From: Pectinatus brassicae
GTDB taxonomy: Bacteria > Bacillota > Negativicutes > Selenomonadales > Selenomonadaceae
Direction of reading: 5' to 3'
Length of the DNA stretch: 64,000 bases
Assembly (NCBI RefSeq): GCF_014201835.1
Contig: NZ_JACHFH010000013.1
Location: 1-64,000 of the forward strand
Part shown: one piece after another, positions 1-64,000 of the stretch
Position numbering within the stretch: position 1 is the stretch's first letter
How the letters are laid out: each line of letters begins with the position of its first letter
Notes under the pieces: generated by a model
Databases searched by the model: none
Seen by the model: the letters and a program-made list of their open reading frames with translations, nothing else
What the model was told of the DNA's origin: nothing
Program-made: the position numbers and the translations under genes

Positions 1-1
1 G

Positions 2-214
2 TGGAAGCAGTGGAAGAAAATCTCAGCACGGTTTGAGAATTTGAGAAGGTTGGGATTGGATAAAGAACAGGCGTGGCAATATGCCAACACAAGACGGGGA
101 TATTGGCGCATAGCCGGAAGTCCAATTCTGCAACAGACGCTAACAGACAAATACCTCGTATCCCTAGGCTATATGAACATAGCGAAGAAATACGAGGTAT
201 TGCATTTACGTTAA
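2..214 (+). CDS. ltrA: group II intron reverse transcriptase/maturase, C-terminal fragment
   Basis: An open frame of 70 residues enters from the left edge and stops at 214. It reads WKQWKKISARF, then RRLGLDKEQAW, YANTRRGYWRIAGSP and LGYMNIAKKYEVLH. This matches the C-terminal end (maturase and DNA-binding/endonuclease side) of LtrA-type proteins encoded in bacterial group II introns. The protein would bind its own intron RNA, help splicing and reverse-transcribe it during retrohoming. Domain V of the intron follows seven bases after the stop, the expected order. Only the end is visible, so activity cannot be judged. Confidence 0.85.
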   Translation, partial: WKQWKKISARFENLRRLGLDKEQAWQYANTRRGYWRIAGSPILQQTLTDKYLVSLGYMNIAKKYEVLHLR

Positions 215-220
215 ATTATT

Positions 221-298
221 GAACCGCCGTATACCGAACGGTACGTACGGTGGTGTGAGAGGTCGCTAAATAAACTAATTATTTAGCTCCTACTCGAT
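221..298 (+). ncRNA. group II intron domains V and VI
   Basis: Bases 221-254 form the catalytic domain V hairpin: the arm ACCGCCGTATACC is closed by a GAAC loop and pairs with GGTACGTACGGTGGT. A short linker (TGAGAGG) leads to a second hairpin, GCTAAATAA to TTATTTAGC, which is domain VI and would hold the branch-point adenosine. The intron should end near CTCGAT. Confidence 0.8.
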
Positions 299-354
299 TG
301 CAAAAAGAAGAGCAGTAGATCTTAACCTGCGCTTATATTAAAGGAGGAAAAATA

Positions 355-1536
355 ATGCCATCGAAAATTAGAAAACGTGGAGAAAATACGTATGAATTAG
401 CTGTGACGAATGGTTATGACTATTACAACAAACAAATTGTTTATCGTAAAACCGTAAAGGCAGCCAATGATCGTGAGGCGAAAAAATTATATTATGAATT
501 TGAAAGTTCGGTTTTGCAGGGAAATTTGACGCAGACGGTAAAAATAAAGGTTGGTGATTTTGCGTTGCAGTGGTATAAAGAGTATTGCGAGCCTAGGCTG
601 GCTGGATCGACGCTTCGAAATTATAAACGCTGCTTGCAGCAACGAATTATTCCAGCGATAGGGCATATAGATATTCGTGTCTTACAGCCGTTTCACATCA
701 TTCCTTTTATCAACGGATTATTGCAAACTAGTTCCAGATTGGATGGGAAAACGGAAGATGTTAATGGACAGGCGGCAATGTATTGCTATCGGGTACTGTC
801 TTCAATGCTTTCGATAGCTGTAAAGTGGGGTGTTATCCCAGCTAACCCCTGCGAGAAGGTTGATCCGCCTAAAATACAAAAGAAAATAATTTCATCCTAC
901 AATATACAGGAAACGCAAGGGTTATTGAGTGCGTTGGATCAAGTGCCAATCCGAGAACGAATGATGATTACCTTAGCATTGTGTACAGGCATGAGATTGG
1001 GGGAGCTTTTAGCATTGCAGTGGTCTGATATTGATTTTATGGCGGAGACAATGCAAATTGTTCGAAGCTGTCAGGCGATACCGCATCAAGGATTATCGAC
1101 CAAAGAACCTAAGAATGTCAGTTCGATTCGGTGTGTTACATTGCCGGAATCGACCATACAAATGCTTATTCAATATAAGCAATGGCAGGATAATGAAAAA
1201 ATGCGGACAGGGAATGAATGGACGGAGCAGGGCTGGATTTTTTCTACGGAAAAAGGTTTGTTAATACATCCGTCAACCTTGTCGCATTGGTTTAAACGTT
1301 TTTTAGAAGAGCATGAATTGCCACAAATGCCATTTCATGGATTACGACATACGTCAGCATCCTTGCTTTTAGCAGCAGGGGCGCCGATTAAAAATGTAAG
1401 TACAAGACTAGGGCATTCAGACATCCGCACGACTGGGAATATTTATGCAAAATCTCAGCAGAGTGCAGATAAAGAGATTGCAGAAAAAATGGATGACATA
1501 TTAAAGAGCGCGCCTATTAATCCTGTTGATAAATAA
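355..1536 (+). CDS. int: tyrosine integrase of the left element
   Basis: Phage-type tyrosine recombinase of 393 residues with a strong site AAAGGAGG before ATG. It begins MPSKIRKR with an arm-binding N-terminal domain, then a core-binding SAM-like domain (about residues 65-165) and a catalytic domain. The catalytic residues are visible: Arg in TGMRLGELLALQW, His-x-x-Arg in HGLRHTSAS, His in LGHSDIRTT and the nucleophile Tyr in NIYAKS. It catalyses site-specific integration and excision. It is clearly related to the integrase at 25453 (same MPSKI start, LDGK and VLSSML blocks), and both are oriented toward copies of the same tRNA-Thr 3' end. It is therefore most likely the integrase of a separate, tandem element. 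Confidence 0.93.
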   Translation: MPSKIRKRGENTYELAVTNGYDYYNKQIVYRKTVKAANDREAKKLYYEFESSVLQGNLTQTVKIKVGDFALQWYKEYCEPRLAGSTLRNYKRCLQQRIIPAIGHIDIRVLQPFHIIPFINGLLQTSSRLDGKTEDVNGQAAMYCYRVLSSMLSIAVKWGVIPANPCEKVDPPKIQKKIISSYNIQETQGLLSALDQVPIRERMMITLALCTGMRLGELLALQWSDIDFMAETMQIVRSCQAIPHQGLSTKEPKNVSSIRCVTLPESTIQMLIQYKQWQDNEKMRTGNEWTEQGWIFSTEKGLLIHPSTLSHWFKRFLEEHELPQMPFHGLRHTSASLLLAAGAPIKNVSTRLGHSDIRTTGNIYAKSQQSADKEIAEKMDDILKSAPINPVDK

Positions 1537-1542
1537 TAAAAA

Positions 1543-1595
1543 TAATTACCACCTAAACTAAAAAACTCCAGATTTATTAGTTTAGGTGGTAATTA
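1543..1595. terminator. bidirectional terminator between integrase and SIR2 gene
   Basis: A perfect 19-bp inverted repeat (1543-1561 with 1577-1595) with a 15-base loop lies between two convergent genes. Its arms contain TTACCACCTAAACTAA and the complement. It can end transcription from both sides. Confidence 0.7.
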
Positions 1596-1613
1596 TATAA
1601 ATTACTTTTATTT

Positions 1614-3203
1614 TTAATTGGTAAGGAGATCATATGCAACAGATAATTTTCTAAATGCGGTGCTAAGTTGTTGCTCGTTAGGTTGTCGTTCAAGGGAATA
1701 AAGAATATATGAACGAACATCATTTAAATTAAACCTCTGTATATAACGACATACCGTAGCATCTTTTTTTTGAATAGTGTCATTTGCAGACATAATGGAG
1801 GTAATCGTTGCTTGTAAGTCAGTACTTATTAAAGTTCCAGGGTGTGATATTATATTGGCAATTGTATCAGTTAAAGGTAATCTTTTTAATAAGCGAGTTT
1901 TTTCGAATGTTTCCAATTCGCTATTTTCAATATTTGTTTGTGTTAAGTATTTTAACTTTGGATAATTCCCATTTAATGTTAATATGAATCTTAAGGCTAT
2001 AGTAATATCTATCTCTTTATTAGTAACGTAATCTTTAATATAGTTTTTGAGTGTGGGGATTGTGATTTCTGTTTCTTTCCCTACAGACACGACCCAGTTT
2101 TGACTACATAGTTCTTCTGGATCAGTAGGTAAGTCTTTTATTCCCATAAAAATTTTATCTAAAGAACCTTTTTGCCCCTTAGTAACAATTAAGTCTTTGA
2201 TAACATGTTGATATCTTCTGAGTTCTATTGGAGTTACGCCTTGATCGATTTCTGCTAATTTATTATATATGCTGGAATAATTATTTGTTTTTATAAGTGT
2301 GAAAAAACATTGAAAATCATCTGAAAAGATAACATTTTCATGGATGTTATCTCCGGCTGATTCATCATATTGAATAATAATGAGTTTTTGCCGTAGTTGT
2401 GTTTTTTCGTGATTACCTAATGACGATATGAATGATTTTAAAATATGACGAATATTTTCATCGGTAAGGGAGTATCCTAAAAATATAATCGGAGAATGTA
2501 GCATTTCTGAAATTATTTTTGCACTAATCAGAACAGAGTGTTTTTCAAATGTTAAATAATCATCTTTGGTGAGTACCAATGAATTTGGTTCAGAAATACA
2601 TCCATGTATTTTAAATAGTTCGGCATAACCAAGAGTTGCTTGGAAAAGTCCATTTTGGCCAATATACGTAGCAATAGAATGGTTATTTTGGTTATATGAA
2701 GTCTCAATAAAATTATCATAATTTGTTGTAAAAATAAGTCGAGTTTTAAGAAGAAGTTTTTGAAAAGCCTCTAATTCTGTTTGTATAGTTGGTTCATTTT
2801 TTATTTGTAGTCGCGAAAAGTTATTTGATAAATATTTCTTAAATGGAGAAAGGTTTTCTCTAAAAGCCATTTCTTGTGATAATCCATCAATAGGGAGTTT
2901 TTCATCAAAAAATAGATTATCGATATTTTTACCGATAATTTGTGCAGCTTCAGTATTTAGTTCAAAGCGAAGAGCATCTTCTTGTAATGTAGGTTTTTTA
3001 GTTAATATATCTTTTTTTAATTTATTTAATTCTGCGAAAAAATCATGACCATCACTCTGGAGTTTCCAAAGGGCATTCAGTAATTCTTCCCAAGAGGGAT
3101 AGTCCACAATATATCTTTTGGATAGTCCTGCGCCGATAAATAAAATAGGGAATTCATTTGCGTCTCTCAATATATCAAATATGGATACTTCACTTGTACT
3201 CAA
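1614..3203 (-). CDS. SIR2-family protein, probable antiphage NADase
   Basis: 529 residues. The N-terminal half is a SIR2-like NAD-binding domain: FIGAGLS near residue 22, the FTTNYDNFIE motif near 160, KIHGC near 198 and IFLGYSLTDENI near 240. These follow the SIR2_2 layout found in bacterial defence proteins that hydrolyse NAD+ upon phage infection (DSR, ThsA and similar). The C-terminal 200 residues match nothing I recognise and may be a sensor. Start is TTG at 3203, preceded by AAGGGG ten bases upstream. No HerA or TIR partner is adjacent, so it would act alone. It lies between an integrase and the att site, a usual cargo position. The SIR2 fold is clear; the defence role is inferred. Confidence 0.8.
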   Translation of the reverse strand: MSTSEVSIFDILRDANEFPILFIGAGLSKRYIVDYPSWEELLNALWKLQSDGHDFFAELNKLKKDILTKKPTLQEDALRFELNTEAAQIIGKNIDNLFFDEKLPIDGLSQEMAFRENLSPFKKYLSNNFSRLQIKNEPTIQTELEAFQKLLLKTRLIFTTNYDNFIETSYNQNNHSIATYIGQNGLFQATLGYAELFKIHGCISEPNSLVLTKDDYLTFEKHSVLISAKIISEMLHSPIIFLGYSLTDENIRHILKSFISSLGNHEKTQLRQKLIIIQYDESAGDNIHENVIFSDDFQCFFTLIKTNNYSSIYNKLAEIDQGVTPIELRRYQHVIKDLIVTKGQKGSLDKIFMGIKDLPTDPEELCSQNWVVSVGKETEITIPTLKNYIKDYVTNKEIDITIALRFILTLNGNYPKLKYLTQTNIENSELETFEKTRLLKRLPLTDTIANIISHPGTLISTDLQATITSIMSANDTIQKKDATVCRYIQRFNLNDVRSYILYSLERQPNEQQLSTAFRKLSVAYDLLTN

Positions 3204-3299
3204 GATAATACATCCCCTTAAGATAGTTTGTTTTCATTATACTGTTAAAAGGTGCAATTTGTCTCTTAGATAATTAGAATATTTTATTAAATAAGTTTT

Positions 3300-3320
3300 A
3301 AGGCGCAAAATAAGGCGCAA
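3300..3320. repeat. arm-type recombinase sites of the left element
   Basis: Two direct copies of AAGGCGCAA (3300-3308 and 3312-3320), 12 bases apart, end 57 bases before the tRNA-Thr core repeat. The right element has AAGGGACAA twice at the same distance from its own core (26661-26680). The parallel suggests these are the arm sites bound by the N-terminal domain of the left integrase. Confidence 0.55.
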
Positions 3321-3335
3321 GAATTAAAAATAGAC

Positions 3336-3365
3336 AACAAAAAAGCCTCCGATAACCTCGGAGGC
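3336..3365 (-). terminator. terminator downstream of the tRNA-Thr 3' fragment
   Basis: GCCTCCGA and TCGGAGGC (3345-3365) form an 8-bp stem with a five-base loop. On the minus strand it is followed by a run of T. The same hairpin with GGCTTCCGA arms lies after the intact tRNA-Thr (26707-26729), so each element carries a copy of the tRNA terminator next to its att core. Confidence 0.65.
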
Positions 3366-3376
3366 CTTGATTTCAC

Positions 3377-3423
3377 TGGAGCTGGCAATAGGAATTGAAC
3401 CTACGACCTGATCATTACGAATG
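3377..3423 (-). repeat. att site: duplicated 3' part of tRNA-Thr
   Basis: 47 bases identical to 26742-26788, the 3' part of tRNA-Thr(CGU) from the anticodon arm to the encoded CCA. The copies diverge after GAATG. This is the direct repeat expected at the far end of an element integrated into the tRNA gene. It serves as the right end of the left element and the left end of the right element. Confidence 0.88.
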
Positions 3424-3468
3424 CGGGTAATTGTGTTTTGTAGTATTTTTATATAGTTAAAAAAAGTT

Positions 3469-3505
3469 GATATCATTGGGGCTATCCAATGATGTCTTTT
3501 TTTTT
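3469..3505 (+). terminator. intrinsic terminator near the left end of the element
   Basis: GATATCATTGG (3469-3479) pairs with CCAATGATGTC (3486-3496) and is followed by nine T (3497-3505). It would insulate the element from transcription entering at the left junction. Confidence 0.75.
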
Positions 3506-3536
3506 ATTGGTAGTAGTTTCTAGGTTTTTTCAAATA

Positions 3537-3560
3537 ATAAGGGACAAATAAGGGACAAAA
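3537..3560. repeat. arm-type recombinase sites, left end of right element
   Basis: Two direct AAGGGACAA copies (3539-3547, 3550-3558) with 11-base period. The surrounding 24 bases are identical to 26659-26682 next to the integrase. Their place on both ends of the element, flanking the core repeats, fits arm binding sites for the integrase at 25453. Confidence 0.6.
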
Positions 3561-3601
3561 TAATTGTTGTTTTAGTCGATAGTATTTTGTAAAAAAAAAT
3601 A

Positions 3602-3682
3602 TTGGTAAATAATAACCAAAAAAAGTATTGTTAAAATCAATATGATATGATATTATCTATTTATAAGGTTATTTACAACCAA
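3602..3682 (+). promoter_or_regulatory. promoter of the RM operon with flanking inverted operator-like repeats
   Basis: TTGTTA (3628-3633), 17 bases, then TATTAT (3651-3656) form a sigma-70 type promoter. It is bracketed by TTGGTAAATAATAACC (3602-3617) and, inverted, GGTTATTTACAACCAA (3667-3682). The pair suggests an operator for a repressor of the RM genes. No controller gene lies next to it. Confidence 0.5.
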
Positions 3683-3722
3683 AATAAAGATTAAACTAAA
3701 CCTTAAAAAAGGAGACAGGCTA

Positions 3723-5375
3723 ATGAGTACTAATCAAATGATTGAAAAAGCTAGAGAAGCATATCTTGAAATTTTTAATGTTTTACGGAGCACAATGGAT
3801 ATAGATGAAGAGACAATATTTTCATTTTATGAATATCTGAACAAAGATAGATATTCGCTAAAAGATAGAAAATTTATTAAAGACCTAAAAGATAATGCTG
3901 AAATTGATAAAATTATCTATAAATACGGCAAAGATGTTTTTGAAAGTGGTATATGGGATGCACTGAGCAATAATTCCAGTAAGAAAAATTCCACATTTTT
4001 GACATCTGATGCTTTGGTAAAATTGTCATTAGCAATTTTAAATATCCAAAAAAGTGATAAGGTAATTGATTTATGTAGTGGTATAGGTAATTTTTTTAGA
4101 TTGGGAAGTATGATTGAATCCAAAGCTTTTTACCAAGGAATAGAAATAAATACACAAGTAGTCGAATGGTCGAAAATGATTTGTGAAAAATTAAAGGCAA
4201 AAGTGAGTATTGAACAGGGAGATGTTTTGAGATGTGTTCTTGAAAATAAATTTAGTAAGAATTTTGATAAGGCATTTTCAAATCATCCAATAGGAATAAG
4301 AATAAGAGAAAGTTTAGATATCTTGCAAACGTTACTCCCGGATGCGCAAGGACTTGGTAATATGAGAGGAATGTCATCAGAATGGTTGTATGTAGCTGCA
4401 TTGTTAAAAACTATTAAAAATACAGGTAAAGCAGTAGCTGTTATGCCAGATGGACCTTTGTTTTCACCTAAAGATATAAATATTCGCAAATGGTTTTTTG
4501 AACAAGGCTATTTGGAAACTGTTATTTCGTTGCCAGCTAAAATGCTGATTAATACTGTAATGCCTGTTAATTTAGTGGTTTTAAGTCATGATAATGCTAA
4601 AGTTAGAATTATTGATGCCAGTGATATATGTAATAAGGGACGTCGATATAATACGCTTAGTGACAAAAATATTGATGAGATTATTTTGCTATTAAATACA
4701 AATACTGAACAAAGTAAAGAGATAGATAGTAAGGATTTTGAAGATAATGAGTATGAGTTAAATCCATCGAGATATTTTGTTAAAGAATTTAAGTTTGAAA
4801 ACGGTGTAATATTTGGTGATATTATTAAAAATATTACTCGTGGAGCTCAAATTAAAGCTATAGACTTAGATAAAATTACAGTTGATGAAGAAACACCATA
4901 TCATTATTTACAACTATCAGATATTAGTGATGGAGTTATTAATGAAAAATTACCATATATTACCGAAATTGAAGCTAAGCAAGATAAATATTGTGTAAAA
5001 TCAGGAAATTTAATTATGTCTAAGATAGGACAGCCTAAATATAAATTTGCAATAGCCGATGTTCCAAGAAATAAAAAAATATTAGCTAATGGAAACCTAT
5101 TTATAATTGATATTAATACAGAAGTAGCTGATCCATATTATATCAAAGCATTTTTTGAAAGCAATATAGGAACAGCATTGTTACAAACTATCACTGCTTC
5201 AAGCACTATTCCAACAATAAGTATTGATAAGTTAAAAAAAGTAGTTATTCCACTTCCTGATATGTATAAACAACAAAAAATTGCAAAGAAATATAAAGCT
5301 ATTTTAGATGATGTATTAGCGTATAAAAAAAAGAAAATAGAAGCTATAGATAAATTAAAAAATATTTTTGAATAA
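3723..5375 (+). CDS. HsdM-like N6-adenine methylase domain fused to an HsdS-type half subunit
   Basis: 550 residues. Residues 1-100 are helical, like the HsdM N-terminal domain. A methyltransferase domain follows, with an SAM motif VIDLCSGIGNFF (114-125, in place of DPACGSGG) and SNHPIG at 186-191 where the catalytic NPPF/Y should be. The later HsdM block GPLFSPKDINIRKWFF is kept. From about residue 365 the protein resembles a target recognition domain of HsdS (HYLQLSDISDGVI, SGNLIMSKIG, STIPTISIDKLKKVVIPLP) and ends in a coiled tail. The changed NPPF motif suggests lost or altered catalysis, so it may recognise or regulate rather than methylate. It precedes a canonical HsdM by 90 bases. The fusion and motif changes are seen; the role is inference. 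Confidence 0.75.
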   Translation: MSTNQMIEKAREAYLEIFNVLRSTMDIDEETIFSFYEYLNKDRYSLKDRKFIKDLKDNAEIDKIIYKYGKDVFESGIWDALSNNSSKKNSTFLTSDALVKLSLAILNIQKSDKVIDLCSGIGNFFRLGSMIESKAFYQGIEINTQVVEWSKMICEKLKAKVSIEQGDVLRCVLENKFSKNFDKAFSNHPIGIRIRESLDILQTLLPDAQGLGNMRGMSSEWLYVAALLKTIKNTGKAVAVMPDGPLFSPKDINIRKWFFEQGYLETVISLPAKMLINTVMPVNLVVLSHDNAKVRIIDASDICNKGRRYNTLSDKNIDEIILLLNTNTEQSKEIDSKDFEDNEYELNPSRYFVKEFKFENGVIFGDIIKNITRGAQIKAIDLDKITVDEETPYHYLQLSDISDGVINEKLPYITEIEAKQDKYCVKSGNLIMSKIGQPKYKFAIADVPRNKKILANGNLFIIDINTEVADPYYIKAFFESNIGTALLQTITASSTIPTISIDKLKKVVIPLPDMYKQQKIAKKYKAILDDVLAYKKKKIEAIDKLKNIFE

Positions 5376-5465
5376 AATTGGCAAGATTTTATTAAGATAA
5401 AAGTAGTGGTATTATAATATAAGGTTTTTGATGATATAAAAGTTAAAAAATGGGGGTTTTTATAA

Positions 5466-6980
5466 ATGGCTACTAGTACAACTAATGTAGGTTTTGAGGA
5501 ACAATTATGGCAGGCTGCTGATAAATTACGTTCAAACATGGATGCTGCTGAATATAAACATGTAGTTTTAGGGTTAATTTTTCTAAAGTATGTGTCTGAT
5601 GCTTTTAAAGAAAAATATGATCAGTTAAAGGCTGAAGGTTATGGTGATGAAGAAGATCGTGATGAATATCTTGCAGACAATATTTTCTGGGTGCCTAGGG
5701 ATGCAAGATGGGAAAATATAAAAGCACATGCTACCAATACAGATATAGGTGAAACAATTGATAATGCTATGGAGGCTATTGAGAAAGAAAATGATTCGTT
5801 AAAGAATATTTTAACCAAGAATTATTCTCGTCGTGAACTAGATAAGACTAGACTTGGTGAATTAGTAACATTGTTTACAAATATAGATGTGGGAACAAGT
5901 GCAGCACAGGAAAGAGATGTATTGGGTAGAGTATACGAATATTTTCTAAGTAAATTTGCATCAGCAGAAGGCAAATTGGGGGGGGAATTCTATACGCCAT
6001 CATGTATTGTACGTACTTTGGTAGATATGATAGAACCGTTTAAAGGACAAATTTTTGATCCGGCTTGTGGGTCTGGTGGTATGTTTTGTCAGTCGGCTCG
6101 TTTTGTAAAGGAGCACCAAGGCAATATAAGAGATATTTCTATTTTTGGACAGGAAAGTAATCCTACTACCTGGAAATTGGCTAAAATGAATCTTGCGATT
6201 AGAGGTCTTGAAGCAAATCTAGGCAAACATAATGCAGATTCATTTCATGATGATCAACATAAAACATTAAAAGCAAATTACATTTTAGCTAATCCGCCTT
6301 TTAATATATCAGATTGGGGCGGCGAAAGATTGCAAGAGGATGTTAGGTGGTCTTATGGAATTCCGCCAGTTGGTAATGCAAATTATGCATGGTTACAACA
6401 CATGCTTCATCATTTGAATCCTGTCGGAGGTGTTGCAGGTACTGTATTAGCAAATGGTTCTTTAAGCTCGAATACATCGAATGAAGGTGAAATTAGAAAG
6501 AATATGATAATTGGTGATGTTGTAGAATGTATTGTTTCTATGCCTGGTCAACTTTTCTATTCCACAGGTATCCCAGTTTCTCTTTGGATAATGAGGAAGG
6601 GAAAGACTAGTGCAGCAAAAGGAAAAATACTTTTTATAGATGCTCGGAACCTTGGATTTATGGTTGACCGTAAGGTTAGAGAACTATCAGAAGATGATAT
6701 AAAAAAAATTGCTTCTACATATCAGAATTGGAGGCATGGAAAAGATTATGAGGATATTCAAGGATTCTGTAAATATGCAACTTTGGAAGACGTTGCAGAA
6801 CAGGATTATATCCTAACTCCTGGTAGATATGTCGGTATAGCAGAGCAGGAAGATGATGACGAGCCATTCGAAGAAAAGATGACAAGACTTACTTCAGAAC
6901 TTTATGATTTGTTTGATGAATCTCATAAACTAGAAGATGAGATCTGTAAAAAGCTTGCTGCTATTGGCTATAGTAAATAA
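5466..6980 (+). CDS. hsdM: type I restriction-modification methyltransferase subunit HsdM
   Basis: 504 residues. The N-terminal HsdM helical domain ([13 protein letters not shown] to LKYVSDAF, 10-47) is followed by the N6-adenine methyltransferase domain, with the SAM motif DPACGSGG (198-205) and catalytic NPPF (276-279), both intact. The end is a long acidic region (DDDEPFEEK) and helices that contact HsdS. With HsdS it forms an M2S methylase modifying adenine in a bipartite site; with HsdR it restricts unmodified DNA. The length is normal for the family. A GGGGG run nine bases before ATG is the only ribosome site seen. Confidence 0.95.
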
Positions 6981-7068
6981 GATAAATTGTGATTTATCGG
7001 TCTATGACAATTGAGTTGATATAAGTTTTATTAGTGGTAACATACCTATTACAAAGGAGGTATTTACC

Positions 7069-8034
7069 ATGAATCAAGAGATCATTAACTCAGTTATGTA
7101 CCAAATGAATCGGTTTTTAGATAATCAACAACTTATGGAACTAAAGAGAGTTCTGGAAAATGTCATTAATAAAGAGGAAATAAGTGAAGATGATTCCTTT
7201 GAACTTTTGAAGCGTTTCATATCAACAAAGAAGCTCGAAGGACGTTCAGATAAGACTCTGAAATACTATAAGAGTACCGTTGAGAAAATGTTATTGGTAG
7301 TAGATAAAAATGTTAAGGCTATTACAACAGACGATTTAAGGGAATATCTTACAGATTATCAAAGTAGATCAACGGTCAGTAAGCAAAGTGTTGATAATGT
7401 AAGACGGAATCTTTCAAGTTTCTTTACTTGGCTTGAGGATGAGAATTATATACTGAAAAGCCCTGTTAGAAGAATTCACAAGATTAAGACAACCTCTCCG
7501 GTTAAAGAAACGTATACTGATGATGAGATGGAGAGACTTAGAGATTCCTGCAAGGAAATCAGAGATTTAGCGATGATTGATCTTTTATCATCAACAGGTA
7601 TGAGAGTTGGTGAGTTGGTTTTGCTTAATCGAGATGATATAGACTTCAACGAACGAGAATGCATTGTACTTGGTAAAGGTGATAAAGAGCGAAGGGTATA
7701 CTTCGACGCGCGGACAAAACTTCATCTTCAGGAGTATTTGAAAAGTAGATCAGATACTAATCCGGCATTATTCGTTGGATTAAGAGCACCGAATGAACGA
7801 CTTGAAATTGGTGGCGTTGAAGTCAGAATTCGTAAGCTTGGAAGAGATATAGGCATTAAGAAGTGCCATCCCCACAAATTCAGAAGGACAATGGCAACAG
7901 TAGCAATAGATAAAGGAATGCCAATAGAGCAAGTGCAGAAACTCTTAGGGCATGAGAAGATAGATACGACTCTTCACTATGCAATGGTGAAGCAGAGTAA
8001 TGTAAAGAATGCACATAGAAAATACATTGGGTAG
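7069..8034 (+). CDS. tyrosine recombinase inside the hsd locus
   Basis: 321-residue XerC/D-like recombinase with a very strong ribosome site (AAAGGAGG, spacing 10). The N-terminal SAM-like domain (about 45-145) is followed by the catalytic domain with Arg in TGMRVGELVLL, Lys in GKGDKERRV, HKFRRT, LGHEKIDTT and Tyr in LHYAMV. Recombinases in this position between hsdM and hsdS usually invert or shuffle hsdS segments and change the recognition site. Here only one full hsdS follows, eleven bases away, so a partner would have to be elsewhere (or be the TRD of the gene at 3723). It is not the integrase of the element. Confidence 0.9.
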   Translation: MNQEIINSVMYQMNRFLDNQQLMELKRVLENVINKEEISEDDSFELLKRFISTKKLEGRSDKTLKYYKSTVEKMLLVVDKNVKAITTDDLREYLTDYQSRSTVSKQSVDNVRRNLSSFFTWLEDENYILKSPVRRIHKIKTTSPVKETYTDDEMERLRDSCKEIRDLAMIDLLSSTGMRVGELVLLNRDDIDFNERECIVLGKGDKERRVYFDARTKLHLQEYLKSRSDTNPALFVGLRAPNERLEIGGVEVRIRKLGRDIGIKKCHPHKFRRTMATVAIDKGMPIEQVQKLLGHEKIDTTLHYAMVKQSNVKNAHRKYIG

Positions 8035-8045
8035 GTGATAACGAA

Positions 8046-9179
8046 ATGAATTATTGTGAGATGCAATTGGTGGATGTAGTTAATATAAAAACTGGAAAAC
8101 TTAACTCGAATGCAGCCGTTGAAAAGGGCGAATATCCTTTTTATACATGTGCTCCTTCTCCGTTGAGAATAGATAAGTACAAATATGATCAAGCAGCAAT
8201 ATTACTTGCAGGAAATAATGCTGAAGGCAATTTTCATATTAACTATTTTGAAGGCAAGTTTGAAGCATATCAAAGAACTTACATTATTGATTCTAAAAAT
8301 GAAGATAAGTATGACTTGAAGTACCTTTTTTATGCGCTAAAAGAATGTTTGCATGAATTTAAATTAATGTCACAAGGAACATCAACAAAGTTCTTAACAA
8401 TGGCGATTTTGAATGGGTTTAAATTAAACATACCGGACATAAATGAGCAAAGGAAAATTGCAGGTATATTGTCTAGTTTGGATCAGAAGATTTCAAATAA
8501 TGAAGCGATAAATAGGAATTTATTGGATCAAGGAAGAGTTTTATATGAAGAGTTAATAGCAGGTTATGAGGTAAATTCAAAACTTGGTGACTTAATAAAG
8601 AGTATTGAAACGGGTAAAAGACCTAAGGGAGGAGCACAAGAGGTTGGTGTTCCTAGTATTGGTGCTGAAAAGATAGAGTGTTTTGGTGTTTATAATTATT
8701 CGACTGAAAAATTTATTGACGATGACTTCTATCGAAATTTGAAAAAAGGACACGTCTTATCTGGTGATGTGTTGCTTTATAAAGACGGTGCTTATACAGG
8801 AAAAACATCTATGGCTTTAGATGGATTTCCACATGAAAAGTGTGCGATAAACGAACATGTATATAAGTTGAATACTCTAAATAATTTATACCAGTTCTTT
8901 CTTTATTTTACTCTGGATAATGATAAAATTAAGGATTACATTTATACGTTAGCATCAAGTAAGGCTGCGCAACCCGGGTTAAATCAAAATGAACTTCGCA
9001 GTGTTGATATAGTGTTGCCAGAAGAATCGGTTTTATTAGAGTTTGAAAATAGAGTATCAGACATGATGCACTTAATTGCTTCGAATGCAAAAGAGAGTAG
9101 GAGTCTTTCGATTATTAGAGACACTCTTCTGCCTAAGCTTATGTCAGGTGAATTGGATGTTTCAGAATTAGAAGTTTAG
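8046..9179 (+). CDS. hsdS: type I restriction-modification specificity subunit HsdS
   Basis: 377 residues with two target recognition domains. TRD1 is about 5-135 (GEYPFYTCAPSPLRIDKY to LNGFKLNIPDINEQRKIAGILSSLDQKI) with a central conserved helix. TRD2 is about 182-335 (LGDLIKSIETGKRPKGGAQ to LRSVDIVLPE) with the distal helix after it. Each TRD reads one half of the bipartite DNA site and the helices set the spacing. TRD1 begins almost at the N-terminus, somewhat shorter than average, and GEYPFYT is the form seen in Bcg-like and type I TRDs. A TAGGTGAT ribosome site precedes ATG. Confidence 0.93.
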   Translation: MNYCEMQLVDVVNIKTGKLNSNAAVEKGEYPFYTCAPSPLRIDKYKYDQAAILLAGNNAEGNFHINYFEGKFEAYQRTYIIDSKNEDKYDLKYLFYALKECLHEFKLMSQGTSTKFLTMAILNGFKLNIPDINEQRKIAGILSSLDQKISNNEAINRNLLDQGRVLYEELIAGYEVNSKLGDLIKSIETGKRPKGGAQEVGVPSIGAEKIECFGVYNYSTEKFIDDDFYRNLKKGHVLSGDVLLYKDGAYTGKTSMALDGFPHEKCAINEHVYKLNTLNNLYQFFLYFTLDNDKIKDYIYTLASSKAAQPGLNQNELRSVDIVLPEESVLLEFENRVSDMMHLIASNAKESRSLSIIRDTLLPKLMSGELDVSELEV

Positions 9180-9230
9180 TGCGATAAATTTTAATTTATA
9201 TTTTTCAGTATTTTATATTAGGGGGAGAAA

Positions 9231-9371
9231 ATGAATTTAGAACAAGAATATAGTATAAAAAAAGAAACGATTTATACGCTCGGAGAATTTAGTATTTTAT
9301 GGTGTTATTTTGAACAAAGAAAATTTGGCGCTGAAACAAGTCCATCAAAAATGATAGAATGGGCTGAATGA
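9231..9371 (+). pseudogene. HEPN-family gene, N-terminal part before an in-frame TGA
   Basis: 46 codons from ATG with the ribosome site AGGGGGAG five bases upstream, ending in TGA. The peptide begins MNLEQEYSIKKETIYTLGEF and contains FSILWCYFEQRKFGAE, which looks like the start of a small helical HEPN protein. The reading frame continues, in the same phase, directly into the GTG-started frame at 9375 (GAA TGA CAA GTG), whose end has the HEPN motif. I read the two as one gene of about 151 codons broken by a single stop codon. A TGA read-through or stop-restart arrangement cannot be excluded. Confidence 0.6.
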
Positions 9372-9374
9372 CAA

Positions 9375-9686
9375 GTGATTACTTCTAAGATAATTGATCT
9401 TTGCGAAAACATAAAGCAAAAGGCGATAAATTATTTGAAACATATTGATGATCAAACCATAGAAACGAGAATTTATAGTGAGAATAGACAGCCAAATGTT
9501 CAGCAGAAAAAATTAATTTCTGATTTTTTAGAGGGTAAAGCTGATAATCCATTACCAGGTTGTTCACTTTTTATTTTAAGGATACGAAATAATATGTTTC
9601 ATGGGCTTAAGGATATATATACACTTAACGAACAACAAGAAATGTTTATCGGGATCAACTCATTTTTAAAATTCATATTAAAATAA
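9375..9686 (+). CDS. HEPN-like protein, C-terminal part
   Basis: 103 codons from GTG, in the same frame as 9231-9371 and separated from it by one stop codon and CAA. The end reads LFILRIRNNMFHGLKDIY. RNNMFH is the Rx4H motif of HEPN ribonucleases, many of which cleave RNA in toxin-antitoxin, Abi and RM-linked defence. There is no ribosome site of its own, so it would need read-through or re-initiation after the TGA. It lies between hsdS and hsdR, where anticodon nucleases and other RNA-cleaving effectors are sometimes kept by type I RM systems. Confidence 0.6.
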   Translation: MITSKIIDLCENIKQKAINYLKHIDDQTIETRIYSENRQPNVQQKKLISDFLEGKADNPLPGCSLFILRIRNNMFHGLKDIYTLNEQQEMFIGINSFLKFILK

Positions 9687-9708
9687 CATATGAAAGGATG
9701 TGAAAACA

Positions 9709-12700
9709 GTGTCTGTTAATGAAAATACATTAGAACAAGCTATTATTTCAGAGTTACAGGAAAAGGGTTATGAATATGTATATGGCCCAGACATCGACAG
9801 AGATTATCATGAGGTAATCTTAGAAGATTGCTTTCGAGCATCAATGTTAAATATAAATCCAGGCATAACTCAAGAGATAATTTCTGAAACATATAAAGAA
9901 ATTAAGAACCTAGGGCTTTTAAGAGCTGAAGATCTAAATGCATCATTTCATAAGTATATTGTGGAAGGAGTGCCAGTACCATATCAGAAAGATGAAGAAA
10001 ATCGTACATTTACTGTAAAATTAATAGATTTTGATAATCCATCTGCAAATGATTTTAAGGTCGTAAATCAATATACGATTATTGAGTATAAGAATAAACG
10101 TCCAGATATTTTGGTATTTATCAATGGAATACCCATGATTCTTTTTGAATTAAAAAATATGGCTAAAGATAACACTACAGTTGAACAAGCATATATGCAA
10201 GTTAAAAATTATCAACTGGATATTCCAATCTTGTTTAATTACAATGCCTTTAATGTTATTAGTGACGGTATTGATACTAGGGTGGGAACTATTACATCTG
10301 ATTATACTCGCTATATGGCATGGAAATCAGAGAATGGTGAAAAGCCCGCAGAAAATTCGACGGATTTTTTTACAATATTACTTAATGGAATGTTTCCTAA
10401 AGAACGATTGTTGGACATAATCCGTAATTTTATTGTGTTTCAGGATATTCAAGGAAAAACTATAAAAATATTAGCGGGCTATCATCAGTATTTTGCAGTG
10501 CGTAAGGCAGTGCAAAGAACCAGAATAGCATTAGAAGAAAATAGTCATAAAGTTGGTGTTGTTTGGCATACTCAGGGTAGTGGTAAAAGTCTTTCCATGG
10601 TATTTTATTCTGGATTGGTTGTGAGTAATCCAGAATTTGAGAATCCAACTATCGTTGTGCTTACTGACCGTAACGATTTGGACAATCAGCTCTTTGGAAC
10701 TTTCAGTGCTAGTTCAAAGCTGCTTCTTCGTCAAATACCGAAACAGGCAGAAAGTAGAGAGCATTTAAAAGAATTGCTGAAGGTTAAGGCTGGCGGAATT
10801 ATATTTACGACTATTCAAAAGTTTGAAGAAAACGATGATATTATTAATGACCGTAGTAATATTATTTTTATGGCAGACGAAGCACATCGTTCTCAATATG
10901 GTACGGAAGCTAAATTTGATAGAGAAACTGGTGAGTGGAAATATGGGATGGCAAAACATATGCGTGATGCTCTTCCAAATGCTACATTTATTGGTTTTAC
11001 TGGAACGCCAATCGATATGAAGGACAAATCAACAATAGAAGTTTTTGGTAAATACATAGATATTTATGATATGACACAGGCTGTTGATGATGGTGCAACT
11101 GTACCAATTTACTATGAAAATAGAACCCCAAAATTGAAGCTTAATGAAGAAGTTTTGAAACAAATAGATGACGAATATGCAAGATTAGTTGGCGAGTCTA
11201 CAGAAATTGAAATTGAAAAATCAAAAACTGATCTTTCAGGTATTGAAGCTGTTGTTGGTTCGTCAGATCGTATTAACATGCTGGCTAATGATATTATAGC
11301 TCATTATGAGGATCGTCAGTATGTTTTGACTGGTAAGGCTATGATTGTTTGTATGACCCGTCGTATTGCAATAAATTTGTACAAGACATTATTAGAAAAA
11401 CGTCCTGAATGGAATAAAAAAGTTAAAGTGGTTCTTACATCTAGCAATCAAGATCCAGAAGATTGGCATGATATCATTGGGAATAAGGCATACCGTGATG
11501 GCTTAATGATTGAATTCAAAGATAACGACAGTGATTTTAAGATTGCTATAGTTGTAGATATGTGGTTAACAGGATTTGATGTCCCCTCAATGGCAACAAT
11601 GTATATTGATAAGCCAATGAAGGGACATACATTAATGCAGGCTATAGCTCGTGTAAATAGGGTGTATAAAGATAAAGAAGCTGGATTGATAGTAGACTAT
11701 ATTGGAATGGCGGCAGAATTGAAGATTGCTTTAAATCAGTATACTAAACGTGATCAGGATAAGGTGCCGGATCTTAATGTTGTATATTCTATTGCTATGG
11801 CGAAATTAGAAGTTATGCGCGATATGTTCTATGGATTTAATTATAGTAGTTTTTTTGGAGAATCTGATATACAGCGGTTAAAAGTGATTGCTGATGGTGT
11901 TGAATTTGCTCTTGGATTTGAAGAAGATGAATCAAAAGAATATATTAGAGAAGCAACTGCATTAAGTCAAGCAGAAACGCTTTGTCGAAGTCTTATAGAT
12001 GATCATGATAAAAAAGAAATTGAATTTTTTAAATGTGTAAAAGCAGGAATCTGCAAAGTTGGTGGTAAGGGTAAAATTACATCGAATGAAATTAATGCTC
12101 GTATTATAAATATGCTTGAACAAGCTATTGAACAAGATGGTGTAGTAAATATTTTTGAAAAATCTGGGCAAAAAAATCCAGAGATTTCTTTATTATCAGA
12201 TGAATATATGGACCAGGTGCGTAAGATGAAGCATAAAAATATAGCAGCAGAAATGTTGCGTAATCTATTAGAAGACAAAATTAAAGTGTTTTCAAGAACA
12301 GGTATTGTAAAGGCACAGCTTTTTTCTGAAAAAATGAAGAATGTACTTAAGCGATATAATAATAGGATGGTAACAAGTGCAGAGGTCATTGAGGAACTTT
12401 TAAATCTTTCCCAAGAAATAGCAAAAGCATACGCTGCTGGAGAGGTGAAAGGTTTAAGCCCAGAAGAACTAGCATTTTATGATGCTCTTGTCGCTGATCC
12501 AGAAGTACTTAAAAATATGGAAGATTCAACACTTGTTGAAATGGCTCATGAGCTAACAATACTTATCCAAAAAAGTAGAACTGTTGATTGGGATAAAAAA
12601 CAATCAGTGCGGGCTTATATGCGCACTCAGATTAAACATTTGCTGCGTAAATATAAATATCCACCTGAACAAGCAAAAAATGCAATTGATACAGTTATTA

Positions 12701-12738
12701 AACAGGCAGAGTTAATGAGTGAAAACATGATTATATGA
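9709..12738 (+). CDS. hsdR: type I restriction enzyme subunit HsdR
   Basis: About 1009 residues. The N-terminal endonuclease domain of PD-(D/E)XK type shows RPDILVFINGIPMILFELKN (Asp...Glu-x-Lys). It is followed by a superfamily 2 translocase with Walker A HTQGSGKS (about residue 287), MADEAHRSQYG (DEAH), FTGTPI, and the C-terminal helicase lobe (LTGFDVPSMATMYIDKP, QAIARVNR). The C-terminal third is helical and docks on HsdM/HsdS. It cleaves DNA after ATP-driven translocation when the site is unmethylated. A GTG at 9700 also opens the frame, but AAAGGA (9694-9699) overlaps or touches it; GTG at 9709 has proper spacing, so I prefer 9709. Confidence 0.93.
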   Translation: MSVNENTLEQAIISELQEKGYEYVYGPDIDRDYHEVILEDCFRASMLNINPGITQEIISETYKEIKNLGLLRAEDLNASFHKYIVEGVPVPYQKDEENRTFTVKLIDFDNPSANDFKVVNQYTIIEYKNKRPDILVFINGIPMILFELKNMAKDNTTVEQAYMQVKNYQLDIPILFNYNAFNVISDGIDTRVGTITSDYTRYMAWKSENGEKPAENSTDFFTILLNGMFPKERLLDIIRNFIVFQDIQGKTIKILAGYHQYFAVRKAVQRTRIALEENSHKVGVVWHTQGSGKSLSMVFYSGLVVSNPEFENPTIVVLTDRNDLDNQLFGTFSASSKLLLRQIPKQAESREHLKELLKVKAGGIIFTTIQKFEENDDIINDRSNIIFMADEAHRSQYGTEAKFDRETGEWKYGMAKHMRDALPNATFIGFTGTPIDMKDKSTIEVFGKYIDIYDMTQAVDDGATVPIYYENRTPKLKLNEEVLKQIDDEYARLVGESTEIEIEKSKTDLSGIEAVVGSSDRINMLANDIIAHYEDRQYVLTGKAMIVCMTRRIAINLYKTLLEKRPEWNKKVKVVLTSSNQDPEDWHDIIGNKAYRDGLMIEFKDNDSDFKIAIVVDMWLTGFDVPSMATMYIDKPMKGHTLMQAIARVNRVYKDKEAGLIVDYIGMAAELKIALNQYTKRDQDKVPDLNVVYSIAMAKLEVMRDMFYGFNYSSFFGESDIQRLKVIADGVEFALGFEEDESKEYIREATALSQAETLCRSLIDDHDKKEIEFFKCVKAGICKVGGKGKITSNEINARIINMLEQAIEQDGVVNIFEKSGQKNPEISLLSDEYMDQVRKMKHKNIAAEMLRNLLEDKIKVFSRTGIVKAQLFSEKMKNVLKRYNNRMVTSAEVIEELLNLSQEIAKAYAAGEVKGLSPEELAFYDALVADPEVLKNMEDSTLVEMAHELTILIQKSRTVDWDKKQSVRAYMRTQIKHLLRKYKYPPEQAKNAIDTVIKQAELMSENMII

Positions 12739-12870
12739 AATGTATTTAAATGAAGTTGTTAATAAATACGATAAAATGAAAAGAATAAAATATCGTTAAA
12801 TATTGCTCTTAATAATGGAAGAAGTAAAGAAAATTGGTTAGCATCAGAGACTAAAAAAGCTACAGCTGCA

Positions 12871-14007
12871 ATGTCCGATCAGAAAATGGTTTGTTATTTA
12901 AATAATTTGGATGATGCATTAAATACAGCAAATGAGGCATTAAATAATACTATTACTACAAATGCAGGAGTAATTAATCAAAATCCGCGATTGGATGGAT
13001 TTATTGCAGAACAACATCATGCTCAAACATTTAATCTTAATGCTAAGGCAACTGGAAGTGAATATAGAGCTGAAGTTTTAGAACCTGATGGAACAGGTTA
13101 TGGTAAGAATTCCGTAGATATTGTTATTAAAGACAAAAATGGGAAAATTGTTAAACGTTATCAATGTAAATATTGTAAAGATGCTGATTCAACTAATAAA
13201 GCTTTTGAACACGGGGATTATAGAGGACAACAAGCAGATATTAATGGGAAATCAACAAGTGTAATTGAGGCACCGGATGGGACGTGCAGTAATCCATTAA
13301 CAAAATCAAAAGCTGAACAGATGAGAGATGAAGCTCAAAGTGGTAAATGGGATGATTTAAATTGGAATGAATATAAAACGAAAGATCTTGCGATTGGTAT
13401 TGGTAAACAAGCAGGACATGTGGCTCTTCAAGGTGCAGCAATTGGTGTAGGAATGGAAATTGCTAGTAAGCTTTGGAATGATGAAGAAATAGATAGTAAA
13501 GAAGTTATTGATCAAGCTATTAAAACGGGAGCTGATATGGGAGTAAAAGCAGCCGCTTCTGGAGCATTGAAAGTAGCTTCTGAAAAGGAAATTATCTCAT
13601 TAATTCCAAAAGGAACACCGGCAGGAACAATTGCTAATATTGCGTATGTAGGAATTGAATCAGCAAAAATTGTTGGAAAAATTATGACAGGTGAGCTTTC
13701 ATGTAGTGAAGGTATTGATAAACTACAACAAACAGCAATAACTACGACATCTGGGTTAATAGCGATGGGAGAAGGTGCAGAAATTGGAGCAGCAGTTGGA
13801 ACTATATTTGGCCCAATTGGGACAGCATTTGGTGGGTTTATAGGTGGTTCAGTAGGTTATATGGCAGGCTCAAAAGTTGGAGAAATAGTTTCAAAGGGAG
13901 CAAAAAAAATATGTAATGTAGCCATTAATGCAGTTAGTTCAATTGGATCGACGCTTAAGAATGTAGGCAGTGCAGTTTGCTCGGGACTACGCAGTATATT
14001 TTTTTAA
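12871..14007 (+). CDS. unrecognised protein with nuclease-like QxK motif and glycine zipper
   Basis: 378 codons from ATG. Residues 60-115 (GFIAEQHHAQTF, GKNSVDIVIKD, KRYQCKYCKDA) resemble a PD-(D/E)XK-like fold with Asp...Gln-x-Lys. Residues 300-345 form a glycine-zipper stretch (GAEIGAAVGTIFGPIG, GGFIGGSVGYMAG) able to enter membranes. The ATG has no ribosome site, and the open frame extends back to 12775 without a usual start codon, so the 5' end may be missing or start unusually. It follows hsdR by 130 bases and could be an effector added to the RM locus. I do not recognise the family with certainty; function is unknown. Confidence 0.6.
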   Translation: MSDQKMVCYLNNLDDALNTANEALNNTITTNAGVINQNPRLDGFIAEQHHAQTFNLNAKATGSEYRAEVLEPDGTGYGKNSVDIVIKDKNGKIVKRYQCKYCKDADSTNKAFEHGDYRGQQADINGKSTSVIEAPDGTCSNPLTKSKAEQMRDEAQSGKWDDLNWNEYKTKDLAIGIGKQAGHVALQGAAIGVGMEIASKLWNDEEIDSKEVIDQAIKTGADMGVKAAASGALKVASEKEIISLIPKGTPAGTIANIAYVGIESAKIVGKIMTGELSCSEGIDKLQQTAITTTSGLIAMGEGAEIGAAVGTIFGPIGTAFGGFIGGSVGYMAGSKVGEIVSKGAKKICNVAINAVSSIGSTLKNVGSAVCSGLRSIFF

Positions 14008-14050
14008 TTATTAGGTTGATTTTTATAGCAAAAAAAATTATATTATAATG

Positions 14051-14093
14051 CCGCTAGATTTTGCAAGTTCAATACAGGTCTAGCGGTATTTTT
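14051..14093 (+). terminator. intrinsic terminator after the QxK/glycine-zipper gene
   Basis: CCGCTAGA (14051-14058) pairs with TCTAGCGG (14079-14086), followed by TATTTTTAT. It closes the RM/effector region. Confidence 0.75.
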
Positions 14094-14242
14094 ATATATA
14101 AAGTGTGATTAAGAAATTACTGAATAAATAAAAAAAAATAATTATATATTATAAAAATGATAAAGGAAATCTTGTAGATATATCACAATGATTTTTAGAG
14201 ATTATAAATATATTTTACATTATTAAGAAGGAGAAATTAATT

Positions 14243-15346
14243 ATGAAAACAGGCAGAAACATTGAAGAATTGGGTAAAGAATTATTACGTCAGAGAGAAA
14301 TTAGAAAGGATTATGTAGCAGATACCAGATATCTAACAGTGGTTACAGATGAATATGGACAGTCGAATATGCAAATAGATTTAAATGGAGATATGGTTCA
14401 TTTGACTTTAAATGATTTAGCCCATAGCCAAATTGCAAATAGGCTGCAAATTCCGTTAAAGTACTATAACAAGATGCGTAAAGAAAATCCTATCCTGCTA
14501 GATATGAATATTAACGGTTGGTTTAGAAAAACACCAGAAAAAAGAATGGTCCGTACCTTGGATAATAAGGTACGGGCCTTTTTGTCGGATAGATATAGAC
14601 GTTTGGATAATTTAGAATTGGCAACGACTGTACTGCCTATTATTCAAGAAATAAAGGGAGCACAGATAATTTCCTGTGATGTTACTGAAACCAATATGTA
14701 TTTAAAGGTCATAAATAAACGGTTAAAAGCGGAAGTCGCTGTAAATGATGTTGTGCAGGCTGGTTTTGTTATATCAAATTCTGAGGTAGGACTTGGTTCT
14801 TTAAAAGTGGAGCCATTAATATATCGTCTTGTATGCAAGAATGGTCTTATTGCTAAGGACTATACACAGAAAAAATATCATGTTGGTCGGCAGATTGACA
14901 CAATGGATGCTGCTTATGAAATATATTCTGATGAAACACTAAAAGCAGATGATAAAGCATTTTTTATGAAAGTTGAAGACACTGTAAGAACAGCTGTTGA
15001 TGAAACCAAGTTTAATCTTATTGTAGAGAAATTTAGAGATAGTAAAAGACAGTCTACAGGTAGTGATCCGATAAAAACAGTAGAAATACTAGCAGATAAA
15101 TATACTTTAAATAAAAATGAAGAAGCCAGCATATTACGCCATTTTATTATGGCGAATGATAATTCTGCTTTCGGTCTTATTAATGCAGTTACTCGTGCTA
15201 GTCAGGATGTAGAAGATTATAATCGGGCAACAGATTTAGAAAGAATTGGCGGAGAATTATTGGCATTGCCTAATAGTAATAAAATATTAACGCTGCCTAA
15301 TAGAAGTAATATGATCGATATAACTTCGCAGGTAGAATTAGCATAA
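14243..15346 (+). CDS. DUF932 phage/plasmid-like protein
   Basis: 367 residues with AAGGAG before ATG. The sequence has the DUF932 features: DLNGDMVHLTLNDLAHSQIA, RLQIPLKYYNKM, NGWFRKTP, VRAFLSDRYRRLDN, and VCKNGLIA near residue 200. Proteins of this group occur in phages, plasmids and integrative elements. Their biochemical role is not established, though they are often next to recombination and ssDNA-annealing genes, as here. No signal peptide or membrane segment. It is separated from the RM locus by a terminator and begins the replication/recombination half of the element. Confidence 0.85.
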   Translation: MKTGRNIEELGKELLRQREIRKDYVADTRYLTVVTDEYGQSNMQIDLNGDMVHLTLNDLAHSQIANRLQIPLKYYNKMRKENPILLDMNINGWFRKTPEKRMVRTLDNKVRAFLSDRYRRLDNLELATTVLPIIQEIKGAQIISCDVTETNMYLKVINKRLKAEVAVNDVVQAGFVISNSEVGLGSLKVEPLIYRLVCKNGLIAKDYTQKKYHVGRQIDTMDAAYEIYSDETLKADDKAFFMKVEDTVRTAVDETKFNLIVEKFRDSKRQSTGSDPIKTVEILADKYTLNKNEEASILRHFIMANDNSAFGLINAVTRASQDVEDYNRATDLERIGGELLALPNSNKILTLPNRSNMIDITSQVELA

Positions 15347-15350
15347 AATT

Positions 15351-15442
15351 ATGTCCAAATGTCATGGATGTCCAGTAAAAATAGGGTGTATATAGTGGTT
15401 AAATATATTTATACACCCTAAAATCATTGGACATTAGGACAT
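15351..15442 (+). repeat. nested inverted repeat module A, upstream of the small gene at 15469
   Basis: Outer arms: ATGTCCAAATGTC begins at 15351 (arm region to 15373), against GGACATTAGGACAT at 15429-15442. Inner arms TAGGGTGTATA (15382-15392) and TATACACCCTA (15410-15420) are perfect. The right outer arm ends about ten bases before the ribosome site of the next gene. The outer arm contains ATGTCATGGATGTCC, related to the repeats of modules B and C. Confidence 0.7.
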
Positions 15443-15468
15443 AAAAAATGAAAGTAGGGATTTATATT

Positions 15469-15693
15469 ATGAGTATATCAATTTGTTTAGCATATAATGA
15501 TTTGCAGCTTATCTTGGCTGATGATAATGGTAATTTAAATATAAATTTACAGGGAAAGCATATTAATATCAATTTTATATTAAATCCAATGCAGGCTAAG
15601 ATCCTGGCAGAAAATACAGCAATCATGACAAATAAATTACCAGTATCAGTAAAAGATGAAAATGGTAACCTAGAAACCATATTTAAAAAATAA
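15469..15693 (+). CDS. small hypothetical protein
   Basis: 74 residues from ATG 15469, chosen because AGTAGGG lies nine bases upstream; the in-frame ATG at 15448 has no ribosome site. The sequence (MSISICLAYNDLQLIL, NLNINLQGKHININF, NPMQAKILAENTAIM) has no motif I recognise and no membrane segment. It follows the nested inverted repeat A and lies between the DUF932 and AAA ATPase genes, so it probably belongs to the element's replication/recombination region. Confidence 0.6.
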   Translation: MSISICLAYNDLQLILADDNGNLNINLQGKHININFILNPMQAKILAENTAIMTNKLPVSVKDENGNLETIFKK

Positions 15694-15786
15694 AATATAA
15701 TAAAAATATTACGTTTATATATAAATATAAGTATATATAGGATATAATATACAGTAATGATAATTGTAAACGAAAGGGGTATAGAT

Positions 15787-16968
15787 ATGCTGCCTAATCC
15801 ATATCGACCAGGTGCTGGTATGACACCTGCCTATTTAGCAGGTCGTGAAGAAACTATAAATGAAGCACAAAGCATTTTAAAATCAGTAAGTGTTGGTTTT
15901 GCTGTTCGTTCAGTAATTTATTATGGATTGCGAGGGGTTGGTAAAACAGTTTTATTAAATCATATTGAAAATATGGCTAATGAAATGGATTTGCCATCAG
16001 AATACATGGAAATATCTGAACGAGGCTATTCGTTTGGACAACATCTTATCTTGCATGTATCTAAATTGATAAATAAACTTAGTATAAAAGAAAATATTAC
16101 CAGTCATGCTAAAAAAGCATTATCTATATTAAAAGCCTTTTCATTAAAGTATTCCTATGGGGATGATATTTCTATTGAAATTGGTCCTAATATAAATCCG
16201 GCTACTGGGATATCTGATACTGGGGATCTAGCTAATGATATGACAGAATTATTTTTAGCATTAGGAAATATTGCTCAAAAAGAAGAAAAGGGTGCAGTTA
16301 TTTTTATTGATGAGATTCAATACATGAAAAGCAATGAATTTGAAGCTTTAATGGCTGCATTACATCGGATAAATCAAAAAGGTTATCCATTAGTTATATT
16401 TGCCGCTGGATTACCCAAGATAGCAAAAATAGCTGGTGATGTAAAATCTTATGCGGAAAGATTATTTTCTTTTATAGAAATAGATTCATTACTACCTAAA
16501 GAAGCAATAGCCGCCCTAATAGAACCAGCTAAACGTTTGAATATAAGCTATGCTGATGATGCATTGCAGGAAGTTATAGCAATTACCGAAGGATATCCAT
16601 ATTTTCTGCAAGAATATGGAAAATGGATATGGGAAAGCAATAATGATGCTAAAATTATTACTAAAGCTGTTGTAAAAAATGCCTATGAAAAGTTTGAGCA
16701 AAGTCTTGATGCATCGTTTTTTAAAGTACGACATGATAGAGCAACGCCAAGAGAAATAGAATTTATGACGGCAATGGTTAAATGTGATAATCTTCCTTGT
16801 ACCACAAAAGAGATAGCGGCTATAATGCAGGAAACCACACAATCCATATCACCGCTTAGGGCGCAGCTTATCCATAAAGGCTTTATATATGCAGCAGAAC
16901 GTGGAACAGTAGATTTTACTGTTCTACAATTTGATAAATATTTAAAACGGGTTCATGCTATAGATTAA
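15787..16968 (+). CDS. AAA-type ATPase of the mobile element
   Basis: 393 residues from ATG 15787, chosen because GAAAGGGG lies eight bases upstream; the earlier ATG (15757) lacks such a site. An AAA_16/Orc-like ATPase: LAGREETINEA, Walker A YYGLRGVGKTVLL (about residue 55), Walker B AVIFIDEIQYM (about 175), sensor-like IFAAGLPKIAK, arginine-finger region SYAERLFSF, then a winged-helix C-terminus (TPREIEFMTAMVK to LIHKGFIYAAERGTVDFT). Such ATPases load or move on nucleic acid; related standalone copies are common in phages and integrative elements. Partner unknown. Confidence 0.8.
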   Translation: MLPNPYRPGAGMTPAYLAGREETINEAQSILKSVSVGFAVRSVIYYGLRGVGKTVLLNHIENMANEMDLPSEYMEISERGYSFGQHLILHVSKLINKLSIKENITSHAKKALSILKAFSLKYSYGDDISIEIGPNINPATGISDTGDLANDMTELFLALGNIAQKEEKGAVIFIDEIQYMKSNEFEALMAALHRINQKGYPLVIFAAGLPKIAKIAGDVKSYAERLFSFIEIDSLLPKEAIAALIEPAKRLNISYADDALQEVIAITEGYPYFLQEYGKWIWESNNDAKIITKAVVKNAYEKFEQSLDASFFKVRHDRATPREIEFMTAMVKCDNLPCTTKEIAAIMQETTQSISPLRAQLIHKGFIYAAERGTVDFTVLQFDKYLKRVHAID

Positions 16969-17151
16969 TAATAGTTAAGATTATTATTAACTTATATTTG
17001 CTTTATTTAATTAAAATTTTATGGTACTTAAATAATTAAGCTTAGTATTAAATGAATAAATTATATAATTGCTAAATTAATCCCCCTTATGTCAGTATAA
17101 AATTGACGCAAGGGGAATTTATGTACTGTCAATAAATTGTCTGGCATTATC

Positions 17152-17199
17152 TTAAAATTGACCATTACTGAAAAAATATTCAGTAATGGTCAATTTTAA
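17152..17199. terminator. long perfect stem-loop between ATPase and XRE genes
   Basis: A 21-bp perfect inverted repeat (17152-17172 with 17179-17199) around six A/T bases; the arm contains AATTGACCATTACTGAA. It can end transcription in both directions. The rest of 16969-17245 holds a weaker hairpin (CCCCTT at about 17083 with AAGGGG at about 17110) and AT-rich DNA, no gene. Confidence 0.55.
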
Positions 17200-17245
17200 T
17201 TTATGAAAAAACTGTCATAATGATAAAGGAAAGGAGTATTACACC

Positions 17246-17470
17246 ATGGCTATACATATTGACAATAAACTTTTAGGGATAAAAATATCATATTACAGAA
17301 AACGTAAGGGGTATACTCAATATCAATTGGCAGAGCGTATAAATATTAGTCAAAGCTATATGGCAAAAATTGAATGTGGCTTCTTATCTAACTGTGTATC
17401 ATTGGGTGTATTAAACAATATAGCTAATGAACTTGAGGTTAGTATAGATAAGTTAATAAGTTTAGATTAA
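17246..17470 (+). CDS. XRE-family transcriptional regulator
   Basis: 74-residue Cro/C1-type helix-turn-helix protein that is little more than the DNA-binding domain: LLGIKISYYRKRKGYTQYQLAERINISQSYMAKIE, with the recognition helix SQSYMAKIE. AAAGGAG precedes ATG by about ten bases. It is the only small repressor-like gene in the right element and the natural candidate for a regulator of its promoters, but its targets are unknown. Three small genes follow on the same strand. Confidence 0.85.
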   Translation: MAIHIDNKLLGIKISYYRKRKGYTQYQLAERINISQSYMAKIECGFLSNCVSLGVLNNIANELEVSIDKLISLD

Positions 17471-17487
17471 ATCAAGGAGGAAAAAGA

Positions 17488-17616
17488 ATGTCAGACAAAA
17501 GGAATGATGGAGAAATCATGGGGCCATTAAAGCGAAGCTGGCCTATTTATAAAAATTTATTTAAAGTACTTCCAATAATTGTTTATAGATTTATAAAAGA
17601 AAAATTATCAAAATAA
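17488..17616 (+). CDS. small basic hypothetical protein
   Basis: 42 residues from ATG with AAGGAGG eight bases upstream: MSDKRNDGEIMGPLKRSW, then a hydrophobic helix LFKVLPIIVYRFI and a basic tail. It sits 17 bases after the XRE gene and 18 bases before the membrane protein, so the genes are probably one operon. No known family; the strong ribosome site supports translation. Confidence 0.6.
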   Translation: MSDKRNDGEIMGPLKRSWPIYKNLFKVLPIIVYRFIKEKLSK

Positions 17617-17634
17617 AAGTAGGGAGGATTTTTA

Positions 17635-18000
17635 ATGTTTCATTTGCCGGATTCTTTGGTTAGTATTATATATTTTATAGCAGTTCCAATATTAGGTATT
17701 GCTGGCACATACAGTTATATGAAATCTCATACTATAATATCTAATGGGCCAGAAGGTGAAGCAAAGGGATGTTTTAGTGTATTCTTGAGCTTTCTAATTG
17801 GAGCTGTAATTTTAGTTACAATTATATTAAAAATTATAGAAATGGGAATAGGTTTTTTAATTAGTCATTGGATTATATTTTTGATAGGTATAGTAATAAT
17901 TGTAATCTTAGGGATAATTGGTTTGCGAAAAGTAGGTGATGAAGTAGAAGAAAATGATGATCGGTCAGAAAGGCTAGAGGATAAAAAAGATGATGAATAA
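17635..18000 (+). CDS. small membrane protein
   Basis: 121 residues with GGGAGG before ATG. Three hydrophobic segments: LVSIIYFIAVPILGIAG (about 6-24), FLSFLIGAVILVTIILKII (about 47-66) and WIIFLIGIVIIVILGIIGL (about 78-98), then a charged tail EEVEENDDRSERLEDKKDDE-like in character. It overlaps the next gene (lipoprotein) by 11 bases, which implies coupled translation and a joint envelope role. No family recognised. Confidence 0.7.
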   Translation: MFHLPDSLVSIIYFIAVPILGIAGTYSYMKSHTIISNGPEGEAKGCFSVFLSFLIGAVILVTIILKIIEMGIGFLISHWIIFLIGIVIIVILGIIGLRKVGDEVEENDDRSERLEDKKDDE

Positions 18001-18571
18001 TACAAAAAAAATGTTGATGTCAATAATGTGCCTACTTTTAATACTACTAACATTAGGGTGTGGCATGTCAAAAGATGAAAAACAAAAGGATTTAGAGCAT
18101 AAGATAGTTGCACTTAAAATTGCACTAGAAATGTATCTTGTTCCGAACTATTATGGTTTTACAAATAACTATACAGATAAAGCACTTCCGAGTAATGAAA
18201 GAAGTGAAGTTAATAAACAGATACAGGGAGCCGAAAAATCATTAGAAGATCTTAATAAGATTAATTTAATGTTTCATGGAAGTAAAACAATAAAGTTAGA
18301 TGATAATAACGATGATGAAAAGAAAAGAGAATTTGATGCAATTTGTAAAGACTATGATAATGCTCAGATAAAATTACAAGAAATGATAAAAATAAAAATG
18401 ATGTTTATGAAAAAACTCTTGGAGAATAATCCTAAATTAACGCAAAATGAAAAAACTCAAGGAGAAAAATTAAAATTATTAATGAAAGAATATGATCAAT
18501 CCATGAAATCTGGAGATATGAAATTAAAGAACATGGTAAAAAAGTATAATATTTCATTACATGGAATGTAA
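17990..18571 (+). CDS. predicted lipoprotein
   Basis: 193 residues. The signal sequence (KKMLMSIMCLLLILLTLGCG) ends in Leu-Gly-Cys, a slightly atypical lipobox with Thr at -3. The mature part is highly charged and mostly helical (KLQEMIKIKMMFMKKL, EKTQGEKLKLLMKEY). It is coupled to the membrane protein before it. Lipoproteins of phages and satellites often block superinfection, but nothing in the sequence proves this here. Terminator at 18608. Confidence 0.7.
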   Translation: MMNNTKKMLMSIMCLLLILLTLGCGMSKDEKQKDLEHKIVALKIALEMYLVPNYYGFTNNYTDKALPSNERSEVNKQIQGAEKSLEDLNKINLMFHGSKTIKLDDNNDDEKKREFDAICKDYDNAQIKLQEMIKIKMMFMKKLLENNPKLTQNEKTQGEKLKLLMKEYDQSMKSGDMKLKNMVKKYNISLHGM

Positions 18572-18607
18572 GTAGCCGGTCATTTAATAAAATACATTAT
18601 TAGTATA

Positions 18608-18643
18608 ATCGCAGGGAATTATTTTTCCCTGCGATTTATTTTT
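18608..18643 (+). terminator. intrinsic terminator after the lipoprotein gene
   Basis: ATCGCAGGGAA pairs with TTCCCTGCGAT, followed by a T-rich tail. The 336-base gap 18572-18907 otherwise contains inverted repeat module B and AT-rich DNA. Confidence 0.8.
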
Positions 18644-18704
18644 ATTTATAACCAGTAAATTGCTATTAATAATATATATAGGGATATTATTAATAAATTA
18701 ATGC

Positions 18705-18800
18705 ATGTCAGATTGTCATGTCTGTCACGCAAAAATAAAGTATAATTATAGTTTTTTAATTGATTTTATATACTATAAAATTGACTGACAGTCATGACAT
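18705..18800 (+). repeat. nested inverted repeat module B, upstream of the nuclease gene
   Basis: The left arm (18705-18727) ends TGTCATGTCTGTCA; the right arm (18786-18800) reads TGACAGTCATGACAT, 58 bases away. Between them lie TATAAT (18741-18746) and short arms AGTATA (18739-18744) with TATACT (18769-18774). The left arm matches module C at 20 of 23 positions, so they are one repeat family. Confidence 0.7.
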
Positions 18801-18907
18801 AAGTGATAAGAGAAATATTTTTATTAACTCAATAAGAATTATAAGGGAATAATTATAAAAATAATAGTTTGAATAAAATATTTATGTAAAAAGAAAGGAA
18901 TAAAATT

Positions 18908-19801
18908 ATGCCAGCAGTATATTTTGTTTGTCCTGACAATAGAAAAGTACCAATAGTGTCATGCCTTAATAATTGTCCACATAAAGAACGTTGTATGTTT
19001 TTGCCTACACTTCGGTCAATAGCGATATCTTCGGATAGAAAGTTATCAAAGCCTAGTGTGACAGAACTTATTGCGGGAACAAGGGAAACATATTTAAAAC
19101 GGACGACAGATTATGCTATTGATCCATTTGATAGCTTATTTGCACTACATGGACAAGCTGTCCATTATATGAATTATAAAAAACAGGGAGATAATATTCT
19201 AGGAGAAGTACGGATGGAAGATGAAATAACCACTGGACAATTTGATATGTTTGGCTATGTATTGAATGATAAAAAATTGACATTAGGAGATTTAAAAGTT
19301 ACTTCCAGCTATAAATTAATGAAAGCATTAGGGATATATAAAAAAGATGTTCCAACTGGTGAAGTATATAAAAGTGGGGTTAAAAAAGGAATGCCTAAAT
19401 ATAAGAAAGAAACTAGCTTTGACGGTGTCAGGCATGTCATGGATTGGGCATTACAACTAAATTATTATAGAATGCTGTTAGAAGATAATGGTTATGACGT
19501 AAATGACATGGTCATACAGGCATTTTGTCGAGATTTTAGTACCAGGGTAGCAATGGAGCGAAATATAGACAGGCCGCTTTATATTATAAAAATAAATAGA
19601 ATCAGTGATAGGTGGTTACAACGATATTTTTCTTATAAAGCACAAAATTTAAAAGAAGCCTTGAATAATAATGATATTCCACCAGTATGCACAGCCAAAG
19701 AACGTTGGTATGACAGAAAATGTTTGGGGTTTTGCAATGTAGCAGATAAATGTCCATATGCACAAGTATTAAAACAACAGCAAGAAAAATTGGCTATGTA
19801 G
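18908..19801 (+). CDS. RecB/Cas4-like PD-(D/E)XK nuclease
   Basis: 297 residues. N-terminal cysteines (CPDNRK, CLNNCPHKERC) and C-terminal cysteines (CTAKERW, KCLGFCNVADKC) could hold a metal or Fe-S cluster as in Cas4/AddB-type nucleases. The nuclease core shows LHGQAVHY (His), GQFDMFGYV (Asp) and LGDLKVTSSYK (Asp-x-Lys). Gene order nuclease then ERF resembles phage exonuclease/annealase pairs, where the nuclease resects ends and the annealing protein coats the ssDNA. No Cas genes or CRISPR array are present, so a role in adaptation is not suggested. Assignment by motifs; activity inferred. Confidence 0.75.
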   Translation: MPAVYFVCPDNRKVPIVSCLNNCPHKERCMFLPTLRSIAISSDRKLSKPSVTELIAGTRETYLKRTTDYAIDPFDSLFALHGQAVHYMNYKKQGDNILGEVRMEDEITTGQFDMFGYVLNDKKLTLGDLKVTSSYKLMKALGIYKKDVPTGEVYKSGVKKGMPKYKKETSFDGVRHVMDWALQLNYYRMLLEDNGYDVNDMVIQAFCRDFSTRVAMERNIDRPLYIIKINRISDRWLQRYFSYKAQNLKEALNNNDIPPVCTAKERWYDRKCLGFCNVADKCPYAQVLKQQQEKLAM

Positions 19802-19811
19802 GAGATATAAA

Positions 19812-19892
19812 ATGGATAATAAATGGTGGTCGATAGTAATTATTATTGCAGAAGTAATAATAGCAGCAATAAAAGATGAAAAGAAAGATTAA
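19812..19892 (+). CDS. very small membrane peptide
   Basis: 26 codons, MDNKWWSIVIIIAEVIIA then a charged tail, with TAGGAG seven bases upstream, ten bases after the nuclease gene. One membrane helix. Not in any family I know; translation is suggested by the ribosome site and by the immediate terminator. Confidence 0.45.
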   Translation: MDNKWWSIVIIIAEVIIAAIKDEKKD

Positions 19893-19893
19893 T

Positions 19894-19927
19894 AGCCATA
19901 TAGTAAAAAGCTATATGGCTGTATTTA
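19894..19927 (+). terminator. intrinsic terminator after the nuclease operon
   Basis: AGCCATATAG (19894-19903) pairs with CTATATGGCT (19911-19920), followed by GTATTTAT. Confidence 0.7.
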
Positions 19928-19956
19928 TATCATAGCAATAACATAATATATTGATT

Positions 19957-20061
19957 ATGTCAGGATGGCATGTCTGTCAGCTTAGAATAATAGGTATGTA
20001 TACCTATTATAAAGTTAAACCTATAGTACTAAACAGTGTGACAGACATGACATCCTGACAT
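19957..20061 (+). repeat. nested inverted repeat module C, upstream of the ERF gene
   Basis: 23-base arms at 19957-19979 and 20039-20061 match at 22 of 23 positions when inverted; the core is ATGTCATGTCTGTCA. Inside is a 20-base palindrome, AATAGGTAT GT ATACCTATT (19989-20008). The right arm ends ten bases before the ribosome site of the ERF gene. Confidence 0.8.
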
Positions 20062-20085
20062 TTTAAAATGAAAGGACAACCTATT

Positions 20086-20685
20086 ATGCAAAAATTAGCT
20101 AAAAAACTTATTGAGGTTATGGAAGAATGCGCCTATGTTACTAAAAATGGAGTTAATAATTTTCATAAATATAAATATGCAACCAGTGCTGATGTATTAG
20201 AAAAGGTAAATACAGCGATGGTTAAACATGGGGTTTGTACAATTGCTATACCAGAAATAATAAGTGTTGATGAGATTACTACAGCTAAAGGTAATATTGA
20301 ACGACTAGCTACGGTAAAAATAAATATTACTTTTATAGATAAAGATTCTGAAGACACTATTACGATAACAGGCTTAGGTTCAGGACAAGACGCAGGTGAC
20401 AAAGCTGTCATGAAAGCTCAAACAGCAGCAATAAAATATGCGTACATGTTGTCATTTGCTATTGCAACTGGGGATGATCCTGAAGCTGATGGTAAAACCG
20501 ATCAAACTAATATTGTACAAGTTAAAAATACACCAAAGAAAAACCCTATAGGTAATAAAACGGTAAAAGCAGCTTGTGTTGAATGTGGAATAGTATTATC
20601 TGATAAGGTGAAAACGTATTCTCTAGAAAAATATGGTCGATGTCTTTGCATAGAATGTCAGAAAAATATTAAAGTGAGTGCATAA
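20086..20685 (+). CDS. ERF-family single-strand annealing protein
   Basis: 199 residues from ATG 20086; AAAGGA ten bases upstream makes this start better than the in-frame ATG at 20068, which has none. The ERF domain fills residues 1-130: VMEECAYVTKNG, FHKYKYATSADVLEKVN, GVCTIAIPEI, and GLGSGQDAGDKAVMKAQTAAIKYAYMLSF-type block. A C-terminal zinc-ribbon-like CVECG...CLCIEC follows, as in other ERF proteins. ERF proteins bind ssDNA and anneal complementary strands, circularising or recombining phage genomes. It pairs logically with the nuclease gene before it. Confidence 0.88.
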   Translation: MQKLAKKLIEVMEECAYVTKNGVNNFHKYKYATSADVLEKVNTAMVKHGVCTIAIPEIISVDEITTAKGNIERLATVKINITFIDKDSEDTITITGLGSGQDAGDKAVMKAQTAAIKYAYMLSFAIATGDDPEADGKTDQTNIVQVKNTPKKNPIGNKTVKAACVECGIVLSDKVKTYSLEKYGRCLCIECQKNIKVSA

Positions 20686-20731
20686 TCATATAAAACAGTA
20701 TTTTCTTTGTATTAAAAGATGTGCTGAAAAA

Positions 20732-20875
20732 AACGTCCAAAAATAAAATATAGATAGCATGTTAAATAATAACTTTTTTGGTAAAATTATAGTAATATCA
20801 TATTATGAAGCTTACCTGTATAAATTTTAAATATTAATGAACGACTAATAAATTAATATTTAATTTTTGGACGTT
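20732..20875 (+). repeat. nested inverted repeat module D, upstream of the 528-residue gene
   Basis: 19-base arms at 20732-20750 (AACGTCCAAAAATAAAATA) and 20857-20875 match at 18 of 19 positions. Inner arms TAAATATTAAT (20828-20838) and ATTAATATTTA (20852-20862) are perfect. The layout is like modules A-C but the sequence differs and the arms are farther apart (106 bases). Confidence 0.65.
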
Positions 20876-20899
20876 AAAAAGAATAGGAGAATATATTAT

Positions 20900-22486
20900 A
20901 TGAAATTATCTAGTGAAGATATTGATAAATTACTTGATTTTATTATAAAAAATAGAATTTCTAGTAAATTAATAAGAACAGTTCAAAGTTTTTGGGAAAA
21001 TCATAAGTTTATGTGTCAACGTGTTATAGTAAATAAAAAATTTTATAATGATAAAGAAAAGTGTGCATATAATAGATATGATTTTGGAAGTGATTTTAAA
21101 TATGGACAATATAAAAAATCTGATTTGGTAAAAGAAATAATTGGTTTTCATAGATTGGAAGAAAATCAACCTATTTCTGAAACTTTAGATTATCAAGCAA
21201 TATTTAAAAATGGTTTTGCCAATAAAATATATAATTTGTACAATATACAAAAATTAACATATACAACTGAAAATGATTCTATAAAACCGGATGAAATTTT
21301 GCCATTTAATCTTATTAATAAGCTTTATTCAGATAATGCAATAAAGCAAGAAGTAGTTGAAAAACTAATCATTTATTGTAAGCTGATTAAATTCTTTTAT
21401 AAGAAAAAACAAGATGGTATTTCTTTATTTACTAAGGATGGTTCAGATTTAAGTAAAGAAGGCTATTCTATTCTTATTAATAAATTAATACCATTGTTAT
21501 ATAAAGAAATTGATCCGAGCTTAGTAGTATATGAAATGTCATTAAATAATATGGTAGATATAATGCTTAATTGCTATAAAAATTTTTATGATTTTGCTTT
21601 ATATACAAAACGAATTGATAATAACACATTATTTATAGATATTACTCAAATTATGAACATGCTTAAAGAAATTGATTCAATAATGTATAAAAAATATAAT
21701 ATGATAAATAAAAGGTTCAATACCAATTCTAAAATGACATATATTCCTTTAAAAATAACAGAAGCAGAAAAAACGTATATATCAACGAAATTAATTGTCT
21801 ATCGGCATGTTAATAAATGTCATAAGGAAGCGTTTAATATTTTTCTGGAAGTTATAAATAAATATAAAGATGTAGAAAGAGAGATATATAGCAAGATTGT
21901 TAGTATCTCCGATGATGAAAAAATTCATATAAAGGATGATAGTGAACGTGTTATTAAATATATTTTTCATTATTATAGATCATTTTTTGAAGATTATTTT
22001 TCACAATATAAATCTAGAGACTTAAGAACGCCTGTTTTTCGTACTATACAGTGGATACGTTATATATATGGGGGAAATAAGGAGAGCTTTAAAGTAAAAT
22101 ACTTATTACTTTATTTAAGAATATTTTTATTTGTAAAAAAAGAAATTCCTGATTTTGATGTTTTTTATGTCTTGGGACAATTAAAGAAAATATATAGTAA
22201 TTCTAATAATAACTGCAATTATAATATATCTGAAAAAGATTTTTATCTTCTTAATATATTAAATGTTTTTGCTATAGAATCAACTTCACCTGGAATGGGA
22301 AAGTTAGCAGAATCTTATTATCGTGGGCTTAGTTATGAAAATGAAATAAAGGAAATAATATATAAAGATATCTATACATATTTTAATGCTGCATCTGTAT
22401 TACATTTCTTTATAGAACCAATAGTAACGTTGGATAATACATTTGTTGAATACTATAAGGATAGAATTGAGGCAAGTTATTTATAA
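20900..22486 (+). CDS. unrecognised 528-residue protein
   Basis: Start ATG 20900 with TAGGAG ten bases upstream; the frame is open further back to a TTG inside repeat D, which is not a credible start. The protein is rich in Lys, Asn, Ile and Tyr and looks all-helical. No Walker, nuclease, methylase or helix-turn-helix motif and no signal peptide is seen. A conserved-looking block is ESTSPGMGKLAESYYRGLSYE near residue 465. It stands alone between repeat D and a strong terminator. The low-GC composition and isolated operon suit a cargo gene, perhaps a defence or abortive-infection protein, but this is a guess. Confidence 0.7.
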   Translation: MKLSSEDIDKLLDFIIKNRISSKLIRTVQSFWENHKFMCQRVIVNKKFYNDKEKCAYNRYDFGSDFKYGQYKKSDLVKEIIGFHRLEENQPISETLDYQAIFKNGFANKIYNLYNIQKLTYTTENDSIKPDEILPFNLINKLYSDNAIKQEVVEKLIIYCKLIKFFYKKKQDGISLFTKDGSDLSKEGYSILINKLIPLLYKEIDPSLVVYEMSLNNMVDIMLNCYKNFYDFALYTKRIDNNTLFIDITQIMNMLKEIDSIMYKKYNMINKRFNTNSKMTYIPLKITEAEKTYISTKLIVYRHVNKCHKEAFNIFLEVINKYKDVEREIYSKIVSISDDEKIHIKDDSERVIKYIFHYYRSFFEDYFSQYKSRDLRTPVFRTIQWIRYIYGGNKESFKVKYLLLYLRIFLFVKKEIPDFDVFYVLGQLKKIYSNSNNNCNYNISEKDFYLLNILNVFAIESTSPGMGKLAESYYRGLSYENEIKEIIYKDIYTYFNAASVLHFFIEPIVTLDNTFVEYYKDRIEASYL

Positions 22487-22528
22487 AAATATAGCAGCCA
22501 TATAATAAAATATGGCTGCTATATTTTT
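22485..22528 (+). terminator. strong intrinsic terminator
   Basis: An 18-bp perfect inverted repeat (22485-22502 with 22511-22528), arms containing ATATAGCAGCCATA, ends in TATTTTTAT. Because the arms carry A-runs and T-runs it works in both directions. Confidence 0.8.
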
Positions 22529-22668
22529 ATGAAATAATCAGTAGTTATACTTAAATAAGTTATTATTTTCACAAAGGTGCAAAATATAATTTTATTTTGG
22601 CTATTATTTAGGTTTGAATAAACCGTTATCATAAAGCTTGTAAGGCAGATAAAAAGGAGGTTACAGAA

Positions 22669-24552
22669 ATGCTAGAAAACATATTTCCGCATGGTCTAAA
22701 AAAAAGTCTACCCAATAAGCTGGAGTCCCCAAAATTAGCAGATTGCAAGCTACTGTGTAATTACGCATTAGGCGATTTTACCTTGGAAAGTGAAAGTTCG
22801 ATAGGTGATTTCTTGGGTACGGTATTAAACAACAAGAAGAGTAATGAAAAAATTACTGACAAAACTACCATTATTGATGTGACGGGGGCCCCTCTAGGTA
22901 TTCCCAATAAACAACAGGTAAATATAGGTTCCTTACAAGAGAATATTACACCGAAGCTATTGTTCGAAGGGCATATCGAAATTTGCGAAAATCAGGTTGT
23001 ACACGAGCTTGATGGCAGTACTGTTAGAAGTTATGTGGTACAGGTATCTAATAACCGAGGCGTAATAAAAAAAGTTGATATACGGGAAAAAGAATATAGT
23101 CAAAAAGCATTTGCAATAATACAAAGCGAGTGCCCGGAAATTGTATTTAACTCTGCTGTTAAAAATAGCTATGCAATAATGCGTGATCACATGTCGAGGT
23201 TGCTTAGTGAAAAAATACAATATTTGCCGGAAAAGCATTTGTATAAAGCGAGTGGTTGGACAAAACTAAGTGGTACATGGCGTTATATGCATGGTGGTAT
23301 GCCCAATGTGCATGCTGGACGAAAATTAGAAGAGGTAAGGAATATTAATGAAGCCTTTGGAAGATTTTTTACCTTGTCAAAAAATTTATTAAAACCAGGT
23401 CAGGAAGAGGAAAATTACCTAATATTTTTGCATTCGCATATAGGTTATTTGAGTCGGATACTAGAAGAAGCAAGATTTCCAGTACATTATATCTTATTTC
23501 TTAAGGGAAAAACTAACACAGGAAAAACTAGTTTATTATCGGAATTAAGCGGCGAAATTATGTACGAAAAACCGCCGATGGCTAGGCTCGAGGACACTAA
23601 ATCATATCTAGAGGGTGTGATTGCTGAAATGCAGGATAGTTTGCTTTTAGTGGATGATGCCCACCCATCTCCTACGTTGCAAGGGGAGCGCGAAATAAAA
23701 GCCAATATAGAAACGATTGTTCGCGCTTATGGCGATAGTCAAACAAGAGGTAAACGTGGAGCTGATCGGCAAAAATTAGAAAAAACTAAAATCTCAGGTG
23801 CAGTATGGATGACTGGTGAATATCTTCATTTGGCAGCTCAGAGTTCGGTTTTACGAGTATTAGAAATTACCCTGAATGATAATGCAGTTAATAGGGATAC
23901 CCTGACGATTTTGCAGCAAAATAAGGATATAGCGCGCCAGTATTACTCTGGCTACATTTACTTCATTGAAGCTAACTTCGAAAAATTAGTGAGATATTTT
24001 TTTGATACACAGTATAGTATGCGAAAAAAATGGGCAGATTTGCTGAAAACAGATATTGCAAGAACAGTTGATATTGCGGTATGCCTAGAGTTTATAAGTT
24101 ATTCCATTGTAGAATATGCAAAATATTCCCAGCAAAATATAAGCAATTGGTGTACGCAGGTAGAACAGGCTATTCAATTATATCTGATTAATAAGGTAAT
24201 GATTGATAAAAAAGCGGATCCGATTTTTGTCTTCAAGCGTATGGTTCGTGAATTGTATGATGCCGGTGAATTAAGATTAGCACCGAATAAAGATGTTTTT
24301 CGTAATAATATGGAGTACATTGGATATATTGAATCTTCTATAATGTATATTATTAATGCCAAATTAGCGAAGAATATAAAAAATAAATGTTTAGAAAATG
24401 GGATAGCATATTTACCGCCCAAAGTGCCTACTTTGTACGCCGAAGGTCTATTAGCGTCAGATAAAGTGAAGAGATTTTCACTTTATCGTGTAGATAACAG
24501 TCGGCCAACTATGGTGGAAATATTTATGGATAAAATAATAAATGATGAATAA
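22669..24552 (+). CDS. DUF927-like P-loop ATPase, probable replication helicase
   Basis: 627 residues with AAGGAGG before ATG. The N-terminal 200 residues lack a clear motif. The P-loop is LFLKGKTNTGKTSLL (about residue 280); Walker B is DSLLLVDDAHPSP (about 325); then AYGDSQTRGKRGADRQK and the sensor-like SGAVWMTGEYLHLAAQSSVLR. This arrangement resembles DUF927 ATPases of phages and integrative elements, which act as replicative helicases or primase partners. It is the first gene of the last operon (with 24562, 25180), upstream of the integrase, where satellites keep their replication gene. Function inferred from motifs and position. Confidence 0.7.
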   Translation: MLENIFPHGLKKSLPNKLESPKLADCKLLCNYALGDFTLESESSIGDFLGTVLNNKKSNEKITDKTTIIDVTGAPLGIPNKQQVNIGSLQENITPKLLFEGHIEICENQVVHELDGSTVRSYVVQVSNNRGVIKKVDIREKEYSQKAFAIIQSECPEIVFNSAVKNSYAIMRDHMSRLLSEKIQYLPEKHLYKASGWTKLSGTWRYMHGGMPNVHAGRKLEEVRNINEAFGRFFTLSKNLLKPGQEEENYLIFLHSHIGYLSRILEEARFPVHYILFLKGKTNTGKTSLLSELSGEIMYEKPPMARLEDTKSYLEGVIAEMQDSLLLVDDAHPSPTLQGEREIKANIETIVRAYGDSQTRGKRGADRQKLEKTKISGAVWMTGEYLHLAAQSSVLRVLEITLNDNAVNRDTLTILQQNKDIARQYYSGYIYFIEANFEKLVRYFFDTQYSMRKKWADLLKTDIARTVDIAVCLEFISYSIVEYAKYSQQNISNWCTQVEQAIQLYLINKVMIDKKADPIFVFKRMVRELYDAGELRLAPNKDVFRNNMEYIGYIESSIMYIINAKLAKNIKNKCLENGIAYLPPKVPTLYAEGLLASDKVKRFSLYRVDNSRPTMVEIFMDKIINDE

Positions 24553-24561
24553 GGGGAAAAA

Positions 24562-25170
24562 ATGAATAAATTAAGCTATATAGCTAGGATGGATTTAATT
24601 GGGCCACGAGTATATACAATCTATTCTTCACAAGGTGCATACTTTATATATAATGATTTTTGTCATGTAGTAGAAACGATAAAATCATTATCGGATTCAT
24701 ATTATATAAAGGTTGAAATTATGGAGTCGCAGGAAGAAGCTTGGCGCTATTTGCAAGCCGTAAATATTAGTAAACAAATTAAGGATAATTATAGTAAAGA
24801 GTGGGATAAGATAATTAATTCTTTGCCATGTTTAGAACAAATGCCTTATGGTGCAATGGGCGCAGGATCACCAAATAAATTGTTGACAGTTAACTCGTGT
24901 TACGTAATGGTAACAAGTAATTATCAGTATTTTTGTACTAGGAGCATAAATGAATTATCGAATATGCTTTTTGTATGTGGGCCTGAGATTAGTGCGGAAA
25001 TAAGGATGGTAGATGATGAAGTTATGGCTTCGAAAATGATTATATCTAAAGATGTATTTCGTCAAACCTTATCGGGAAATAATCCGGAATTATTACCCCC
25101 CGTGCAGAATGACAAGAATTATGGAGTACAGGGATTTGATAACAATAGTTGTAAAAATTTAGTGAAATGA
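24562..25170 (+). CDS. hypothetical protein in the replication operon
   Basis: 202 residues, starting nine bases after the previous stop with AAGGGG upstream. The first 75 residues (YIARMDLIGPRVYTIYSSQGAYF, HVVETIKSLSDSYYIKVEIM, EAWRYLQAVN) suggest a small alpha/beta domain, perhaps like the viroplasmin/RNase H1 N-terminal fold. A second segment, CYVMVTSNYQYFCTRSINELSN, follows. No catalytic motif recognised. Coupling to the ATPase gene suggests a role in element replication. Confidence 0.6.
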   Translation: MNKLSYIARMDLIGPRVYTIYSSQGAYFIYNDFCHVVETIKSLSDSYYIKVEIMESQEEAWRYLQAVNISKQIKDNYSKEWDKIINSLPCLEQMPYGAMGAGSPNKLLTVNSCYVMVTSNYQYFCTRSINELSNMLFVCGPEISAEIRMVDDEVMASKMIISKDVFRQTLSGNNPELLPPVQNDKNYGVQGFDNNSCKNLVK

Positions 25171-25179
25171 GGATAAAAA

Positions 25180-25392
25180 ATGAAAATTGTGCTTAATGAA
25201 AAGGAACTTGCTGAAAATTTGGGAGTGTCATATTGGACCGTGCGTTTATGGCGGTTAAAATTAGGTCTTCCCCATTTTCGTACGGAAGGCAGAATATTTT
25301 ATCGGTGGGAATCCATTATGAAGTGGATGGGAGAGCAAGAAGAACAGACAAATGTAACTGATCCACAAGTTATTTTGCCCATTGCTCAGTAA
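25180..25392 (+). CDS. xis: helix-turn-helix excisionase-like protein
   Basis: 70 residues. A MerR/Xis-type winged helix fills the protein: EKELAENLGVSYWTVRLWRLKLGLPHFR followed by GRIFYRWESIMKWM. Proteins of this type placed directly before a tyrosine integrase usually bend att DNA and direct excision. A hairpin terminator lies between it and the integrase, so the two may be separately controlled. It could also be a plain regulator. Confidence 0.75.
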   Translation: MKIVLNEKELAENLGVSYWTVRLWRLKLGLPHFRTEGRIFYRWESIMKWMGEQEEQTNVTDPQVILPIAQ

Positions 25393-25400
25393 TTTAGTTA

Positions 25401-25438
25401 ATGTCCTCTTAGCCTTATGCTAAGGGGACATAATTTTT
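25401..25438 (+). terminator. terminator or attenuator between xis-like gene and integrase
   Basis: ATGTCCTCTTAGC (25401-25413) pairs with GCTAAGGGGACAT (25419-25431) through a five-base loop, followed by AATTTTT. It ends 15 bases before the integrase start, so it may reduce read-through from the replication operon into int. Confidence 0.7.
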
Positions 25439-25452
25439 GGGAGGGAAAAATT

Positions 25453-26622
25453 ATGCCATCAAAAATAAAAAAACGTTCTAATGGATCATATTTATTGTCA
25501 GTTGCGGTAGGATATGATGACAAAGGTAAACAAATAGTAAAGACTAAAACAGTAAAAGTTAGCAGTATGACTAAAGCTATGCAGGAATATAATGTTTTTG
25601 CAGCTGAAGTGCAAAAAGGTACGGTAGCTTATACAGGGAAATATAAATTGACAGATTTTGCAAAAACTTGGTATAACGATTACTGTTTAAAAAATTTAGC
25701 ACCAAAAACACAGCGGTCCTATAAAAATCATTTAAATAATAGGATCGTTCCGGCATTAGGGCATATTGATATGATTAAATTGAGACCGCAACATATAATA
25801 CAATTTTTAGAAGAATTGAAGAAACCTGGACTACGTTTGGACGGTAAAAAAGGAGAATTATCAGGGGAGTCTATAATGTACTGTTTTAGGGTTTTATCGT
25901 CAATGCTACAGGATGCAATGCAATGGCAAATCATTAATAATAATCCCTGTAATAGAGTAAAAGCCCCAACAGTAAAACGTCATAAATATAAATTGTTATC
26001 TGAAGAAGAAATTAAGCAAATGTTGCAGTATTTAGATGAAGAGCAACTAAAATATCGTATGATTGTTTTATTAGCTATTGATAGTGGCCTTCGATTAGGA
26101 GAATTAATGGCTCTTAAATGGTCTGATATTGATATGAAAAATAATATTTTAAATGTTACCAAAAGTAATCAGGCATTAGGAGGAAAGGGGGTTTTTACTA
26201 AATCACCTAAAAATGAAAGTTCTGTTAGGAATCTTGTTTTATCTGCAAGTATTATGGAATTACTAAAAAAATATTCACTTTGGCAGAAAGAACAAAAGTT
26301 TATGTTAGCTAATAAGTGGCATGACGAAAATTGGCTTTTTACTAAATGGGATGGACAGGCAATGTACCCAACAACACCTTCACAATGGTTTCGTAAGTTT
26401 TTAAAGCGCAAAGGATTGCCTCATATGCCTTTCCATGCCTTACGTCATTTATCAGCAACGTTACTTATATCATTGGGAATACCATTAAAAAATGTTAGTA
26501 ATCGACTAGGACATGCTGATATTCGTACTACCGCAAATATTTATAGTGAAGCTTTACAATCAGTGGATGAAAAAGCAGCTAATAAAATGGATCAATATTT
26601 TAGAAAAGTAATGAATAAATAG
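25453..26622 (+). CDS. int: tyrosine integrase of the right element
   Basis: 389 residues from ATG 25453 (MPSKIKKRSNG), chosen because GGGAGGG lies six bases upstream; the TTG-type start at 25417 falls within the terminator and has no site. N-terminal AP2-like arm-binding domain, SAM-like core-binding domain (about 60-170), then the catalytic domain: Arg in DSGLRLGELMALKW, HALRHLSAT, LGHADIRTT and Tyr in NIYSEA. It sits 120 bases from the intact tRNA-Thr and would catalyse integration and excision at the 47-bp core. Confidence 0.93.
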   Translation: MPSKIKKRSNGSYLLSVAVGYDDKGKQIVKTKTVKVSSMTKAMQEYNVFAAEVQKGTVAYTGKYKLTDFAKTWYNDYCLKNLAPKTQRSYKNHLNNRIVPALGHIDMIKLRPQHIIQFLEELKKPGLRLDGKKGELSGESIMYCFRVLSSMLQDAMQWQIINNNPCNRVKAPTVKRHKYKLLSEEEIKQMLQYLDEEQLKYRMIVLLAIDSGLRLGELMALKWSDIDMKNNILNVTKSNQALGGKGVFTKSPKNESSVRNLVLSASIMELLKKYSLWQKEQKFMLANKWHDENWLFTKWDGQAMYPTTPSQWFRKFLKRKGLPHMPFHALRHLSATLLISLGIPLKNVSNRLGHADIRTTANIYSEALQSVDEKAANKMDQYFRKVMNK

Positions 26623-26658
26623 AGTGAAAATATAGCTTAAATAAGTATAGTTTTTACG

Positions 26659-26682
26659 ATAAGGGACAAATAAGGGACAAAA
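26659..26682. repeat. arm-type recombinase sites, right end of right element
   Basis: Two AAGGGACAA copies (26661-26669, 26672-26680) in a 24-base stretch identical to 3537-3560 at the other end of the element, 62 bases from the att core. Confidence 0.6.
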
Positions 26683-26697
26683 CCCCATTTTTAAGCA

Positions 26698-26729
26698 AAA
26701 CAAAAAGGCTTCCGATAACCTCGGAAGCC
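26698..26729 (-). terminator. tRNA-Thr terminator
   Basis: GGCTTCCGA (26707-26715) pairs with TCGGAAGCC (26721-26729) around TAACC. On the minus strand it is followed by T residues (complement of CAAAACAAAAA). It ends the tRNA-Thr transcript. Confidence 0.75.
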
Positions 26730-26741
26730 TTGATATACATA

Positions 26742-26817
26742 TGGAGCTGGCAATAGGAATTGAACCTACGACCTGATCATTACGAATGACCTGCTCTGCC
26801 AACTGAGCTATGCCAGC
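26742..26817 (-). tRNA. tRNA-Thr (CGU)
   Basis: The 76-base minus-strand sequence folds as a cloverleaf: acceptor GCTGGCA with TGCCAGC, D arm GCTCAGTTGGCAGAGC, anticodon stem GGTCA/TGATC with loop TTCGTAA (anticodon CGT, reading ACG), T arm with GGTTCAATTCC, and encoded CCA. Its 3' 47 bases are the integration core. Confidence 0.93.
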
Positions 26818-26868
26818 ACAAATAACGTATCTATTGTACTTGAAACAGCAGGTATTGTCAAGATATTA

Positions 26869-27297
26869 TTACATAGCTTGCAATTTAGCCATTACAGCTT
26901 TAGTGACATCTTCACCGCCGTAAACAACAACGGAAGAATCAAGGATAACTTCAAGACCTTTTTCTTTAGCAACTGCTTCAATTGCTTTTTGAAGTTTTTC
27001 TCTTATCGGTTTGATAAGTTCATCCTGGCGCTGTGCCATTTGCTGGTTCATTTTATTAAAAAGTTCTCGTTTAGCTTTATCATCAAGTGATTTAGCTTTT
27101 TCATTGAAGTCTTGTTGTGCTTTTTGGCGTTCTAGATCAATTGCGGCGTTGGTCGTACGCATATCAGGATAGCTTGCAAGTACTTCTCTGATATTAACAT
27201 CTCCAATGCTGGCAGCGGAAGCCTGTGCAGGGGAGTAAAGACTATAAATGCAAAGAGCAAAAACAGCCGCAAATACGACGCTGAAAACTTTTTTCAT
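26869..27297 (-). CDS. skp: OmpH/Skp family periplasmic chaperone
   Basis: 142 residues from the ATG at 27297, with GGAGGG upstream; the longer frame beginning 15 codons earlier has no site. Signal peptide KKVFSVVFAAVFALCIYSLYSPAQASA, then the coiled-coil OmpH/Skp body (DLERQKAQQDFNEKAKSLDDKAKRE in part) and a C-terminal beta segment (EAVAKEKGLEVILDSS). Skp-like chaperones carry outer membrane proteins across the periplasm, so this gene implies a diderm envelope. It is monocistronic here. First core gene beyond the integration site. Confidence 0.88.
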   Translation of the reverse strand: MKKVFSVVFAAVFALCIYSLYSPAQASAASIGDVNIREVLASYPDMRTTNAAIDLERQKAQQDFNEKAKSLDDKAKRELFNKMNQQMAQRQDELIKPIREKLQKAIEAVAKEKGLEVILDSSVVVYGGEDVTKAVMAKLQAM

Positions 27298-27506
27298 AAT
27301 AAATAACCCTCCAATTTTAAAGTATAGTTTGTATTTATTCAAACTACATTAAGTTTACGTTATTAAATAATAATTATCAAGAGCTTTTTGTTTTTATCGT
27401 TAAAAATATATTGTTATTTATTTTAATGTAGGGGTGAATAGAGGGATTCGATGACATTAAAAAGGAAAAATGTTATAATAATGGTATAATTTGTTAAAAG
27501 GATGAT

Positions 27507-28166
27507 ATGATGAAAGCAGTAATTTTCGACATGGATGGAGTCATTGTTGACAGTGAGGCCTTCCATATAAAAATTAAGATGCAGACTTTGCAGGAATATG
27601 GTATTGAAGCACAGGCAAAAGATTGTGTACCATATGCTGGACGATCTTCTAAGGCTTTTTTTACTGATTTTGTCAAAAAATCGAAAAAGAATATTGCCAT
27701 TGAAGAAATTGTGGCGCGCAAACATACATTAACAACAGAATATATACAAAGCGGTAAAGAGATAAAACCTGTAGCAGGAGCGATAGAGCTTATAAAAGAA
27801 CTTTATGCGCATAAAATTCCTTTAGCGTTGGCGTCATCATCGGTAAGAACAAATATTGAGACATTTCTTAAAAAATTTGGCGTATATGAGTGCTTTAGTG
27901 TTGTTTTAAGCGGGGCAGAACTGCCTGAAAGTAAGCCAAATCCGGCTATTTATTTGCAGGCAGCAGAAAAATTGGGTTTTAAGCCAGAAGACTGTGCAGT
28001 AATTGAAGATGCACATGCAGGTGTTGTTGCAGCAAAACGTGCTGGCAATTACTGTATTGCTTTTAATAATCCATTTTATGAAAATTGTATGGCTGATTTA
28101 TCAGCAGCCGATATGATGGTAGACTCATTATTGGAGTTATCAGCTGAACAAATAAAACAATTGTGA
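27507..28166 (+). CDS. HAD-superfamily phosphatase, beta-phosphoglucomutase-like
   Basis: 219 residues. HAD motifs: I, FDMDGVIVDSE (nucleophile Asp and acid/base Asp); II, ASSSVRTN; III, Lys in SKPNPAIY; IV, IEDAHAGVVAAKRAG. The helical cap lies between residues 17 and 85. It belongs to the subgroup of beta-phosphoglucomutases and sugar-phosphate or phosphoglycolate phosphatases; the substrate cannot be read from sequence. The frame begins ATG ATG after AAAAGGAT; either may be the start. A separate short transcript probably precedes the dehydrogenase gene. Confidence 0.88.
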   Translation: MMKAVIFDMDGVIVDSEAFHIKIKMQTLQEYGIEAQAKDCVPYAGRSSKAFFTDFVKKSKKNIAIEEIVARKHTLTTEYIQSGKEIKPVAGAIELIKELYAHKIPLALASSSVRTNIETFLKKFGVYECFSVVLSGAELPESKPNPAIYLQAAEKLGFKPEDCAVIEDAHAGVVAAKRAGNYCIAFNNPFYENCMADLSAADMMVDSLLELSAEQIKQL

Positions 28167-28244
28167 TGAATATTTTGTTTGTATAGCTCAGAAATAAATA
28201 GATTTGCTGGTTAGAATAATTATATATTATTTAGGAGGTATAGC

Positions 28245-29429
28245 ATGAATAGTTTTGAATATTGTTCTCCTACAGAAATGATTTTTGGCAAGGGCGTACA
28301 GCTGCAGGCAGCAGCTAAGTTAAAAGAGGCTGGTGCTACTAAGGTATTAATACTTTATGGCGGTGGCAGCGTAAAAAGAAATGGTTTATTAGATCAGGTA
28401 TGTGATTCATTTACAGCAAATAATCTATCCTATATAGTGCTGGGGGGCGTAAAGCCTAATCCGTTAGTTTCATTTGTTCGTACGGCAATAGAAAAAGGTT
28501 GTGCCGAAAAGGTGGATTTCGTTTTGGCTGTTGGTGGTGGCAGTGTTATTGATACAGCTAAAGCAGCTGCTCATGGTATAGCTAATCCTGAATATGATAT
28601 TTGGGATGATATTTGGCAGAAAAAAATGGCACTGAAAAAAACGTTACCGGTGGCATCAATTTTAACTTTGGCTGCAGCTGGCAGTGAAACTAGTGATTCG
28701 GCTGTGCTTACCGAGGATAAAACCGAATTAAAGCGTGGATTAAATACAGTGTTAAACCGACCTAAATTTGCTTTCATGAATCCAGAGCTTACATATAGTG
28801 CACCAAAATATCAGGTAGCTTGCGGTATTGCTGATATTTTGATGCATACATTAGAAAGATATTTTGCTGAGGAAAAAGATAATTATATGACAGATTTTAT
28901 AGCGGAAGGATTGCTTAAAAATGTTATAAACTTCAGTAAAAAAGCTTTAGCAGAAGAAAATGATTATACTGCACGCAGTGAAATTATGTACTGCGGCAGC
29001 TTGTCACACTGTGGACTTACCGGGCTGGGACGGCAGCGAGACTTCAGTGTGCATAAGCTGGGGCATGAAATAAGCGGTAAGTATGATGTGGCACATGGCG
29101 CATCACTTACGACTATGTGGCCATCGTGGGCACGGTATAGTTATAAGACTGATGCAGGCCGGTTTGCTCATTTGGCTGATGTGTTATGGAATATAAAAGA
29201 CGGCACAAATGAAGAAAGAGCACTGCAGGGCATTACCAAGTTGGAAGAATATTTTAAATCGATAGGTATGCCAACATCTTTTAGCGAGTTGTCTATTGGT
29301 ATACAGTCGGATAAAGCTATTGAGTATTTGGCAGATATGTGTACAGATAATGGCAGCAAAAAAGTGGGATTTTTTCAGCCGATAAGTAAGGCTGATGCTA
29401 TTGCTATGTATAAGATGGCTAATCATTGA
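28245..29429 (+). CDS. iron-containing alcohol dehydrogenase
   Basis: 394 residues with TAGGAGG before ATG. Type III (iron) dehydrogenase of the YqhD/BdhA kind. Start FEYCSPTEMIFGKGV; the NAD(P)-binding loop GGGSVIDTAKAAAHG (about residue 94-108); ASILTLAAAGSETSD; metal-binding His residues in HTLERYF, HKLGHEIS and DVAHGASL. It reduces aldehydes to alcohols (butanol-type) using NAD(P)H; the natural substrate is unknown. The ending AIAMYKMANH is normal for the family. Confidence 0.92.
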   Translation: MNSFEYCSPTEMIFGKGVQLQAAAKLKEAGATKVLILYGGGSVKRNGLLDQVCDSFTANNLSYIVLGGVKPNPLVSFVRTAIEKGCAEKVDFVLAVGGGSVIDTAKAAAHGIANPEYDIWDDIWQKKMALKKTLPVASILTLAAAGSETSDSAVLTEDKTELKRGLNTVLNRPKFAFMNPELTYSAPKYQVACGIADILMHTLERYFAEEKDNYMTDFIAEGLLKNVINFSKKALAEENDYTARSEIMYCGSLSHCGLTGLGRQRDFSVHKLGHEISGKYDVAHGASLTTMWPSWARYSYKTDAGRFAHLADVLWNIKDGTNEERALQGITKLEEYFKSIGMPTSFSELSIGIQSDKAIEYLADMCTDNGSKKVGFFQPISKADAIAMYKMANH

Positions 29430-29522
29430 TAAGAAATTTGTAAGATTATAGTAAGTTATTTATGTGGTAAAGGGGTTATCATGCGTTAAGAAAAAATAAA
29501 CGATGGCCTATTTTTTGTTTTA

Positions 29523-29686
29523 AAAGCCGTCCCTGTAGGGAAGGTGGCACTGCAAAGCAGTGACGGAAGGGTTGTTAATAAAAAAATATATAAACCCCTC
29601 AGACAGCTAAAGCTGCCAGCTCTGCACACACTGTGTACTATATTTCTAAGCGCTAAAGCGCAAAGAACTATAGTATGCAGGGGAGC
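29523..29686. repeat. palindromic interspersed repeat (MITE-like), long copy
   Basis: The first 51 bases (29523-29573, GCCGTCCCTGTAGGGAAGG to GACGGAAGGGTT) recur with two changes at 60308-60358. The second half (from ACCCCTC at 29595 to GGGGAGC at 29686) is an approximate inverted partner and holds its own hairpins (CTGCA to TGCAG, GCGCTAAAGCGC). The repeat fills most of the 375-base gap 29430-29804; no gene is seen there. Confidence 0.7.
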
Positions 29687-29807
29687 ATTTTAGACATCTA
29701 AAATTCAGCTAGCACAATACGATAAGTTATATATTTGAGAAAGTATAACCTTAATTTTAGGGGTTATACTTTTTCCGTTATAGAATGCAATTGAGGGAGC
29801 GGTTATT

Positions 29808-30701
29808 ATTAGTAGTTCAGAATGTTGTCTGTGTCCACGTAATTGTAAGGTGGATAGAAAAATTGGACAAAAAGGATATTGTCAGGCGGGAAATACTGCC
29901 AAGGTAGCATTGGTCAGCATACATAAATGGGAAGAGCCCTGTATCTCAGGGGAAAATGGTGCGGGAACGGTATTCTTTTCTCATTGTAATCTGAGCTGTG
30001 AATTTTGCCAAAATCATGCTATAAGTGCCGAAGGCTATGGTATAGATGTGTCAGAAGACAGATTAGCTGAAATTTTTTTACAGCAGCAAAGTCGTGGTGT
30101 TGAATGTTTAGAGCTTGTTTCACCAACACATTATGCAGATATCATTGTTAGGGCTTTAGCAAAGGCCAAGAAAAATAATTTATCTATTCCTGTAGTTTAT
30201 AATTGCAATGGATATCAATCTGTGGAGGAAATTGCAAGTCTGGAAGGCTATGTTGATGTTTTTTTACCGGATTTAAAATATTATGATGATGAATACGCAG
30301 TAAAATATTCGCATGCACTTGGTTATTTTACTGCAGCCAGCAAAGCTATAAAAAAAATGTTTGAAATTACAGGACCTGTAGTAATGGACAATAATATGTT
30401 AAAAAAGGGAGTCTTAGTGCGCCACCTTATTTTACCGTGGCTGTATAAAGACAGTATAAAAATAATGCAGTGGCTGCGGGATAATTTTGCTGATGATATT
30501 TACATAAGCCTGATGAACCAATACATTCCAGCGCATAATGCCATAAATATTCCTAAGCTTAATAGAAAGCTTACAACCTTTGAATATCAAAAGGTGATTG
30601 ATGCAGCTTTGGCTATGGGGATAAAAAATTGCTTTGTGCAGGAGAAAAGTTCAGCAAGTATTGAGTTCATACCTGATTTTAATGGTGCTAATGTATTATA
30701 A
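29808..30701 (+). CDS. radical SAM protein, pyruvate formate-lyase activase-like
   Basis: About 297 residues. The first ATG/GTG in frame is GTG 29850, but the frame before it encodes a conserved Cys motif of the family (ECCLCPRNCKVDR), so translation must begin upstream. The only codons at the right distance from GAGGGAG (29793-29799) are ATT at 29805 or 29808. The SAM motif is CNLSCEFCQNH (about residue 64), preceded by the SGENGAGTVFFS block; later LPDLKYYDDEYA and RHLILPW. This group resembles PFL-activating enzymes (glycyl radical generation) but is the standalone kind with unknown target. Confidence 0.8.
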   Translation: MSSSECCLCPRNCKVDRKIGQKGYCQAGNTAKVALVSIHKWEEPCISGENGAGTVFFSHCNLSCEFCQNHAISAEGYGIDVSEDRLAEIFLQQQSRGVECLELVSPTHYADIIVRALAKAKKNNLSIPVVYNCNGYQSVEEIASLEGYVDVFLPDLKYYDDEYAVKYSHALGYFTAASKAIKKMFEITGPVVMDNNMLKKGVLVRHLILPWLYKDSIKIMQWLRDNFADDIYISLMNQYIPAHNAINIPKLNRKLTTFEYQKVIDAALAMGIKNCFVQEKSSASIEFIPDFNGANVL

Positions 30702-30982
30702 ACAGCAAGATACATTATAGGAAGTGTTATTATTATTTAAAATATTGTAAAGTTGTTACAACTTAGACATCTATTTATAAGTATGAAAGTGTTTTATTGT
30801 AAATTATAATAATTATTATGAAGCTTGACGTAAAAAATACAGCATGATAAAATTAGCACAATTTTATTTATAGACTAAAGTGTATTAATATTTGATTCGA
30901 TTTTGTTAATATATTTAGTATTAATTATTGATGCGGAAAATTATTCATCAATGATATTATTTAGCTTTAAGGAAGTGAAGTA

Positions 30983-31945
30983 ATGCCGATAAAGATACCA
31001 AATAATCTACCGGCCAGTCAGATTTTAGATAGTGAAAATATTTTTGTGATGGATACAGAGCGGGCCTATAAACAGGATATCAGACCGCTGCGAATTCTTA
31101 TACTTAATTTGATGCCGCTTAAAACTGTTACCGAAACGCAATTGCTGCGCCTATTGGGGAATAGCCCGTTGCAGGTAGAAGTTGATTTTATTTATACACA
31201 ATCTTATACACCAGAGCATACACCAATGGAATATCTGACAGAGTTTTACGGTACTTTTGAAGATGTTAAAGATAATATCTATGATGGTTTTATCATGACT
31301 GGAGCGCCAGTCGAACAGATGGAATATGAAGATGTGGCTTACTGGGAAGAGGTTTGTCAGATTATGGAATGGAGTAAGACACATGCTTTTTCGTCATTTC
31401 ATATTTGCTGGGGAGCTCAGGCGGGGCTTTATTATCATTATGGTATACCTAAATATTCAATTGCGCCTAAAGTGTTTGGTGTTTATAAGCATAAATTGTT
31501 AGTGGAACATGAAAAGTTGTTTCGTGGTTTTGATGATGAATTTTATGTGCCACATTCCCGTCATACGGAGATACGCCGCAGTGATATTGAAAAAATTCCA
31601 GAGCTGACAATTATGGCTGAATCAGATACACGCTGTGGTGTTTATGCAGTGGCTAATCTAAAGAAAAGACAGTTTTTTATAACAGGTCATGCTGAATATG
31701 ATCCATTAACTTTAAAATGGGAATATGACCGTGATGTGAAGGCGGGTCACAATATACAGATTCCATGCAACTATTATCCTGATGATGACCCAACTAAAGA
31801 ACCAATAGTAAAATGGCGTAGTGTAGCCAACTTATTGTTTGCTAACTGGCTGAATTACTATGTATATCAGGAAACACCATATGATTTATCGAAACTAAAA
31901 AATATTCCGGAATGCTGGCATAATGGTATTCGCGAAGTGAAATAA
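30983..31945 (+). CDS. metA: homoserine O-acyltransferase (MetA), probably acetyl-CoA specific
   Basis: 320 residues; AAGGAAG before ATG. MetA family, the first step of methionine synthesis from homoserine. The catalytic Cys is residue 142 (HICWGAQAG) and the conserved block [10 protein letters not shown] follows. Residue 111 is Glu ([12 protein letters not shown]). In this family Glu111 goes with acetyl-CoA and Gly111 with succinyl-CoA (shown for Bacillus cereus versus E. coli), so the product is likely O-acetylhomoserine. No SAM riboswitch or T-box is apparent in the 281 bases before it; only a weak ATTGATG/CATCAAT hairpin. Confidence 0.93.
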
Positions 31946-31989
31946 AAAATGAGGCTGTTACACTTTTAGGTGTAACAGCCTCATTTTTT
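31944..31989. terminator. bidirectional terminator between metA and polA
   Basis: A 17-bp stem (arms with TGAGGCTGTTACAC and GTGTAACAGCCTCA) with a six-base loop, flanked by A-run and T-run, between two convergent genes. Confidence 0.88.
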
Positions 31990-31995
31990 CCTATG

Positions 31996-34629
31996 TTATT
32001 TTGCTTCGGCCCAATTTTTGCCGGTATTAATATCAATAGTTAATGGCACACTGAGTTTTACAATATTTTGCATGGTATTGATTAAGATAGATTTTAAGAT
32101 GTCTATTTCTTCATTTACAGCCTCGATTACAAGTTCATCATGTACCTGTAACAAAATACGGCTTTTTAAATTTTGTTTTTTTATTTCCTGCCATGTTGCA
32201 ATCATGGCCATCTTAATAATATCGGCAGCAGTACCCTGTATAGGCGTATTCATAGCCATACGTTCATTTTGGTTGCGGATATTGAAGTTTTTGCTTTTGA
32301 TACCGGGCAGATAACGGCGGCGACCAAATAATGTTGTAGTATAGCCATCTTCGTGGGCATCAGTAACTATTTTATCGAGACATTTCTTTACGCCTTCATA
32401 TTTGGTGAAGTAATTTTTTATATAAGTCGCGGCTTCTTTACGGGGAATGTTAAGTTCCTGGGCCAGTCCATAGTCACTTTTGCCATAGACAAGACCAAAG
32501 TTTATGGCTTTGGCATGACGGCGCAAATCAGCGGTAACATCAGACAATGGAACATCAAAAATTTCTGAAGCTGTACGGGCATGTATATCTTGATCTAGTT
32601 TAAATGCTTCGACAAAATTTTTATCATCAGACATATGGGCTAAAATACGAAGCTCAATTTGGGAATAGTCAGCAGATAAAAAAATGTCATAACCAGCAGC
32701 CGGTTCAAACAGGCTGCGGATTTTTTTGCCAGCATCAGTGCGGACTGGAATATTTTGCAGATTAGGTTCGGAACTGCTAAGACGGCCAGTGGCGGTAACA
32801 GTCTGATTAAAGGTGGTATGAATTCGCTGGGTATCAGCATCAATTAAATTATACATGCCATCGAGATAGGTGCTTTTTAATTTACTCCACATGCGGTATT
32901 CAAGAATTTTTTCTATTATAGGGTGATATGGTCGAAGGGCATCCAGTACATCGGCATTAGTTGAGTAGCCTGTTTTAGTTTTTTTCTGCACAGGCAGTTT
33001 TAAATGGTCAAATAGTACTTCGCCCAGCTGCTTAGGTGAATTAACGTTAAATTCAATATCGGCAAGTTTATAAATATCGGTAAGCAGCGTTTCAATGGTA
33101 CTGCCGATTTCATCAGACATATTTTGCAGTTTTTCACTGTTGATATATACGCCAATATTTTCCATGTTGGCTAATACTTTTTCTAAAGGCAGCTCGGTAT
33201 TATCATAAAGATTAGTGAGATTTTTTTCTTGTAAGAGTGGCAGTAAAATATCAGCTAGTTCTTTTAGAGGGACGCTTTTTAACAGATAGGCAGTTTTACC
33301 AAATGGTATTGCTTCTTTTTGGTCGTAAGAAGCAATTTCTCGCTCAAGATATTTATCACTGAGATTTTCTAAATTGTATTCGTTAGCGGACGGATCAAGC
33401 ATATAAGCTGCCAGCATAGTATCAATTGTTTTTCCAGCAATAGTAAGTCCGCTGTGCAGGCTGGATTTTAAATCATAAGTTATCTTTGTAATATTTTTAT
33501 CAGCTAATATGCCAGCAATAGATGTTAAGTCTGCCTCAGAGATGAAAATATTAACAGCCTGATTGTTTTCACTGCTGGCAATCATTAAGCCATGGCAGGT
33601 GATATGAGGTACTTTGCCGGTACAAACGGGCAGATAGGCAATATAGCCATTGGTTTGTATCTGGGAAATAACTTTTTGCTGCATATTTTTATTCGCAACA
33701 AGATATTTATCAGCGTCTTCATCCATGACAACAGCGGTGTCTTCACCAATACCGGAAATTTTATTTAATGAAGTCCAAACACTTTTAAGCGCATATTCTT
33801 CACAGATCTTTTTTAGTGCGTGGCTGTCTGGGGTAATACTGTATTCAGTAGGTATAAAATCAAGCGGCATATCGCAGACAATCGTTGCTAATTTATAGGA
33901 AAGATAAGCGTTGTCTTTGTCAGTTACAAGTTTTTCTTTTAGTTTTTTGGCAGTTATTTCATTAATGTGTTCATAGATGCCATCAAGAGTCTGGTATTGG
34001 GTAAGCAATTTAAGTGCTGTTTTTTCACCAATGCCAAAAACACCAGGAATATTATCGGACTTATCACCCATAAGTGCTTTCATATCAATGAGACGTTTAG
34101 GGGAAAGACCAGCATATTTTTCTTTAAAGGCAGTTTCATCCATTATTTCTGTTTCAGTAATCCCTTTTTTAGTCATGACAATCTGCAGATTAGGCTGGAT
34201 TAGCTGTAAAATATCGCGGTCACCAGTAATTACCATAGTTTCAAAGCCTTCTCGGGCAGCTTTATTGGCAAGCGTGCCTATAATATCATCGGCTTCATAA
34301 TTATCTATTTCAATTAATTTTATGCCTAATGCCTTGGTGAATTCATGCAGCATGGGGATTTGGCTGGATAATTCATCAGGTGTCTTTTCGCGTGTGCCTT
34401 TATATTCTTTATAAATTTCACTGCGAAAGGTGTGCCGGCTTTTATCAAAAGCGACAGCAGCATATTCAGGTTTTAGTTCTTCCAATATTTTTACGGCCAT
34501 TTTGGCAAAGCCAAAAATAGCATTTGTATATTTGCCGGATTCTGTAGTCAGAAGCGGCAGAGCGAAAAAAGCCCGATACATAAGTGAGCTGCCATCAATT
34601 ATGACAAATCTGTTTTTTATTTGTTCCAT
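31996..34629 (-). CDS. polA: DNA polymerase I
   Basis: 877 residues; AGGAG before ATG. N-terminal 5'-3' exonuclease (FVIIDGSSLMYRAFFALP, YEADDIIGTLA, ITGDRDILQLI, MKALMGDKSDNIPG). The middle 3'-5' exonuclease-like domain (about 310-470) lacks an evident Asp-x-Glu motif, so proofreading is probably absent as in Bacillus and Thermus enzymes. Polymerase domain: motif A DYSQIELRILAHMS, O-helix RRHAKAINFGLVYG, motif C VHDELVIE. It removes primers and fills gaps in replication and repair. The L,D-transpeptidase gene precedes it by 21 bases on the same strand. Confidence 0.96.
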   Translation of the reverse strand: MEQIKNRFVIIDGSSLMYRAFFALPLLTTESGKYTNAIFGFAKMAVKILEELKPEYAAVAFDKSRHTFRSEIYKEYKGTREKTPDELSSQIPMLHEFTKALGIKLIEIDNYEADDIIGTLANKAAREGFETMVITGDRDILQLIQPNLQIVMTKKGITETEIMDETAFKEKYAGLSPKRLIDMKALMGDKSDNIPGVFGIGEKTALKLLTQYQTLDGIYEHINEITAKKLKEKLVTDKDNAYLSYKLATIVCDMPLDFIPTEYSITPDSHALKKICEEYALKSVWTSLNKISGIGEDTAVVMDEDADKYLVANKNMQQKVISQIQTNGYIAYLPVCTGKVPHITCHGLMIASSENNQAVNIFISEADLTSIAGILADKNITKITYDLKSSLHSGLTIAGKTIDTMLAAYMLDPSANEYNLENLSDKYLEREIASYDQKEAIPFGKTAYLLKSVPLKELADILLPLLQEKNLTNLYDNTELPLEKVLANMENIGVYINSEKLQNMSDEIGSTIETLLTDIYKLADIEFNVNSPKQLGEVLFDHLKLPVQKKTKTGYSTNADVLDALRPYHPIIEKILEYRMWSKLKSTYLDGMYNLIDADTQRIHTTFNQTVTATGRLSSSEPNLQNIPVRTDAGKKIRSLFEPAAGYDIFLSADYSQIELRILAHMSDDKNFVEAFKLDQDIHARTASEIFDVPLSDVTADLRRHAKAINFGLVYGKSDYGLAQELNIPRKEAATYIKNYFTKYEGVKKCLDKIVTDAHEDGYTTTLFGRRRYLPGIKSKNFNIRNQNERMAMNTPIQGTAADIIKMAMIATWQEIKKQNLKSRILLQVHDELVIEAVNEEIDILKSILINTMQNIVKLSVPLTIDINTGKNWAEAK

Positions 34630-34650
34630 TTATTGCTCCTAGTAGTATAT

Positions 34651-35679
34651 TTAAGCAGCCTGAGGCTGTTCGTTATTAGTAAATGAATGGCGTGGTATAG
34701 CTAAACCAGCTGCATTATAGATAGCTGCAGTACTATTTTTCATGACACGCAGAATTAGAAAATCAGGCTGTTGCCAGTCACGCTGTAGATTAAATAATTT
34801 TTCGACATTGATAATATTGATATATACATTATCATTTTTGCTAATACCAGGCACCTGCCCGTATTTACTGCTTAGTAGATTTTTTTCCTTATCCCAGGTT
34901 AAGGGTAAACCAATTATTTTACTTAAGGGCATAACTGGTAATAAAATTACATTATCAGTTTTATAGGCCGTAAAGTCTAAGCTTTTATCTTCCAGCTGTA
35001 ATTTTACAGGAGTTACTATATAATTGGGTTCACCGGTTGAGGCTAGTAGTTGTTGTTTGACAGAGTTCCTATCGACAAAGTCACTTACACCCCAGGTTTT
35101 TAGCTGGTTAATGACATAGGTTGTTGTTAAAGGCTGTTGATAATAGGCATCGGGATAGATATAGTAAACAATGCTGCCATTATCATCTTTTTCAATGACT
35201 AGGCGGTCATAAATTATTTTAACAGGTGTTCCAACTGGTGTCTCAGAAAAGAGTTTTTCAATATTATTTTCTTGAACGCGTATGCAGCCATGTGAGACAT
35301 GATAGCCAATGGAATTGGGATTATTAGTACCGTGGATGCCGTAATTTCCACCAAGCCCAAGCCAGCGATATCCCAAGGGATTTTGTGAACCAGAGTCTAT
35401 CTGTATACTTGTATCATCTGGATCAATCCAGGTCGGATCAACAATTTTTTCTTGTACGGTAAAATTCCCTGAGGGTGTAGGACTGGAAGGTTTACCAACA
35501 GCTACTGGATAAGCAGCAATAATTGTATCACCATCATAAAGGCGTAGCCAGGGAACAGCGGTATTGATTAGTATATGCAATTTTGATGGCTGAATTTTAT
35601 TCTGTGCAGGATTTGCATAAGAGTGATTAGAAAAGCAAATGAAGAAAAGGCTAAAGGTAAGTAAAATACATTGAAGCAT
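34651..35679 (-). CDS. exported L,D-transpeptidase (YkuD family)
   Basis: 342 residues from ATG 35679; a TTG nine bases earlier (35688) is also possible. Signal peptide MLQCILLTFSLFFICFSNHSYA. The YkuD domain (about 28-180) has IHGTNNPNSIGYHVSHGCIRV, with catalytic His and the nucleophile Cys in SHGCIR. The C-terminal half (about 220-320, VTPVKLQLEDKSLDF, LLPVMPLSKIIGLPLTW) resembles a copper amine oxidase N-terminal-like domain used as a wall or protein binding module. It would make 3-3 crosslinks in peptidoglycan or attach proteins to it. Adjacent to polA but no functional tie is known. Confidence 0.88.
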   Translation of the reverse strand: MLQCILLTFSLFFICFSNHSYANPAQNKIQPSKLHILINTAVPWLRLYDGDTIIAAYPVAVGKPSSPTPSGNFTVQEKIVDPTWIDPDDTSIQIDSGSQNPLGYRWLGLGGNYGIHGTNNPNSIGYHVSHGCIRVQENNIEKLFSETPVGTPVKIIYDRLVIEKDDNGSIVYYIYPDAYYQQPLTTTYVINQLKTWGVSDFVDRNSVKQQLLASTGEPNYIVTPVKLQLEDKSLDFTAYKTDNVILLPVMPLSKIIGLPLTWDKEKNLLSSKYGQVPGISKNDNVYINIINVEKLFNLQRDWQQPDFLILRVMKNSTAAIYNAAGLAIPRHSFTNNEQPQAA

Positions 35680-35907
35680 AATTTTCAACTCTTTTCTATT
35701 ATAATGATTATATATTCAATAACAAATATACCATATTTGTTATTTTTATTCCAATTCTAATTGATGGTGTTTATAAGATAAAATTTTATTAAAGAAGGAA
35801 AATAATAGCTTTTTGTAGTATATACTATAATAATAAATTCTAATAAAATTTTTATCAATTTCGAAAATGATGTTAAGCTTTATGAGAGAAATGCAGGGTG
35901 ATATTTT

Positions 35908-35994
35908 ATGATAGGAATCGGCGATGTTGTTATTTTTTTAGTAATTATAGCGATGATAATATATGATTTTGGTTATGAATGGTTTATTGGCTGA
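35908..35994 (+). CDS. possible small membrane peptide
   Basis: 28 codons (MIGIGDVVIFLVIIAMIIYDF then GYEWFIG), with AGGGTGAT upstream. One membrane helix. It lies in the 546-base gap between the transpeptidase and the MFS gene. Weakly supported by the ribosome-site-like sequence only. Confidence 0.3.
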   Translation: MIGIGDVVIFLVIIAMIIYDFGYEWFIG

Positions 35995-36017
35995 TTTTAT
36001 TGCTGGGGTATTGTCGT

Positions 36018-36046
36018 TTGACAAAATAATGAGTGGTTGTTATAAT
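36018..36046 (+). promoter_or_regulatory. sigma-70 promoter of the riboswitch transcript
   Basis: TTGACA (36018-36023), 17 bases, TATAAT (36041-36046): both hexamers are perfect. Transcription would begin near 36053, about 25 bases before the aptamer. Confidence 0.8.
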
Positions 36047-36077
36047 GTAGTAGTAATTCGAAAATTTAATATGTAAT

Positions 36078-36148
36078 ACGGGACCTGACGGATAATGTGG
36101 AATTGACCACATGGACTGTATTGCTGTGATAAGCCGACCGTCTGGGCA
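36078..36148 (+). ncRNA. probable ZTP/ZMP riboswitch (pfl motif)
   Basis: P1 pairs GACGG (36087-36091) with CCGTC. P2 is the hairpin TGTGG AATTGA CCACA. The 3' conserved element GCCGACCGTCTGGGCA (36133-36148) matches the pfl-motif signature CCGCCUGGGCA with a compensated P1 base. ZTP riboswitches sense the purine intermediates ZMP/ZTP, which rise when 10-formyl-tetrahydrofolate is short, and turn on folate/formate genes. The downstream gene is an oxalate/formate-family transporter. Confidence 0.68.
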
Positions 36149-36178
36149 AGAAATAATTAGCCTGGATGGTCTTTTTTT
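36136..36178 (+). terminator. riboswitch-controlled terminator
   Basis: GACCGTCTGGGC (36136-36147) can pair fully, with three wobbles, with GCCTGGATGGTC (36160-36171), followed by seven T. The left arm is the 3' conserved part of the aptamer, so aptamer folding and terminator formation exclude each other: ligand binding should turn the gene on. Confidence 0.75.
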
Positions 36179-36234
36179 ATTATCCGCTTATTATTTCTGG
36201 GTATCTTTTTGTGAAAATTGAAAGGAAGATAATA

Positions 36235-37437
36235 ATGAGAAATCGTTGGCTTATTGCTCTATCAGCAATTGGAATTCATATCTGTATTGGCAGTGTTTAT
36301 GCATGGAGTGTTTTGACAAAACCTATTATGCAGCAAATGGGCTTTTCTTTAAAGGAAACGACCTGGACTTTTTCTTTAGCTATTTTATTTTTGGGATTAT
36401 CGGCTGGTTTTTTAGGAAGTTTTGTAGAAAAGTGTGGTCCGAAAAAAAGCGGACTTTTATCGATGCTGTTTTTTGTTATAGGAATGTTTGGTACAGCATT
36501 TGCTTTAAGCATGCACAGTCTTGTGTTATTATATGTTTTTTATGGAATAATCGGTGGAATCGGTTTGGGAATTGGCTATATAACACCGGTATCGACTTTA
36601 GTAAAATATTTTCCTAAGCGGCGTGGTTTTGCCACAGGGTTGGCCATAATGGGCTTTGGTTTTGCTAGTCTAATAGCTGGGCCTCTTATGCAATATTTAA
36701 CCAGTCATTATGGTTTAGCAGTTAATTTTATTATTTTAGGCTGTGCTTATATGATTGTAATGAGTGCATCGGCGATGTATTTAAAGGCACCGGAAAATGA
36801 TAATACAGGCAAAAATAATAAATCGATTACTTATAAATATAAAGGAATGACAGCACAGGAAGCATTAAAGACATGGCAGTTTAGTGCTTTGTGGTGGGTG
36901 TTTTTTATTAATATAACCTGTGGCATAGGCCTTTTGGCAGTAGCGTCACCGATGGCACAGGATGTTGTGAAAATGACACCAGTAGCAGCAGCTTCAATGG
37001 TAGGAATAATTGGATTGTTAAATGGTTTTGGACGAATCTTTTGGTCAACAATTTCTGATTTTATTGGTCGTGGTTATACGTATGCTTTGTTTTTTCTTAT
37101 AGAAATAGCAGCTTTTTGGCAGTTGGCACAGGTTAGTACAGTTTTTGCATTTGAGTCATTGGTATTTTTGATTATAACCTGTTATGGCGGGGGATTTTCC
37201 TGTATGCCAGCCTATTTAAGTGATGTATTTGGAACAAAACAGCTCAGCGCTATTCATGGCCGGATTTTAACGGCATGGGGGATTGCCGGCGTGGTAGGAC
37301 CAGTTGCCGTTTCCTGGCTGCGTGAAGCAACTAACAGTTATTCATTGACATTATATGCTTTTTCGGCATGTTTTGTGTTAAATCTTATAATTGCCTTGAT
37401 TTTAAAAAATAAGGGTAAGAAGCTGGAATTTAATTAA
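36235..37437 (+). CDS. MFS transporter, oxalate/formate antiporter family
   Basis: 400 residues from ATG 36235, with AAAGGAAG upstream; a GTG-type start at 36166 would fall inside the riboswitch terminator and is rejected. Twelve membrane segments are apparent. The N-terminus (LIALSAIGIHICIGSVYAWSVLTKPI) is typical of the OFA family (OxlT and relatives), as are YGIIGGIGLGIGYITPVSTLVKYFP and RGFATGLAIMGFGFAS. Substrates of the family are small carboxylates such as oxalate/formate, but many members are unassigned. The riboswitch before it points to formate or one-carbon metabolism. Confidence 0.85.
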   Translation: MRNRWLIALSAIGIHICIGSVYAWSVLTKPIMQQMGFSLKETTWTFSLAILFLGLSAGFLGSFVEKCGPKKSGLLSMLFFVIGMFGTAFALSMHSLVLLYVFYGIIGGIGLGIGYITPVSTLVKYFPKRRGFATGLAIMGFGFASLIAGPLMQYLTSHYGLAVNFIILGCAYMIVMSASAMYLKAPENDNTGKNNKSITYKYKGMTAQEALKTWQFSALWWVFFINITCGIGLLAVASPMAQDVVKMTPVAAASMVGIIGLLNGFGRIFWSTISDFIGRGYTYALFFLIEIAAFWQLAQVSTVFAFESLVFLIITCYGGGFSCMPAYLSDVFGTKQLSAIHGRILTAWGIAGVVGPVAVSWLREATNSYSLTLYAFSACFVLNLIIALILKNKGKKLEFN

Positions 37438-37464
37438 AAAAATATTGATTATATAAATAATTAG

Positions 37465-37516
37465 AGGAATTGCTGTGGGGGTCAATATGTCTGCAGCGAT
37501 TCCTTTTGCTTTTCGC
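37465..37516 (+). terminator. terminator after the MFS gene
   Basis: AGGAATTGCTG (37465-37475) pairs with CAGCGATTCCT (37494-37504), followed by TTTGCTTTTCGCTTT. Confidence 0.65.
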
Positions 37517-37681
37517 TTTAGTAATATATAATGTTTGATTATTCGTTTTTTTTATGATGGCAAATTTATTTTTTTTATTTTACAGATAAAAAAGAGATTA
37601 TTATAATAACATATATAAATAATTTTTTGAAAATTTAAATTAAACAAAAAATATTTAAAGTTAAAAATAGGGGGCGAGAAA

Positions 37682-39007
37682 ATGTTTTTGGCTATTATGG
37701 GTTTTTTAATGATATTTGTTATTATTTATGGCTTGCTGCAGTCAAAAGTACATCCAGTAGCAATTTTTGCTATTGTACCTATTGTGGCCGCTATAATATG
37801 CGGTTTTGATTTTGTACATATTTCGGCATTTATAAAAACTGGAGTAGCGAAAACAATGCCGGTAGCGGTGCTGTTTATATTTTCTATTGAGTATTTTTCT
37901 ATTATGTCGGAAGTTGGATTGTTTGATCCAATGGTAAAGTTTTTAGTAAAAAAAGCAGGCTCAAATGTAATTTTAGTTACGGTGGCAACAGGCTGTATTG
38001 CTACAGTAGCTCATTTAGATGGAGCGTTAGCATCGACATTATTGATAACAATTCCGGCGATGCTGCCAATTTATAAAAAGCTTCATATGCGTCCAGTTGT
38101 AATTTGTGTAATTATTGGTGCGGCTATGAGTATTATGAATTTAATGCCATGGGGCGGGCCAGTAGCACGTGTTGGTGTTGTTTTAAATACTGATGTTAAC
38201 CAATTATGGCATGTTCTTATACCACTTCAAATAATAGGTCTTTGCTTAGTTTTAGCATTTGCATTTTTTATGGGAGTAGTAGAAAAGAAACGCGGGGCAG
38301 GATTAAATCCTACAGGTAAAGCGGCAGAGCTTGATGAGGATACATCGTTTATTAAAAAGACTGATTCAAAAGAAGCAGAAAGCTTAAAACGGCCTAAATT
38401 GTTATGGTTTAATGCATTGCTTACAGCTGGCGTAATAGGATTATTGTGTTTCACAAAAATTCAATTATATGCAGCCTTTATGATAGGTTTAGCAATAGCG
38501 CTTATGGTTAATTTCCCCGATGCAAAAATGCAGGCGCAAAGAATAAAAGCCCATGCTGATGCGGCCTTGTCGGTTCCAATGATATTATTGGCATCTGGGG
38601 TATTTCTTGGGGTTTTAAGCGGCACAAAAATGATGGAAGCTATGGCACAGGTAATGATAACGATTATTCCTAATGTATTAGGACCATATTTACATCTGAT
38701 AATGGGATTTTTTGCAGTGCCATTTGGTATGATGCTGGGAACAGATTCTTATTTCTTTGGATTAATGCCACTGGCTATAGGAGTTGGCAAGCAGTATGGA
38801 ATAGATCCAATGAATATGGCCCATGCAATGCTGGTAGGTAAAAACTTTGGTGTATTAGTGACACCACATGCAGCGACTACATTTTTGGCATGTGGCTTAG
38901 CTGGAATAGAGCTTAAGGATTTGTTAAAGTTCTGTACACCGTATTTGTGGGTATTATCATGGATTTCTTTAATAATAGCAATTTTATTAGGGATTATTAT
39001 TATATAA
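37682..39007 (+). CDS. citM: CitMHS-family citrate/metal-citrate transporter
   Basis: 441 residues, about 11-12 membrane segments; GGGGCGAG before ATG. Features of the CitMHS group: LLQSKVHPVAIFAIVPIVAAII, TVAHLDGALASTLLITIPAMLPIYKKL, NLMPWGGPVARVG, and GTDSYFFGLMPLAIGVGKQYG. These proteins import citrate with H+, usually as a complex with Mg2+ or Ca2+. The citrate lyase genes follow after 302 bases, so uptake and cleavage of citrate are encoded together, though a hairpin separates them. Confidence 0.88.
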   Translation: MFLAIMGFLMIFVIIYGLLQSKVHPVAIFAIVPIVAAIICGFDFVHISAFIKTGVAKTMPVAVLFIFSIEYFSIMSEVGLFDPMVKFLVKKAGSNVILVTVATGCIATVAHLDGALASTLLITIPAMLPIYKKLHMRPVVICVIIGAAMSIMNLMPWGGPVARVGVVLNTDVNQLWHVLIPLQIIGLCLVLAFAFFMGVVEKKRGAGLNPTGKAAELDEDTSFIKKTDSKEAESLKRPKLLWFNALLTAGVIGLLCFTKIQLYAAFMIGLAIALMVNFPDAKMQAQRIKAHADAALSVPMILLASGVFLGVLSGTKMMEAMAQVMITIIPNVLGPYLHLIMGFFAVPFGMMLGTDSYFFGLMPLAIGVGKQYGIDPMNMAHAMLVGKNFGVLVTPHAATTFLACGLAGIELKDLLKFCTPYLWVLSWISLIIAILLGIIII

Positions 39008-39031
39008 AAAGAATAAAAGTGTAATTTTAAA

Positions 39032-39065
39032 AGGCTATCGGATTTTTATTAAAATCTGATAGCCT
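39032..39065 (+). terminator. hairpin after the citrate transporter
   Basis: AGGCTATCGGATTTT (39032-39046) pairs with AAAATCTGATAGCCT (39051-39065). It lacks a long T-run. The rest of the 302-base gap to citD is AT-rich leader with no gene or known RNA motif that I can see. Confidence 0.5.
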
Positions 39066-39309
39066 CTAATAATAAAGAGTGGTTGAATAATAGTAAAATA
39101 TTTATTCGTTATAATTTCATGATGATATTATTGTTTAGTGATGAAAAACATTTATAAACTTTTCAATCAGTTAAGTATTAGTCTTGATATTTACAATAAA
39201 TAAATTATAATTATTTATTTTTTTTATAGAGTGTGATTATAAATTTATATTTTCATTATAAATTTTAGCGAATTATAATAAAAGTATAAAGAAAAAAGGA
39301 GCGTTCAAA

Positions 39310-39594
39310 ATGCAACTAAATAAAGATTGTATTTTAAAAAATACTGCAACAGCAGGTTTTGAAGAAAAAAATGATATTTTAATTACTGTAGAAGCATCAA
39401 ACAATGATGATATCACAGTTGATTTAACTTCGTCGGTATTACGGCAATATGGCCGTCATATGAAAGAATTAATAACAGCAACCGTGAAAGAGGCTGGTTT
39501 TACAGGTATAAAAGTTACAGCAATAGATAAAGGAGCATGGGATTATACAATAAAAGCCCGTGTTCTTGCAGCACTTGAAAGGGGCATGAAATAA
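39310..39594 (+). CDS. citD: citrate lyase acyl carrier protein (gamma subunit), unusual attachment site
   Basis: 94 residues; AAGGAG before ATG. Normally CitD carries the phosphoribosyl-dephospho-CoA group on a Ser in AGTLES(S/G)D. Here the aligned text is AGFEEKND, with Lys20 at the Ser position. The rest fits the family (DDITVDLTSSVLRQYG, DKGAWDYTIKARVLAALERG). If the alignment is right, the carrier cannot be loaded in the usual way, and the enzyme may work with free CoA esters or use another residue. Its stop codon overlaps the citE start (TAATG), so the three lyase genes are coupled. Confidence 0.85.
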   Translation: MQLNKDCILKNTATAGFEEKNDILITVEASNNDDITVDLTSSVLRQYGRHMKELITATVKEAGFTGIKVTAIDKGAWDYTIKARVLAALERGMK

Positions 39595-40502
39595 TGAAAG
39601 ATGCTAAAACAAGATTGCGCCGTACAATGATGTTTGTACCAGGGAATAGTCCCAAGATGATAAATTCTGCTGATATCTATGGTGCAGATAGTTTAATGTT
39701 TGACATAGAAGATTCAATTGCCATAACAGAAAAAGATACAGCTCGCTTGTTAGTCGCAAATGCGTTAAAAACATTAAAATTCCACTCCGAAACGGTTGTT
39801 AGAATAAACCATCCGACCCAAACGCCTTTTGGAATGGATGATTTAAAAGTGATTTTACCAGCAAAACCTAATCTCATTCGTCTGCCGAAAGTAGAAGATA
39901 TTTCTGAAGTAGAACTTGTGGCTGCTGAAATTGAAAAAGTTGAAAAAGAAAACGGCTGGGCAGAAGGCACTATAAATATAATTGGTGCTATCGAAAGTGT
40001 AAAGGGATTATATAATGTTCGGGAAATATGTAAACATCCACGTATGGCTGCGATTGCTTTAGGCGCAGAAGATTTCATTGCTAATTTAAAAACACAGAGA
40101 ACAAAATACGGTATTGAATTATATTATGCTCGTTCCCAGATTCTTATGGCAGCACGTGATGCTGAAATACAATGCATGGATACAGTCTTTTCTGATGTAA
40201 AGGATATGGAAGGTTTTGCTGCTGAAGTTACCAGAAGTAAGGATATGGGCTTTGATGGTAAATCGGTTATTCATCCTAAACAGATAGTTGAAGTTCATCG
40301 TATTTATACGCCTACAGATATACAAATTACTAAAGCGCTTAAAGTATTAGACGCCTATAAGGATTCTATTGAAAATCATAAGGGTGTACTGGCTGTTGAT
40401 GGTAAAATGATCGATGGCCCAATCGTAGTAAGAGCGCAGCGTATTGTTGACCAGGCGAAAGCTGCCGGCGTAAATGTTGAAGAAAAGAGGGAACAGGCAT
40501 GA
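39594..40502 (+). CDS. citE: citrate lyase beta subunit (citryl-ACP/CoA lyase)
   Basis: 302 residues, HpcH/HpaI-like TIM barrel. It cleaves the citryl thioester to oxaloacetate and the acetyl thioester. Motifs: RTMMFVPGNSPKMI, DSLMFDIEDSI, TVVRINHPTQTPFGMDDL, IIGAIESVKGLYNV, IALGAEDFIANL and FDGKSVIHPKQI, with the metal-binding Glu/Asp residues present. The end overlaps the citF start by four bases (ATGA). Confidence 0.95.
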   Translation: MKDAKTRLRRTMMFVPGNSPKMINSADIYGADSLMFDIEDSIAITEKDTARLLVANALKTLKFHSETVVRINHPTQTPFGMDDLKVILPAKPNLIRLPKVEDISEVELVAAEIEKVEKENGWAEGTINIIGAIESVKGLYNVREICKHPRMAAIALGAEDFIANLKTQRTKYGIELYYARSQILMAARDAEIQCMDTVFSDVKDMEGFAAEVTRSKDMGFDGKSVIHPKQIVEVHRIYTPTDIQITKALKVLDAYKDSIENHKGVLAVDGKMIDGPIVVRAQRIVDQAKAAGVNVEEKREQA

Positions 40503-42058
40503 TAAATGCAGCAGGGCGTGATATTCCCGAACAGATAAAAGGGATAAAAGATATAAAATTATATAAAGGTGAATTTGCTTATACACCATCCACAGTAAAA
40601 GCTGGTAAAAAAATACGTGTAGGCATACCACATACTGATAAGATATTAGAAAATATTGATGCTTCGATCGAAAAAATTGGCTTAAAGGATGGTCAGACAA
40701 TATCTTTTCATCATCATTTAAGAAATGGTGATTATGTAATGAAGATGGTAGTAGAACGTATTGCTGCCAAGGGAATTAAAGATATTACGATAGCATCAAG
40801 TTCGCTTAGTCCCTGTCATGATTTTCTTATAAATTATATTGAAAACGGAACAGTAACAGCTTTGGAATCAAGCGGATTACGTGGAGAACTTGGAAAATAT
40901 CTGACCAAAAATCCACAGGCTTTAAAGAAACCAGTAATAATTCGTTCCCATGGCGGCAGAGCGCGTGCTATTGAAGCGGGTGAACTGCATATTGATGCAG
41001 CATTTATGGCAGTGCCGGCTTGTGACCATTTAGGCAATGCTACAGGGCGTAAAGGTAAGTCGGCATTTGGTTCAATGGGCTACGCTATGATTGATTCAGC
41101 TTATGCTGATAATGTTGTATTAATTACCGATAATCTTATGGAAGATCCTGTCTATCCGTATAGTATTCCGCAAACTGATGTTGATTATATAGTAAAAGTG
41201 GATGAAATTGGCGATCCGGCAGGTATTGCATCAGGCGCTATAAGAATGACAAAAAGTCCTACCCAGTTGCTTTTAGCTAAATATGCTGCTGAAATTATGG
41301 AACAGACCGGTGTATTAAAAGAAGGCTTTTCCATGCAGATGGGCAGCGGTGGTGCATCATTGGCAGTTGCTAAATTTATCAGAGAAAAAATGGAAAAGCA
41401 GCAGATAACAGGCAGTTTTGGTATTGGCGGCATAACCGGTATTTTTGCTGATATGCTAAAAGATGGGTTATTTAAAGCAGCTTATGATACACAAACTTTT
41501 GATACCGCAGCTATTGAATCTATAAAAGAAAATCCTAATCATATTGAAATATCAGCATCATTTTATGCTAATCCTTGGAATGCTGGTCCGATTGTAAATA
41601 ATCTTGATACAGTAATTTTAAGTGCAACTGAAGTTGATTTGGATTTTAATGTCAATGCGATTACTGATTCGAATGGTATATGTATGGGCGCTTCGGGCGG
41701 TCATAGTGATACGGCAGCCGGAGCAGCACTTACACTTATTGTGGTGCCTCTAGTACGCGGCAGACTGCCGATGATACGTGATCATGTGCAAAATGTGGTA
41801 ACACCTGGAGACAGTGTTGATGTTATTATTACCGACCGTGGTATAGCAATCAATCCTAAACGTAAGGATCTCGTGGAAAAGCTGCAAGGCAGCAGCCTAC
41901 CAATTTGTACAATTGAAGAATTGCAGAAAATAGCTTATGAATTTGTCGGTAAGCCGGAAGAAGTAGAGCTTAGCAGTGATGATAAAGATATTGTAGCGGT
42001 TATTGAATATCGTGATGGTAGTATTATTGATGTAATACGTAAACCAATACTTGATTGA
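40499..42058 (+). CDS. citF: citrate lyase alpha subunit (citrate CoA/ACP-transferase)
   Basis: 519 residues, normal for CitF. It exchanges the acetyl thioester for citrate. Visible blocks: NAAGRDIPEQI, GEFAYTPSTVKAGKKIRVGIPHTDK, ISFHHHLRNGDYVM, VIIRSHGGRARAIEAGELHIDAAFMAVPACDHLGNATG (in part) and GSGGASLAVAKFI. Genes for the prosthetic group (citC, citX, citG) do not follow; the next gene is a LysR regulator after a terminator. Confidence 0.95.
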   Translation: MINAAGRDIPEQIKGIKDIKLYKGEFAYTPSTVKAGKKIRVGIPHTDKILENIDASIEKIGLKDGQTISFHHHLRNGDYVMKMVVERIAAKGIKDITIASSSLSPCHDFLINYIENGTVTALESSGLRGELGKYLTKNPQALKKPVIIRSHGGRARAIEAGELHIDAAFMAVPACDHLGNATGRKGKSAFGSMGYAMIDSAYADNVVLITDNLMEDPVYPYSIPQTDVDYIVKVDEIGDPAGIASGAIRMTKSPTQLLLAKYAAEIMEQTGVLKEGFSMQMGSGGASLAVAKFIREKMEKQQITGSFGIGGITGIFADMLKDGLFKAAYDTQTFDTAAIESIKENPNHIEISASFYANPWNAGPIVNNLDTVILSATEVDLDFNVNAITDSNGICMGASGGHSDTAAGAALTLIVVPLVRGRLPMIRDHVQNVVTPGDSVDVIITDRGIAINPKRKDLVEKLQGSSLPICTIEELQKIAYEFVGKPEEVELSSDDKDIVAVIEYRDGSIIDVIRKPILD

Positions 42059-42071
42059 CAGTAGTTTTGTT

Positions 42072-42108
42072 AAGGGACACCTGTATATAGGGTGTTCCTT
42101 ATTTTTTT
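42072..42108 (+). terminator. terminator of the citDEF operon
   Basis: AAGGGACACC pairs with GGTGTTCCTT, followed by ATTTTTTT. Confidence 0.85.
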
Positions 42109-42180
42109 CGGAAGGTAATTTGTAAATTATATGTTATAATGTAAATAATCACAGCAAATTATTTGAAGGTAGTGAAGCTT

Positions 42181-43053
42181 ATGGAAGATCGCGATTGGCG
42201 TATTATACAAAAATTATATTCTGAAAAAAATATAACTAAAGCCGCCCAGGCCTTATATATGTCACAACCGGCACTTACATCACGCTTAAAACATATTGAA
42301 AGAGAATTTGATGTTTGCATTGTACATAGAAGTACTAAAGGAATTAAGTTTACTCCAGAGGGAGAATATCTGGTAAAAAAAGCCGAAGAAGTACTTGATA
42401 AATTAAATCATATTAAAAATGAAGTTCAGTATCTTATGGAAGAAAATGCTGGTACTTTGGAGATTGGTGCTTCTAATTATTTGACGATGTATATATTGCC
42501 GCGGTTGTTGGAAGTATTTAAGCAAAAATACCCGGCAATAAAATATAGTGTATTGACGACCTGGAGTAAGAATGTATTTAGCCTTATTTATAATGAAAAA
42601 ATACAGGTGGGGTTTACTAGTATTGATTATGGCGGGTCAAAGCATAAGCTGCTGTTGTATGAAGAACCTATATATATGGTATATCGTGATGAGTTTGCTA
42701 TCGAGAATTTGCCGTCATTACCGAGGATAGAATATGAAAGTGATTATTTGCTAAAATCACAGCTTGATAAATGGTGGCGGGAAAATTTTAAGGAACCGCC
42801 GCAGGTAAGTATGCATGTATCAAATTTAGAAAACTGCAAACGCATGGTTATACACGGCTTGGGCTATGCACCATTGCCGGCACGTATAATTAAAGACTAT
42901 AGTGATGTCCATAAGCTACAGCTTAAAAATCCTGATGGGGAACCTATTACCCGCAAAACATGGATGCTGTATAATGATTTGGTTAAAGAAATGCCAATAG
43001 TAAAATTGTTTGTTGATTTTGTTAAAGAATATAAATTCAATGAGTATATGTAA
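42181..43053 (+). CDS. LysR-family transcriptional regulator
   Basis: 290 residues from ATG 42181, chosen because GAAGGTAG lies nine bases upstream; the TTG at 42163 overlaps that site. N-terminal winged helix (WRIIQKLYSEKNITKAAQALYMSQPALTSRLKHIE) and a periplasmic-binding-like effector domain (about 90-290). Placed directly after citDEF in the same direction, it is a good candidate to control citrate genes, though LysR genes are more often divergent from their targets. Confidence 0.88.
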   Translation: MEDRDWRIIQKLYSEKNITKAAQALYMSQPALTSRLKHIEREFDVCIVHRSTKGIKFTPEGEYLVKKAEEVLDKLNHIKNEVQYLMEENAGTLEIGASNYLTMYILPRLLEVFKQKYPAIKYSVLTTWSKNVFSLIYNEKIQVGFTSIDYGGSKHKLLLYEEPIYMVYRDEFAIENLPSLPRIEYESDYLLKSQLDKWWRENFKEPPQVSMHVSNLENCKRMVIHGLGYAPLPARIIKDYSDVHKLQLKNPDGEPITRKTWMLYNDLVKEMPIVKLFVDFVKEYKFNEYM

Positions 43054-43070
43054 AAATATGCTAATAAATA

Positions 43071-43116
43071 AGAAAAACCGACTTATTCTGTGAGAGAAAA
43101 GTCGGTTTTCTTGTTT
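43071..43116. terminator. bidirectional terminator between LysR gene and permease
   Basis: AAAACCGACTT (43074-43084) pairs with AAGTCGGTTTT (43099-43109), with A-rich and T-rich flanks, between convergent genes. Confidence 0.8.
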
Positions 43117-43121
43117 ATTGG

Positions 43122-44471
43122 TCAATGACCAGAACGTTTTTTTATGATATAGCCAATCGAAAGCAATATTATCCAAACAGGTAATATCACAACGGCTAGA
43201 TGCATACTGGGAATCTGTGTCATCATGCCGATTACAAATATGAAAAAGGCTATGCATATATAATTATCATATGGATAAAAGAATGTTTTGAAAGAAGTTT
43301 TTTCGCCTAATTTATTTTTTTTACGGCGGAAATTGTAGTGAACTAAAACTATGGTAAACCAGCTGATTACAATGGCAATAATAACAACAGCCATCAAATA
43401 GATAAAGACCTTTTGTGGAAATAAATAAGTTAAAACAACAGCAATTAAGGTAATAAAAGAGGATAAAAGTGTTGGCAAGGCAGGAACACCAGAGCGGGTC
43501 AGATTGCCAAAAACCTTAGGCGCATTATTTTGTTTAGCCAGACTGTAGAGCATACGGGAAGTGCTGTACATGGCACTATTATATACGGAAATTGCTGCCG
43601 TGAGTACGACAAGATTTAAAATATTAGCAGCTGCTGGTATGCCCATTTTAGCGAATATTTCTACGAATGGACTGCCTGATAAACCAACCTGATTCCAAGG
43701 ATAGATTACCATTAATATAAACCAAGCACCAATATAAAATAGTAGTATACGCCATATTACATCATTGATAGCTTTGGGGATAGTTGTTTTGGGATTTTCT
43801 GCTTCACCGGCAGTAATACCGACTAGCTCAATACCACCAAAGGAAAACATTACAATGACCAAAGAGATGGCCAAGCCCCAAAGACCATGCGGCATATAAC
43901 CGCCATGTGCCCAAAGATTGCTAAAGTTTTGCGGGAAAGGACCAAGCTGAGTAAAGATGATTATTGCGCCAAATACCATCATAGCGATGATAGCAGCAAT
44001 TTTTATGATGGTCATGCCAAATTCAACTTCACCATAGGAACGGACGTTAACAAGATTTACAATTGTTATAATTATTATACAAATTAATGCTGAGATCCAT
44101 TGGGGAAAGTCGGGCAGCCAAAAATTCACATAAATACCGACTGCGGCAAGTTCGGACATACTGACTAAGATATAACAAAACCAGTAATTCCAGCCGGAAA
44201 TAAATCCCCAGAATTCACCGCAGTATTTATTGGCAAAATAGCTGAAAGAACCAGCAATAGGTTCATCAACGACCATTTCACCCAGCATGCGCATAACAAA
44301 GAATATGATAATACCGCCAAGTACATAGGCGAGTGATAAAGATGGTCCTGCTGCCTGCAGGGCAGGTGCTGATCCGTAAAAAAGACCTGTTCCGATAGAG
44401 CCGCCAAGTGCAATCATCTGCAAATGACGATTTTTTAAACCGCGTTTCATTTTTGTTTCATTTTTGTTCAA
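43122..44471 (-). CDS. amino acid permease (APC superfamily, AAT family)
   Basis: 449 residues, twelve membrane segments. Start is TTG 44471 with GAGGAG nine bases upstream. Family signature near the N-terminus: KRGLKNRHLQMIALGGSIGTGLFYGSAPALQAAGPS (seen in pieces), then LGEMVVDEPIAGSFSYFANKY and FGGIELVGITAGEAENPKTTIPKAIN. Members carry amino acids (GABA, proline, lysine, aromatic) by proton symport; the specificity cannot be told. A terminator for murB lies between it and murB, so it is a separate transcript. Confidence 0.9.
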   Translation of the reverse strand: MNKNETKMKRGLKNRHLQMIALGGSIGTGLFYGSAPALQAAGPSLSLAYVLGGIIIFFVMRMLGEMVVDEPIAGSFSYFANKYCGEFWGFISGWNYWFCYILVSMSELAAVGIYVNFWLPDFPQWISALICIIIITIVNLVNVRSYGEVEFGMTIIKIAAIIAMMVFGAIIIFTQLGPFPQNFSNLWAHGGYMPHGLWGLAISLVIVMFSFGGIELVGITAGEAENPKTTIPKAINDVIWRILLFYIGAWFILMVIYPWNQVGLSGSPFVEIFAKMGIPAAANILNLVVLTAAISVYNSAMYSTSRMLYSLAKQNNAPKVFGNLTRSGVPALPTLLSSFITLIAVVLTYLFPQKVFIYLMAVVIIAIVISWFTIVLVHYNFRRKKNKLGEKTSFKTFFYPYDNYICIAFFIFVIGMMTQIPSMHLAVVILPVWIILLSIGYIIKKRSGH

Positions 44472-44498
44472 GTTGCTGTCTCCTCGTATATGACATTA

Positions 44499-44548
44499 AA
44501 AAATCCGCATTTATCATATTAGAAAAAAACAATATGACAAATACGGAT
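44499..44548 (-). terminator. terminator of the pnp-trmL-murB cluster
   Basis: On the minus strand AATCCGTATTTGTCATATT pairs with AATATGATAAATGCGGATT (both arms mostly matched), followed by TTTTAATG. Confidence 0.7.
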
Positions 44549-44576
44549 TGAAATATCAATAAGATTTTTTATAAAT

Positions 44577-45494
44577 CTATTTTTCGCCAATAAGGCGTAC
44601 TTCAGGATAAAGCTTTACACCGTGTTTTTCATAAACTTTTTCCTGTACTTTATGAATTAAATCCAGTACATTTTGGGCAGTAGCATGGCCAGTGTTAACA
44701 ACAAAACCGGCATGTTTTGTTGAAACCTGGGCATCGCCTACGGATAATCCTTTGAGACCGGTCTGTTCAATTAAGGTACCAGCATAATAGCCCGGCGGCC
44801 TTTTAAAGGTAGAACCAGCACTGGGCATTTCCAAAGGCTGTTTGCTTTCACGGCGTTTAGTTAAATCATCCATTATAGCTAAAATATCAGATTTAGCGCC
44901 TTTATGCAAAGTTAATTCTATTTCACAGATGGTATTGGCATTATGTTGAAAAATACTTTGCCGATAGCCAAAATCTAATTTGTCATCGCTGTATTTAATG
45001 ATATCACCAGCAGCGGATACTGCTGTTACTGATTTTACAACGGTTTTTATATCACCATTGTAAGCACCGGCATTCATATAAACGGCACCGCCAATACTGC
45101 CGGGAATACCAACAGCAAACTCAAGACCCGTAAGGGATTTGTCGGCAGCAAAATGCGATAAATCTGCCAGTAATGCACCACAACCAGCAATAATAGAGTC
45201 ATTATTATCGTTAATATAAGACATTTGCTCAGCAAACTTTATAACAATGCCGCGAATACCTTTGTCTAAGACTAAAATATTAGAGCCGTTGCCAATTATG
45301 GTATAAGGGACATTATAAGCTTTTATGGTATTGAGAATGGCCTTTACTTCACTGACTGATGCAGGAAATACAAGACAATCGGCAGGACCGCCTATTTTGA
45401 AGGTCGTCTGTTCAGACATAGGTGCATTAAGCAATAATCTATCATCTGGTAAAATAGTTTGTAATTTTTTTATACAATCATTAAGAATAGACAT
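44577..45494 (-). CDS. murB: UDP-N-acetylenolpyruvoylglucosamine reductase
   Basis: 305 residues from ATG 45494, chosen because TAAGGA lies nine bases upstream of it; the ATG at 45503 touches that site. FAD-binding type II MurB: TTFKIGGPADCLVFP, TIIGNGSNILVLDKG, EFAVGIPGSIGGAVYMNAGAY, FGYRQSIF, and the catalytic Ser in PSAGSTFKRP; the C-terminal PEVRLIG is typical. It makes UDP-MurNAc for peptidoglycan using NADPH. Downstream of trmL with a ten-base gap. Confidence 0.95.
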   Translation of the reverse strand: MSILNDCIKKLQTILPDDRLLLNAPMSEQTTFKIGGPADCLVFPASVSEVKAILNTIKAYNVPYTIIGNGSNILVLDKGIRGIVIKFAEQMSYINDNNDSIIAGCGALLADLSHFAADKSLTGLEFAVGIPGSIGGAVYMNAGAYNGDIKTVVKSVTAVSAAGDIIKYSDDKLDFGYRQSIFQHNANTICEIELTLHKGAKSDILAIMDDLTKRRESKQPLEMPSAGSTFKRPPGYYAGTLIEQTGLKGLSVGDAQVSTKHAGFVVNTGHATAQNVLDLIHKVQEKVYEKHGVKLYPEVRLIGEK

Positions 45495-45512
45495 GTGATT
45501 CATTCCTTACAT

Positions 45513-46004
45513 TTATAGGTCTATATCATCAAGATAATTACTGTTTTGTTTAAGGCCGATAAATGATTGCTGCCGTAATGCTTCATAAACAACAATAGAT
45601 ACAGAATTAGAAAGATTGAGCGAACGCGCTTCATTTATCATAGGAATACGAACGCAGTTATCAATATTGGCTTTGAGAAGAGCTTCGGGAATACCGGCAT
45701 CCTCACGACCAAATACAAGCATGTCATCATCACCATAAGTGATTTCAGTATACGTATGTGGAGCCTTAGTAGATAGATAATGATATTTTGCAGTGGGATA
45801 CTTTGCTAATACATCATCAAAATTTTTATGGTAATGAATTTTGAGTAAGTGCCAGTAATCAAGACCGGCACGTTTTAAGTGTTTGTCATCAGTAGAAAAG
45901 CCAAGCGGTTCTACCAAATGCAGTTCACAGCCGGTAGCTGCGCAAAGGCGGGCGATATTACCGGTGTTGGGTGGTATTTGTGGTTCAATAAGAACAATAT
46001 GCAA
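45513..46004 (-). CDS. trmL: tRNA (cytidine/uridine-2'-O-)-methyltransferase TrmL
   Basis: 163-residue SPOUT methyltransferase with the three knot motifs: PQIPPNTGNIARLCAATGCELHLVEPLGF (in two pieces), LVFGREDAGIPEALL and IPMINEARSLNLSNSVSIVVYEALRQ. It methylates the ribose of the wobble base in tRNA-Leu in E. coli. Start is TTG 46004 (HIVLIEPQ), 14 bases after the pnp stop, with GGCAGG upstream. Length is normal. Confidence 0.92.
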   Translation of the reverse strand: MHIVLIEPQIPPNTGNIARLCAATGCELHLVEPLGFSTDDKHLKRAGLDYWHLLKIHYHKNFDDVLAKYPTAKYHYLSTKAPHTYTEITYGDDDMLVFGREDAGIPEALLKANIDNCVRIPMINEARSLNLSNSVSIVVYEALRQQSFIGLKQNSNYLDDIDL

Positions 46005-46018
46005 TGTGATTACCTGCC

Positions 46019-48088
46019 TTATAGTAGTACTTTATGAGAAAGGTTTACGCGACCTTGTTTGTCGATTTCAGTTACTTTTACTTCAAGTTCATCACCAATA
46101 TTTACAACGTCTTCAACTTTATTGACACGTTCTTTGGCAAGTTGGGAAATATGGCAGAGTCCTTCTTTGCCTGGCAGAATTTCAACAAAAGCACCAAAGT
46201 TCATGATGCGTTTAACTTTACCTGTATATACTGTACCTACTTCAACATCGCGGGTAAGGTCATTGATGATAGCAATAGCTTTTTGAGCAGGTTCCTGACC
46301 AACAGCAGTTATGCGGACAGTACCATCATCTTCAATATCAATTTGTACACCGGTATCTTCAATGATTTTTTTGATTACTTTACCGCCAGGTCCAATTACG
46401 TCGCGGATTTTATCTACAGAAATCTTGATAGTAGTAACAGCTGGAGCATATGGTGATAATTTTTCTGATGGTTTGTCGATAACTTCCATCATTTTAGCAA
46501 GAATATGGGCACGACCGCGTTTGGCCTGTTCTAAAGCGGTTGCAAGAATTTCACGGGTTATGCCTTTTAATTTAATATCCATTTGGATAGCGGTAATGCC
46601 ATCGGCAGTACCAGTTACTTTGAAGTCCATATCGCCTAAAGCATCTTCCATGCCTTGAATATCAGTTAAAACGGTAAAAGCATCACCGTCTTTAACAAGA
46701 CCCATAGCAACACCAGATACAGGCTTTTTAATAGGAACGCCGGCATTCATAAGGGCAAGCGTGCTGCCGCAGGTGCTGGCCATGGAACTGGAGCCATTGG
46801 ATTCCAAGATTTCGGATACAAGACGGATGGTATATGGGAATTCGTCAGCTGATGGAATGACAGGTACAAGTGCACGTTCAGCCAAAGCACCATGACCAAT
46901 TTCGCGGCGTCCAGGGCTTCTCATAGGACGAGCTTCACCAACACTGTAGCCAGGGAAGTTATAATGATGGATATAGCGCTTGGAAGTTTGCAGACCAAGA
47001 CCGTCGATGATTTGTTCGTCACCAAGTGGTCCAAGGGTAGCAACAGTAAGAGCCTGAGTTTGTCCACGAGTGAACAGCCCCGAGCCATGAGCACGTGGCA
47101 ATAAGCCTACTTCGCAGCTTACAGGACGTACTTCATCTACGGCACGACCATCAGGACGTATTTTTTCGTGGGTAATCATTTTACGCACGATTTCTTTTAC
47201 TAATTTATGCAAGACACTGTTGATTTCCATGGTGGATTCAGGATATTCTTCTAAGAAATGTTCCATGGCTTCAGCTTTAACTTCGGAGATATGTTCATCA
47301 CGACGAAGCTTATCTTCATCACGAACAGCAGCATTGAGTTTGTCATAAGAATATTCACGGATTTTTTCCACAAGCTCTTCAGCTGGCTGGAATAATGTTA
47401 CATCGCGTTTTTCTTTGCCGCATTCTTTGACCATGTTTTCTTGGAATTCAACGATTTTTTTGATTTCCTGATGACCGAACATGATAGCATCGAGAATAAC
47501 TTCTTCTGGCAATTCATTGGCACCGGCTTCAACCATCATAACGGCATCACGTGAACCGGCAATAGTGAGATTGAGCTCAGATTTTTCACGTTGTTCTACG
47601 GTAGGATTAACAATTAATTCGCCGTCAATACGACCAATATGAACGCCAGCAATAGGTCCCTGGAAAGGAATATCGGAAATAGAAAGAGCAGCAGAAGCCC
47701 CAATCATACCAGCAATTTCTGGTGGGTTGTCCTGTTCTACTGATAATACAGTGGCAACGATTTGAACATCGTTTCTAAAACCGTCCGGGAAAAGCGGACG
47801 GATAGGTCTGTCGATAAGACGGCTGAATAAGATACCTGATTCAGCGGGACGACCTTCGCGTTTTATAAAACCGCCAGGAATTTTTCCGGCAGCATACATT
47901 TTTTCTTCATAATCTACAGTCAAAGGGAAAAAGTCAATTCCCTGACGTGGTTCAGCTGATGCAGTAGCTGTTACTAAAACAACGGTATCACCGTAGCGTA
48001 CAAGGGCAGCACCATTAGCCTGTTTGGCCATTTTACCTGTTTCAATAACGAACTTACGACCGCCTAGGGTAGTTTCAAAACTGTGCAT
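46019..48088 (-). CDS. pnp: polyribonucleotide nucleotidyltransferase
   Basis: 689 residues with TAGGAGG before ATG. Two RNase PH domains ([37 protein letters not shown]; then [30 protein letters not shown]), a helical linker, a KH domain ([25 protein letters not shown]) and an S1 domain ([27 protein letters not shown]). It degrades RNA from the 3' end with phosphate. Order rpsO-pnp is the usual bacterial one. A long hairpin in its leader may be a processing site. Confidence 0.97.
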
Positions 48089-48130
48089 AATTTACCTCCT
48101 AAAATTTTGCAGCAAATGTGCACAGTAAAC

Positions 48131-48176
48131 AGTGAAATATTTATTTAATAAAAAAATACCAAATAAACATTTCACT
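48131..48176 (-). promoter_or_regulatory. leader stem-loop of pnp
   Basis: On the minus strand AGTGAAATGTTTATTT pairs with AAATAAATATTTCACT (16 bp, one wobble) around a T-rich loop, 43 bases before the pnp start. In E. coli a similar leader stem is cut by RNase III in pnp autoregulation; a like role is inference. The second half of the loop could also help end transcription. Confidence 0.5.
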
Positions 48177-48217
48177 ATCCACTGGACACGCTGCTTCTTT
48201 ATTTTTTTAAAATAAGA

Positions 48218-48257
48218 GGCGGGAGATGTCTATTATACAAATAGACAACAGCCCGCC
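48218..48257 (-). terminator. GC-rich hairpin between rpsO and pnp
   Basis: GGCGGG...TGTCTAT pairs with ATAGACA...CCCGCC, followed on the minus strand by TCTTATTTT. It is probably the rpsO terminator, partly read through into pnp. Confidence 0.65.
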
Positions 48258-48334
48258 CGCTGATAATCGCTAATGTCGGATCGTATAACAAAAATTTATT
48301 TTGTTAAAATTAAATAGTGTTATGTTTTATCGAA

Positions 48335-48613
48335 TTATCTTTTGTTAGCTTTACCGATGTTTAATTTTTTCATGATTTCACGATAACGTTCGATATCTTT
48401 ATCACGTAAATAACCAAGAAGTCTGCGACGATGACCAACCATTTTTAATAAACCGCGACGGGAATGGAAGTCTTTTTTGTTAGCTTTTAAATGTTCAGTC
48501 AAATAAACGATACGAGCTGTTAAAAGCGCAATCTGTACTTCTGGTGATCCAGTGTCACCTTCATGGGTAGCGTTGTCTTGGATAATCTGTAATTTCTGTT
48601 CTTGTGTAAGCAT
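48335..48613 (-). CDS. rpsO: 30S ribosomal protein S15
   Basis: 92 residues from ATG 48613 with AGGAGG upstream; the longer frame from 48682 is leader, not coding. Sequence typical of S15: [47 protein letters not shown] and [15 protein letters not shown]. It binds 16S rRNA in early 30S assembly. The leader (48614-48680) contains GGTTTCCGATTACTCC, which might be an S15-binding autoregulatory fold, but I cannot confirm a known motif. Confidence 0.97.
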
Positions 48614-48747
48614 TGTGAATCCTCCTAAAAAATTTGTATCTTTTAACCAGGCAGCCGTTGGAGTAATCGGAAACCGAGTCAAAGATTATATTATTTTGTA
48701 CGTTAAAAAATATATCATAAAATAAGGCTGCTGTAAATAAGAATCTA

Positions 48748-49452
48748 TTAAATATCCCAATTTGTTAAGGTTAGGGAAGGCGTAGCCTTATCAATTTCCA
48801 GCAATATCCAGGAAGTGTTTTCGTGTGTTGCACTCATGGCAGCATCAAGCAGTTCTTGGTTTTCTTTTGGTATTTCCAAGTAAGAGAGAGCTTTTTTCAT
48901 AAAATCAATAGCTTGGTCCTTTTTGAAATTAGCACCAGCCAGCTGGGCAAAGAAGCGATAACCATAGTATAAATAGCTTATATGCTTAACAGGAAGCTCA
49001 CCATACGCAGCTATTTTGTCATTTACTTCATCATAGGCGGTATCAGTTTTATGAATACGGGTTAGAAGATTCCAACGGTCGGCCCAAAGTTCACCGCGTA
49101 ATATGTATTTATATAGGAAGTCATGATCTTCAGCCAGCTCAATAGCTAGATTTATATAATGAAGAGCATCCTCAAAATTTTCATTGTCACGTAAGGTTAT
49201 ACTCAAATGCTGCAGGGCATAAACTTTTTCTTCTATATCTTCAGAACTATTTTCATTGACATCAACTTCAACAATAGAGCGGAATAATTCGATTGCTTCG
49301 TCTTGTTTATCAAATTCCGGCAGTACCAGAAAATGTGCTAAACGAGCTCTGACATGCCAGTCGTCGTAGCCTTTGGCAAATAAAGAAAGCGGTGGTTTGC
49401 TCTTGGAATCCATAACAAGGTGTGTTAAAGCATGAAATTCACTGTTATTCAT
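48748..49452 (-). CDS. TPR-like hypothetical protein
   Basis: 234 residues. Helical repeats of TPR type are visible around 45-165: EAIELFRSIVEVD, VYALQHLSITLRDNENFEDALHYINLAIELAEDH and the helices after it. No signal peptide or membrane segment, so cytoplasmic. Conserved family unknown to me. AAAAGGAG precedes the ATG. It stands alone upstream of rpsO; probably a scaffold or stress-related protein, with no sequence evidence for a specific role. Confidence 0.7.
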   Translation of the reverse strand: MNNSEFHALTHLVMDSKSKPPLSLFAKGYDDWHVRARLAHFLVLPEFDKQDEAIELFRSIVEVDVNENSSEDIEEKVYALQHLSITLRDNENFEDALHYINLAIELAEDHDFLYKYILRGELWADRWNLLTRIHKTDTAYDEVNDKIAAYGELPVKHISYLYYGYRFFAQLAGANFKKDQAIDFMKKALSYLEIPKENQELLDAAMSATHENTSWILLEIDKATPSLTLTNWDI

Positions 49453-49663
49453 AAAAATCTCCTTTTAGAACATATTGTAAATTAAACTAAAAATATTATA
49501 ACATATAGTAACTAAATATTAATACTTTTATCTGAGTGGGAAATGAGACTGGTGATTTTTTATTCAAAATAATAAATTTTTATCGGAAATATAAGTTGTA
49601 CTAATTGCAAAATAAAGGCATACGTTGTAAAATAAAATAGTTGATTTCTATTTAGATAAGGTT

Positions 49664-50779
49664 GTGAATGAAATGCTGATGGTGTTTTTAGGAGCGGCTT
49701 TAATCGTAGTGGTCATAAGTGTTTTTTTTATATACAAAATAGTAACTTTTTTTAAAGTGGAAATAAAGTTAAAAGCAATTGTATTATCTGCGCTATTAGC
49801 ATTTACATTGTGCTTTATGATTTGGCCGTTAGCGGGGTATCAGACAATTTATTATAATTATCTGATAATAGGAATAGTGTTAATAGGAACGACTATTTCC
49901 GTGTTATATAATAGAAGGCTGTTAACAAAGCCAAATAAACATCAACTGTCATCTATAGAGGATGTTGTTTTAGTAAATGATGTGGAATGTGTTGATACTT
50001 CACAAAAAACGATTGCTGAAAATTTATTTTATAAAACTAAGCTGGAAAAGAAAAAACAAGAACAGACAGCTATAAAAGCAAAAACAGCCGAAAATAATGT
50101 GTTAGCTGCGAGTAAACAAGTTGCTGTAATTAATGATTTAGCTGAAGCTGGCGAGGGTAAATCACGATATCAGCTTGAAAAATTGCAAACACTAAAAAAT
50201 TCTGACAATAATTATCAAATGACTAAAAATTGTTTAACGGAACAGCAGAAAGATAAGATTTTGTCGTATTATGGCTCCAATAAAAAAAATCTTGTATCGA
50301 AGATAAATGATATAGCTTGTTCTAAAAATGCAGAAATATCATTGTCATCCTTGAATCTGTTGAAGATTGAAAAAGAAAAAATCGTTGCCTTCGTTGCTAA
50401 GGCAGAGTCAATTGATGAAATTATCAATTGTGTTTATGAACAGAACTCTAAAAAAAATTTTGGACGTTCGTTATGGCTGCTGCAAAATGCTTTAGCTAAG
50501 CATTATAATAGCGAATATGCGCCGTTTATTTGTATCGAGGTCAGTAATATTTATAAAAAATTTGGAGCATATAAACAGGCCATAAATATATTGAGAAGAG
50601 CATGCTCTTTACCAGTGCTTCTTAATAATGAGCATATAAAGGAAAATTTTGTTGCCCAAATAAATTTTTTACAGCAGTTACAAAAGCTATTAGCCAATTA
50701 TCATATGGAGTCAATGTCCTTTGACGAAATACCTGAGGAATATCTCAAACAGGCACAAGAAAATCTATATTATAATTGA
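49664..50779 (+). CDS. membrane-anchored hypothetical protein
   Basis: 371 residues from GTG (ATG 49673 is an alternative). Three N-terminal membrane helices (MVFLGAALIVVVISVFFIY, AIVLSALLAFTLCFMIWPL, YYNYLIIGIVLIGTTISVLY), a charged linker (KKKQEQTAIKAKTAENN) and a helical C-terminal domain resembling TPR units (FGRSLWLLQNALAKHYNSEYAPFICIEVSNIYKKFGAYKQAINILRRA in pieces). Cytoplasmic C-terminus likely. No known family. It is followed after 39 bases by the PRC-barrel gene, so the two may share a transcript. Confidence 0.65.
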   Translation: MNEMLMVFLGAALIVVVISVFFIYKIVTFFKVEIKLKAIVLSALLAFTLCFMIWPLAGYQTIYYNYLIIGIVLIGTTISVLYNRRLLTKPNKHQLSSIEDVVLVNDVECVDTSQKTIAENLFYKTKLEKKKQEQTAIKAKTAENNVLAASKQVAVINDLAEAGEGKSRYQLEKLQTLKNSDNNYQMTKNCLTEQQKDKILSYYGSNKKNLVSKINDIACSKNAEISLSSLNLLKIEKEKIVAFVAKAESIDEIINCVYEQNSKKNFGRSLWLLQNALAKHYNSEYAPFICIEVSNIYKKFGAYKQAINILRRACSLPVLLNNEHIKENFVAQINFLQQLQKLLANYHMESMSFDEIPEEYLKQAQENLYYN

Positions 50780-50818
50780 TATTAATTTATTTTATATTGA
50801 GATAGGGGGATTTATTTT

Positions 50819-51787
50819 ATGAAAAAGAATGAACAGTTTTTAGCGCTGCCCATTATTAGCATAACAGAAGGACGTGAATTAGGTGTAAGCAAGTCTTTAT
50901 TGATAGACGCTGAAAATGGCAAGGTAGCAGCTATTATTATTGAAGATGAAGATTGGTATCGCGGTGTAAAATTATTGCCATATGAATCAGTAGTTGCTAT
51001 TGGTGATGATGCAGTGACTATAACCAGCAGTGAAGATATACTTAACCTAGAAGATGCAACTGATTTTGAGACCTTTTTAGACCAAAACATTCGCGTAATT
51101 GGAACAAAAGCAATTACTAAAGGCGGGACAATTCAAGGCGTGGTATCTAATCTGTTTATAGATGATGATGGCAGTATCGCCAAAGTTGTTTTAAATGCGC
51201 AGGATGGCCAGGAAAAAGAAGTTGATTCGGAAAATATATCAATTTTTGGTAAGGAAGTTACTATTATTGAAAGTGATGTTCCTGCCAAAAAAAATAATGC
51301 CGAAGTAGAAACATCGGAAAAAAAAACTAAAGAAAAGCCTGTAGAAACGGTAATTGAAGCAAAAGTACCGGAAAAAGCAGCTGATATGCCAACTGAACCA
51401 GCAAAACAGGAACAGCCGGCAGTGAAAAAAACTGAGGAGCAAGTTAAGGCTCCGGAAGTTGAAAAAAAACCGGTAGAAGAAGTTAAACCGGCAGATAAAA
51501 AAGCTGAAGAAGCAAAGCCTGCACCTAAAGAAGAAATAAAAAAAGCAGCTGAGGCTGCAACAGAACATGCCAATTCGGCACCAGTCGGGCAAGAAACACC
51601 ATCGGTAACTACAAGCTCAGCCGAAGACAGACATCGCCGTTTTCTTTTAGGTAAGAAAGCGACACGTCGTATAGCTACTGATAATGGTATTGTTATAGCA
51701 GAAGAAGGGGCAGATATAACTGAGGAAGTTTTGCAAAAAGCTAAATTAGCCAATAAGTTTATTGAGCTGTCCATGAATGTAAAATAA
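50819..51787 (+). CDS. PRC-barrel domain protein with Lys/Glu/Pro-rich linker
   Basis: 322 residues; GATAGGGGG before ATG. Two PRC-barrel domains: about 8-75 (LPIISITEGRELGVSKSLLIDAENGKV in pieces, PYESVVAIGDDAVTI) and about 85-165 (VIGTKAITKGGTIQGVVSNLFIDDDGSI). Then a low-complexity linker (170-265) of repeated EKP/EVKP/KKAEEA units, and a short conserved C-terminal segment (RRFLLGKKATRRIATDNGIVIAEEG in part). PRC barrels occur in RNA-processing and photosynthetic proteins and in Firmicute proteins of unknown role. The composition of the linker recalls TonB/spacer segments, but no membrane segment is present. Confidence 0.75.
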   Translation: MKKNEQFLALPIISITEGRELGVSKSLLIDAENGKVAAIIIEDEDWYRGVKLLPYESVVAIGDDAVTITSSEDILNLEDATDFETFLDQNIRVIGTKAITKGGTIQGVVSNLFIDDDGSIAKVVLNAQDGQEKEVDSENISIFGKEVTIIESDVPAKKNNAEVETSEKKTKEKPVETVIEAKVPEKAADMPTEPAKQEQPAVKKTEEQVKAPEVEKKPVEEVKPADKKAEEAKPAPKEEIKKAAEAATEHANSAPVGQETPSVTTSSAEDRHRRFLLGKKATRRIATDNGIVIAEEGADITEEVLQKAKLANKFIELSMNVK

Positions 51788-51798
51788 ATATTTAGTTA

Positions 51799-51828
51799 TA
51801 AGGAGCTCCTGTAATTACAGGGGCTCCT
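51799..51828 (+). terminator. hairpin after the PRC-barrel gene
   Basis: AAGGAGCTCCTGTAA pairs with TTACAGGGGCTCCTT with almost no loop; only a short T-run follows. Confidence 0.6.
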
Positions 51829-51944
51829 TGTAGTTTATAAAATAATTTGTTTGCTGTAATATTAAAAGATAGTGTAAAAATATGTAACAATAGTTATAAT
51901 GTTGTTGGAAGATAATATTAGCTGTTTTCAGCTGGAGGGATTTT

Positions 51945-53177
51945 TTGGGCAAATCGTATGCATTTATATTTAAAATACTTATATTATTAGTGGTAGTTGT
52001 TTTTGTCATGGGAGCTTCTTCGGTACTAGCGATAAAAAACTTACCGGGAATAGCTAATGGTGTTTATTCAGAAAAAATAAGTTTAGCAGGAATGGATGAA
52101 AAAACAGCGCAGAAAACTTTGAATGATTTTTTTGCTGGTAAGACATCTGGTGATATTATCGATTTTCATTATGATAATAAAATACAAAAAATGAAAAAAA
52201 GGGATATAGATTTAGACTGTGATAGTAAAGATACTGTAATCCAGGCCAAAAAAATAGGTGCCAGTGGTAATTTTATTAAAGACAGTTTTGAAGAACTTGT
52301 GTGCAGTTATTATGGAAAATCTATTCCATTGAAAATAAAATACAATAAAGAAAAATTAAATAATATAATTGAAAATTTGGCAAAAAAACTGGAGCAAAAA
52401 CCAGTTAATGCATATTGCTATTTGGATAAGGGACAGATAAAAATAATGGCGGGTAAAGATGGCCGGGAAGTTGATAAAAAACAGCTGTTGGAAATATCCC
52501 AAAAGGCTTTAGCTGATCTTCAATATCCAACACAAATTAACATTCCGCTTAAAATTACTAAGCCGGCAATTGGCGAAGAGCAATTACAAAATATTGATAC
52601 ACTGCTAGCTTCATATACCAGTTATTTTAATACCGGAGCTGTTAATCGCAGCCGCAATATTGCTGTAGCTGCACGAAATCTGTCGGGGACATTGGTAAAA
52701 CCGGGGGAGGTGTTTTCATTTAATGACACAGTGGGACCACGTTTGTTGGCAGCTGGGTATAAAGAAGCACCTGTTATAATCAATGGCAAATTGGTGCCGG
52801 GGATTGGTGGCGGTGTTTGCCAGGTGAGCTCAACCTTATATAATGCAATCTTGCTGGCAGGTCTTACACCAGTGTCACGCACAGCACATTATTTTCCAGT
52901 AGGCTATATGCCGCGGGCCCTTGATGCTACAGTTGCTTATGGTATCATAGATTTTAAATTTAGAAATAATTTAACTAAGCCAATATATGTTTATGCACAG
53001 GTGGACGGTTCAGCAGTGACTGTAGAGATTTTTGGCAGTAAGCAGGATAAGAGTAAATTTGATATAGCCTTGCAGGGGATTGTAAATAGGGATGGTTCAG
53101 CTTCGGCATATCGTTTGTTTAAAAACAACGGACGAGTAATTAAACGTGAGTTTTTGCACACAGATGTTGTGAATTAA
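51945..53177 (+). CDS. VanW/YoaR-type peptidoglycan-binding protein
   Basis: 410 residues; start TTG 51945 with GGAGGG eight bases upstream. One N-terminal membrane helix (FKILILLVVVVFVMGASSVLAI), a putative peptidoglycan-binding domain (about 45-210) and the VanW domain (about 225-350): RSRNIAVAARNLSGTLVKPGEVFSFND, GYKEAPVIINGKLVPGIGGGVCQVSSTLYNA and SRTAHYFPVGYMPRALDATVAYG (all seen in pieces), ending with a short G5-like tail. It is anchored in the inner membrane facing the wall. The name comes from vancomycin-resistance clusters; the exact function is not known. Confidence 0.88.
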   Translation: MGKSYAFIFKILILLVVVVFVMGASSVLAIKNLPGIANGVYSEKISLAGMDEKTAQKTLNDFFAGKTSGDIIDFHYDNKIQKMKKRDIDLDCDSKDTVIQAKKIGASGNFIKDSFEELVCSYYGKSIPLKIKYNKEKLNNIIENLAKKLEQKPVNAYCYLDKGQIKIMAGKDGREVDKKQLLEISQKALADLQYPTQINIPLKITKPAIGEEQLQNIDTLLASYTSYFNTGAVNRSRNIAVAARNLSGTLVKPGEVFSFNDTVGPRLLAAGYKEAPVIINGKLVPGIGGGVCQVSSTLYNAILLAGLTPVSRTAHYFPVGYMPRALDATVAYGIIDFKFRNNLTKPIYVYAQVDGSAVTVEIFGSKQDKSKFDIALQGIVNRDGSASAYRLFKNNGRVIKREFLHTDVVN

Positions 53178-53237
53178 TATTATTAAGGATATAGTTTATT
53201 TAAATAACTATTTGTTTAAAATTTTGGAGGAGTTTTG

Positions 53238-54422
53238 ATGGAAAAAAGACGAGATTGGAGAATCGTCTTAGCAGTTTTAACCTGCAGCGTAGTTTTGATG
53301 TCAGCCAGTTATACAATGCTGATTCCTTTTCTGCCGCTTTATTTAATAACAGAGCTGGGTGTGGATAAAGCAGATGTTAATATGTGGAATGGGGCTATTT
53401 TTTCAATAACATTTTTAATAGGTGCGGTGATGGCACCTATATGGGGGAAGATAGCCGATAAAAAAGGACGCAAAATGATGGCGGTGCGTGCCAGCATAGG
53501 ATTATCTGTTACTTATTTTCTGGGCGGAATAGTTACTTCACCGGAGCAGCTGTTTATGGTGCGAATATTGCAAGGATTTGCTGCCGGCCTATGGTCATCT
53601 GAATTAGCAATTGTCGCTGGTTCGGTGCCTATGGAAAAACTAGGTTTTAGTCTGGGCATCATGGAAGCAGGATTAACCAGCGGTGGGGTAATCGGACCAT
53701 TGCTGGGCGGTGTATTAGCACATGTTTTTGGTATGCGGGCATCATTTATGATTGCAGGGTGTGCCTTATTCACCATATCCTTGATAACAATATTTTTTGT
53801 CCCTGAACCATTGCGAAATAAGGACGATGGCAAAATTCGCGTGCGACAAAAAGATTTGTTACGTCAACCAATAATTCGCCGTATGCTGCTATTGGCGATA
53901 TTTGTTCAGATGGTCATTTTGATATTGCAGCCGATAATTACCTTATATGTAGCACATTTGCGTGGTTCGATGGAAAATATTGTGCTCATTGCCGGTGTCG
54001 TTTTTTCGTTGGGCGGAATAGCTGCATCAATCGCCGCACCATTTTGGGGGCGCATGGGACAGAAAAAATCCTTTGGCAAAATGATGTATATGGCTATGGC
54101 TGGAGCAGGTATAGCCATGTTGATACAATCACTGCCTAATACACTTATTTTATTTGCCATGATGCAGTTTGTCTGCGGTCTGTTCTTTGCTGGAATAAAC
54201 CCATCTATTTGTGCTGTTCTGGCAAATAATACGCAAAGCTCAGCGCAGGGAAGTGTCTTTGGTATGTTGTTTTCAGCGCAGCAAATTGGTTCTATGGCTG
54301 GACCATTATTAGGTGGTGTAATAGGAACCTATTGGGGACTTAAAGAAGTATTTGTTGTGGCCGGATTTATTATGCTTTCAGCAAGTATATTTGTAAAAAC
54401 TACGCGTCATAAAGCCTATTAA
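53238..54422 (+). CDS. MFS drug-efflux type transporter
   Basis: 394 residues from ATG 53238, with GGAGGAG seven bases upstream; the TTG just before it is less likely. Twelve membrane segments. Motif A is APIWGKIADKKGRKMM between helices 2 and 3, repeated in weaker form as FWGRMGQKKSFGKMM between 8 and 9; motif C-like GLTSGGVIGPLLGGVLA marks drug/H+ antiporters of the DHA1 family (TetA/NorA type). Substrate unknown. It is a separate gene between the VanW-type and gyrB genes. Confidence 0.85.
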   Translation: MEKRRDWRIVLAVLTCSVVLMSASYTMLIPFLPLYLITELGVDKADVNMWNGAIFSITFLIGAVMAPIWGKIADKKGRKMMAVRASIGLSVTYFLGGIVTSPEQLFMVRILQGFAAGLWSSELAIVAGSVPMEKLGFSLGIMEAGLTSGGVIGPLLGGVLAHVFGMRASFMIAGCALFTISLITIFFVPEPLRNKDDGKIRVRQKDLLRQPIIRRMLLLAIFVQMVILILQPIITLYVAHLRGSMENIVLIAGVVFSLGGIAASIAAPFWGRMGQKKSFGKMMYMAMAGAGIAMLIQSLPNTLILFAMMQFVCGLFFAGINPSICAVLANNTQSSAQGSVFGMLFSAQQIGSMAGPLLGGVIGTYWGLKEVFVVAGFIMLSASIFVKTTRHKAY

Positions 54423-54509
54423 AGCTGCTATCAATATTGTATAATGTAAGTATTGTGTTTGATTAAAAACAAAAAAAATGGTAATATTAAATGTATGTAT
54501 ATAATATAG

Positions 54510-56504
<1,995 letters not shown>

Positions 56505-56508
56505 CAAA

Positions 56509-56546
56509 GAAGTCTTATGTTAGTTGTTTTAGCATAAGACTTTTTT
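56509..56546 (+). terminator. terminator after gyrB
   Basis: AAGTCTTATG pairs with CATAAGACTT, followed by a run of T. No cobalamin riboswitch is seen in the 76 bases before the next gene. Confidence 0.8.
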
Positions 56547-56580
56547 ATCTACATAGAATAAAATAAATCGGGGGTTCAAA

Positions 56581-57213
56581 ATGGAATTCATAAAACAACC
56601 AATGGCTATTGAAAATCGCAGCATGGAAATTATAGCACCGTACCTGGAAAAATTTTCCTTAAATGAGGAAGAAGTAAAATTATATTCACGCATGATTCAT
56701 GCCTCAGGTGATGTGGAATATGCCAATGTAATTAAAATAGATAAAAATGTAATTGATTCAATGAAAGCTGCTTTAAAAAAGGGCTGTAATATCTTTACTG
56801 ATGTAGAAATGGTAAGAACCGGCATAAATAAACGTAAATTAGCTGCATTCGGCGGCGAAGTTTTTTGTAAGGTATCTGATCCGGCTATAATGGATATAGC
56901 TAAAGAAAAAGGTATTACCCGTTCTATGGCAGCAATGCGCAGTTTTGGCACAGACTTAAATGGTGCAATTATAGCGATAGGCAATGCTCCAACAGCATTG
57001 TTTGAAGTTTTGCGGATGATGGAAGAGGAAGATATCAGACCAGCAGCAATTGTAGGAACACCGGTGGGATTTGTCGGTGCAGCCGAATCAAAGGCAGAGC
57101 TGGCAAAGCGATCCAAAGTCCCTTTTATAACAGTTGAAGGAACTAAGGGCGGCAGCCCCATTGCCGCTTCTTGTGTAAATGCTGTTATGTATATGATCGA
57201 TAATAGCAGGTAA
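56581..57213 (+). CDS. cbiC: precorrin-8X methylmutase (cobalt-precorrin-8 methylmutase)
   Basis: 210 residues. It moves a methyl group from C-11 to C-12 in corrin ring synthesis, giving (cobyrinate) hydrogenobyrinate. The conserved catalytic His is in RMIHASGDVEYA (about residue 41), and TDVEMVRTGI, PTALFEVLRMM and PVGFVGAAESK are family blocks. It starts a run of late B12 genes (cbiC, cbiA, cbiP), six bases before cbiA. The cobalt-early or late route cannot be told, but the neighbours with anaerobic-type order favour CbiC. Confidence 0.93.
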   Translation: MEFIKQPMAIENRSMEIIAPYLEKFSLNEEEVKLYSRMIHASGDVEYANVIKIDKNVIDSMKAALKKGCNIFTDVEMVRTGINKRKLAAFGGEVFCKVSDPAIMDIAKEKGITRSMAAMRSFGTDLNGAIIAIGNAPTALFEVLRMMEEEDIRPAAIVGTPVGFVGAAESKAELAKRSKVPFITVEGTKGGSPIAASCVNAVMYMIDNSR

Positions 57214-57218
57214 GGACG

Positions 57219-58592
57219 ATGAAATACAATATACCGCGCATTGTCCTAGCGGCACCGCAGAGCAGCTCAGGTAAGACCACAATAGTTACGGGGATTTTAC
57301 GAGCATTGCGAAATAAAAAAATGCAGGTGCAGCCTTATAAAATAGGTCCTGATTATATTGACCCATCTTATCATGCACTAGCAGCTGGACGAGCAGGACA
57401 TAATCTTGATACATGGCTGGTAGCTGAGGAAAAAATAGACGAGCTGTTTATCAAGACGAGTCATACTGCCGATATTTCAATAATCGAAGGTGTTATGGGT
57501 CTATATGATGGCGGGAAAAATGGTATTAGTTCAACGGCACAGCTGGCCAAAAAATTGCAGGCACCGGTGATATTGGTAATTAATTGTCGTTCTATGGGCG
57601 ATAGTGCTGCAGCTTTGGCCTTAGGTTTTAAAACATATGACAAGGATATTAATTTTGCCGGGGTTATTTTAAATTGTCTGGGTTCTGATACGCATGAGCA
57701 GATGATTCGTGAAGCTATGGAAAAAATATCTATTCCGGTATTAGGGGCAGTCAGGCGTGATAATGCTATGCAGATGCCTGAACGCCATTTAGGACTCACG
57801 CCAGCTGGCGAAAAAGATACTGAAGAAAAAATAAGTTATATTGCTGAAAAAATAGCACAGCAAATTGACCTGGCTGAATTATTGGCAGTGGCACAAACAG
57901 CATCGAGGCTGGAAATAGCCGCTGATATAGCAGCAGAAAAAATAGTTAAGACAGTTAAAATTGCCGTGGCTAGAGACAAGGCCTTTTCATTTTACTATGA
58001 AGCAAGTTTAGCTGTCTTAGAAAAATATGGTGCTGAAATAGAATTTTTTAGTCCGCTGGATGATGAAAACCTGCCTGAGTGTGATGCAATTATTTTAGGC
58101 GGTGGTTTTCCTGAGCTATTTGTAAATGAATTATCAGCTAATAAATTGATGCTGCAATCATTGCAAAGGGCAGCTGCAAACAATATGCCTATTTATGCTG
58201 AGTGCGGTGGTTTTATGTACCTTATGCAGGAAATAATTGATTTTGACGGCAAGGTATGGCCAATGGCAGGAATTATTCCGGCACGGGCAGTTATGCAGCA
58301 AAAACTACAGACAGTTGGTTATGTTACGGCAAAGGCACTAAAAGCAAATATATTGCTGGATACGGCTGAAAATATTCGTGGTCACGAATTTCATTTTTCA
58401 GTGCAGGAAGAGCCGGCTAACGATTTTCCCTGGGCATTTATTTTTACCAAAAACAGAAATAATGCCCAGTATAAAGCTGGTTATTGTTATAAAAATATTT
58501 TGGCTTCATATCTGCATATGCATTTTTTAGGTGCGCCTAAATCGGCTGAGCATTTTGTTAATAAGGCCAAAGAATATAAAAGAACTAAGTAA
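57219..58592 (+). CDS. cbiA: cobyrinate a,c-diamide synthase
   Basis: 457 residues. N-terminal P-loop APQSSSGKTTIVTGILRAL and IGPDYIDPSYH; VMGLYDGG; C-terminal class I glutamine amidotransferase-like domain with the nucleophile Cys in YAECGGFMYLMQ and the HMHFLGAP ending. It amidates side chains a and c of cobyrinate using ATP and glutamine. The length and order of domains are as expected. Start ATG six bases after cbiC with AAGGA in the intervening space. Confidence 0.95.
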   Translation: MKYNIPRIVLAAPQSSSGKTTIVTGILRALRNKKMQVQPYKIGPDYIDPSYHALAAGRAGHNLDTWLVAEEKIDELFIKTSHTADISIIEGVMGLYDGGKNGISSTAQLAKKLQAPVILVINCRSMGDSAAALALGFKTYDKDINFAGVILNCLGSDTHEQMIREAMEKISIPVLGAVRRDNAMQMPERHLGLTPAGEKDTEEKISYIAEKIAQQIDLAELLAVAQTASRLEIAADIAAEKIVKTVKIAVARDKAFSFYYEASLAVLEKYGAEIEFFSPLDDENLPECDAIILGGGFPELFVNELSANKLMLQSLQRAAANNMPIYAECGGFMYLMQEIIDFDGKVWPMAGIIPARAVMQQKLQTVGYVTAKALKANILLDTAENIRGHEFHFSVQEEPANDFPWAFIFTKNRNNAQYKAGYCYKNILASYLHMHFLGAPKSAEHFVNKAKEYKRTK

Positions 58593-58720
58593 TAAAATGA
58601 CTTCGAAGTATGAAAAATATATTTCGGAGTTGTTTTGGTATAACGTATTTGCAGGCTTGTAGTTTATTAATAGCTGTGGTAAGCTTATTTTTAACAAATT
58701 TTACATTAGGAGAGATTTTA

Positions 58721-60247
58721 ATGACTAAATATATAATGCTGCAGGGAACATCCTCACATGTAGGCAAAAGCATATTAACGACAGCCCTTTGCCGTATATT
58801 TTTTCAAGATGGTATAAATATTGCACCTTTTAAAGCTCAAAATATGGCTCTTAATTCATATGTAACTGAAGACGGCAAAGAGATGGGCAGAGCTCAAATT
58901 GCTCAGGCTGAAGCAGCTGGTCTTACGCCAAGAGTGGAAATGAATCCGGTATTATTAAAGCCTACAGGGAATTCATGTTCACAAGTTGTATTGATGGGGA
59001 AAGCAGTTGGCAATATGTCGGCAAAGGAATATCATCAGGGATATTCTTTAAAAGCATTTGATACTGTTAAGGAAGCTTTGGGGAAATTACAGAATGAGTT
59101 TGAAATGCTGGCAATTGAAGGTGCAGGCAGCCCGGCTGAAGTAAACTTAAAGGACAATGACATAGTCAATATGCGTATTGCTAAATATTTGCAGGCCCCA
59201 GTTCTTCTGATTGCCGATATTGACCGCGGCGGAGCGTTGGCATCCCTGGTAGGGACTTTGGAACTTTTAGACGATGAAGAAAAAGCATTGGTTAAAGGCT
59301 TAATAATAAATAAATTTCGTGGTGATATAAAACTGTTAGAACCGGCTTTGAAATTTTTAGAAGAAAAGACAGGCAAACCTGTATTAGGCGTAGTGCCCTA
59401 CTTGGAAAATTTGGGGATTGATGATGAGGATTCAGTGTCACTTGATGATAAAAAAATGCTGGTAAATCCCAATGCTCCTTTAAAAATTGCTGTCATTCGC
59501 ACGCCTAAAATATCGAATTTTACCGATTTTGATGCATTATCGCGTGAGGAAGACGTATGTATTTATTATGTTTCTTCAGCAGAGGAGTTGGGGGCACCGG
59601 ATATTATAATTTTACCGGGTAGTAAAAATACTACGGAAGATTTATTGTATTTGCGCGAAAGCGGCATTGAAGATAAACTGCGTCTGGCTCATGCTGCCAA
59701 TATTCCCATAATTGGTATTTGCGGCGGCTATCAGATGCTGGGAATTAAAATATGCGATCCGTACCATACAGAATCGAAATATGATGAAGTCGACGCATTG
59801 GGCTTCCTGCCAATGATAACCACTTTTGCCAAGGAAAAAGTGACTTCGCAGGTTAAGGCCCAGTCTATGGATTGGGAATTTCTTGGTGAAACACATAGTT
59901 TTACCGAACTTAATGGTTATGAAATACATATGGGCGTAACAGAATTCACCGAAAAAGTAAAACATCCATTTATTATAAATATCAGAAATGGTGAGGAAAT
60001 AAATAAAATTGATGGAGCTTCTACTGCCGATGGATTGGTATTGGGGTCTTATATCCATGGTATTTTTGATAACGATGATTATAGACGGACATTGCTCAAT
60101 ATACTGCGTAATAAGAAAGGGTTGCCGCCTTTGGCACAGACTGAAAATTATGCAGCGCAAAAACAAGCAGCTTTTAATCGCTTAGCCCAAACTGTGCGCA
60201 ATGCTTTAGATATGGATAAATTAAAAGAAATAATTGAACAGCAATAA
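58721..60247 (+). CDS. cbiP: adenosylcobyric acid synthase
   Basis: 508 residues from ATG 58721, with AGGAGAG upstream; the frame open from 58610 has no site and would add a foreign hydrophobic segment. N-terminal MLQGTSSHVGKSILTTALCRIF (P-loop variant), FKAQNMALNSYVT, GRAQIAQAEAAG, ADIDRGGALASLVGTL; C-terminal amidotransferase with the nucleophile Cys in GICGGYQMLG and the His in SYIHGIFDN. It amidates side chains b, d, e and g of adenosylcobyrinate a,c-diamide. Last gene of the B12 run; a strong terminator follows. Confidence 0.95.
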   Translation: MTKYIMLQGTSSHVGKSILTTALCRIFFQDGINIAPFKAQNMALNSYVTEDGKEMGRAQIAQAEAAGLTPRVEMNPVLLKPTGNSCSQVVLMGKAVGNMSAKEYHQGYSLKAFDTVKEALGKLQNEFEMLAIEGAGSPAEVNLKDNDIVNMRIAKYLQAPVLLIADIDRGGALASLVGTLELLDDEEKALVKGLIINKFRGDIKLLEPALKFLEEKTGKPVLGVVPYLENLGIDDEDSVSLDDKKMLVNPNAPLKIAVIRTPKISNFTDFDALSREEDVCIYYVSSAEELGAPDIIILPGSKNTTEDLLYLRESGIEDKLRLAHAANIPIIGICGGYQMLGIKICDPYHTESKYDEVDALGFLPMITTFAKEKVTSQVKAQSMDWEFLGETHSFTELNGYEIHMGVTEFTEKVKHPFIINIRNGEEINKIDGASTADGLVLGSYIHGIFDNDDYRRTLLNILRNKKGLPPLAQTENYAAQKQAAFNRLAQTVRNALDMDKLKEIIEQQ

Positions 60248-60248
60248 A

Positions 60249-60303
60249 AAAACACGAGGCTGTTGAACGTTAAGAGAAACGTACAACAGCCTCGTGTTTT
60301 ATA
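60249..60303 (+). terminator. terminator after cbiP
   Basis: AACACGAGGCTGTTG (from 60251) pairs with CAACAGCCTCGTGTT, ending in TTTTAT; the stem is about 20 bp with one mismatch. Confidence 0.9.
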
Positions 60304-60307
60304 TTTT

Positions 60308-60358
60308 AAAGCCGTCCCTTCAGGGAAGGTGGCACTGCAAAGCAGTGACGGAAGGGTT
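60308..60358. repeat. palindromic interspersed repeat, short copy
   Basis: 51 bases, AAAGCCGTCCCT to GGAAGGGTT, identical to 29523-29573 except for two bases in the small loop. Both copies sit just after the end of a gene or terminator. Only the left half is present here. Confidence 0.7.
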
Positions 60359-60446
60359 TCAATAATAACTTTTTGGGGGACTGAAACTTAAGGTAGCATG
60401 TAACAGTATGTTTGTCATTGTCATATAGAAAGTATTTTGCTAAAAT

Positions 60447-61094
60447 TTATTCGTTATAAATGGAATTTCGTATTAAAGTATCAAGTGGATAAGTTTCCAT
60501 TTTAAACCATTCAGCATTATTATCCCAAGATAAGACAAGATTTTCAGTCAATGCCAAAATATCACCATTATCAGAATAGCCTTGTAATATAGGCCAAGCT
60601 TCATCAGTGGCCAATTGTCGTACTTTCATATTAACACTGCTCCAGCTCATATTTTTAACCAGTGTGTCCATAGTGACGAAGGTAACATATCTTTCTTTAT
60701 AGGGACCAATTAAATAAAAATCATGCGTAAGACCTTTTTCGTTTACCGAATTATCTTTTAATATCCAAAAAGTCATATTAGGGTCAGACGCTTTGAATTC
60801 GAAAATTTTTATAGTGCTGCCTGGTACAAAACTGAAATGCAAATTTTGCGATTCGCCATTTACTAATAGTTCACCACTAATTTTACCGCTGTAATCACTA
60901 GGCATATAAAAACGAAAACGTACATATCGTCCCCACTGTCCAGTGGTACGTATTCCCTTGACATCTCCCCATAAATCACTGGTATTAAATGAAGCAATTT
61001 GCTGTGAACTTATGATATGCATGGCTTCACAGGAAGATTGATATATATACAAAAAACTGTAAAAAAGTATAAGAAAAACTGACACCTTTTTCAT
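60447..61094 (-). CDS. exported hypothetical protein
   Basis: 215 residues from ATG 61094 with AAGGAGG upstream; the longer open frame is not used. Signal peptide KKVSVFLILFYSFLYIYQSSCEA. The mature part is rich in beta strands and aromatic residues (WGRYVRFRFYMPSDY, FEFKASDPNMTFWILKDNS, FYLIGPYKERYVTFVTMDTL). No family recognised. It stands alone, transcribed away from the tRNA genes, and likely lives in the periplasm. Confidence 0.65.
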   Translation of the reverse strand: MKKVSVFLILFYSFLYIYQSSCEAMHIISSQQIASFNTSDLWGDVKGIRTTGQWGRYVRFRFYMPSDYSGKISGELLVNGESQNLHFSFVPGSTIKIFEFKASDPNMTFWILKDNSVNEKGLTHDFYLIGPYKERYVTFVTMDTLVKNMSWSSVNMKVRQLATDEAWPILQGYSDNGDILALTENLVLSWDNNAEWFKMETYPLDTLIRNSIYNE

Positions 61095-61175
61095 AAAAAA
61101 CCTCCTTAAAATGATGAGATAACAATTAAACAGTACCATAATAAATAAAGAATCGTCAAGATAACAATTTTATGC

Positions 61176-61204
61176 TTGACATTTTTTAAAAATACATATA
61201 TAAT
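61176..61204 (+). promoter_or_regulatory. promoter of tRNA-Gln
   Basis: TTGACA (61176-61181), 17 bases, TATAAT (61199-61204): a perfect sigma-70 promoter 18 bases before the tRNA. Confidence 0.85.
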
Positions 61205-61222
61205 ATCTAAGTCAGCTCAAGT

Positions 61223-61298
61223 TGGGGTATCGCCAAGTTGGTAAGGCACGGGATTCTGAATCCCGCATGCGTTGGTTCGAGTCCAGCTACCCCAGCCA
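61223..61298 (+). tRNA. tRNA-Gln (CUG)
   Basis: 76-base cloverleaf: acceptor TGGGGTA with TACCCCA, anticodon stem CGGGA/TCCCG with loop TTCTGAA (anticodon CTG), T arm GGTTCGAGTCC, discriminator G and encoded CCA. The body resembles E. coli tRNA-Gln closely. Confidence 0.9.
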
Positions 61299-61328
61299 AT
61301 TATTTCTAAAAAGAGTATTAAAAAATGC

Positions 61329-61357
61329 TTGACAGAAGTAAACGGCTTTGATATACT
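61329..61357 (+). promoter_or_regulatory. promoter of tRNA-Lys
   Basis: TTGACA (61329-61334), 17 bases, TATACT (61352-61357), giving tRNA-Lys its own promoter. Confidence 0.8.
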
Positions 61358-61385
61358 ATCGTAGTCGGCTTAAGGCAGACATAAT

Positions 61386-61461
61386 GGTTCACTAGCTCAG
61401 TTGGCAGAGCACCTGACTTTTAATCAGGGTGTCCCGAGTTCGAATCTCGGGTGAGCCACCA
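61386..61461 (+). tRNA. tRNA-Lys (UUU)
   Basis: 76-base cloverleaf: acceptor GGTTCAC with GTGAGCC, D arm GCTCAGTTGGCAGAGC, anticodon stem CCTGA/TCAGG with loop CTTTTAA (anticodon TTT), T arm GAGTTCGAATCTC and encoded CCA. Confidence 0.93.
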
Positions 61462-61471
61462 TTTTGTAAGT

Positions 61472-61507
61472 AAAACCTTCTTCCCATTGAAGAAGGTTTT
61501 TTTTGTT
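61472..61507 (+). terminator. terminator after tRNA-Lys
   Basis: AAAACCTTCTTC pairs with GAAGAAGGTTTT around five bases, then more T. Confidence 0.88.
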
Positions 61508-61529
61508 TTTCAAAAAAGGAGCAGGTATT

Positions 61530-62744
61530 TTGAATTATTCGATACATGGAACATATGGAAAGGCAGCACCAGTTAGTAAAAATACATATAATGTGGCATT
61601 ATTATCGATGGGACATTTATTAAATGATTTTTATTGCAATTTTTTGCCAATACTTATTCCACTATTAATAAGCAATATGGGACTGTCTTTATCATTAAGC
61701 GGGATATTAGTAATGGCAATGGCTTTTACCGCTAATGTAATGCAGCCTGTTTTTGGTTATTATATGGATAAGCATAATAGCAGTAAGTTGCTATTATTGG
61801 TAGTACCAATGGGAGCTTTTTTTATCTGCATGGTTAGTTTTGCCAAAAGTTTTGCTATATTATTATTGTTAATTGCGCTTAGTGGTTTAGCTGTATCAAT
61901 TTTTCATCCGATGGCTACAGGTATAGTCAGTAAGGCAGCTATACCACAAAAAATGGGGATGTCATTATCATTATTTATTGGCGGCGGCAATATTGGTTTT
62001 GCTTTTGCACCGATAGTGCTGGTCTATTTTCTTCAGCTGTATTCACTAAAAATGCTGCCAGTTTTAATTATACCGGCAATTTTATTAAGTTTGCTGTATT
62101 ATAAAGCCGATTTGCAAAAAATATCAACAGTGAGTAGCTCTTATGCAAATAAAGCAGGCTTGAACTGGAAACAACTTTTTTGTAATAAAAAACTAATGCG
62201 ATTAAATGCTGCAATGGCTATACGAACATGGTCGCATGGAGCAATGACTACATTTTTGCCGACATTACTTATTTTAAACGGCTATGATAAGGCTTTAGCC
62301 GGCTGGCTGTTAACCGTTTTTCTCGTGGGAGCAGCTGTCGGTGGACTGGTTGGTGGTTATATTAATGATCGTATTGGCTATAAAAAAATCATATGGATAT
62401 CAATGTTTTTAGCTATTTTTCCAGCAATATATTTTCTTAGCAGTGGTAAAGTTAATTTAATAACTATTACGATGCTTGCTTTGTGTGGATTCTTTTTGCA
62501 GGCACCACATCCATCATCTTTAGTATGGTGCCAAAAATTTTTACCGAACAATCAAAATTTGGCATCGGGCATGATGCTGGGATTATCTTTTGGTATCGGT
62601 GGGATTGGTACGGCATTGACAGCTGTAGCCGCTGAGTCTATTGGACTGCAAAGATCGATGCTTTTAACAGTGCTGACGCTTATTATCGGGGCACTAATTG
62701 TTTATTTTGTGCCGGAGAAACCGCAGGATAAAGATATTATTTAA
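61530..62744 (+). CDS. MFS transporter, fosmidomycin-resistance (Fsr) type
   Basis: 404 residues from TTG 61530, chosen because AAAGGAGC lies nine bases upstream; the frame open from 61503 would begin in the tRNA terminator. Twelve membrane segments. Family marks of Fsr-like MFS: LSMGHLLNDFYCNFLPILIPLL near the N-terminus, MAFTANVMQPVFGYYMDKH, SIFHPMATGIVSKAA and PHPSSLVWCQKFLP. Such proteins export fosmidomycin or other small acids; natural substrate unknown. Confidence 0.85.
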   Translation: MNYSIHGTYGKAAPVSKNTYNVALLSMGHLLNDFYCNFLPILIPLLISNMGLSLSLSGILVMAMAFTANVMQPVFGYYMDKHNSSKLLLLVVPMGAFFICMVSFAKSFAILLLLIALSGLAVSIFHPMATGIVSKAAIPQKMGMSLSLFIGGGNIGFAFAPIVLVYFLQLYSLKMLPVLIIPAILLSLLYYKADLQKISTVSSSYANKAGLNWKQLFCNKKLMRLNAAMAIRTWSHGAMTTFLPTLLILNGYDKALAGWLLTVFLVGAAVGGLVGGYINDRIGYKKIIWISMFLAIFPAIYFLSSGKVNLITITMLALCGFFLQAPHPSSLVWCQKFLPNNQNLASGMMLGLSFGIGGIGTALTAVAAESIGLQRSMLLTVLTLIIGALIVYFVPEKPQDKDII

Positions 62745-62753
62745 ATAATAAGT

Positions 62754-62809
62754 AAAAGGCAGTTATAAGATTAAACGAAGAAAAAGTTTAATTTTATAAC
62801 TGCCTTTTT
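62754..62809. terminator. bidirectional terminator between MFS gene and manA
   Basis: AAAAGGCAGTTATAA and TTATAACTGCCTTTTT form the base of a long stem extended by ATTAAAC/GTTTAAT, between convergent genes. Confidence 0.85.
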
Positions 62810-62823
62810 ATTTTTGCAAAAAA

Positions 62824-63789
62824 TTATAAAGTAGTCAAAATAAATTCGCCAGTTCCATTAATGCGATAATCCTGCATATTGGCTGGGATAAAAATACTGT
62901 CGCCTTTTTGTAAAATCATGCTGTCACTGGCACAGTTGAGACATATTTCCCCATCCAAAACAAGAATGGAATGAAATGATGTTTCGTCTGCACATAATGA
63001 GCAGTTTCCAGCTAAATCAAAATGAATTACAGTAAATAAATCACATTGTGCTAATACTTTCATCTTATAATCAGATAATGTATCAATAGCAGCGATGGCA
63101 CCTGTTTTATGGGTAGGAACATCCAGGTTAGTTACAGTGAGCGCTTTGGCAATATGCAAATCGCGTGGTTTGCCGTCTTTGCCAATACGACCATAATCGT
63201 ATACACGATAAGTTGTGTTGGAATTTTGCTGTATTTCAGCAATAAGAATTCCTTTGCCAATAGCATGCAAAGTGCCGGAATTGATGAAGAAAACATCGCC
63301 TTTTTTAACAGGTTCCTGATTGCAGACTTCAAGCAAAGTATTATCAGTGATGCGTTTTTCAAATTCTTCACGGCTGATTTTATTTTTAAAACCATAAATT
63401 AATTTGGCATCAGGTTCAGCATCAACAATGTACCACATTTCAGTTTTTCCTGGTTCACCTTCAGTTAATTGGGCATAGGCATCATCGGGGTGAACCTGCA
63501 CTGATAGATTATCATGGGCATCGATCAATTTGATTAATAGCGGAAAATAATCAATAGCAGCGGCTTTTGTGCCAATGGCATTTTTTCCTTCTTTAGCGAA
63601 GAAGGAAGATAATAACTGTCCTTGATACTCACCATTTTCAATTATATTGGTACCGGCTTTATGACAGGCCAGTTCCCAACTTTCGGCCACAATGGATAAA
63701 TCTGTTTCCTTGCTGAATTCGTTTTTTAAACGAGTACTGCCCCAAATATAATCTTTGAGTGGCGATTGTAATTTTAATGGATATAACAT
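62824..63789 (-). CDS. manA: mannose-6-phosphate isomerase, class I
   Basis: 321 residues, the short Firmicute form of type I phosphomannose isomerase. Zinc ligands are visible: Gln/His in SVQVHPDDAYA, Glu in GKTEMWYIVDA, and His in NSGTLHAIGKG; the block AEIQQNSNTTYRVYDYGR is family-typical. It interconverts mannose-6-phosphate and fructose-6-phosphate. The gene stands alone; 63790-64000 upstream contains AT-rich sequence and no other gene. A TGAGGTG before ATG serves as the ribosome site. Confidence 0.95.
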   Translation of the reverse strand: MLYPLKLQSPLKDYIWGSTRLKNEFSKETDLSIVAESWELACHKAGTNIIENGEYQGQLLSSFFAKEGKNAIGTKAAAIDYFPLLIKLIDAHDNLSVQVHPDDAYAQLTEGEPGKTEMWYIVDAEPDAKLIYGFKNKISREEFEKRITDNTLLEVCNQEPVKKGDVFFINSGTLHAIGKGILIAEIQQNSNTTYRVYDYGRIGKDGKPRDLHIAKALTVTNLDVPTHKTGAIAAIDTLSDYKMKVLAQCDLFTVIHFDLAGNCSLCADETSFHSILVLDGEICLNCASDSMILQKGDSIFIPANMQDYRINGTGEFILTTL

Positions 63790-64000
63790 AAGTCACCTCA
63801 TTGATATTTATTATATATATCATACGTCAAATGAAAATAATAGTCCATATCCAAATGCTTGCAAAAGATAAATAACAGTATAAGTTTACGAAAGTTTACT
63901 GGATAAAAATAATAAAGTGTATAAATATTAAAAATAAAGACAATGAAAATACAAAGTAAATTTGTCTATGTATATCGGTGTATTGAAAAAATGTAATAAA

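What the first reader, a model, noticed from the sequence alone, without database searches (positions are those of the whole stretch)
3723..5375. HsdM-like protein with altered catalytic motifs fused to a target recognition domain
The protein has the HsdM fold marks, but the SAM motif is DLCSGIGN instead of DPACGSGG and the catalytic NPPF is NHPIG. A half-HsdS domain is attached. It stands first in an operon with a canonical HsdM, HsdS and HsdR. A second, probably non-methylating M/S protein could act as a DNA-reading regulator, a competitor for HsdM/HsdR, or a partner in a modified RM scheme.
Basis: partly seen in the sequence, partly recalled or inferred. Interest (0 to 1): 0.65.

Follow-up and report, generated by a model that had tools for sequence, protein, structure and literature searches.

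The report
Restriction-operon repressor made from dead methyltransferase
The gene makes a DNA-modification enzyme that has lost its working site but kept its DNA-reading part, and paired DNA signals at its promoter, found again beside relatives in several bacterial phyla, suggest that it now switches its own restriction-modification operon.

Summary
In detail: 3723-5375 encodes a 550-aa HsdM-like domain (DLCSGIGN, NHPIG) fused to one HsdS-type target recognition domain (TRD), first gene of a type I RM operon. It is not decay. Homologues lie ahead of hsdM-hsdS-hsdR of unrelated subtypes; 1 of 39 aligned rows keeps NPPF, against 25 of 25 HsdM. The TRD is their best-conserved domain, unlike normal specificity subunits. 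Upstream of these genes lie interrupted palindromes NGTW-N6-WACN (33 sites in 23 of 32 loci, 1.1 expected; no other spacer enriched), the geometry of a homodimeric type I half-S, usually abutting a strong sigma-70 promoter. In the window, two copies bracket the promoter. Prospective searches by operator alone: 1 of 1 viral contig hit, 21 of 45 genome-contig hits and 11 of 13 hits in 380 genomes sit at such a gene, including two degenerate ones missed by the protein profile. Best explanation: a pseudo-methyltransferase autorepressor that controls its operon by reading a bipartite operator. Binding and the sign of regulation are inferred, not measured. Unrelated repressors of type I operons are known; I found none built from HsdM/HsdS in the papers searched.

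The parts
3604..3617 (.). operator 1, GGTAAATAATAACC (one mismatch from GGTT-N6-AACC), 10 nt upstream of the -35
3628..3656 (+). sigma-70-like promoter TTGTTA-17-TATTAT, extended TG (9 of 12 matches)
   Evidence: consensus match only
3667..3680 (.). operator 2, GGTTATTTACAACC, perfect GGTT-N6-AACC, just after the -10; 63 bp from operator 1
3723..5375 (+). pseudo-methyltransferase / half-S protein (called MS here), proposed autoregulator
3957..4784 (+). degenerate N6-methyltransferase domain (residues 79-354)
4068..4091 (+). SAM motif DLCSGIGN
4281..4295 (+). motif IV NHPIG in place of NPPF
4800..5252 (+). single target recognition domain (residues 360-510), the most conserved domain among close homologues
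5253..5372 (+). C-terminal helix (514-546 in the model), proposed dimerisation coil
   Evidence: role inferred
5466..6980 (+). hsdM, canonical ([12 protein letters not shown])
7069..8034 (+). XerA-type tyrosine recombinase
8046..9179 (+). hsdS (two TRDs)
9700..12738 (+). hsdR

Best explanation
MS is a type I methyltransferase turned into a transcription factor. Shown: a degenerate HsdM domain carrying one HsdS-type TRD; family-wide loss of the NPPF motif; an unusually conserved TRD; and interrupted palindromes of half-S type (GGTT-N6-AACC and variants) at the promoter of the MS gene itself. Inferred: two MS chains pair through the C-terminal helix, as truncated HsdS halves do, and each TRD reads one half-site. 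Bound next to the -35 and just after the -10, they block RNA polymerase, so MS limits transcription of its own operon and with it hsdM, hsdS and hsdR. Default expression would be high when the element enters a new cell and would fall as MS builds up. Any ligand or trigger (SAM, phage infection, the ~180-aa partner protein) is unknown.
For: (1) In an unbiased dyad search over 32 MS upstream regions, GGTT-N6-AACC ranks first among 4-mer half-sites (12 of 32 loci; best dyad of any kind in 100 shuffles: mean 6.3, maximum 9). (2) 18 perfect sites in 12.8 kb around MS starts against 10 in 580 kb of the same loci. (3) NGTW-N6-WACN: 33 sites in 23 of 32 loci, 1.1 expected; spacers 2-5 and 7-12 give 0-2.5 fold; other cores at N6 have at most 18 sites. 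(4) 17 of 23 operator-bearing loci have a promoter of at least 10/12 within 20 nt; in 15 of 23 the operator overlaps it or lies within 4 nt. (5) Prospective tests with operator and promoter alone: viral contigs 1 hit, at an MS gene; genome contigs 45 stretches, 21 at an MS gene; 380 class genomes 13 sites, 11 at an MS gene, including two divergent MS genes heading type I operons that the profile search at E<=1e-50 had not listed. (6) MS TRD mean identity 39.5% against 28.6% for its MTase domain in 12 close homologues. (7) MS moves between RM types: L079/L080 MS 72% identical, HsdM 29%, HsdR 24%. (8) A homodimer of a half-S recognises an interrupted palindrome in EcoR124I delta-50 (GAA N7 TTC), EcoDXXI and NgoAV (PMC3874165, section 26).
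Against: No binding or expression data. In the window, operator 1 has one mismatch and the promoter scores only 9 of 12. 9 of 32 loci have no NGTW-N6 palindrome in -250..+60; one of them (L064) has one at -532 ahead of a preceding gene. Exact half-site and TRD similarity covary only modestly: nearest TRD neighbour shares the half-site in 13 of 23, shuffled mean 7.9, 34 of 2000 shuffles as high. 24 of 45 genome-contig hits were not counted as MS; one of these (L123) is a possible MS cut by the contig end. An operator abutting the -35 could also serve activation. The reversed control pattern had 9 hits in the 380 genomes, so the two non-MS hits there are at background level. Several MS genes have no hsd genes nearby, so control of RM is not the only setting.
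Confidence: 0.82

Rival explanations
1. Another regulator binds the palindromes and MS is merely the first gene downstream, acting in some other way.
For: Binding by MS is not shown; a ~180-aa partner gene accompanies many MS genes.
Against: No other gene is common to all operator-bearing loci: window, L015, L022, L025, L065 and L068 lack the ~180-aa gene. The operator accompanies MS genes across phyla. The N6-interrupted palindrome is what a homodimeric half-S would read.
Confidence: 0.08
2. MS is still an active methyltransferase, and the palindromes are its methylation sites in its own promoter (methylation-dependent autoregulation).
For: Many relatives have NYPF with a fair SAM motif (DxCCGxGxF), and Asn plus an aromatic could still work. 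One homologue (L072) keeps NPPF.
Against: The Asn is replaced by D, H, E, V, I, R or others in many homologues, the aromatic by I, L or M in others. The window has H and I. The 5' half-site NGTT has no A on the strand that a type I enzyme would methylate (inference). L072, with intact NPPF, has no operator.
Confidence: 0.1
3. MS is a working part of the RM machine: a decoy or second specificity core that competes for or directs HsdR.
Against: MS is found with hsdM/hsdR of unrelated subtypes (L079/L080, L074/L075) and without any hsd genes in several loci. GGTT-N6-AACC sites in the window's genome (25, reversed control 33) show no clear avoidance. The TRD is conserved, not diversified.
Confidence: 0.08
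4. The gene is a decaying duplicate of an hsdM-hsdS fusion.
For: Catalytic motifs are lost.
Against: Full-length open frames in distant phyla, conserved TRD and operator, repeated operon position.
Confidence: 0.02

Closest known systems
HsdM of type I RM (3lkd, EcoR124I M 7bst, PacII M1/M2 7vru)
   Same: Methyltransferase fold over residues 2-353; Z 31.9 to 3lkd.
   Different: Motif IV and often motif I degenerate; a TRD is fused on; proposed role is transcriptional.
M fused to a single TRD (PDB 7eew, V. vulnificus intact MTase)
   Same: MTase plus one TRD in one chain; best Foldseek hit, E 7.5e-22, 427 residues aligned by VIA with a large domain shift.
   Different: By its title 7eew is a methyltransferase; its dimeric state is recalled, not checked.
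RptR (PMC12255303; abstract, outline and passages read)
   Same: First gene ahead of a type I RM locus, represses the shared promoter through palindromes that overlap the -10.
   Different: Small helical protein that reads TAGCTA; described as conserved across gammaproteobacteria; no methyltransferase or TRD.
C protein of the Mycoplasma gallisepticum type I locus (PMC12707154, passage)
   Same: Regulator gene upstream of hsdM, S, R, appears to repress the operon.
   Different: Belongs to the C protein (HTH) family.
Type II MTase-repressors (Ecl18kI, SsoII, EcoRII; PMC12707154, passage)
   Same: A methyltransferase chain that regulates RM gene promoters.
   Different: They carry a fused transcription factor domain and an active MTase; here the TRD itself is the proposed operator reader and the MTase looks dead.
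Esub1 (PDB 8vsq, 8vsr with Prx)
   Same: TRD plus helix matches residues 351-550, Z 20.1, rmsd 2.5 over 189.
   Different: No methyltransferase part; no paper on it was found in the library.

Membership tests
HsdM (type I modification subunit) | N6_Mtase domain | tested here: met
   Pfam E 9.5e-28; 16 of 16 homologues in A2
HsdM (type I modification subunit) | catalytic NPP[FYW] | tested here: not met
   NHPIG here; 1 of 39 MS rows against 25 of 25 HsdM rows
HsdM (type I modification subunit) | HsdM_N domain | tested here: inconclusive
   No Pfam HsdM_N hit at E 0.1, but the model aligns from residue 2 to HsdM 3lkd; low pLDDT there
HsdS (type I specificity subunit) | two TRDs in one chain | tested here: not met
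   one Methylase_S stretch, 411-542
Single-chain M~S methyltransferase | MTase plus single TRD | tested here: met
Single-chain M~S methyltransferase | methylation activity | not testable with these tools
   motifs argue against it
MADS mad2/mad5 | NCBIfam curated cut-off | tested here: not met
   43.4 of 720 bits and 44.6 of 400 bits
RM transcriptional autoregulator (functional class) | conserved candidate binding sites at its own promoter | tested here: met
RM transcriptional autoregulator (functional class) | binds the sites and alters transcription | not testable with these tools
   needs EMSA and a reporter
C protein / MTase-repressor | HTH DNA-binding domain | tested here: inconclusive
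   no HTH family among Pfam or NCBIfam hits at E 0.1

The most novel reading that the evidence does not exclude
A whole class of bacterial transcription factors descends from type I methyltransferases, using the half-S TRD pair as an operator-reading clamp; the dead but often SAM-motif-bearing methyltransferase domain serves as a sensor (SAM level, or DNA state at infection), tying RM expression to cell state, and MS genes away from RM loci may control other genes.
Probability: 0.3. Interest if true: 0.85.

Novelty: new variant of a known kind. Interest (0 to 1): 0.72.

Why it matters
[quoted passage not shown] This gives a widespread candidate regulator with a written-down operator, so the question can be tested at once. 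It would also be a clear case of an RM enzyme converted into a transcription factor, and a case where a TRD's target can be read from the genome without a methylome. The operator predicts the gene: it led to two very degenerate MS genes at the head of type I operons that the profile search had not listed.

Tried and rejected
Decay of an hsdMS fusion: rejected, see rivals. NHPIG as a new conserved catalytic motif: rejected; residues vary. MS TRD sharing its target with the local HsdS: blastp of MS TRDs against the 25 HsdS of these loci gave only weak, mostly non-local matches; the single match within one locus in the 40 rows shown was L015 at 24%. Trans targets in the window's own genome: GGTT-N6-AACC occurs 25 times (reversed control 33); of the sites looked at (4 of 25, besides the window's own), none was a clear promoter. 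Esub1 literature: not found. Fold of the ~180-aa partner: no PDB match at E<=0.001, no Pfam hit for four members scanned. First genome-contig scan with P0001 found no relative.

Rows dropped before counts: L017, L066, L070 (near-duplicates) and L081, L082, L083, L087 (doubtful MS) were left out of the 32 loci. In one search the L073/L077 and L072/L077 MS comparisons used the wrong L077 ORF and are not used.

Full report
What is there. The ORF at 3723-5375 is real and as described. It carries a Pfam N6_Mtase domain and one Methylase_S domain. The AlphaFold2 model (mean pLDDT 82.3; weak around residues 29-49 and 81-91) matches HsdM over residues 2-353 and a TRD plus helix over 351-550. A canonical hsdM, a XerA-type recombinase, hsdS, a 103-aa ORF and hsdR follow. 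I call the protein MS.

It is a family, not a wreck. P0001 found relatives in the plasmid collection (Subdoligranulum 39%, Lactococcus 26%, Sulfuricurvum 25%) and in 9 of 189 genomes of the window's family at E<=1e-25, its own included. A profile (A1) found it in 18 of 380 genomes of the class and 12 of 398 drawn from the phylum at E<=1e-50, the window's own genome included in each. Annotation of the surroundings shows MS ahead of hsdM-hsdS-hsdR in many loci, often with a ~180-aa gene of no known family between or before. Other copies, such as L028, L065, L067, L068, L078 and L086, have no hsd genes in the fetched stretch.

The catalytic site is lost family-wide. In one alignment, 25 of 25 HsdM rows have NPP[FY]; 1 of 39 MS rows does (L072). 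The rest read NHPI, DYPF, HAPF, DFPW, EPPY, VPPF and so on. In 16 MS rows, most of them found by operator rather than by protein, NYPF is the commonest form and none has NPPF. I read this as loss of constraint on catalysis, with the local fold kept.

The TRD is the conserved part. Among 12 close MS proteins mean pairwise identity is 39.5% in the TRD, 28.6% in the MTase domain, 19.2% in the N-terminal part. Ordinary type I specificity domains are the variable part (general knowledge). MS is also not tied to one RM type: L079 and L080 have 72% identical MS but 29% HsdM and 24% HsdR; L074 and L075 have 70% identical HsdM and HsdR but 27% MS.

The operator. Reading the upstream regions showed repeated interrupted palindromes. 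An unbiased search over 4-mer half-sites with spacers 2-14 put GGTT-N6-AACC first (12 of 32 loci; shuffled maximum over any dyad 9). Perfect sites: 18 in 12.8 kb around MS starts, 10 in 580 kb elsewhere in the same loci. Allowing the family form NGTW: 33 sites in 23 of 32 loci against 1.1 expected; no enrichment above 2.5-fold at spacers 2-5 or 7-12. The form NGTW was chosen after seeing the data; the scan over spacers and cores is the control. Half-sites differ among clades (TGTT in L022, L024, L025, L026; AGTT in L023; GGTA in L071 and L059; AGTA in L019; TGTA in L078; in the Lactococcus plasmids an AGTA-type palindrome with spacer 7). Agreement of exact half-site with TRD similarity is modest (13 of 23).

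In the window, GGTAAATAATAACC (3604-3617) and GGTTATTTACAACC (3667-3680) lie 63 bp apart around a TTGTTA-17-TATTAT promoter. At the genome's rate of 25 GGTT-N6-AACC sites per 2.85 Mb, a 310-bp stretch would hold 0.003 by chance (my arithmetic).

Prospective tests. I then searched with DNA alone: operator, TTGAC close behind, second operator. In 2.9 million viral contigs there was one hit, in the contig that holds an MS gene; a control with other half-sites had 5 hits, none with an MS gene in the held DNA. In genome contigs there were 45 stretches; 21 lie at an MS gene (19 reading towards it, 2 in Macrococcus with MS on the other strand), L123 is a possible further one cut by the contig end, and the rest are mostly repeats or chance. 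Hosts named in the records include Treponema, Sphaerochaeta, Fibrobacter, Saccharibacteria, Erysipelothrix, Macrococcus, Helcococcus and Veillonella. In 380 genomes of the class, operator plus promoter gave 13 sites; 9 lie at MS genes already known, counting L064's, which sits ahead of a preceding gene; 2 led to new, very degenerate MS genes (L156, L157), each ahead of an hsdM; 2 (G117, G189) have no MS. The control read backwards gave 9 hits.

Mechanism. A half-S lacking its second TRD is known to pair with itself and to read an interrupted palindrome (EcoR124I delta-50 GAA N7 TTC, EcoDXXI, NgoAV; PMC3874165, section 26). MS has exactly one TRD and one C-terminal helix, and its promoter carries interrupted palindromes. 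17 of 23 operator-bearing loci have a promoter scoring at least 10 of 12 within 20 nt of an operator; in 15 of 23 the operator overlaps it or ends within 4 nt. Such strong core promoters fit repression better than activation. So I propose autorepression by an MS dimer. Dimerisation, binding and sign are inferred.

Known relatives of the idea. RptR and a mycoplasma C protein repress type I operons (PMC12255303, abstract and passages; PMC12707154, passages), and some type II methyltransferases repress through a fused transcription factor domain. None is built like MS. Searches for a print record of MS found none in the held library; subscription journals and preprints are mostly not in it. PMC6158711 (passages) made M-half-S fusions in the laboratory that form active enzymes, which supports the architecture. 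PMC9613975 (passages) and PMC3874152 (passages) were also looked at; other papers were seen only in search listings.

Noticed in passing
L020, L021, L023, L026, L027, L029, L069, L073, L074, L092, L096, L102, L116 and others: A ~180-aa protein next to MS, usually between MS and hsdM, with no Pfam hit in the members scanned; the model (pLDDT 84) shows an N-terminal helix and an alpha/beta domain, no PDB match at E<=0.001. Possible co-regulator. Absent in the window.
   Followed up: partly
window 9375-9686: 103-aa ORF between hsdS and hsdR with RNNMFH (RX4H, HEPN-like by eye); in L015 and L016 a DUF3800-like gene lies at the same place.
   Followed up: no
window 1614-3203 (-): SIR2-domain protein matching PADLOC PDC-S25 (514.9 bits), divergent from the RM operon.
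   Followed up: no
window 7069-8034: XerA-type recombinase beside hsdS, as in invertible hsdS loci; only weak inverted repeats were found around hsdS, no second S fragment.
   Followed up: partly
L019 8015-16385 (own genome, C17): A second MS-hsdM-hsdS-hsdR operon in the same genome, MS about 26% identical.
   Followed up: partly
L111: Fibrobacter MAG: MS followed by two different HsdM genes and hsdS, like M1M2S systems.
   Followed up: no
L156, L157: Very degenerate MS at the head of a type I operon with several small genes and a 306-aa gene before hsdM.
   Followed up: partly
L104 and L114: The same MS locus in MAGs labelled Crenarchaeota and Syntrophomonadaceae: probable mis-binning.
   Followed up: no
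L015: Subdoligranulum plasmid: hsdM reduced to a 94-aa N-terminal piece between MS and hsdS, so MS can outlast hsdM.
   Followed up: no
window 3378-3426: tRNA-like 3' remnant by eye (GGCAATAGGAATTGAACCTACGACC); ARAGORN finds no tRNA. Possible old attachment site.
   Followed up: no

What the first reader, a model, noticed from the sequence alone, without database searches (positions are those of the whole stretch)
15351..20875. A family of nested inverted repeats precedes the recombination genes of the right element
Four gene starts (15469, 18908, 20086, 20900) are preceded by an outer inverted repeat (14-23 bases per arm) with a second, inner inverted repeat inside. In three of them (A, B, C) the arms share the core ATGTCATGTCTGTCA or a close variant and lie 55-59 bases apart. 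C has 22 of 23 bases matching between arms and 20 of 23 shared with the left arm of B. In A, C and D the right arm ends about ten bases before the ribosome site. Constant spacing and kept pairing suggest paired binding sites for an element-coded regulator (such as the XRE protein at 17246) looping DNA, or a structured 5' leader RNA that controls translation. I know of no described motif like this.
Basis: partly seen in the sequence, partly recalled or inferred. Interest (0 to 1): 0.75.

Follow-up and report, generated by a model that had tools for sequence, protein, structure and literature searches.

The report
Iteron modules of a mobile island
The repeats are real: they are mirrored sets of a 5-base motif (TGTCA/TGTCC), most likely docking sites for a mobile island's own replication protein, and similar mirrored sets occur beside replication-helicase genes in many phages and islands, which helps to locate where such elements start copying themselves.

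Summary
The outer inverted repeats A-D are real and far beyond chance; the inner repeat is supported only in A and C. Each arm of A, B and C is a short array of TGTC[C/A] pentamers 8 and 9 bases apart (C has one degenerate copy), and the two arrays face each other across 55-59 AT-rich bases. In the closest relative the 14-base cores and the 59-base spacing are exact, while the sequence between is unrelated. Spacers match within an element whether or not they would pair, so the arms are duplex-DNA iterons, not an RNA stem. The XRE protein does not track the arrays. Presence and motif track the island's primase/helicase-like protein (22669-24552): TGTCC-type arrays occur with two clades of it and not with the third, whose elements carry TTTCACC or CGAAAAA arrays when any is seen. 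The same layout lies at the 3' end of RepA-like and D5-like helicase genes in phages and mobile elements of many phyla, as in PICI/SaPI/SCC origins. Best reading: initiator-binding iteron modules (origin-like), three or four per island, here in front of recombination genes and perhaps also acting as operators. Function is untested. New variant of a known kind.

The parts
15349..15444 (+). Module A: TGTC[CA] at 15352, 15360, 15369 facing [GT]GACA at 15429, 15437; 55 bases between arms; inner inverted repeat 15382-15392/15410-15420
18705..18800 (+). Module B: TGTCA at 18706, 18714, 18723 facing TGACA at 18786, 18795; loop 58 bases, 16% GC; preceded by a terminator-like hairpin at 18607-18636
19957..20061 (+). 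Module C: TGTCA at 19958, (TGGCA 19966), 19975 facing TGACA at 20039, 20048, 20056; loop 59 bases; inner inverted repeat 19987-19997/20000-20010; preceded by a terminator-like hairpin at 19892-19922
20732..20875 (+). Module D: outer arms 20732-20751/20856-20875, one CGTCC/GGACG per arm, 104-base loop; a doubtful member
22669..24552 (+). Primase/helicase-like protein of 627 aa with Walker A and B motifs; candidate binder of the arrays
15469..15693 (+). 74-aa conserved small protein of the recombination cluster, behind module A
15787..16968 (+). AAA ATPase, weak match to the ORC1/CDC6 family; follows the 74-aa gene
18908..19801 (+). Phage-type exonuclease, behind module B
   Evidence: phrog_2139, 4e-21
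20086..20685 (+). ERF single-strand annealing protein, behind module C
   Evidence: PF04404, 2.5e-17
20900..22486 (+). 528-aa protein of unknown function, behind module D
25453..26622 (+). Tyrosine integrase of the island
3377..3412 (.). Left att repeat (copy of the 3' part of tRNA-Thr); end of the repeat approximate
26742..26777 (.). Right att repeat inside tRNA-Thr; end of the repeat approximate

Best explanation
Modules A, B and C (and perhaps D) are iteron modules: two convergent arrays of up to three TGTC[C/A] pentamers, 8-9 bp apart, flanking an AT-rich core of 55-59 bp. They are most likely bound in duplex DNA by the island's own primase/helicase-like replication protein (22669-24552), one oligomer on each array, which opens the AT-rich core and starts copying of the excised island, as Rep does in SaPI/PICI origins. 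Because B and C lie between a terminator-like hairpin and the start of a recombination gene, bound protein would also be expected to affect transcription of the ERF and exonuclease genes. Shown here: repeat anatomy, duplex-type conservation, and tracking of array presence and motif with clades of the primase/helicase-like protein. Inferred: binding, origin activity and any operator role.
For: (1) Pentamer periodicity, mirror-symmetric 8/9 then 9/8 in C; 9/9 in other Negativicutes. (2) In the relative G054 both 14-base cores and the 59-base spacing are exact, while the loop is 17/59 identical. (3) In a scan that assumes no motif, 18 convergent arrays against 0.4 in shuffles over 30 sequences, most of them TGTCC/TGTCA type. 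(4) GTCC/TGTCM clusters with clades 1-2 of the primase/helicase-like protein in 13 of 14 loci above 3.5 kb and in 0 of 9 clade-3 loci, whose arrays are TTTCACC or CGAAAAA; among loci found by that protein alone 6 of 7 against 0 of 8, Fisher p=0.0014. (5) Across phyla, TGTCC pairs lie within 300 bp of the 3' end of RepA-like, D5-like and Bacteroidales helicase genes in 31 of 33 cases against 2.6 expected; loops are AT-richer than the locus in 20/21 RepA and 6/6 D5 cases. (6) Phages 16-3 and RHph_X2_25, not chosen by motif, carry many TGTCACGC/GCGTGACA repeats directly 3' of a RepA-like helicase gene. (7) Published: the C-terminal domain of the D5 helicase Cch2 binds a 23-bp region with three 5-nt iterons; SaPI Rep appears to bind its iterons as two hexamers (PMC7581432); PICI origins always have two iteron sets flanking an AT-rich region (PMC6092414).
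Against: The modules are not next to the 3' end of the primase/helicase-like gene (nearest, D, 1.8 kb upstream of its start), and there are three or four per island where one origin would do. They sit directly before gene starts, which also fits operators. No GC-skew switch was found at arrays in phage loci; the loops of the Bacteroidales group are not AT-rich. The 627-aa protein has no significant Pfam, PHROG or NCBIfam match and only a weak profile match to a D5/DUF927-like set (E=0.0017, probability 15%). Clades 1 and 2 are not sisters in the midpoint-rooted tree, the window row is a long branch, and loci L478 and L479 have weak clusters; scoring L479 as negative gives about p=0.007. L064 and L065 carry arrays without that gene.
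Confidence: 0.57

Rival explanations
1. The modules are operators of a dedicated island regulator (not XRE): it binds the arrays on both sides of a promoter in the loop, loops the DNA and represses the recombination genes.
For: B and C lie between terminator-like hairpins and gene starts. A TATAAA-like box lies at similar distance before the right arm in A, B, the G054 copy and P. haikarae (sequence). Arm spacing is kept at 55-59. Modules precede different genes in relatives.
Against: No consistent -35 box; promoter-like hits are no commoner than in shuffles (48 against 40.7, sd 6.2). In L061 and L066 a module lies between the 3' ends of two convergent genes. No small DNA-binding protein was found that tracks the arrays, and XRE does not.
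Confidence: 0.22
2. Both at once: the replication protein binds the modules as operators, and only one module is the working origin, so recombination genes are switched with replication.
For: Same evidence as the best explanation plus the placement before ERF and exonuclease genes; iteron initiators of plasmids are known to autoregulate (established knowledge).
Confidence: 0.15
3. A structured 5' leader RNA that controls translation.
For: The arms can pair (22 of 23 in C) and the right arm ends about ten bases before the ribosome site.
Against: Spacer identity in pairing register (0.61, 0.56) is hardly above out-of-register (0.55, 0.52) or same-arm (0.56) in 149 modules, all far above other elements (0.26); in G054 the outermost arm parts do not pair; no Rfam match.
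Confidence: 0.03
4. Arm-type or accessory sites of the island's integrase.
For: GGGACAAATAA repeats, which contain GGACA, lie near both att sites (3537 and 26659); arrays lie near the att end in L048, L049 and L050.
Against: Modules A-C lie about 7-12 kb from the att sites; arrays in many phages are tied to helicase genes, not integrases.
Confidence: 0.03

Closest known systems
Replication origins of SaPIs and other PICIs
   Same: Two sets of short iterons flanking an AT-rich core, in an island with its own primase/helicase-type protein (PMC6092414)
   Different: There the origin is single and directly 3' of rep; here three or four modules lie upstream, before recombination genes
SCCmec Cch2 (D5 helicase) putative origin
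   Same: Three 5-nt iterons in 23 bp, the size of one arm here (PMC7581432)
   Different: The Cch2 site lies downstream of its gene with one direct-repeat set described; the sequences could not be compared
Satellite phage P4 alpha-protein ori and crr
   Same: Initiator with primase/helicase function; repeats at two distant sites (from memory)
   Different: Different repeat sequence (from memory)
Repeat regions behind RepA-like helicases of Rhizobium phages 16-3 and RHph_X2_25
   Same: TGTCA-core repeats in both orientations, 9-10 bp apart in part
   Different: Directly 3' of the helicase gene, many more copies, unrelated helicase family

Membership tests
PICI/SaPI-type replication origin | Two iteron sets in opposite orientation | tested here: met
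   A, B, C
PICI/SaPI-type replication origin | AT-rich region between the sets | tested here: met
   Loop GC 0.24, 0.16, 0.27 against 0.314 for the island; the intergenic average is 0.237, so A and C are ordinary for intergenic DNA
PICI/SaPI-type replication origin | Located immediately 3' of the initiator gene | tested here: not met
   All modules lie upstream of 22669-24552
PICI/SaPI-type replication origin | Specific binding by the element's Rep and autonomous replication | not testable with these tools
   Needs purified protein and a plasmid assay
PICI | Characteristic PICI gene set and helper-phage induction | not tested
   int, a xis-like and a primase/helicase-like gene are present; no PICI-specific genes were sought
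D5/SF3 helicase family (627-aa protein) | Significant match to a D5 or DUF5906 profile | tested here: not met
   No such Pfam, PHROG or NCBIfam match; weak hhalign E=0.0017
XRE operator pair | Occurs with XRE and is absent without it | tested here: not met
Known structured RNA leader | Rfam match or register-specific pairing | tested here: not met

The most novel reading that the evidence does not exclude
A single class of TGTC-core, 9-bp-period, convergent iteron module is shared by the origins of several helicase families (RepA-like, D5-like, and the unnamed family seen here) across phages and mobile islands of many phyla, and in Negativicutes islands it has been multiplied so that one replication protein both starts replication and switches the recombination genes.
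Probability: 0.25. Interest if true: 0.7.

Novelty: new variant of a known kind. Interest (0 to 1): 0.5.

Why it matters
If right, it gives a sequence rule for finding replication origins and initiator genes in mobile islands and phages where none is annotated, names a candidate initiator in a protein family that Pfam and PHROGs do not recognise, and suggests a direct link between replication and recombination genes in these islands.

Tried and rejected
XRE as binder: rejected by presence/absence. RNA leader: rejected by the spacer test and Rfam. Miniature transposon: the two P. haikarae copies share flanks on both sides, so a larger region was duplicated. DnaA boxes: TTGTCCACA in one phage clade resembles an actinobacterial DnaA box (memory), but most elements have other bases after TGTCC. 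Promoter scan: uninformative. GC-skew switch at arrays: none. AlphaFold2 of the 627-aa protein alone: mean pLDDT 31.5, unusable, so no fold search was made. Search for relatives of that protein in viral contigs: none. Exact 14-mer in viral contigs: single hits only, scan stopped at its limit; strict inverted pattern: none. PDB profile search: nothing significant. Literature searches found no description of a TGTCC iteron, but subscription papers are not held.

Full report
The window lies in a Pectinatus genome (inferred: a genome placed in the same genus carries a module that matches a record titled Pectinatus haikarae MB233). The repeats sit in a genomic island inserted in tRNA-Thr, with att copies at 3377 and 26742, a tyrosine integrase at 25453-26622 and a small xis-like gene.

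Observation. The core TGTC-N-TGTCTGTCA is found four times in the window, none expected, and in the whole genome every match with at most one mismatch lies in the island. The inner repeat is significant in A, in its P. haikarae counterpart and in C, but not in B, D, the G054 copy of C or other relatives.

Anatomy. The arms are short arrays: TGTC[CA] at +0, +8 and +17 in A, B and (with one degenerate copy) C, mirrored in the right arm. In other Negativicutes elements the step is 9 and 9 and the pentamer TGTCC. In G054, whose ERF protein is 77% identical, the arms in front of ERF keep both 14-base cores and the exact 59-base spacing while the loop has 17 of 59 identical bases.

DNA or RNA. In 149 distinct modules with TGTCC-N4-TGTCC arms, the four-base spacers agree within an element whether compared in pairing register (0.61, 0.56), out of register (0.55, 0.52) or within one arm (0.56), against 0.26 between elements. 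A small excess in register remains (57 modules against 28). The arms are thus copies of an element-specific 9-bp unit, as for protein sites in duplex DNA. Two related modules lie between the 3' ends of convergent genes, where neither a leader nor a promoter is needed (L061, L066). Rfam has no match.

Distribution. The TGTCC pattern occurs in 92 stretches of viral contigs, its reversed control in 12, and in at least 119 stretches of bacterial and archaeal genomes (scan stopped at its limit). These hits are mixed and some are probably dispersed repeats. In 53 of 160 loci one of four replicative helicase or primase families is near; for RepA-like (AAA_25), D5-like (DUF5906) and Bacteroidales helicases the module lies within 300 bp of the gene's 3' end in 31 of 33 cases, 2.6 expected. 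All seven Negativicutes loci listed in the unbiased genome scan are in, or look like remnants of, islands like the window's.

Which protein. XRE fails: arrays without XRE and XRE without arrays both occur. The island's 627-aa protein has Walker motifs and a weak resemblance to phage primase/helicases. Its relatives form clades; GTCC/TGTCM clusters are present in 13 of 14 loci of clades 1-2 and in none of 9 loci of clade 3, where TTTCACC (L485, L041) or CGAAAAA (L486) arrays are seen instead. Restricted to loci found by this protein alone, it is 6 of 7 against 0 of 8 (p=0.0014); counting L479 as negative, about p=0.007. L041 comes from the same genome as L491, not proven to be the same element.

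Mechanism. The closest worked-out systems are SaPI/PICI origins, always two iteron sets flanking an AT-rich region 3' of rep (PMC6092414), and the SCCmec D5 helicase Cch2, whose C-terminal domain binds a 23-bp stretch with three 5-nt iterons (PMC7581432). Three 5-nt iterons in 23 bp implies a 9-bp step, as in the arrays here (inference from the published numbers). I therefore take A-C to be initiator-binding modules. Their number and their place before ERF, exonuclease and the AAA gene differ from known origins and leave an operator role open; B and C lie between terminator-like hairpins and gene starts. Binding, origin activity and regulation are all inferred.

Limits. The 627-aa protein has no accepted family, its structure prediction failed, skew gave no support, and the clade test rests on few independent elements.

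Noticed in passing
window 17152-17199: Perfect 21-bp inverted repeat (TTAAAATTGACCATTACTGAA) upstream of the XRE gene; its right half is conserved before the 81%-identical XRE of P. haikarae (L043 about 3150-3245). A likely XRE operator.
   Followed up: partly
window 3537-3558 and 26659-26680: Tandem GGGACAAATAA repeats near both att sites, like integrase arm sites; three copies near the integrase remnant in L043.
   Followed up: no
window 15787-16968: AAA ATPase with a weak match to the ORC1/CDC6 replication initiation family (TIGR02928, 1.8e-10, below its cut-off); a 70% identical copy lies next to ERF in L057.
   Followed up: no
G000:C7 about 92200-95140 (L039): Second DUF932-exonuclease-ERF cluster in the same genome, about 57-66% identical, no arrays seen before the contig end.
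   Followed up: partly
L043:7022-7967: In P. haikarae the exonuclease gene is split, with its second part inverted, in a decayed relative of the island.
   Followed up: no
L316, L351, L368, L374: Prevotella UBA4217 carries the same 67-bp TGTCCCACC module on several contigs, which looks like a dispersed repeat.
   Followed up: no
L439, L444: RepA-like helicase genes in phages CRP-831 and ctjtQ328 are followed by repeats with other motifs (TTGTATAAA; GGTATCTTCGA-like), possible iterons.
   Followed up: no
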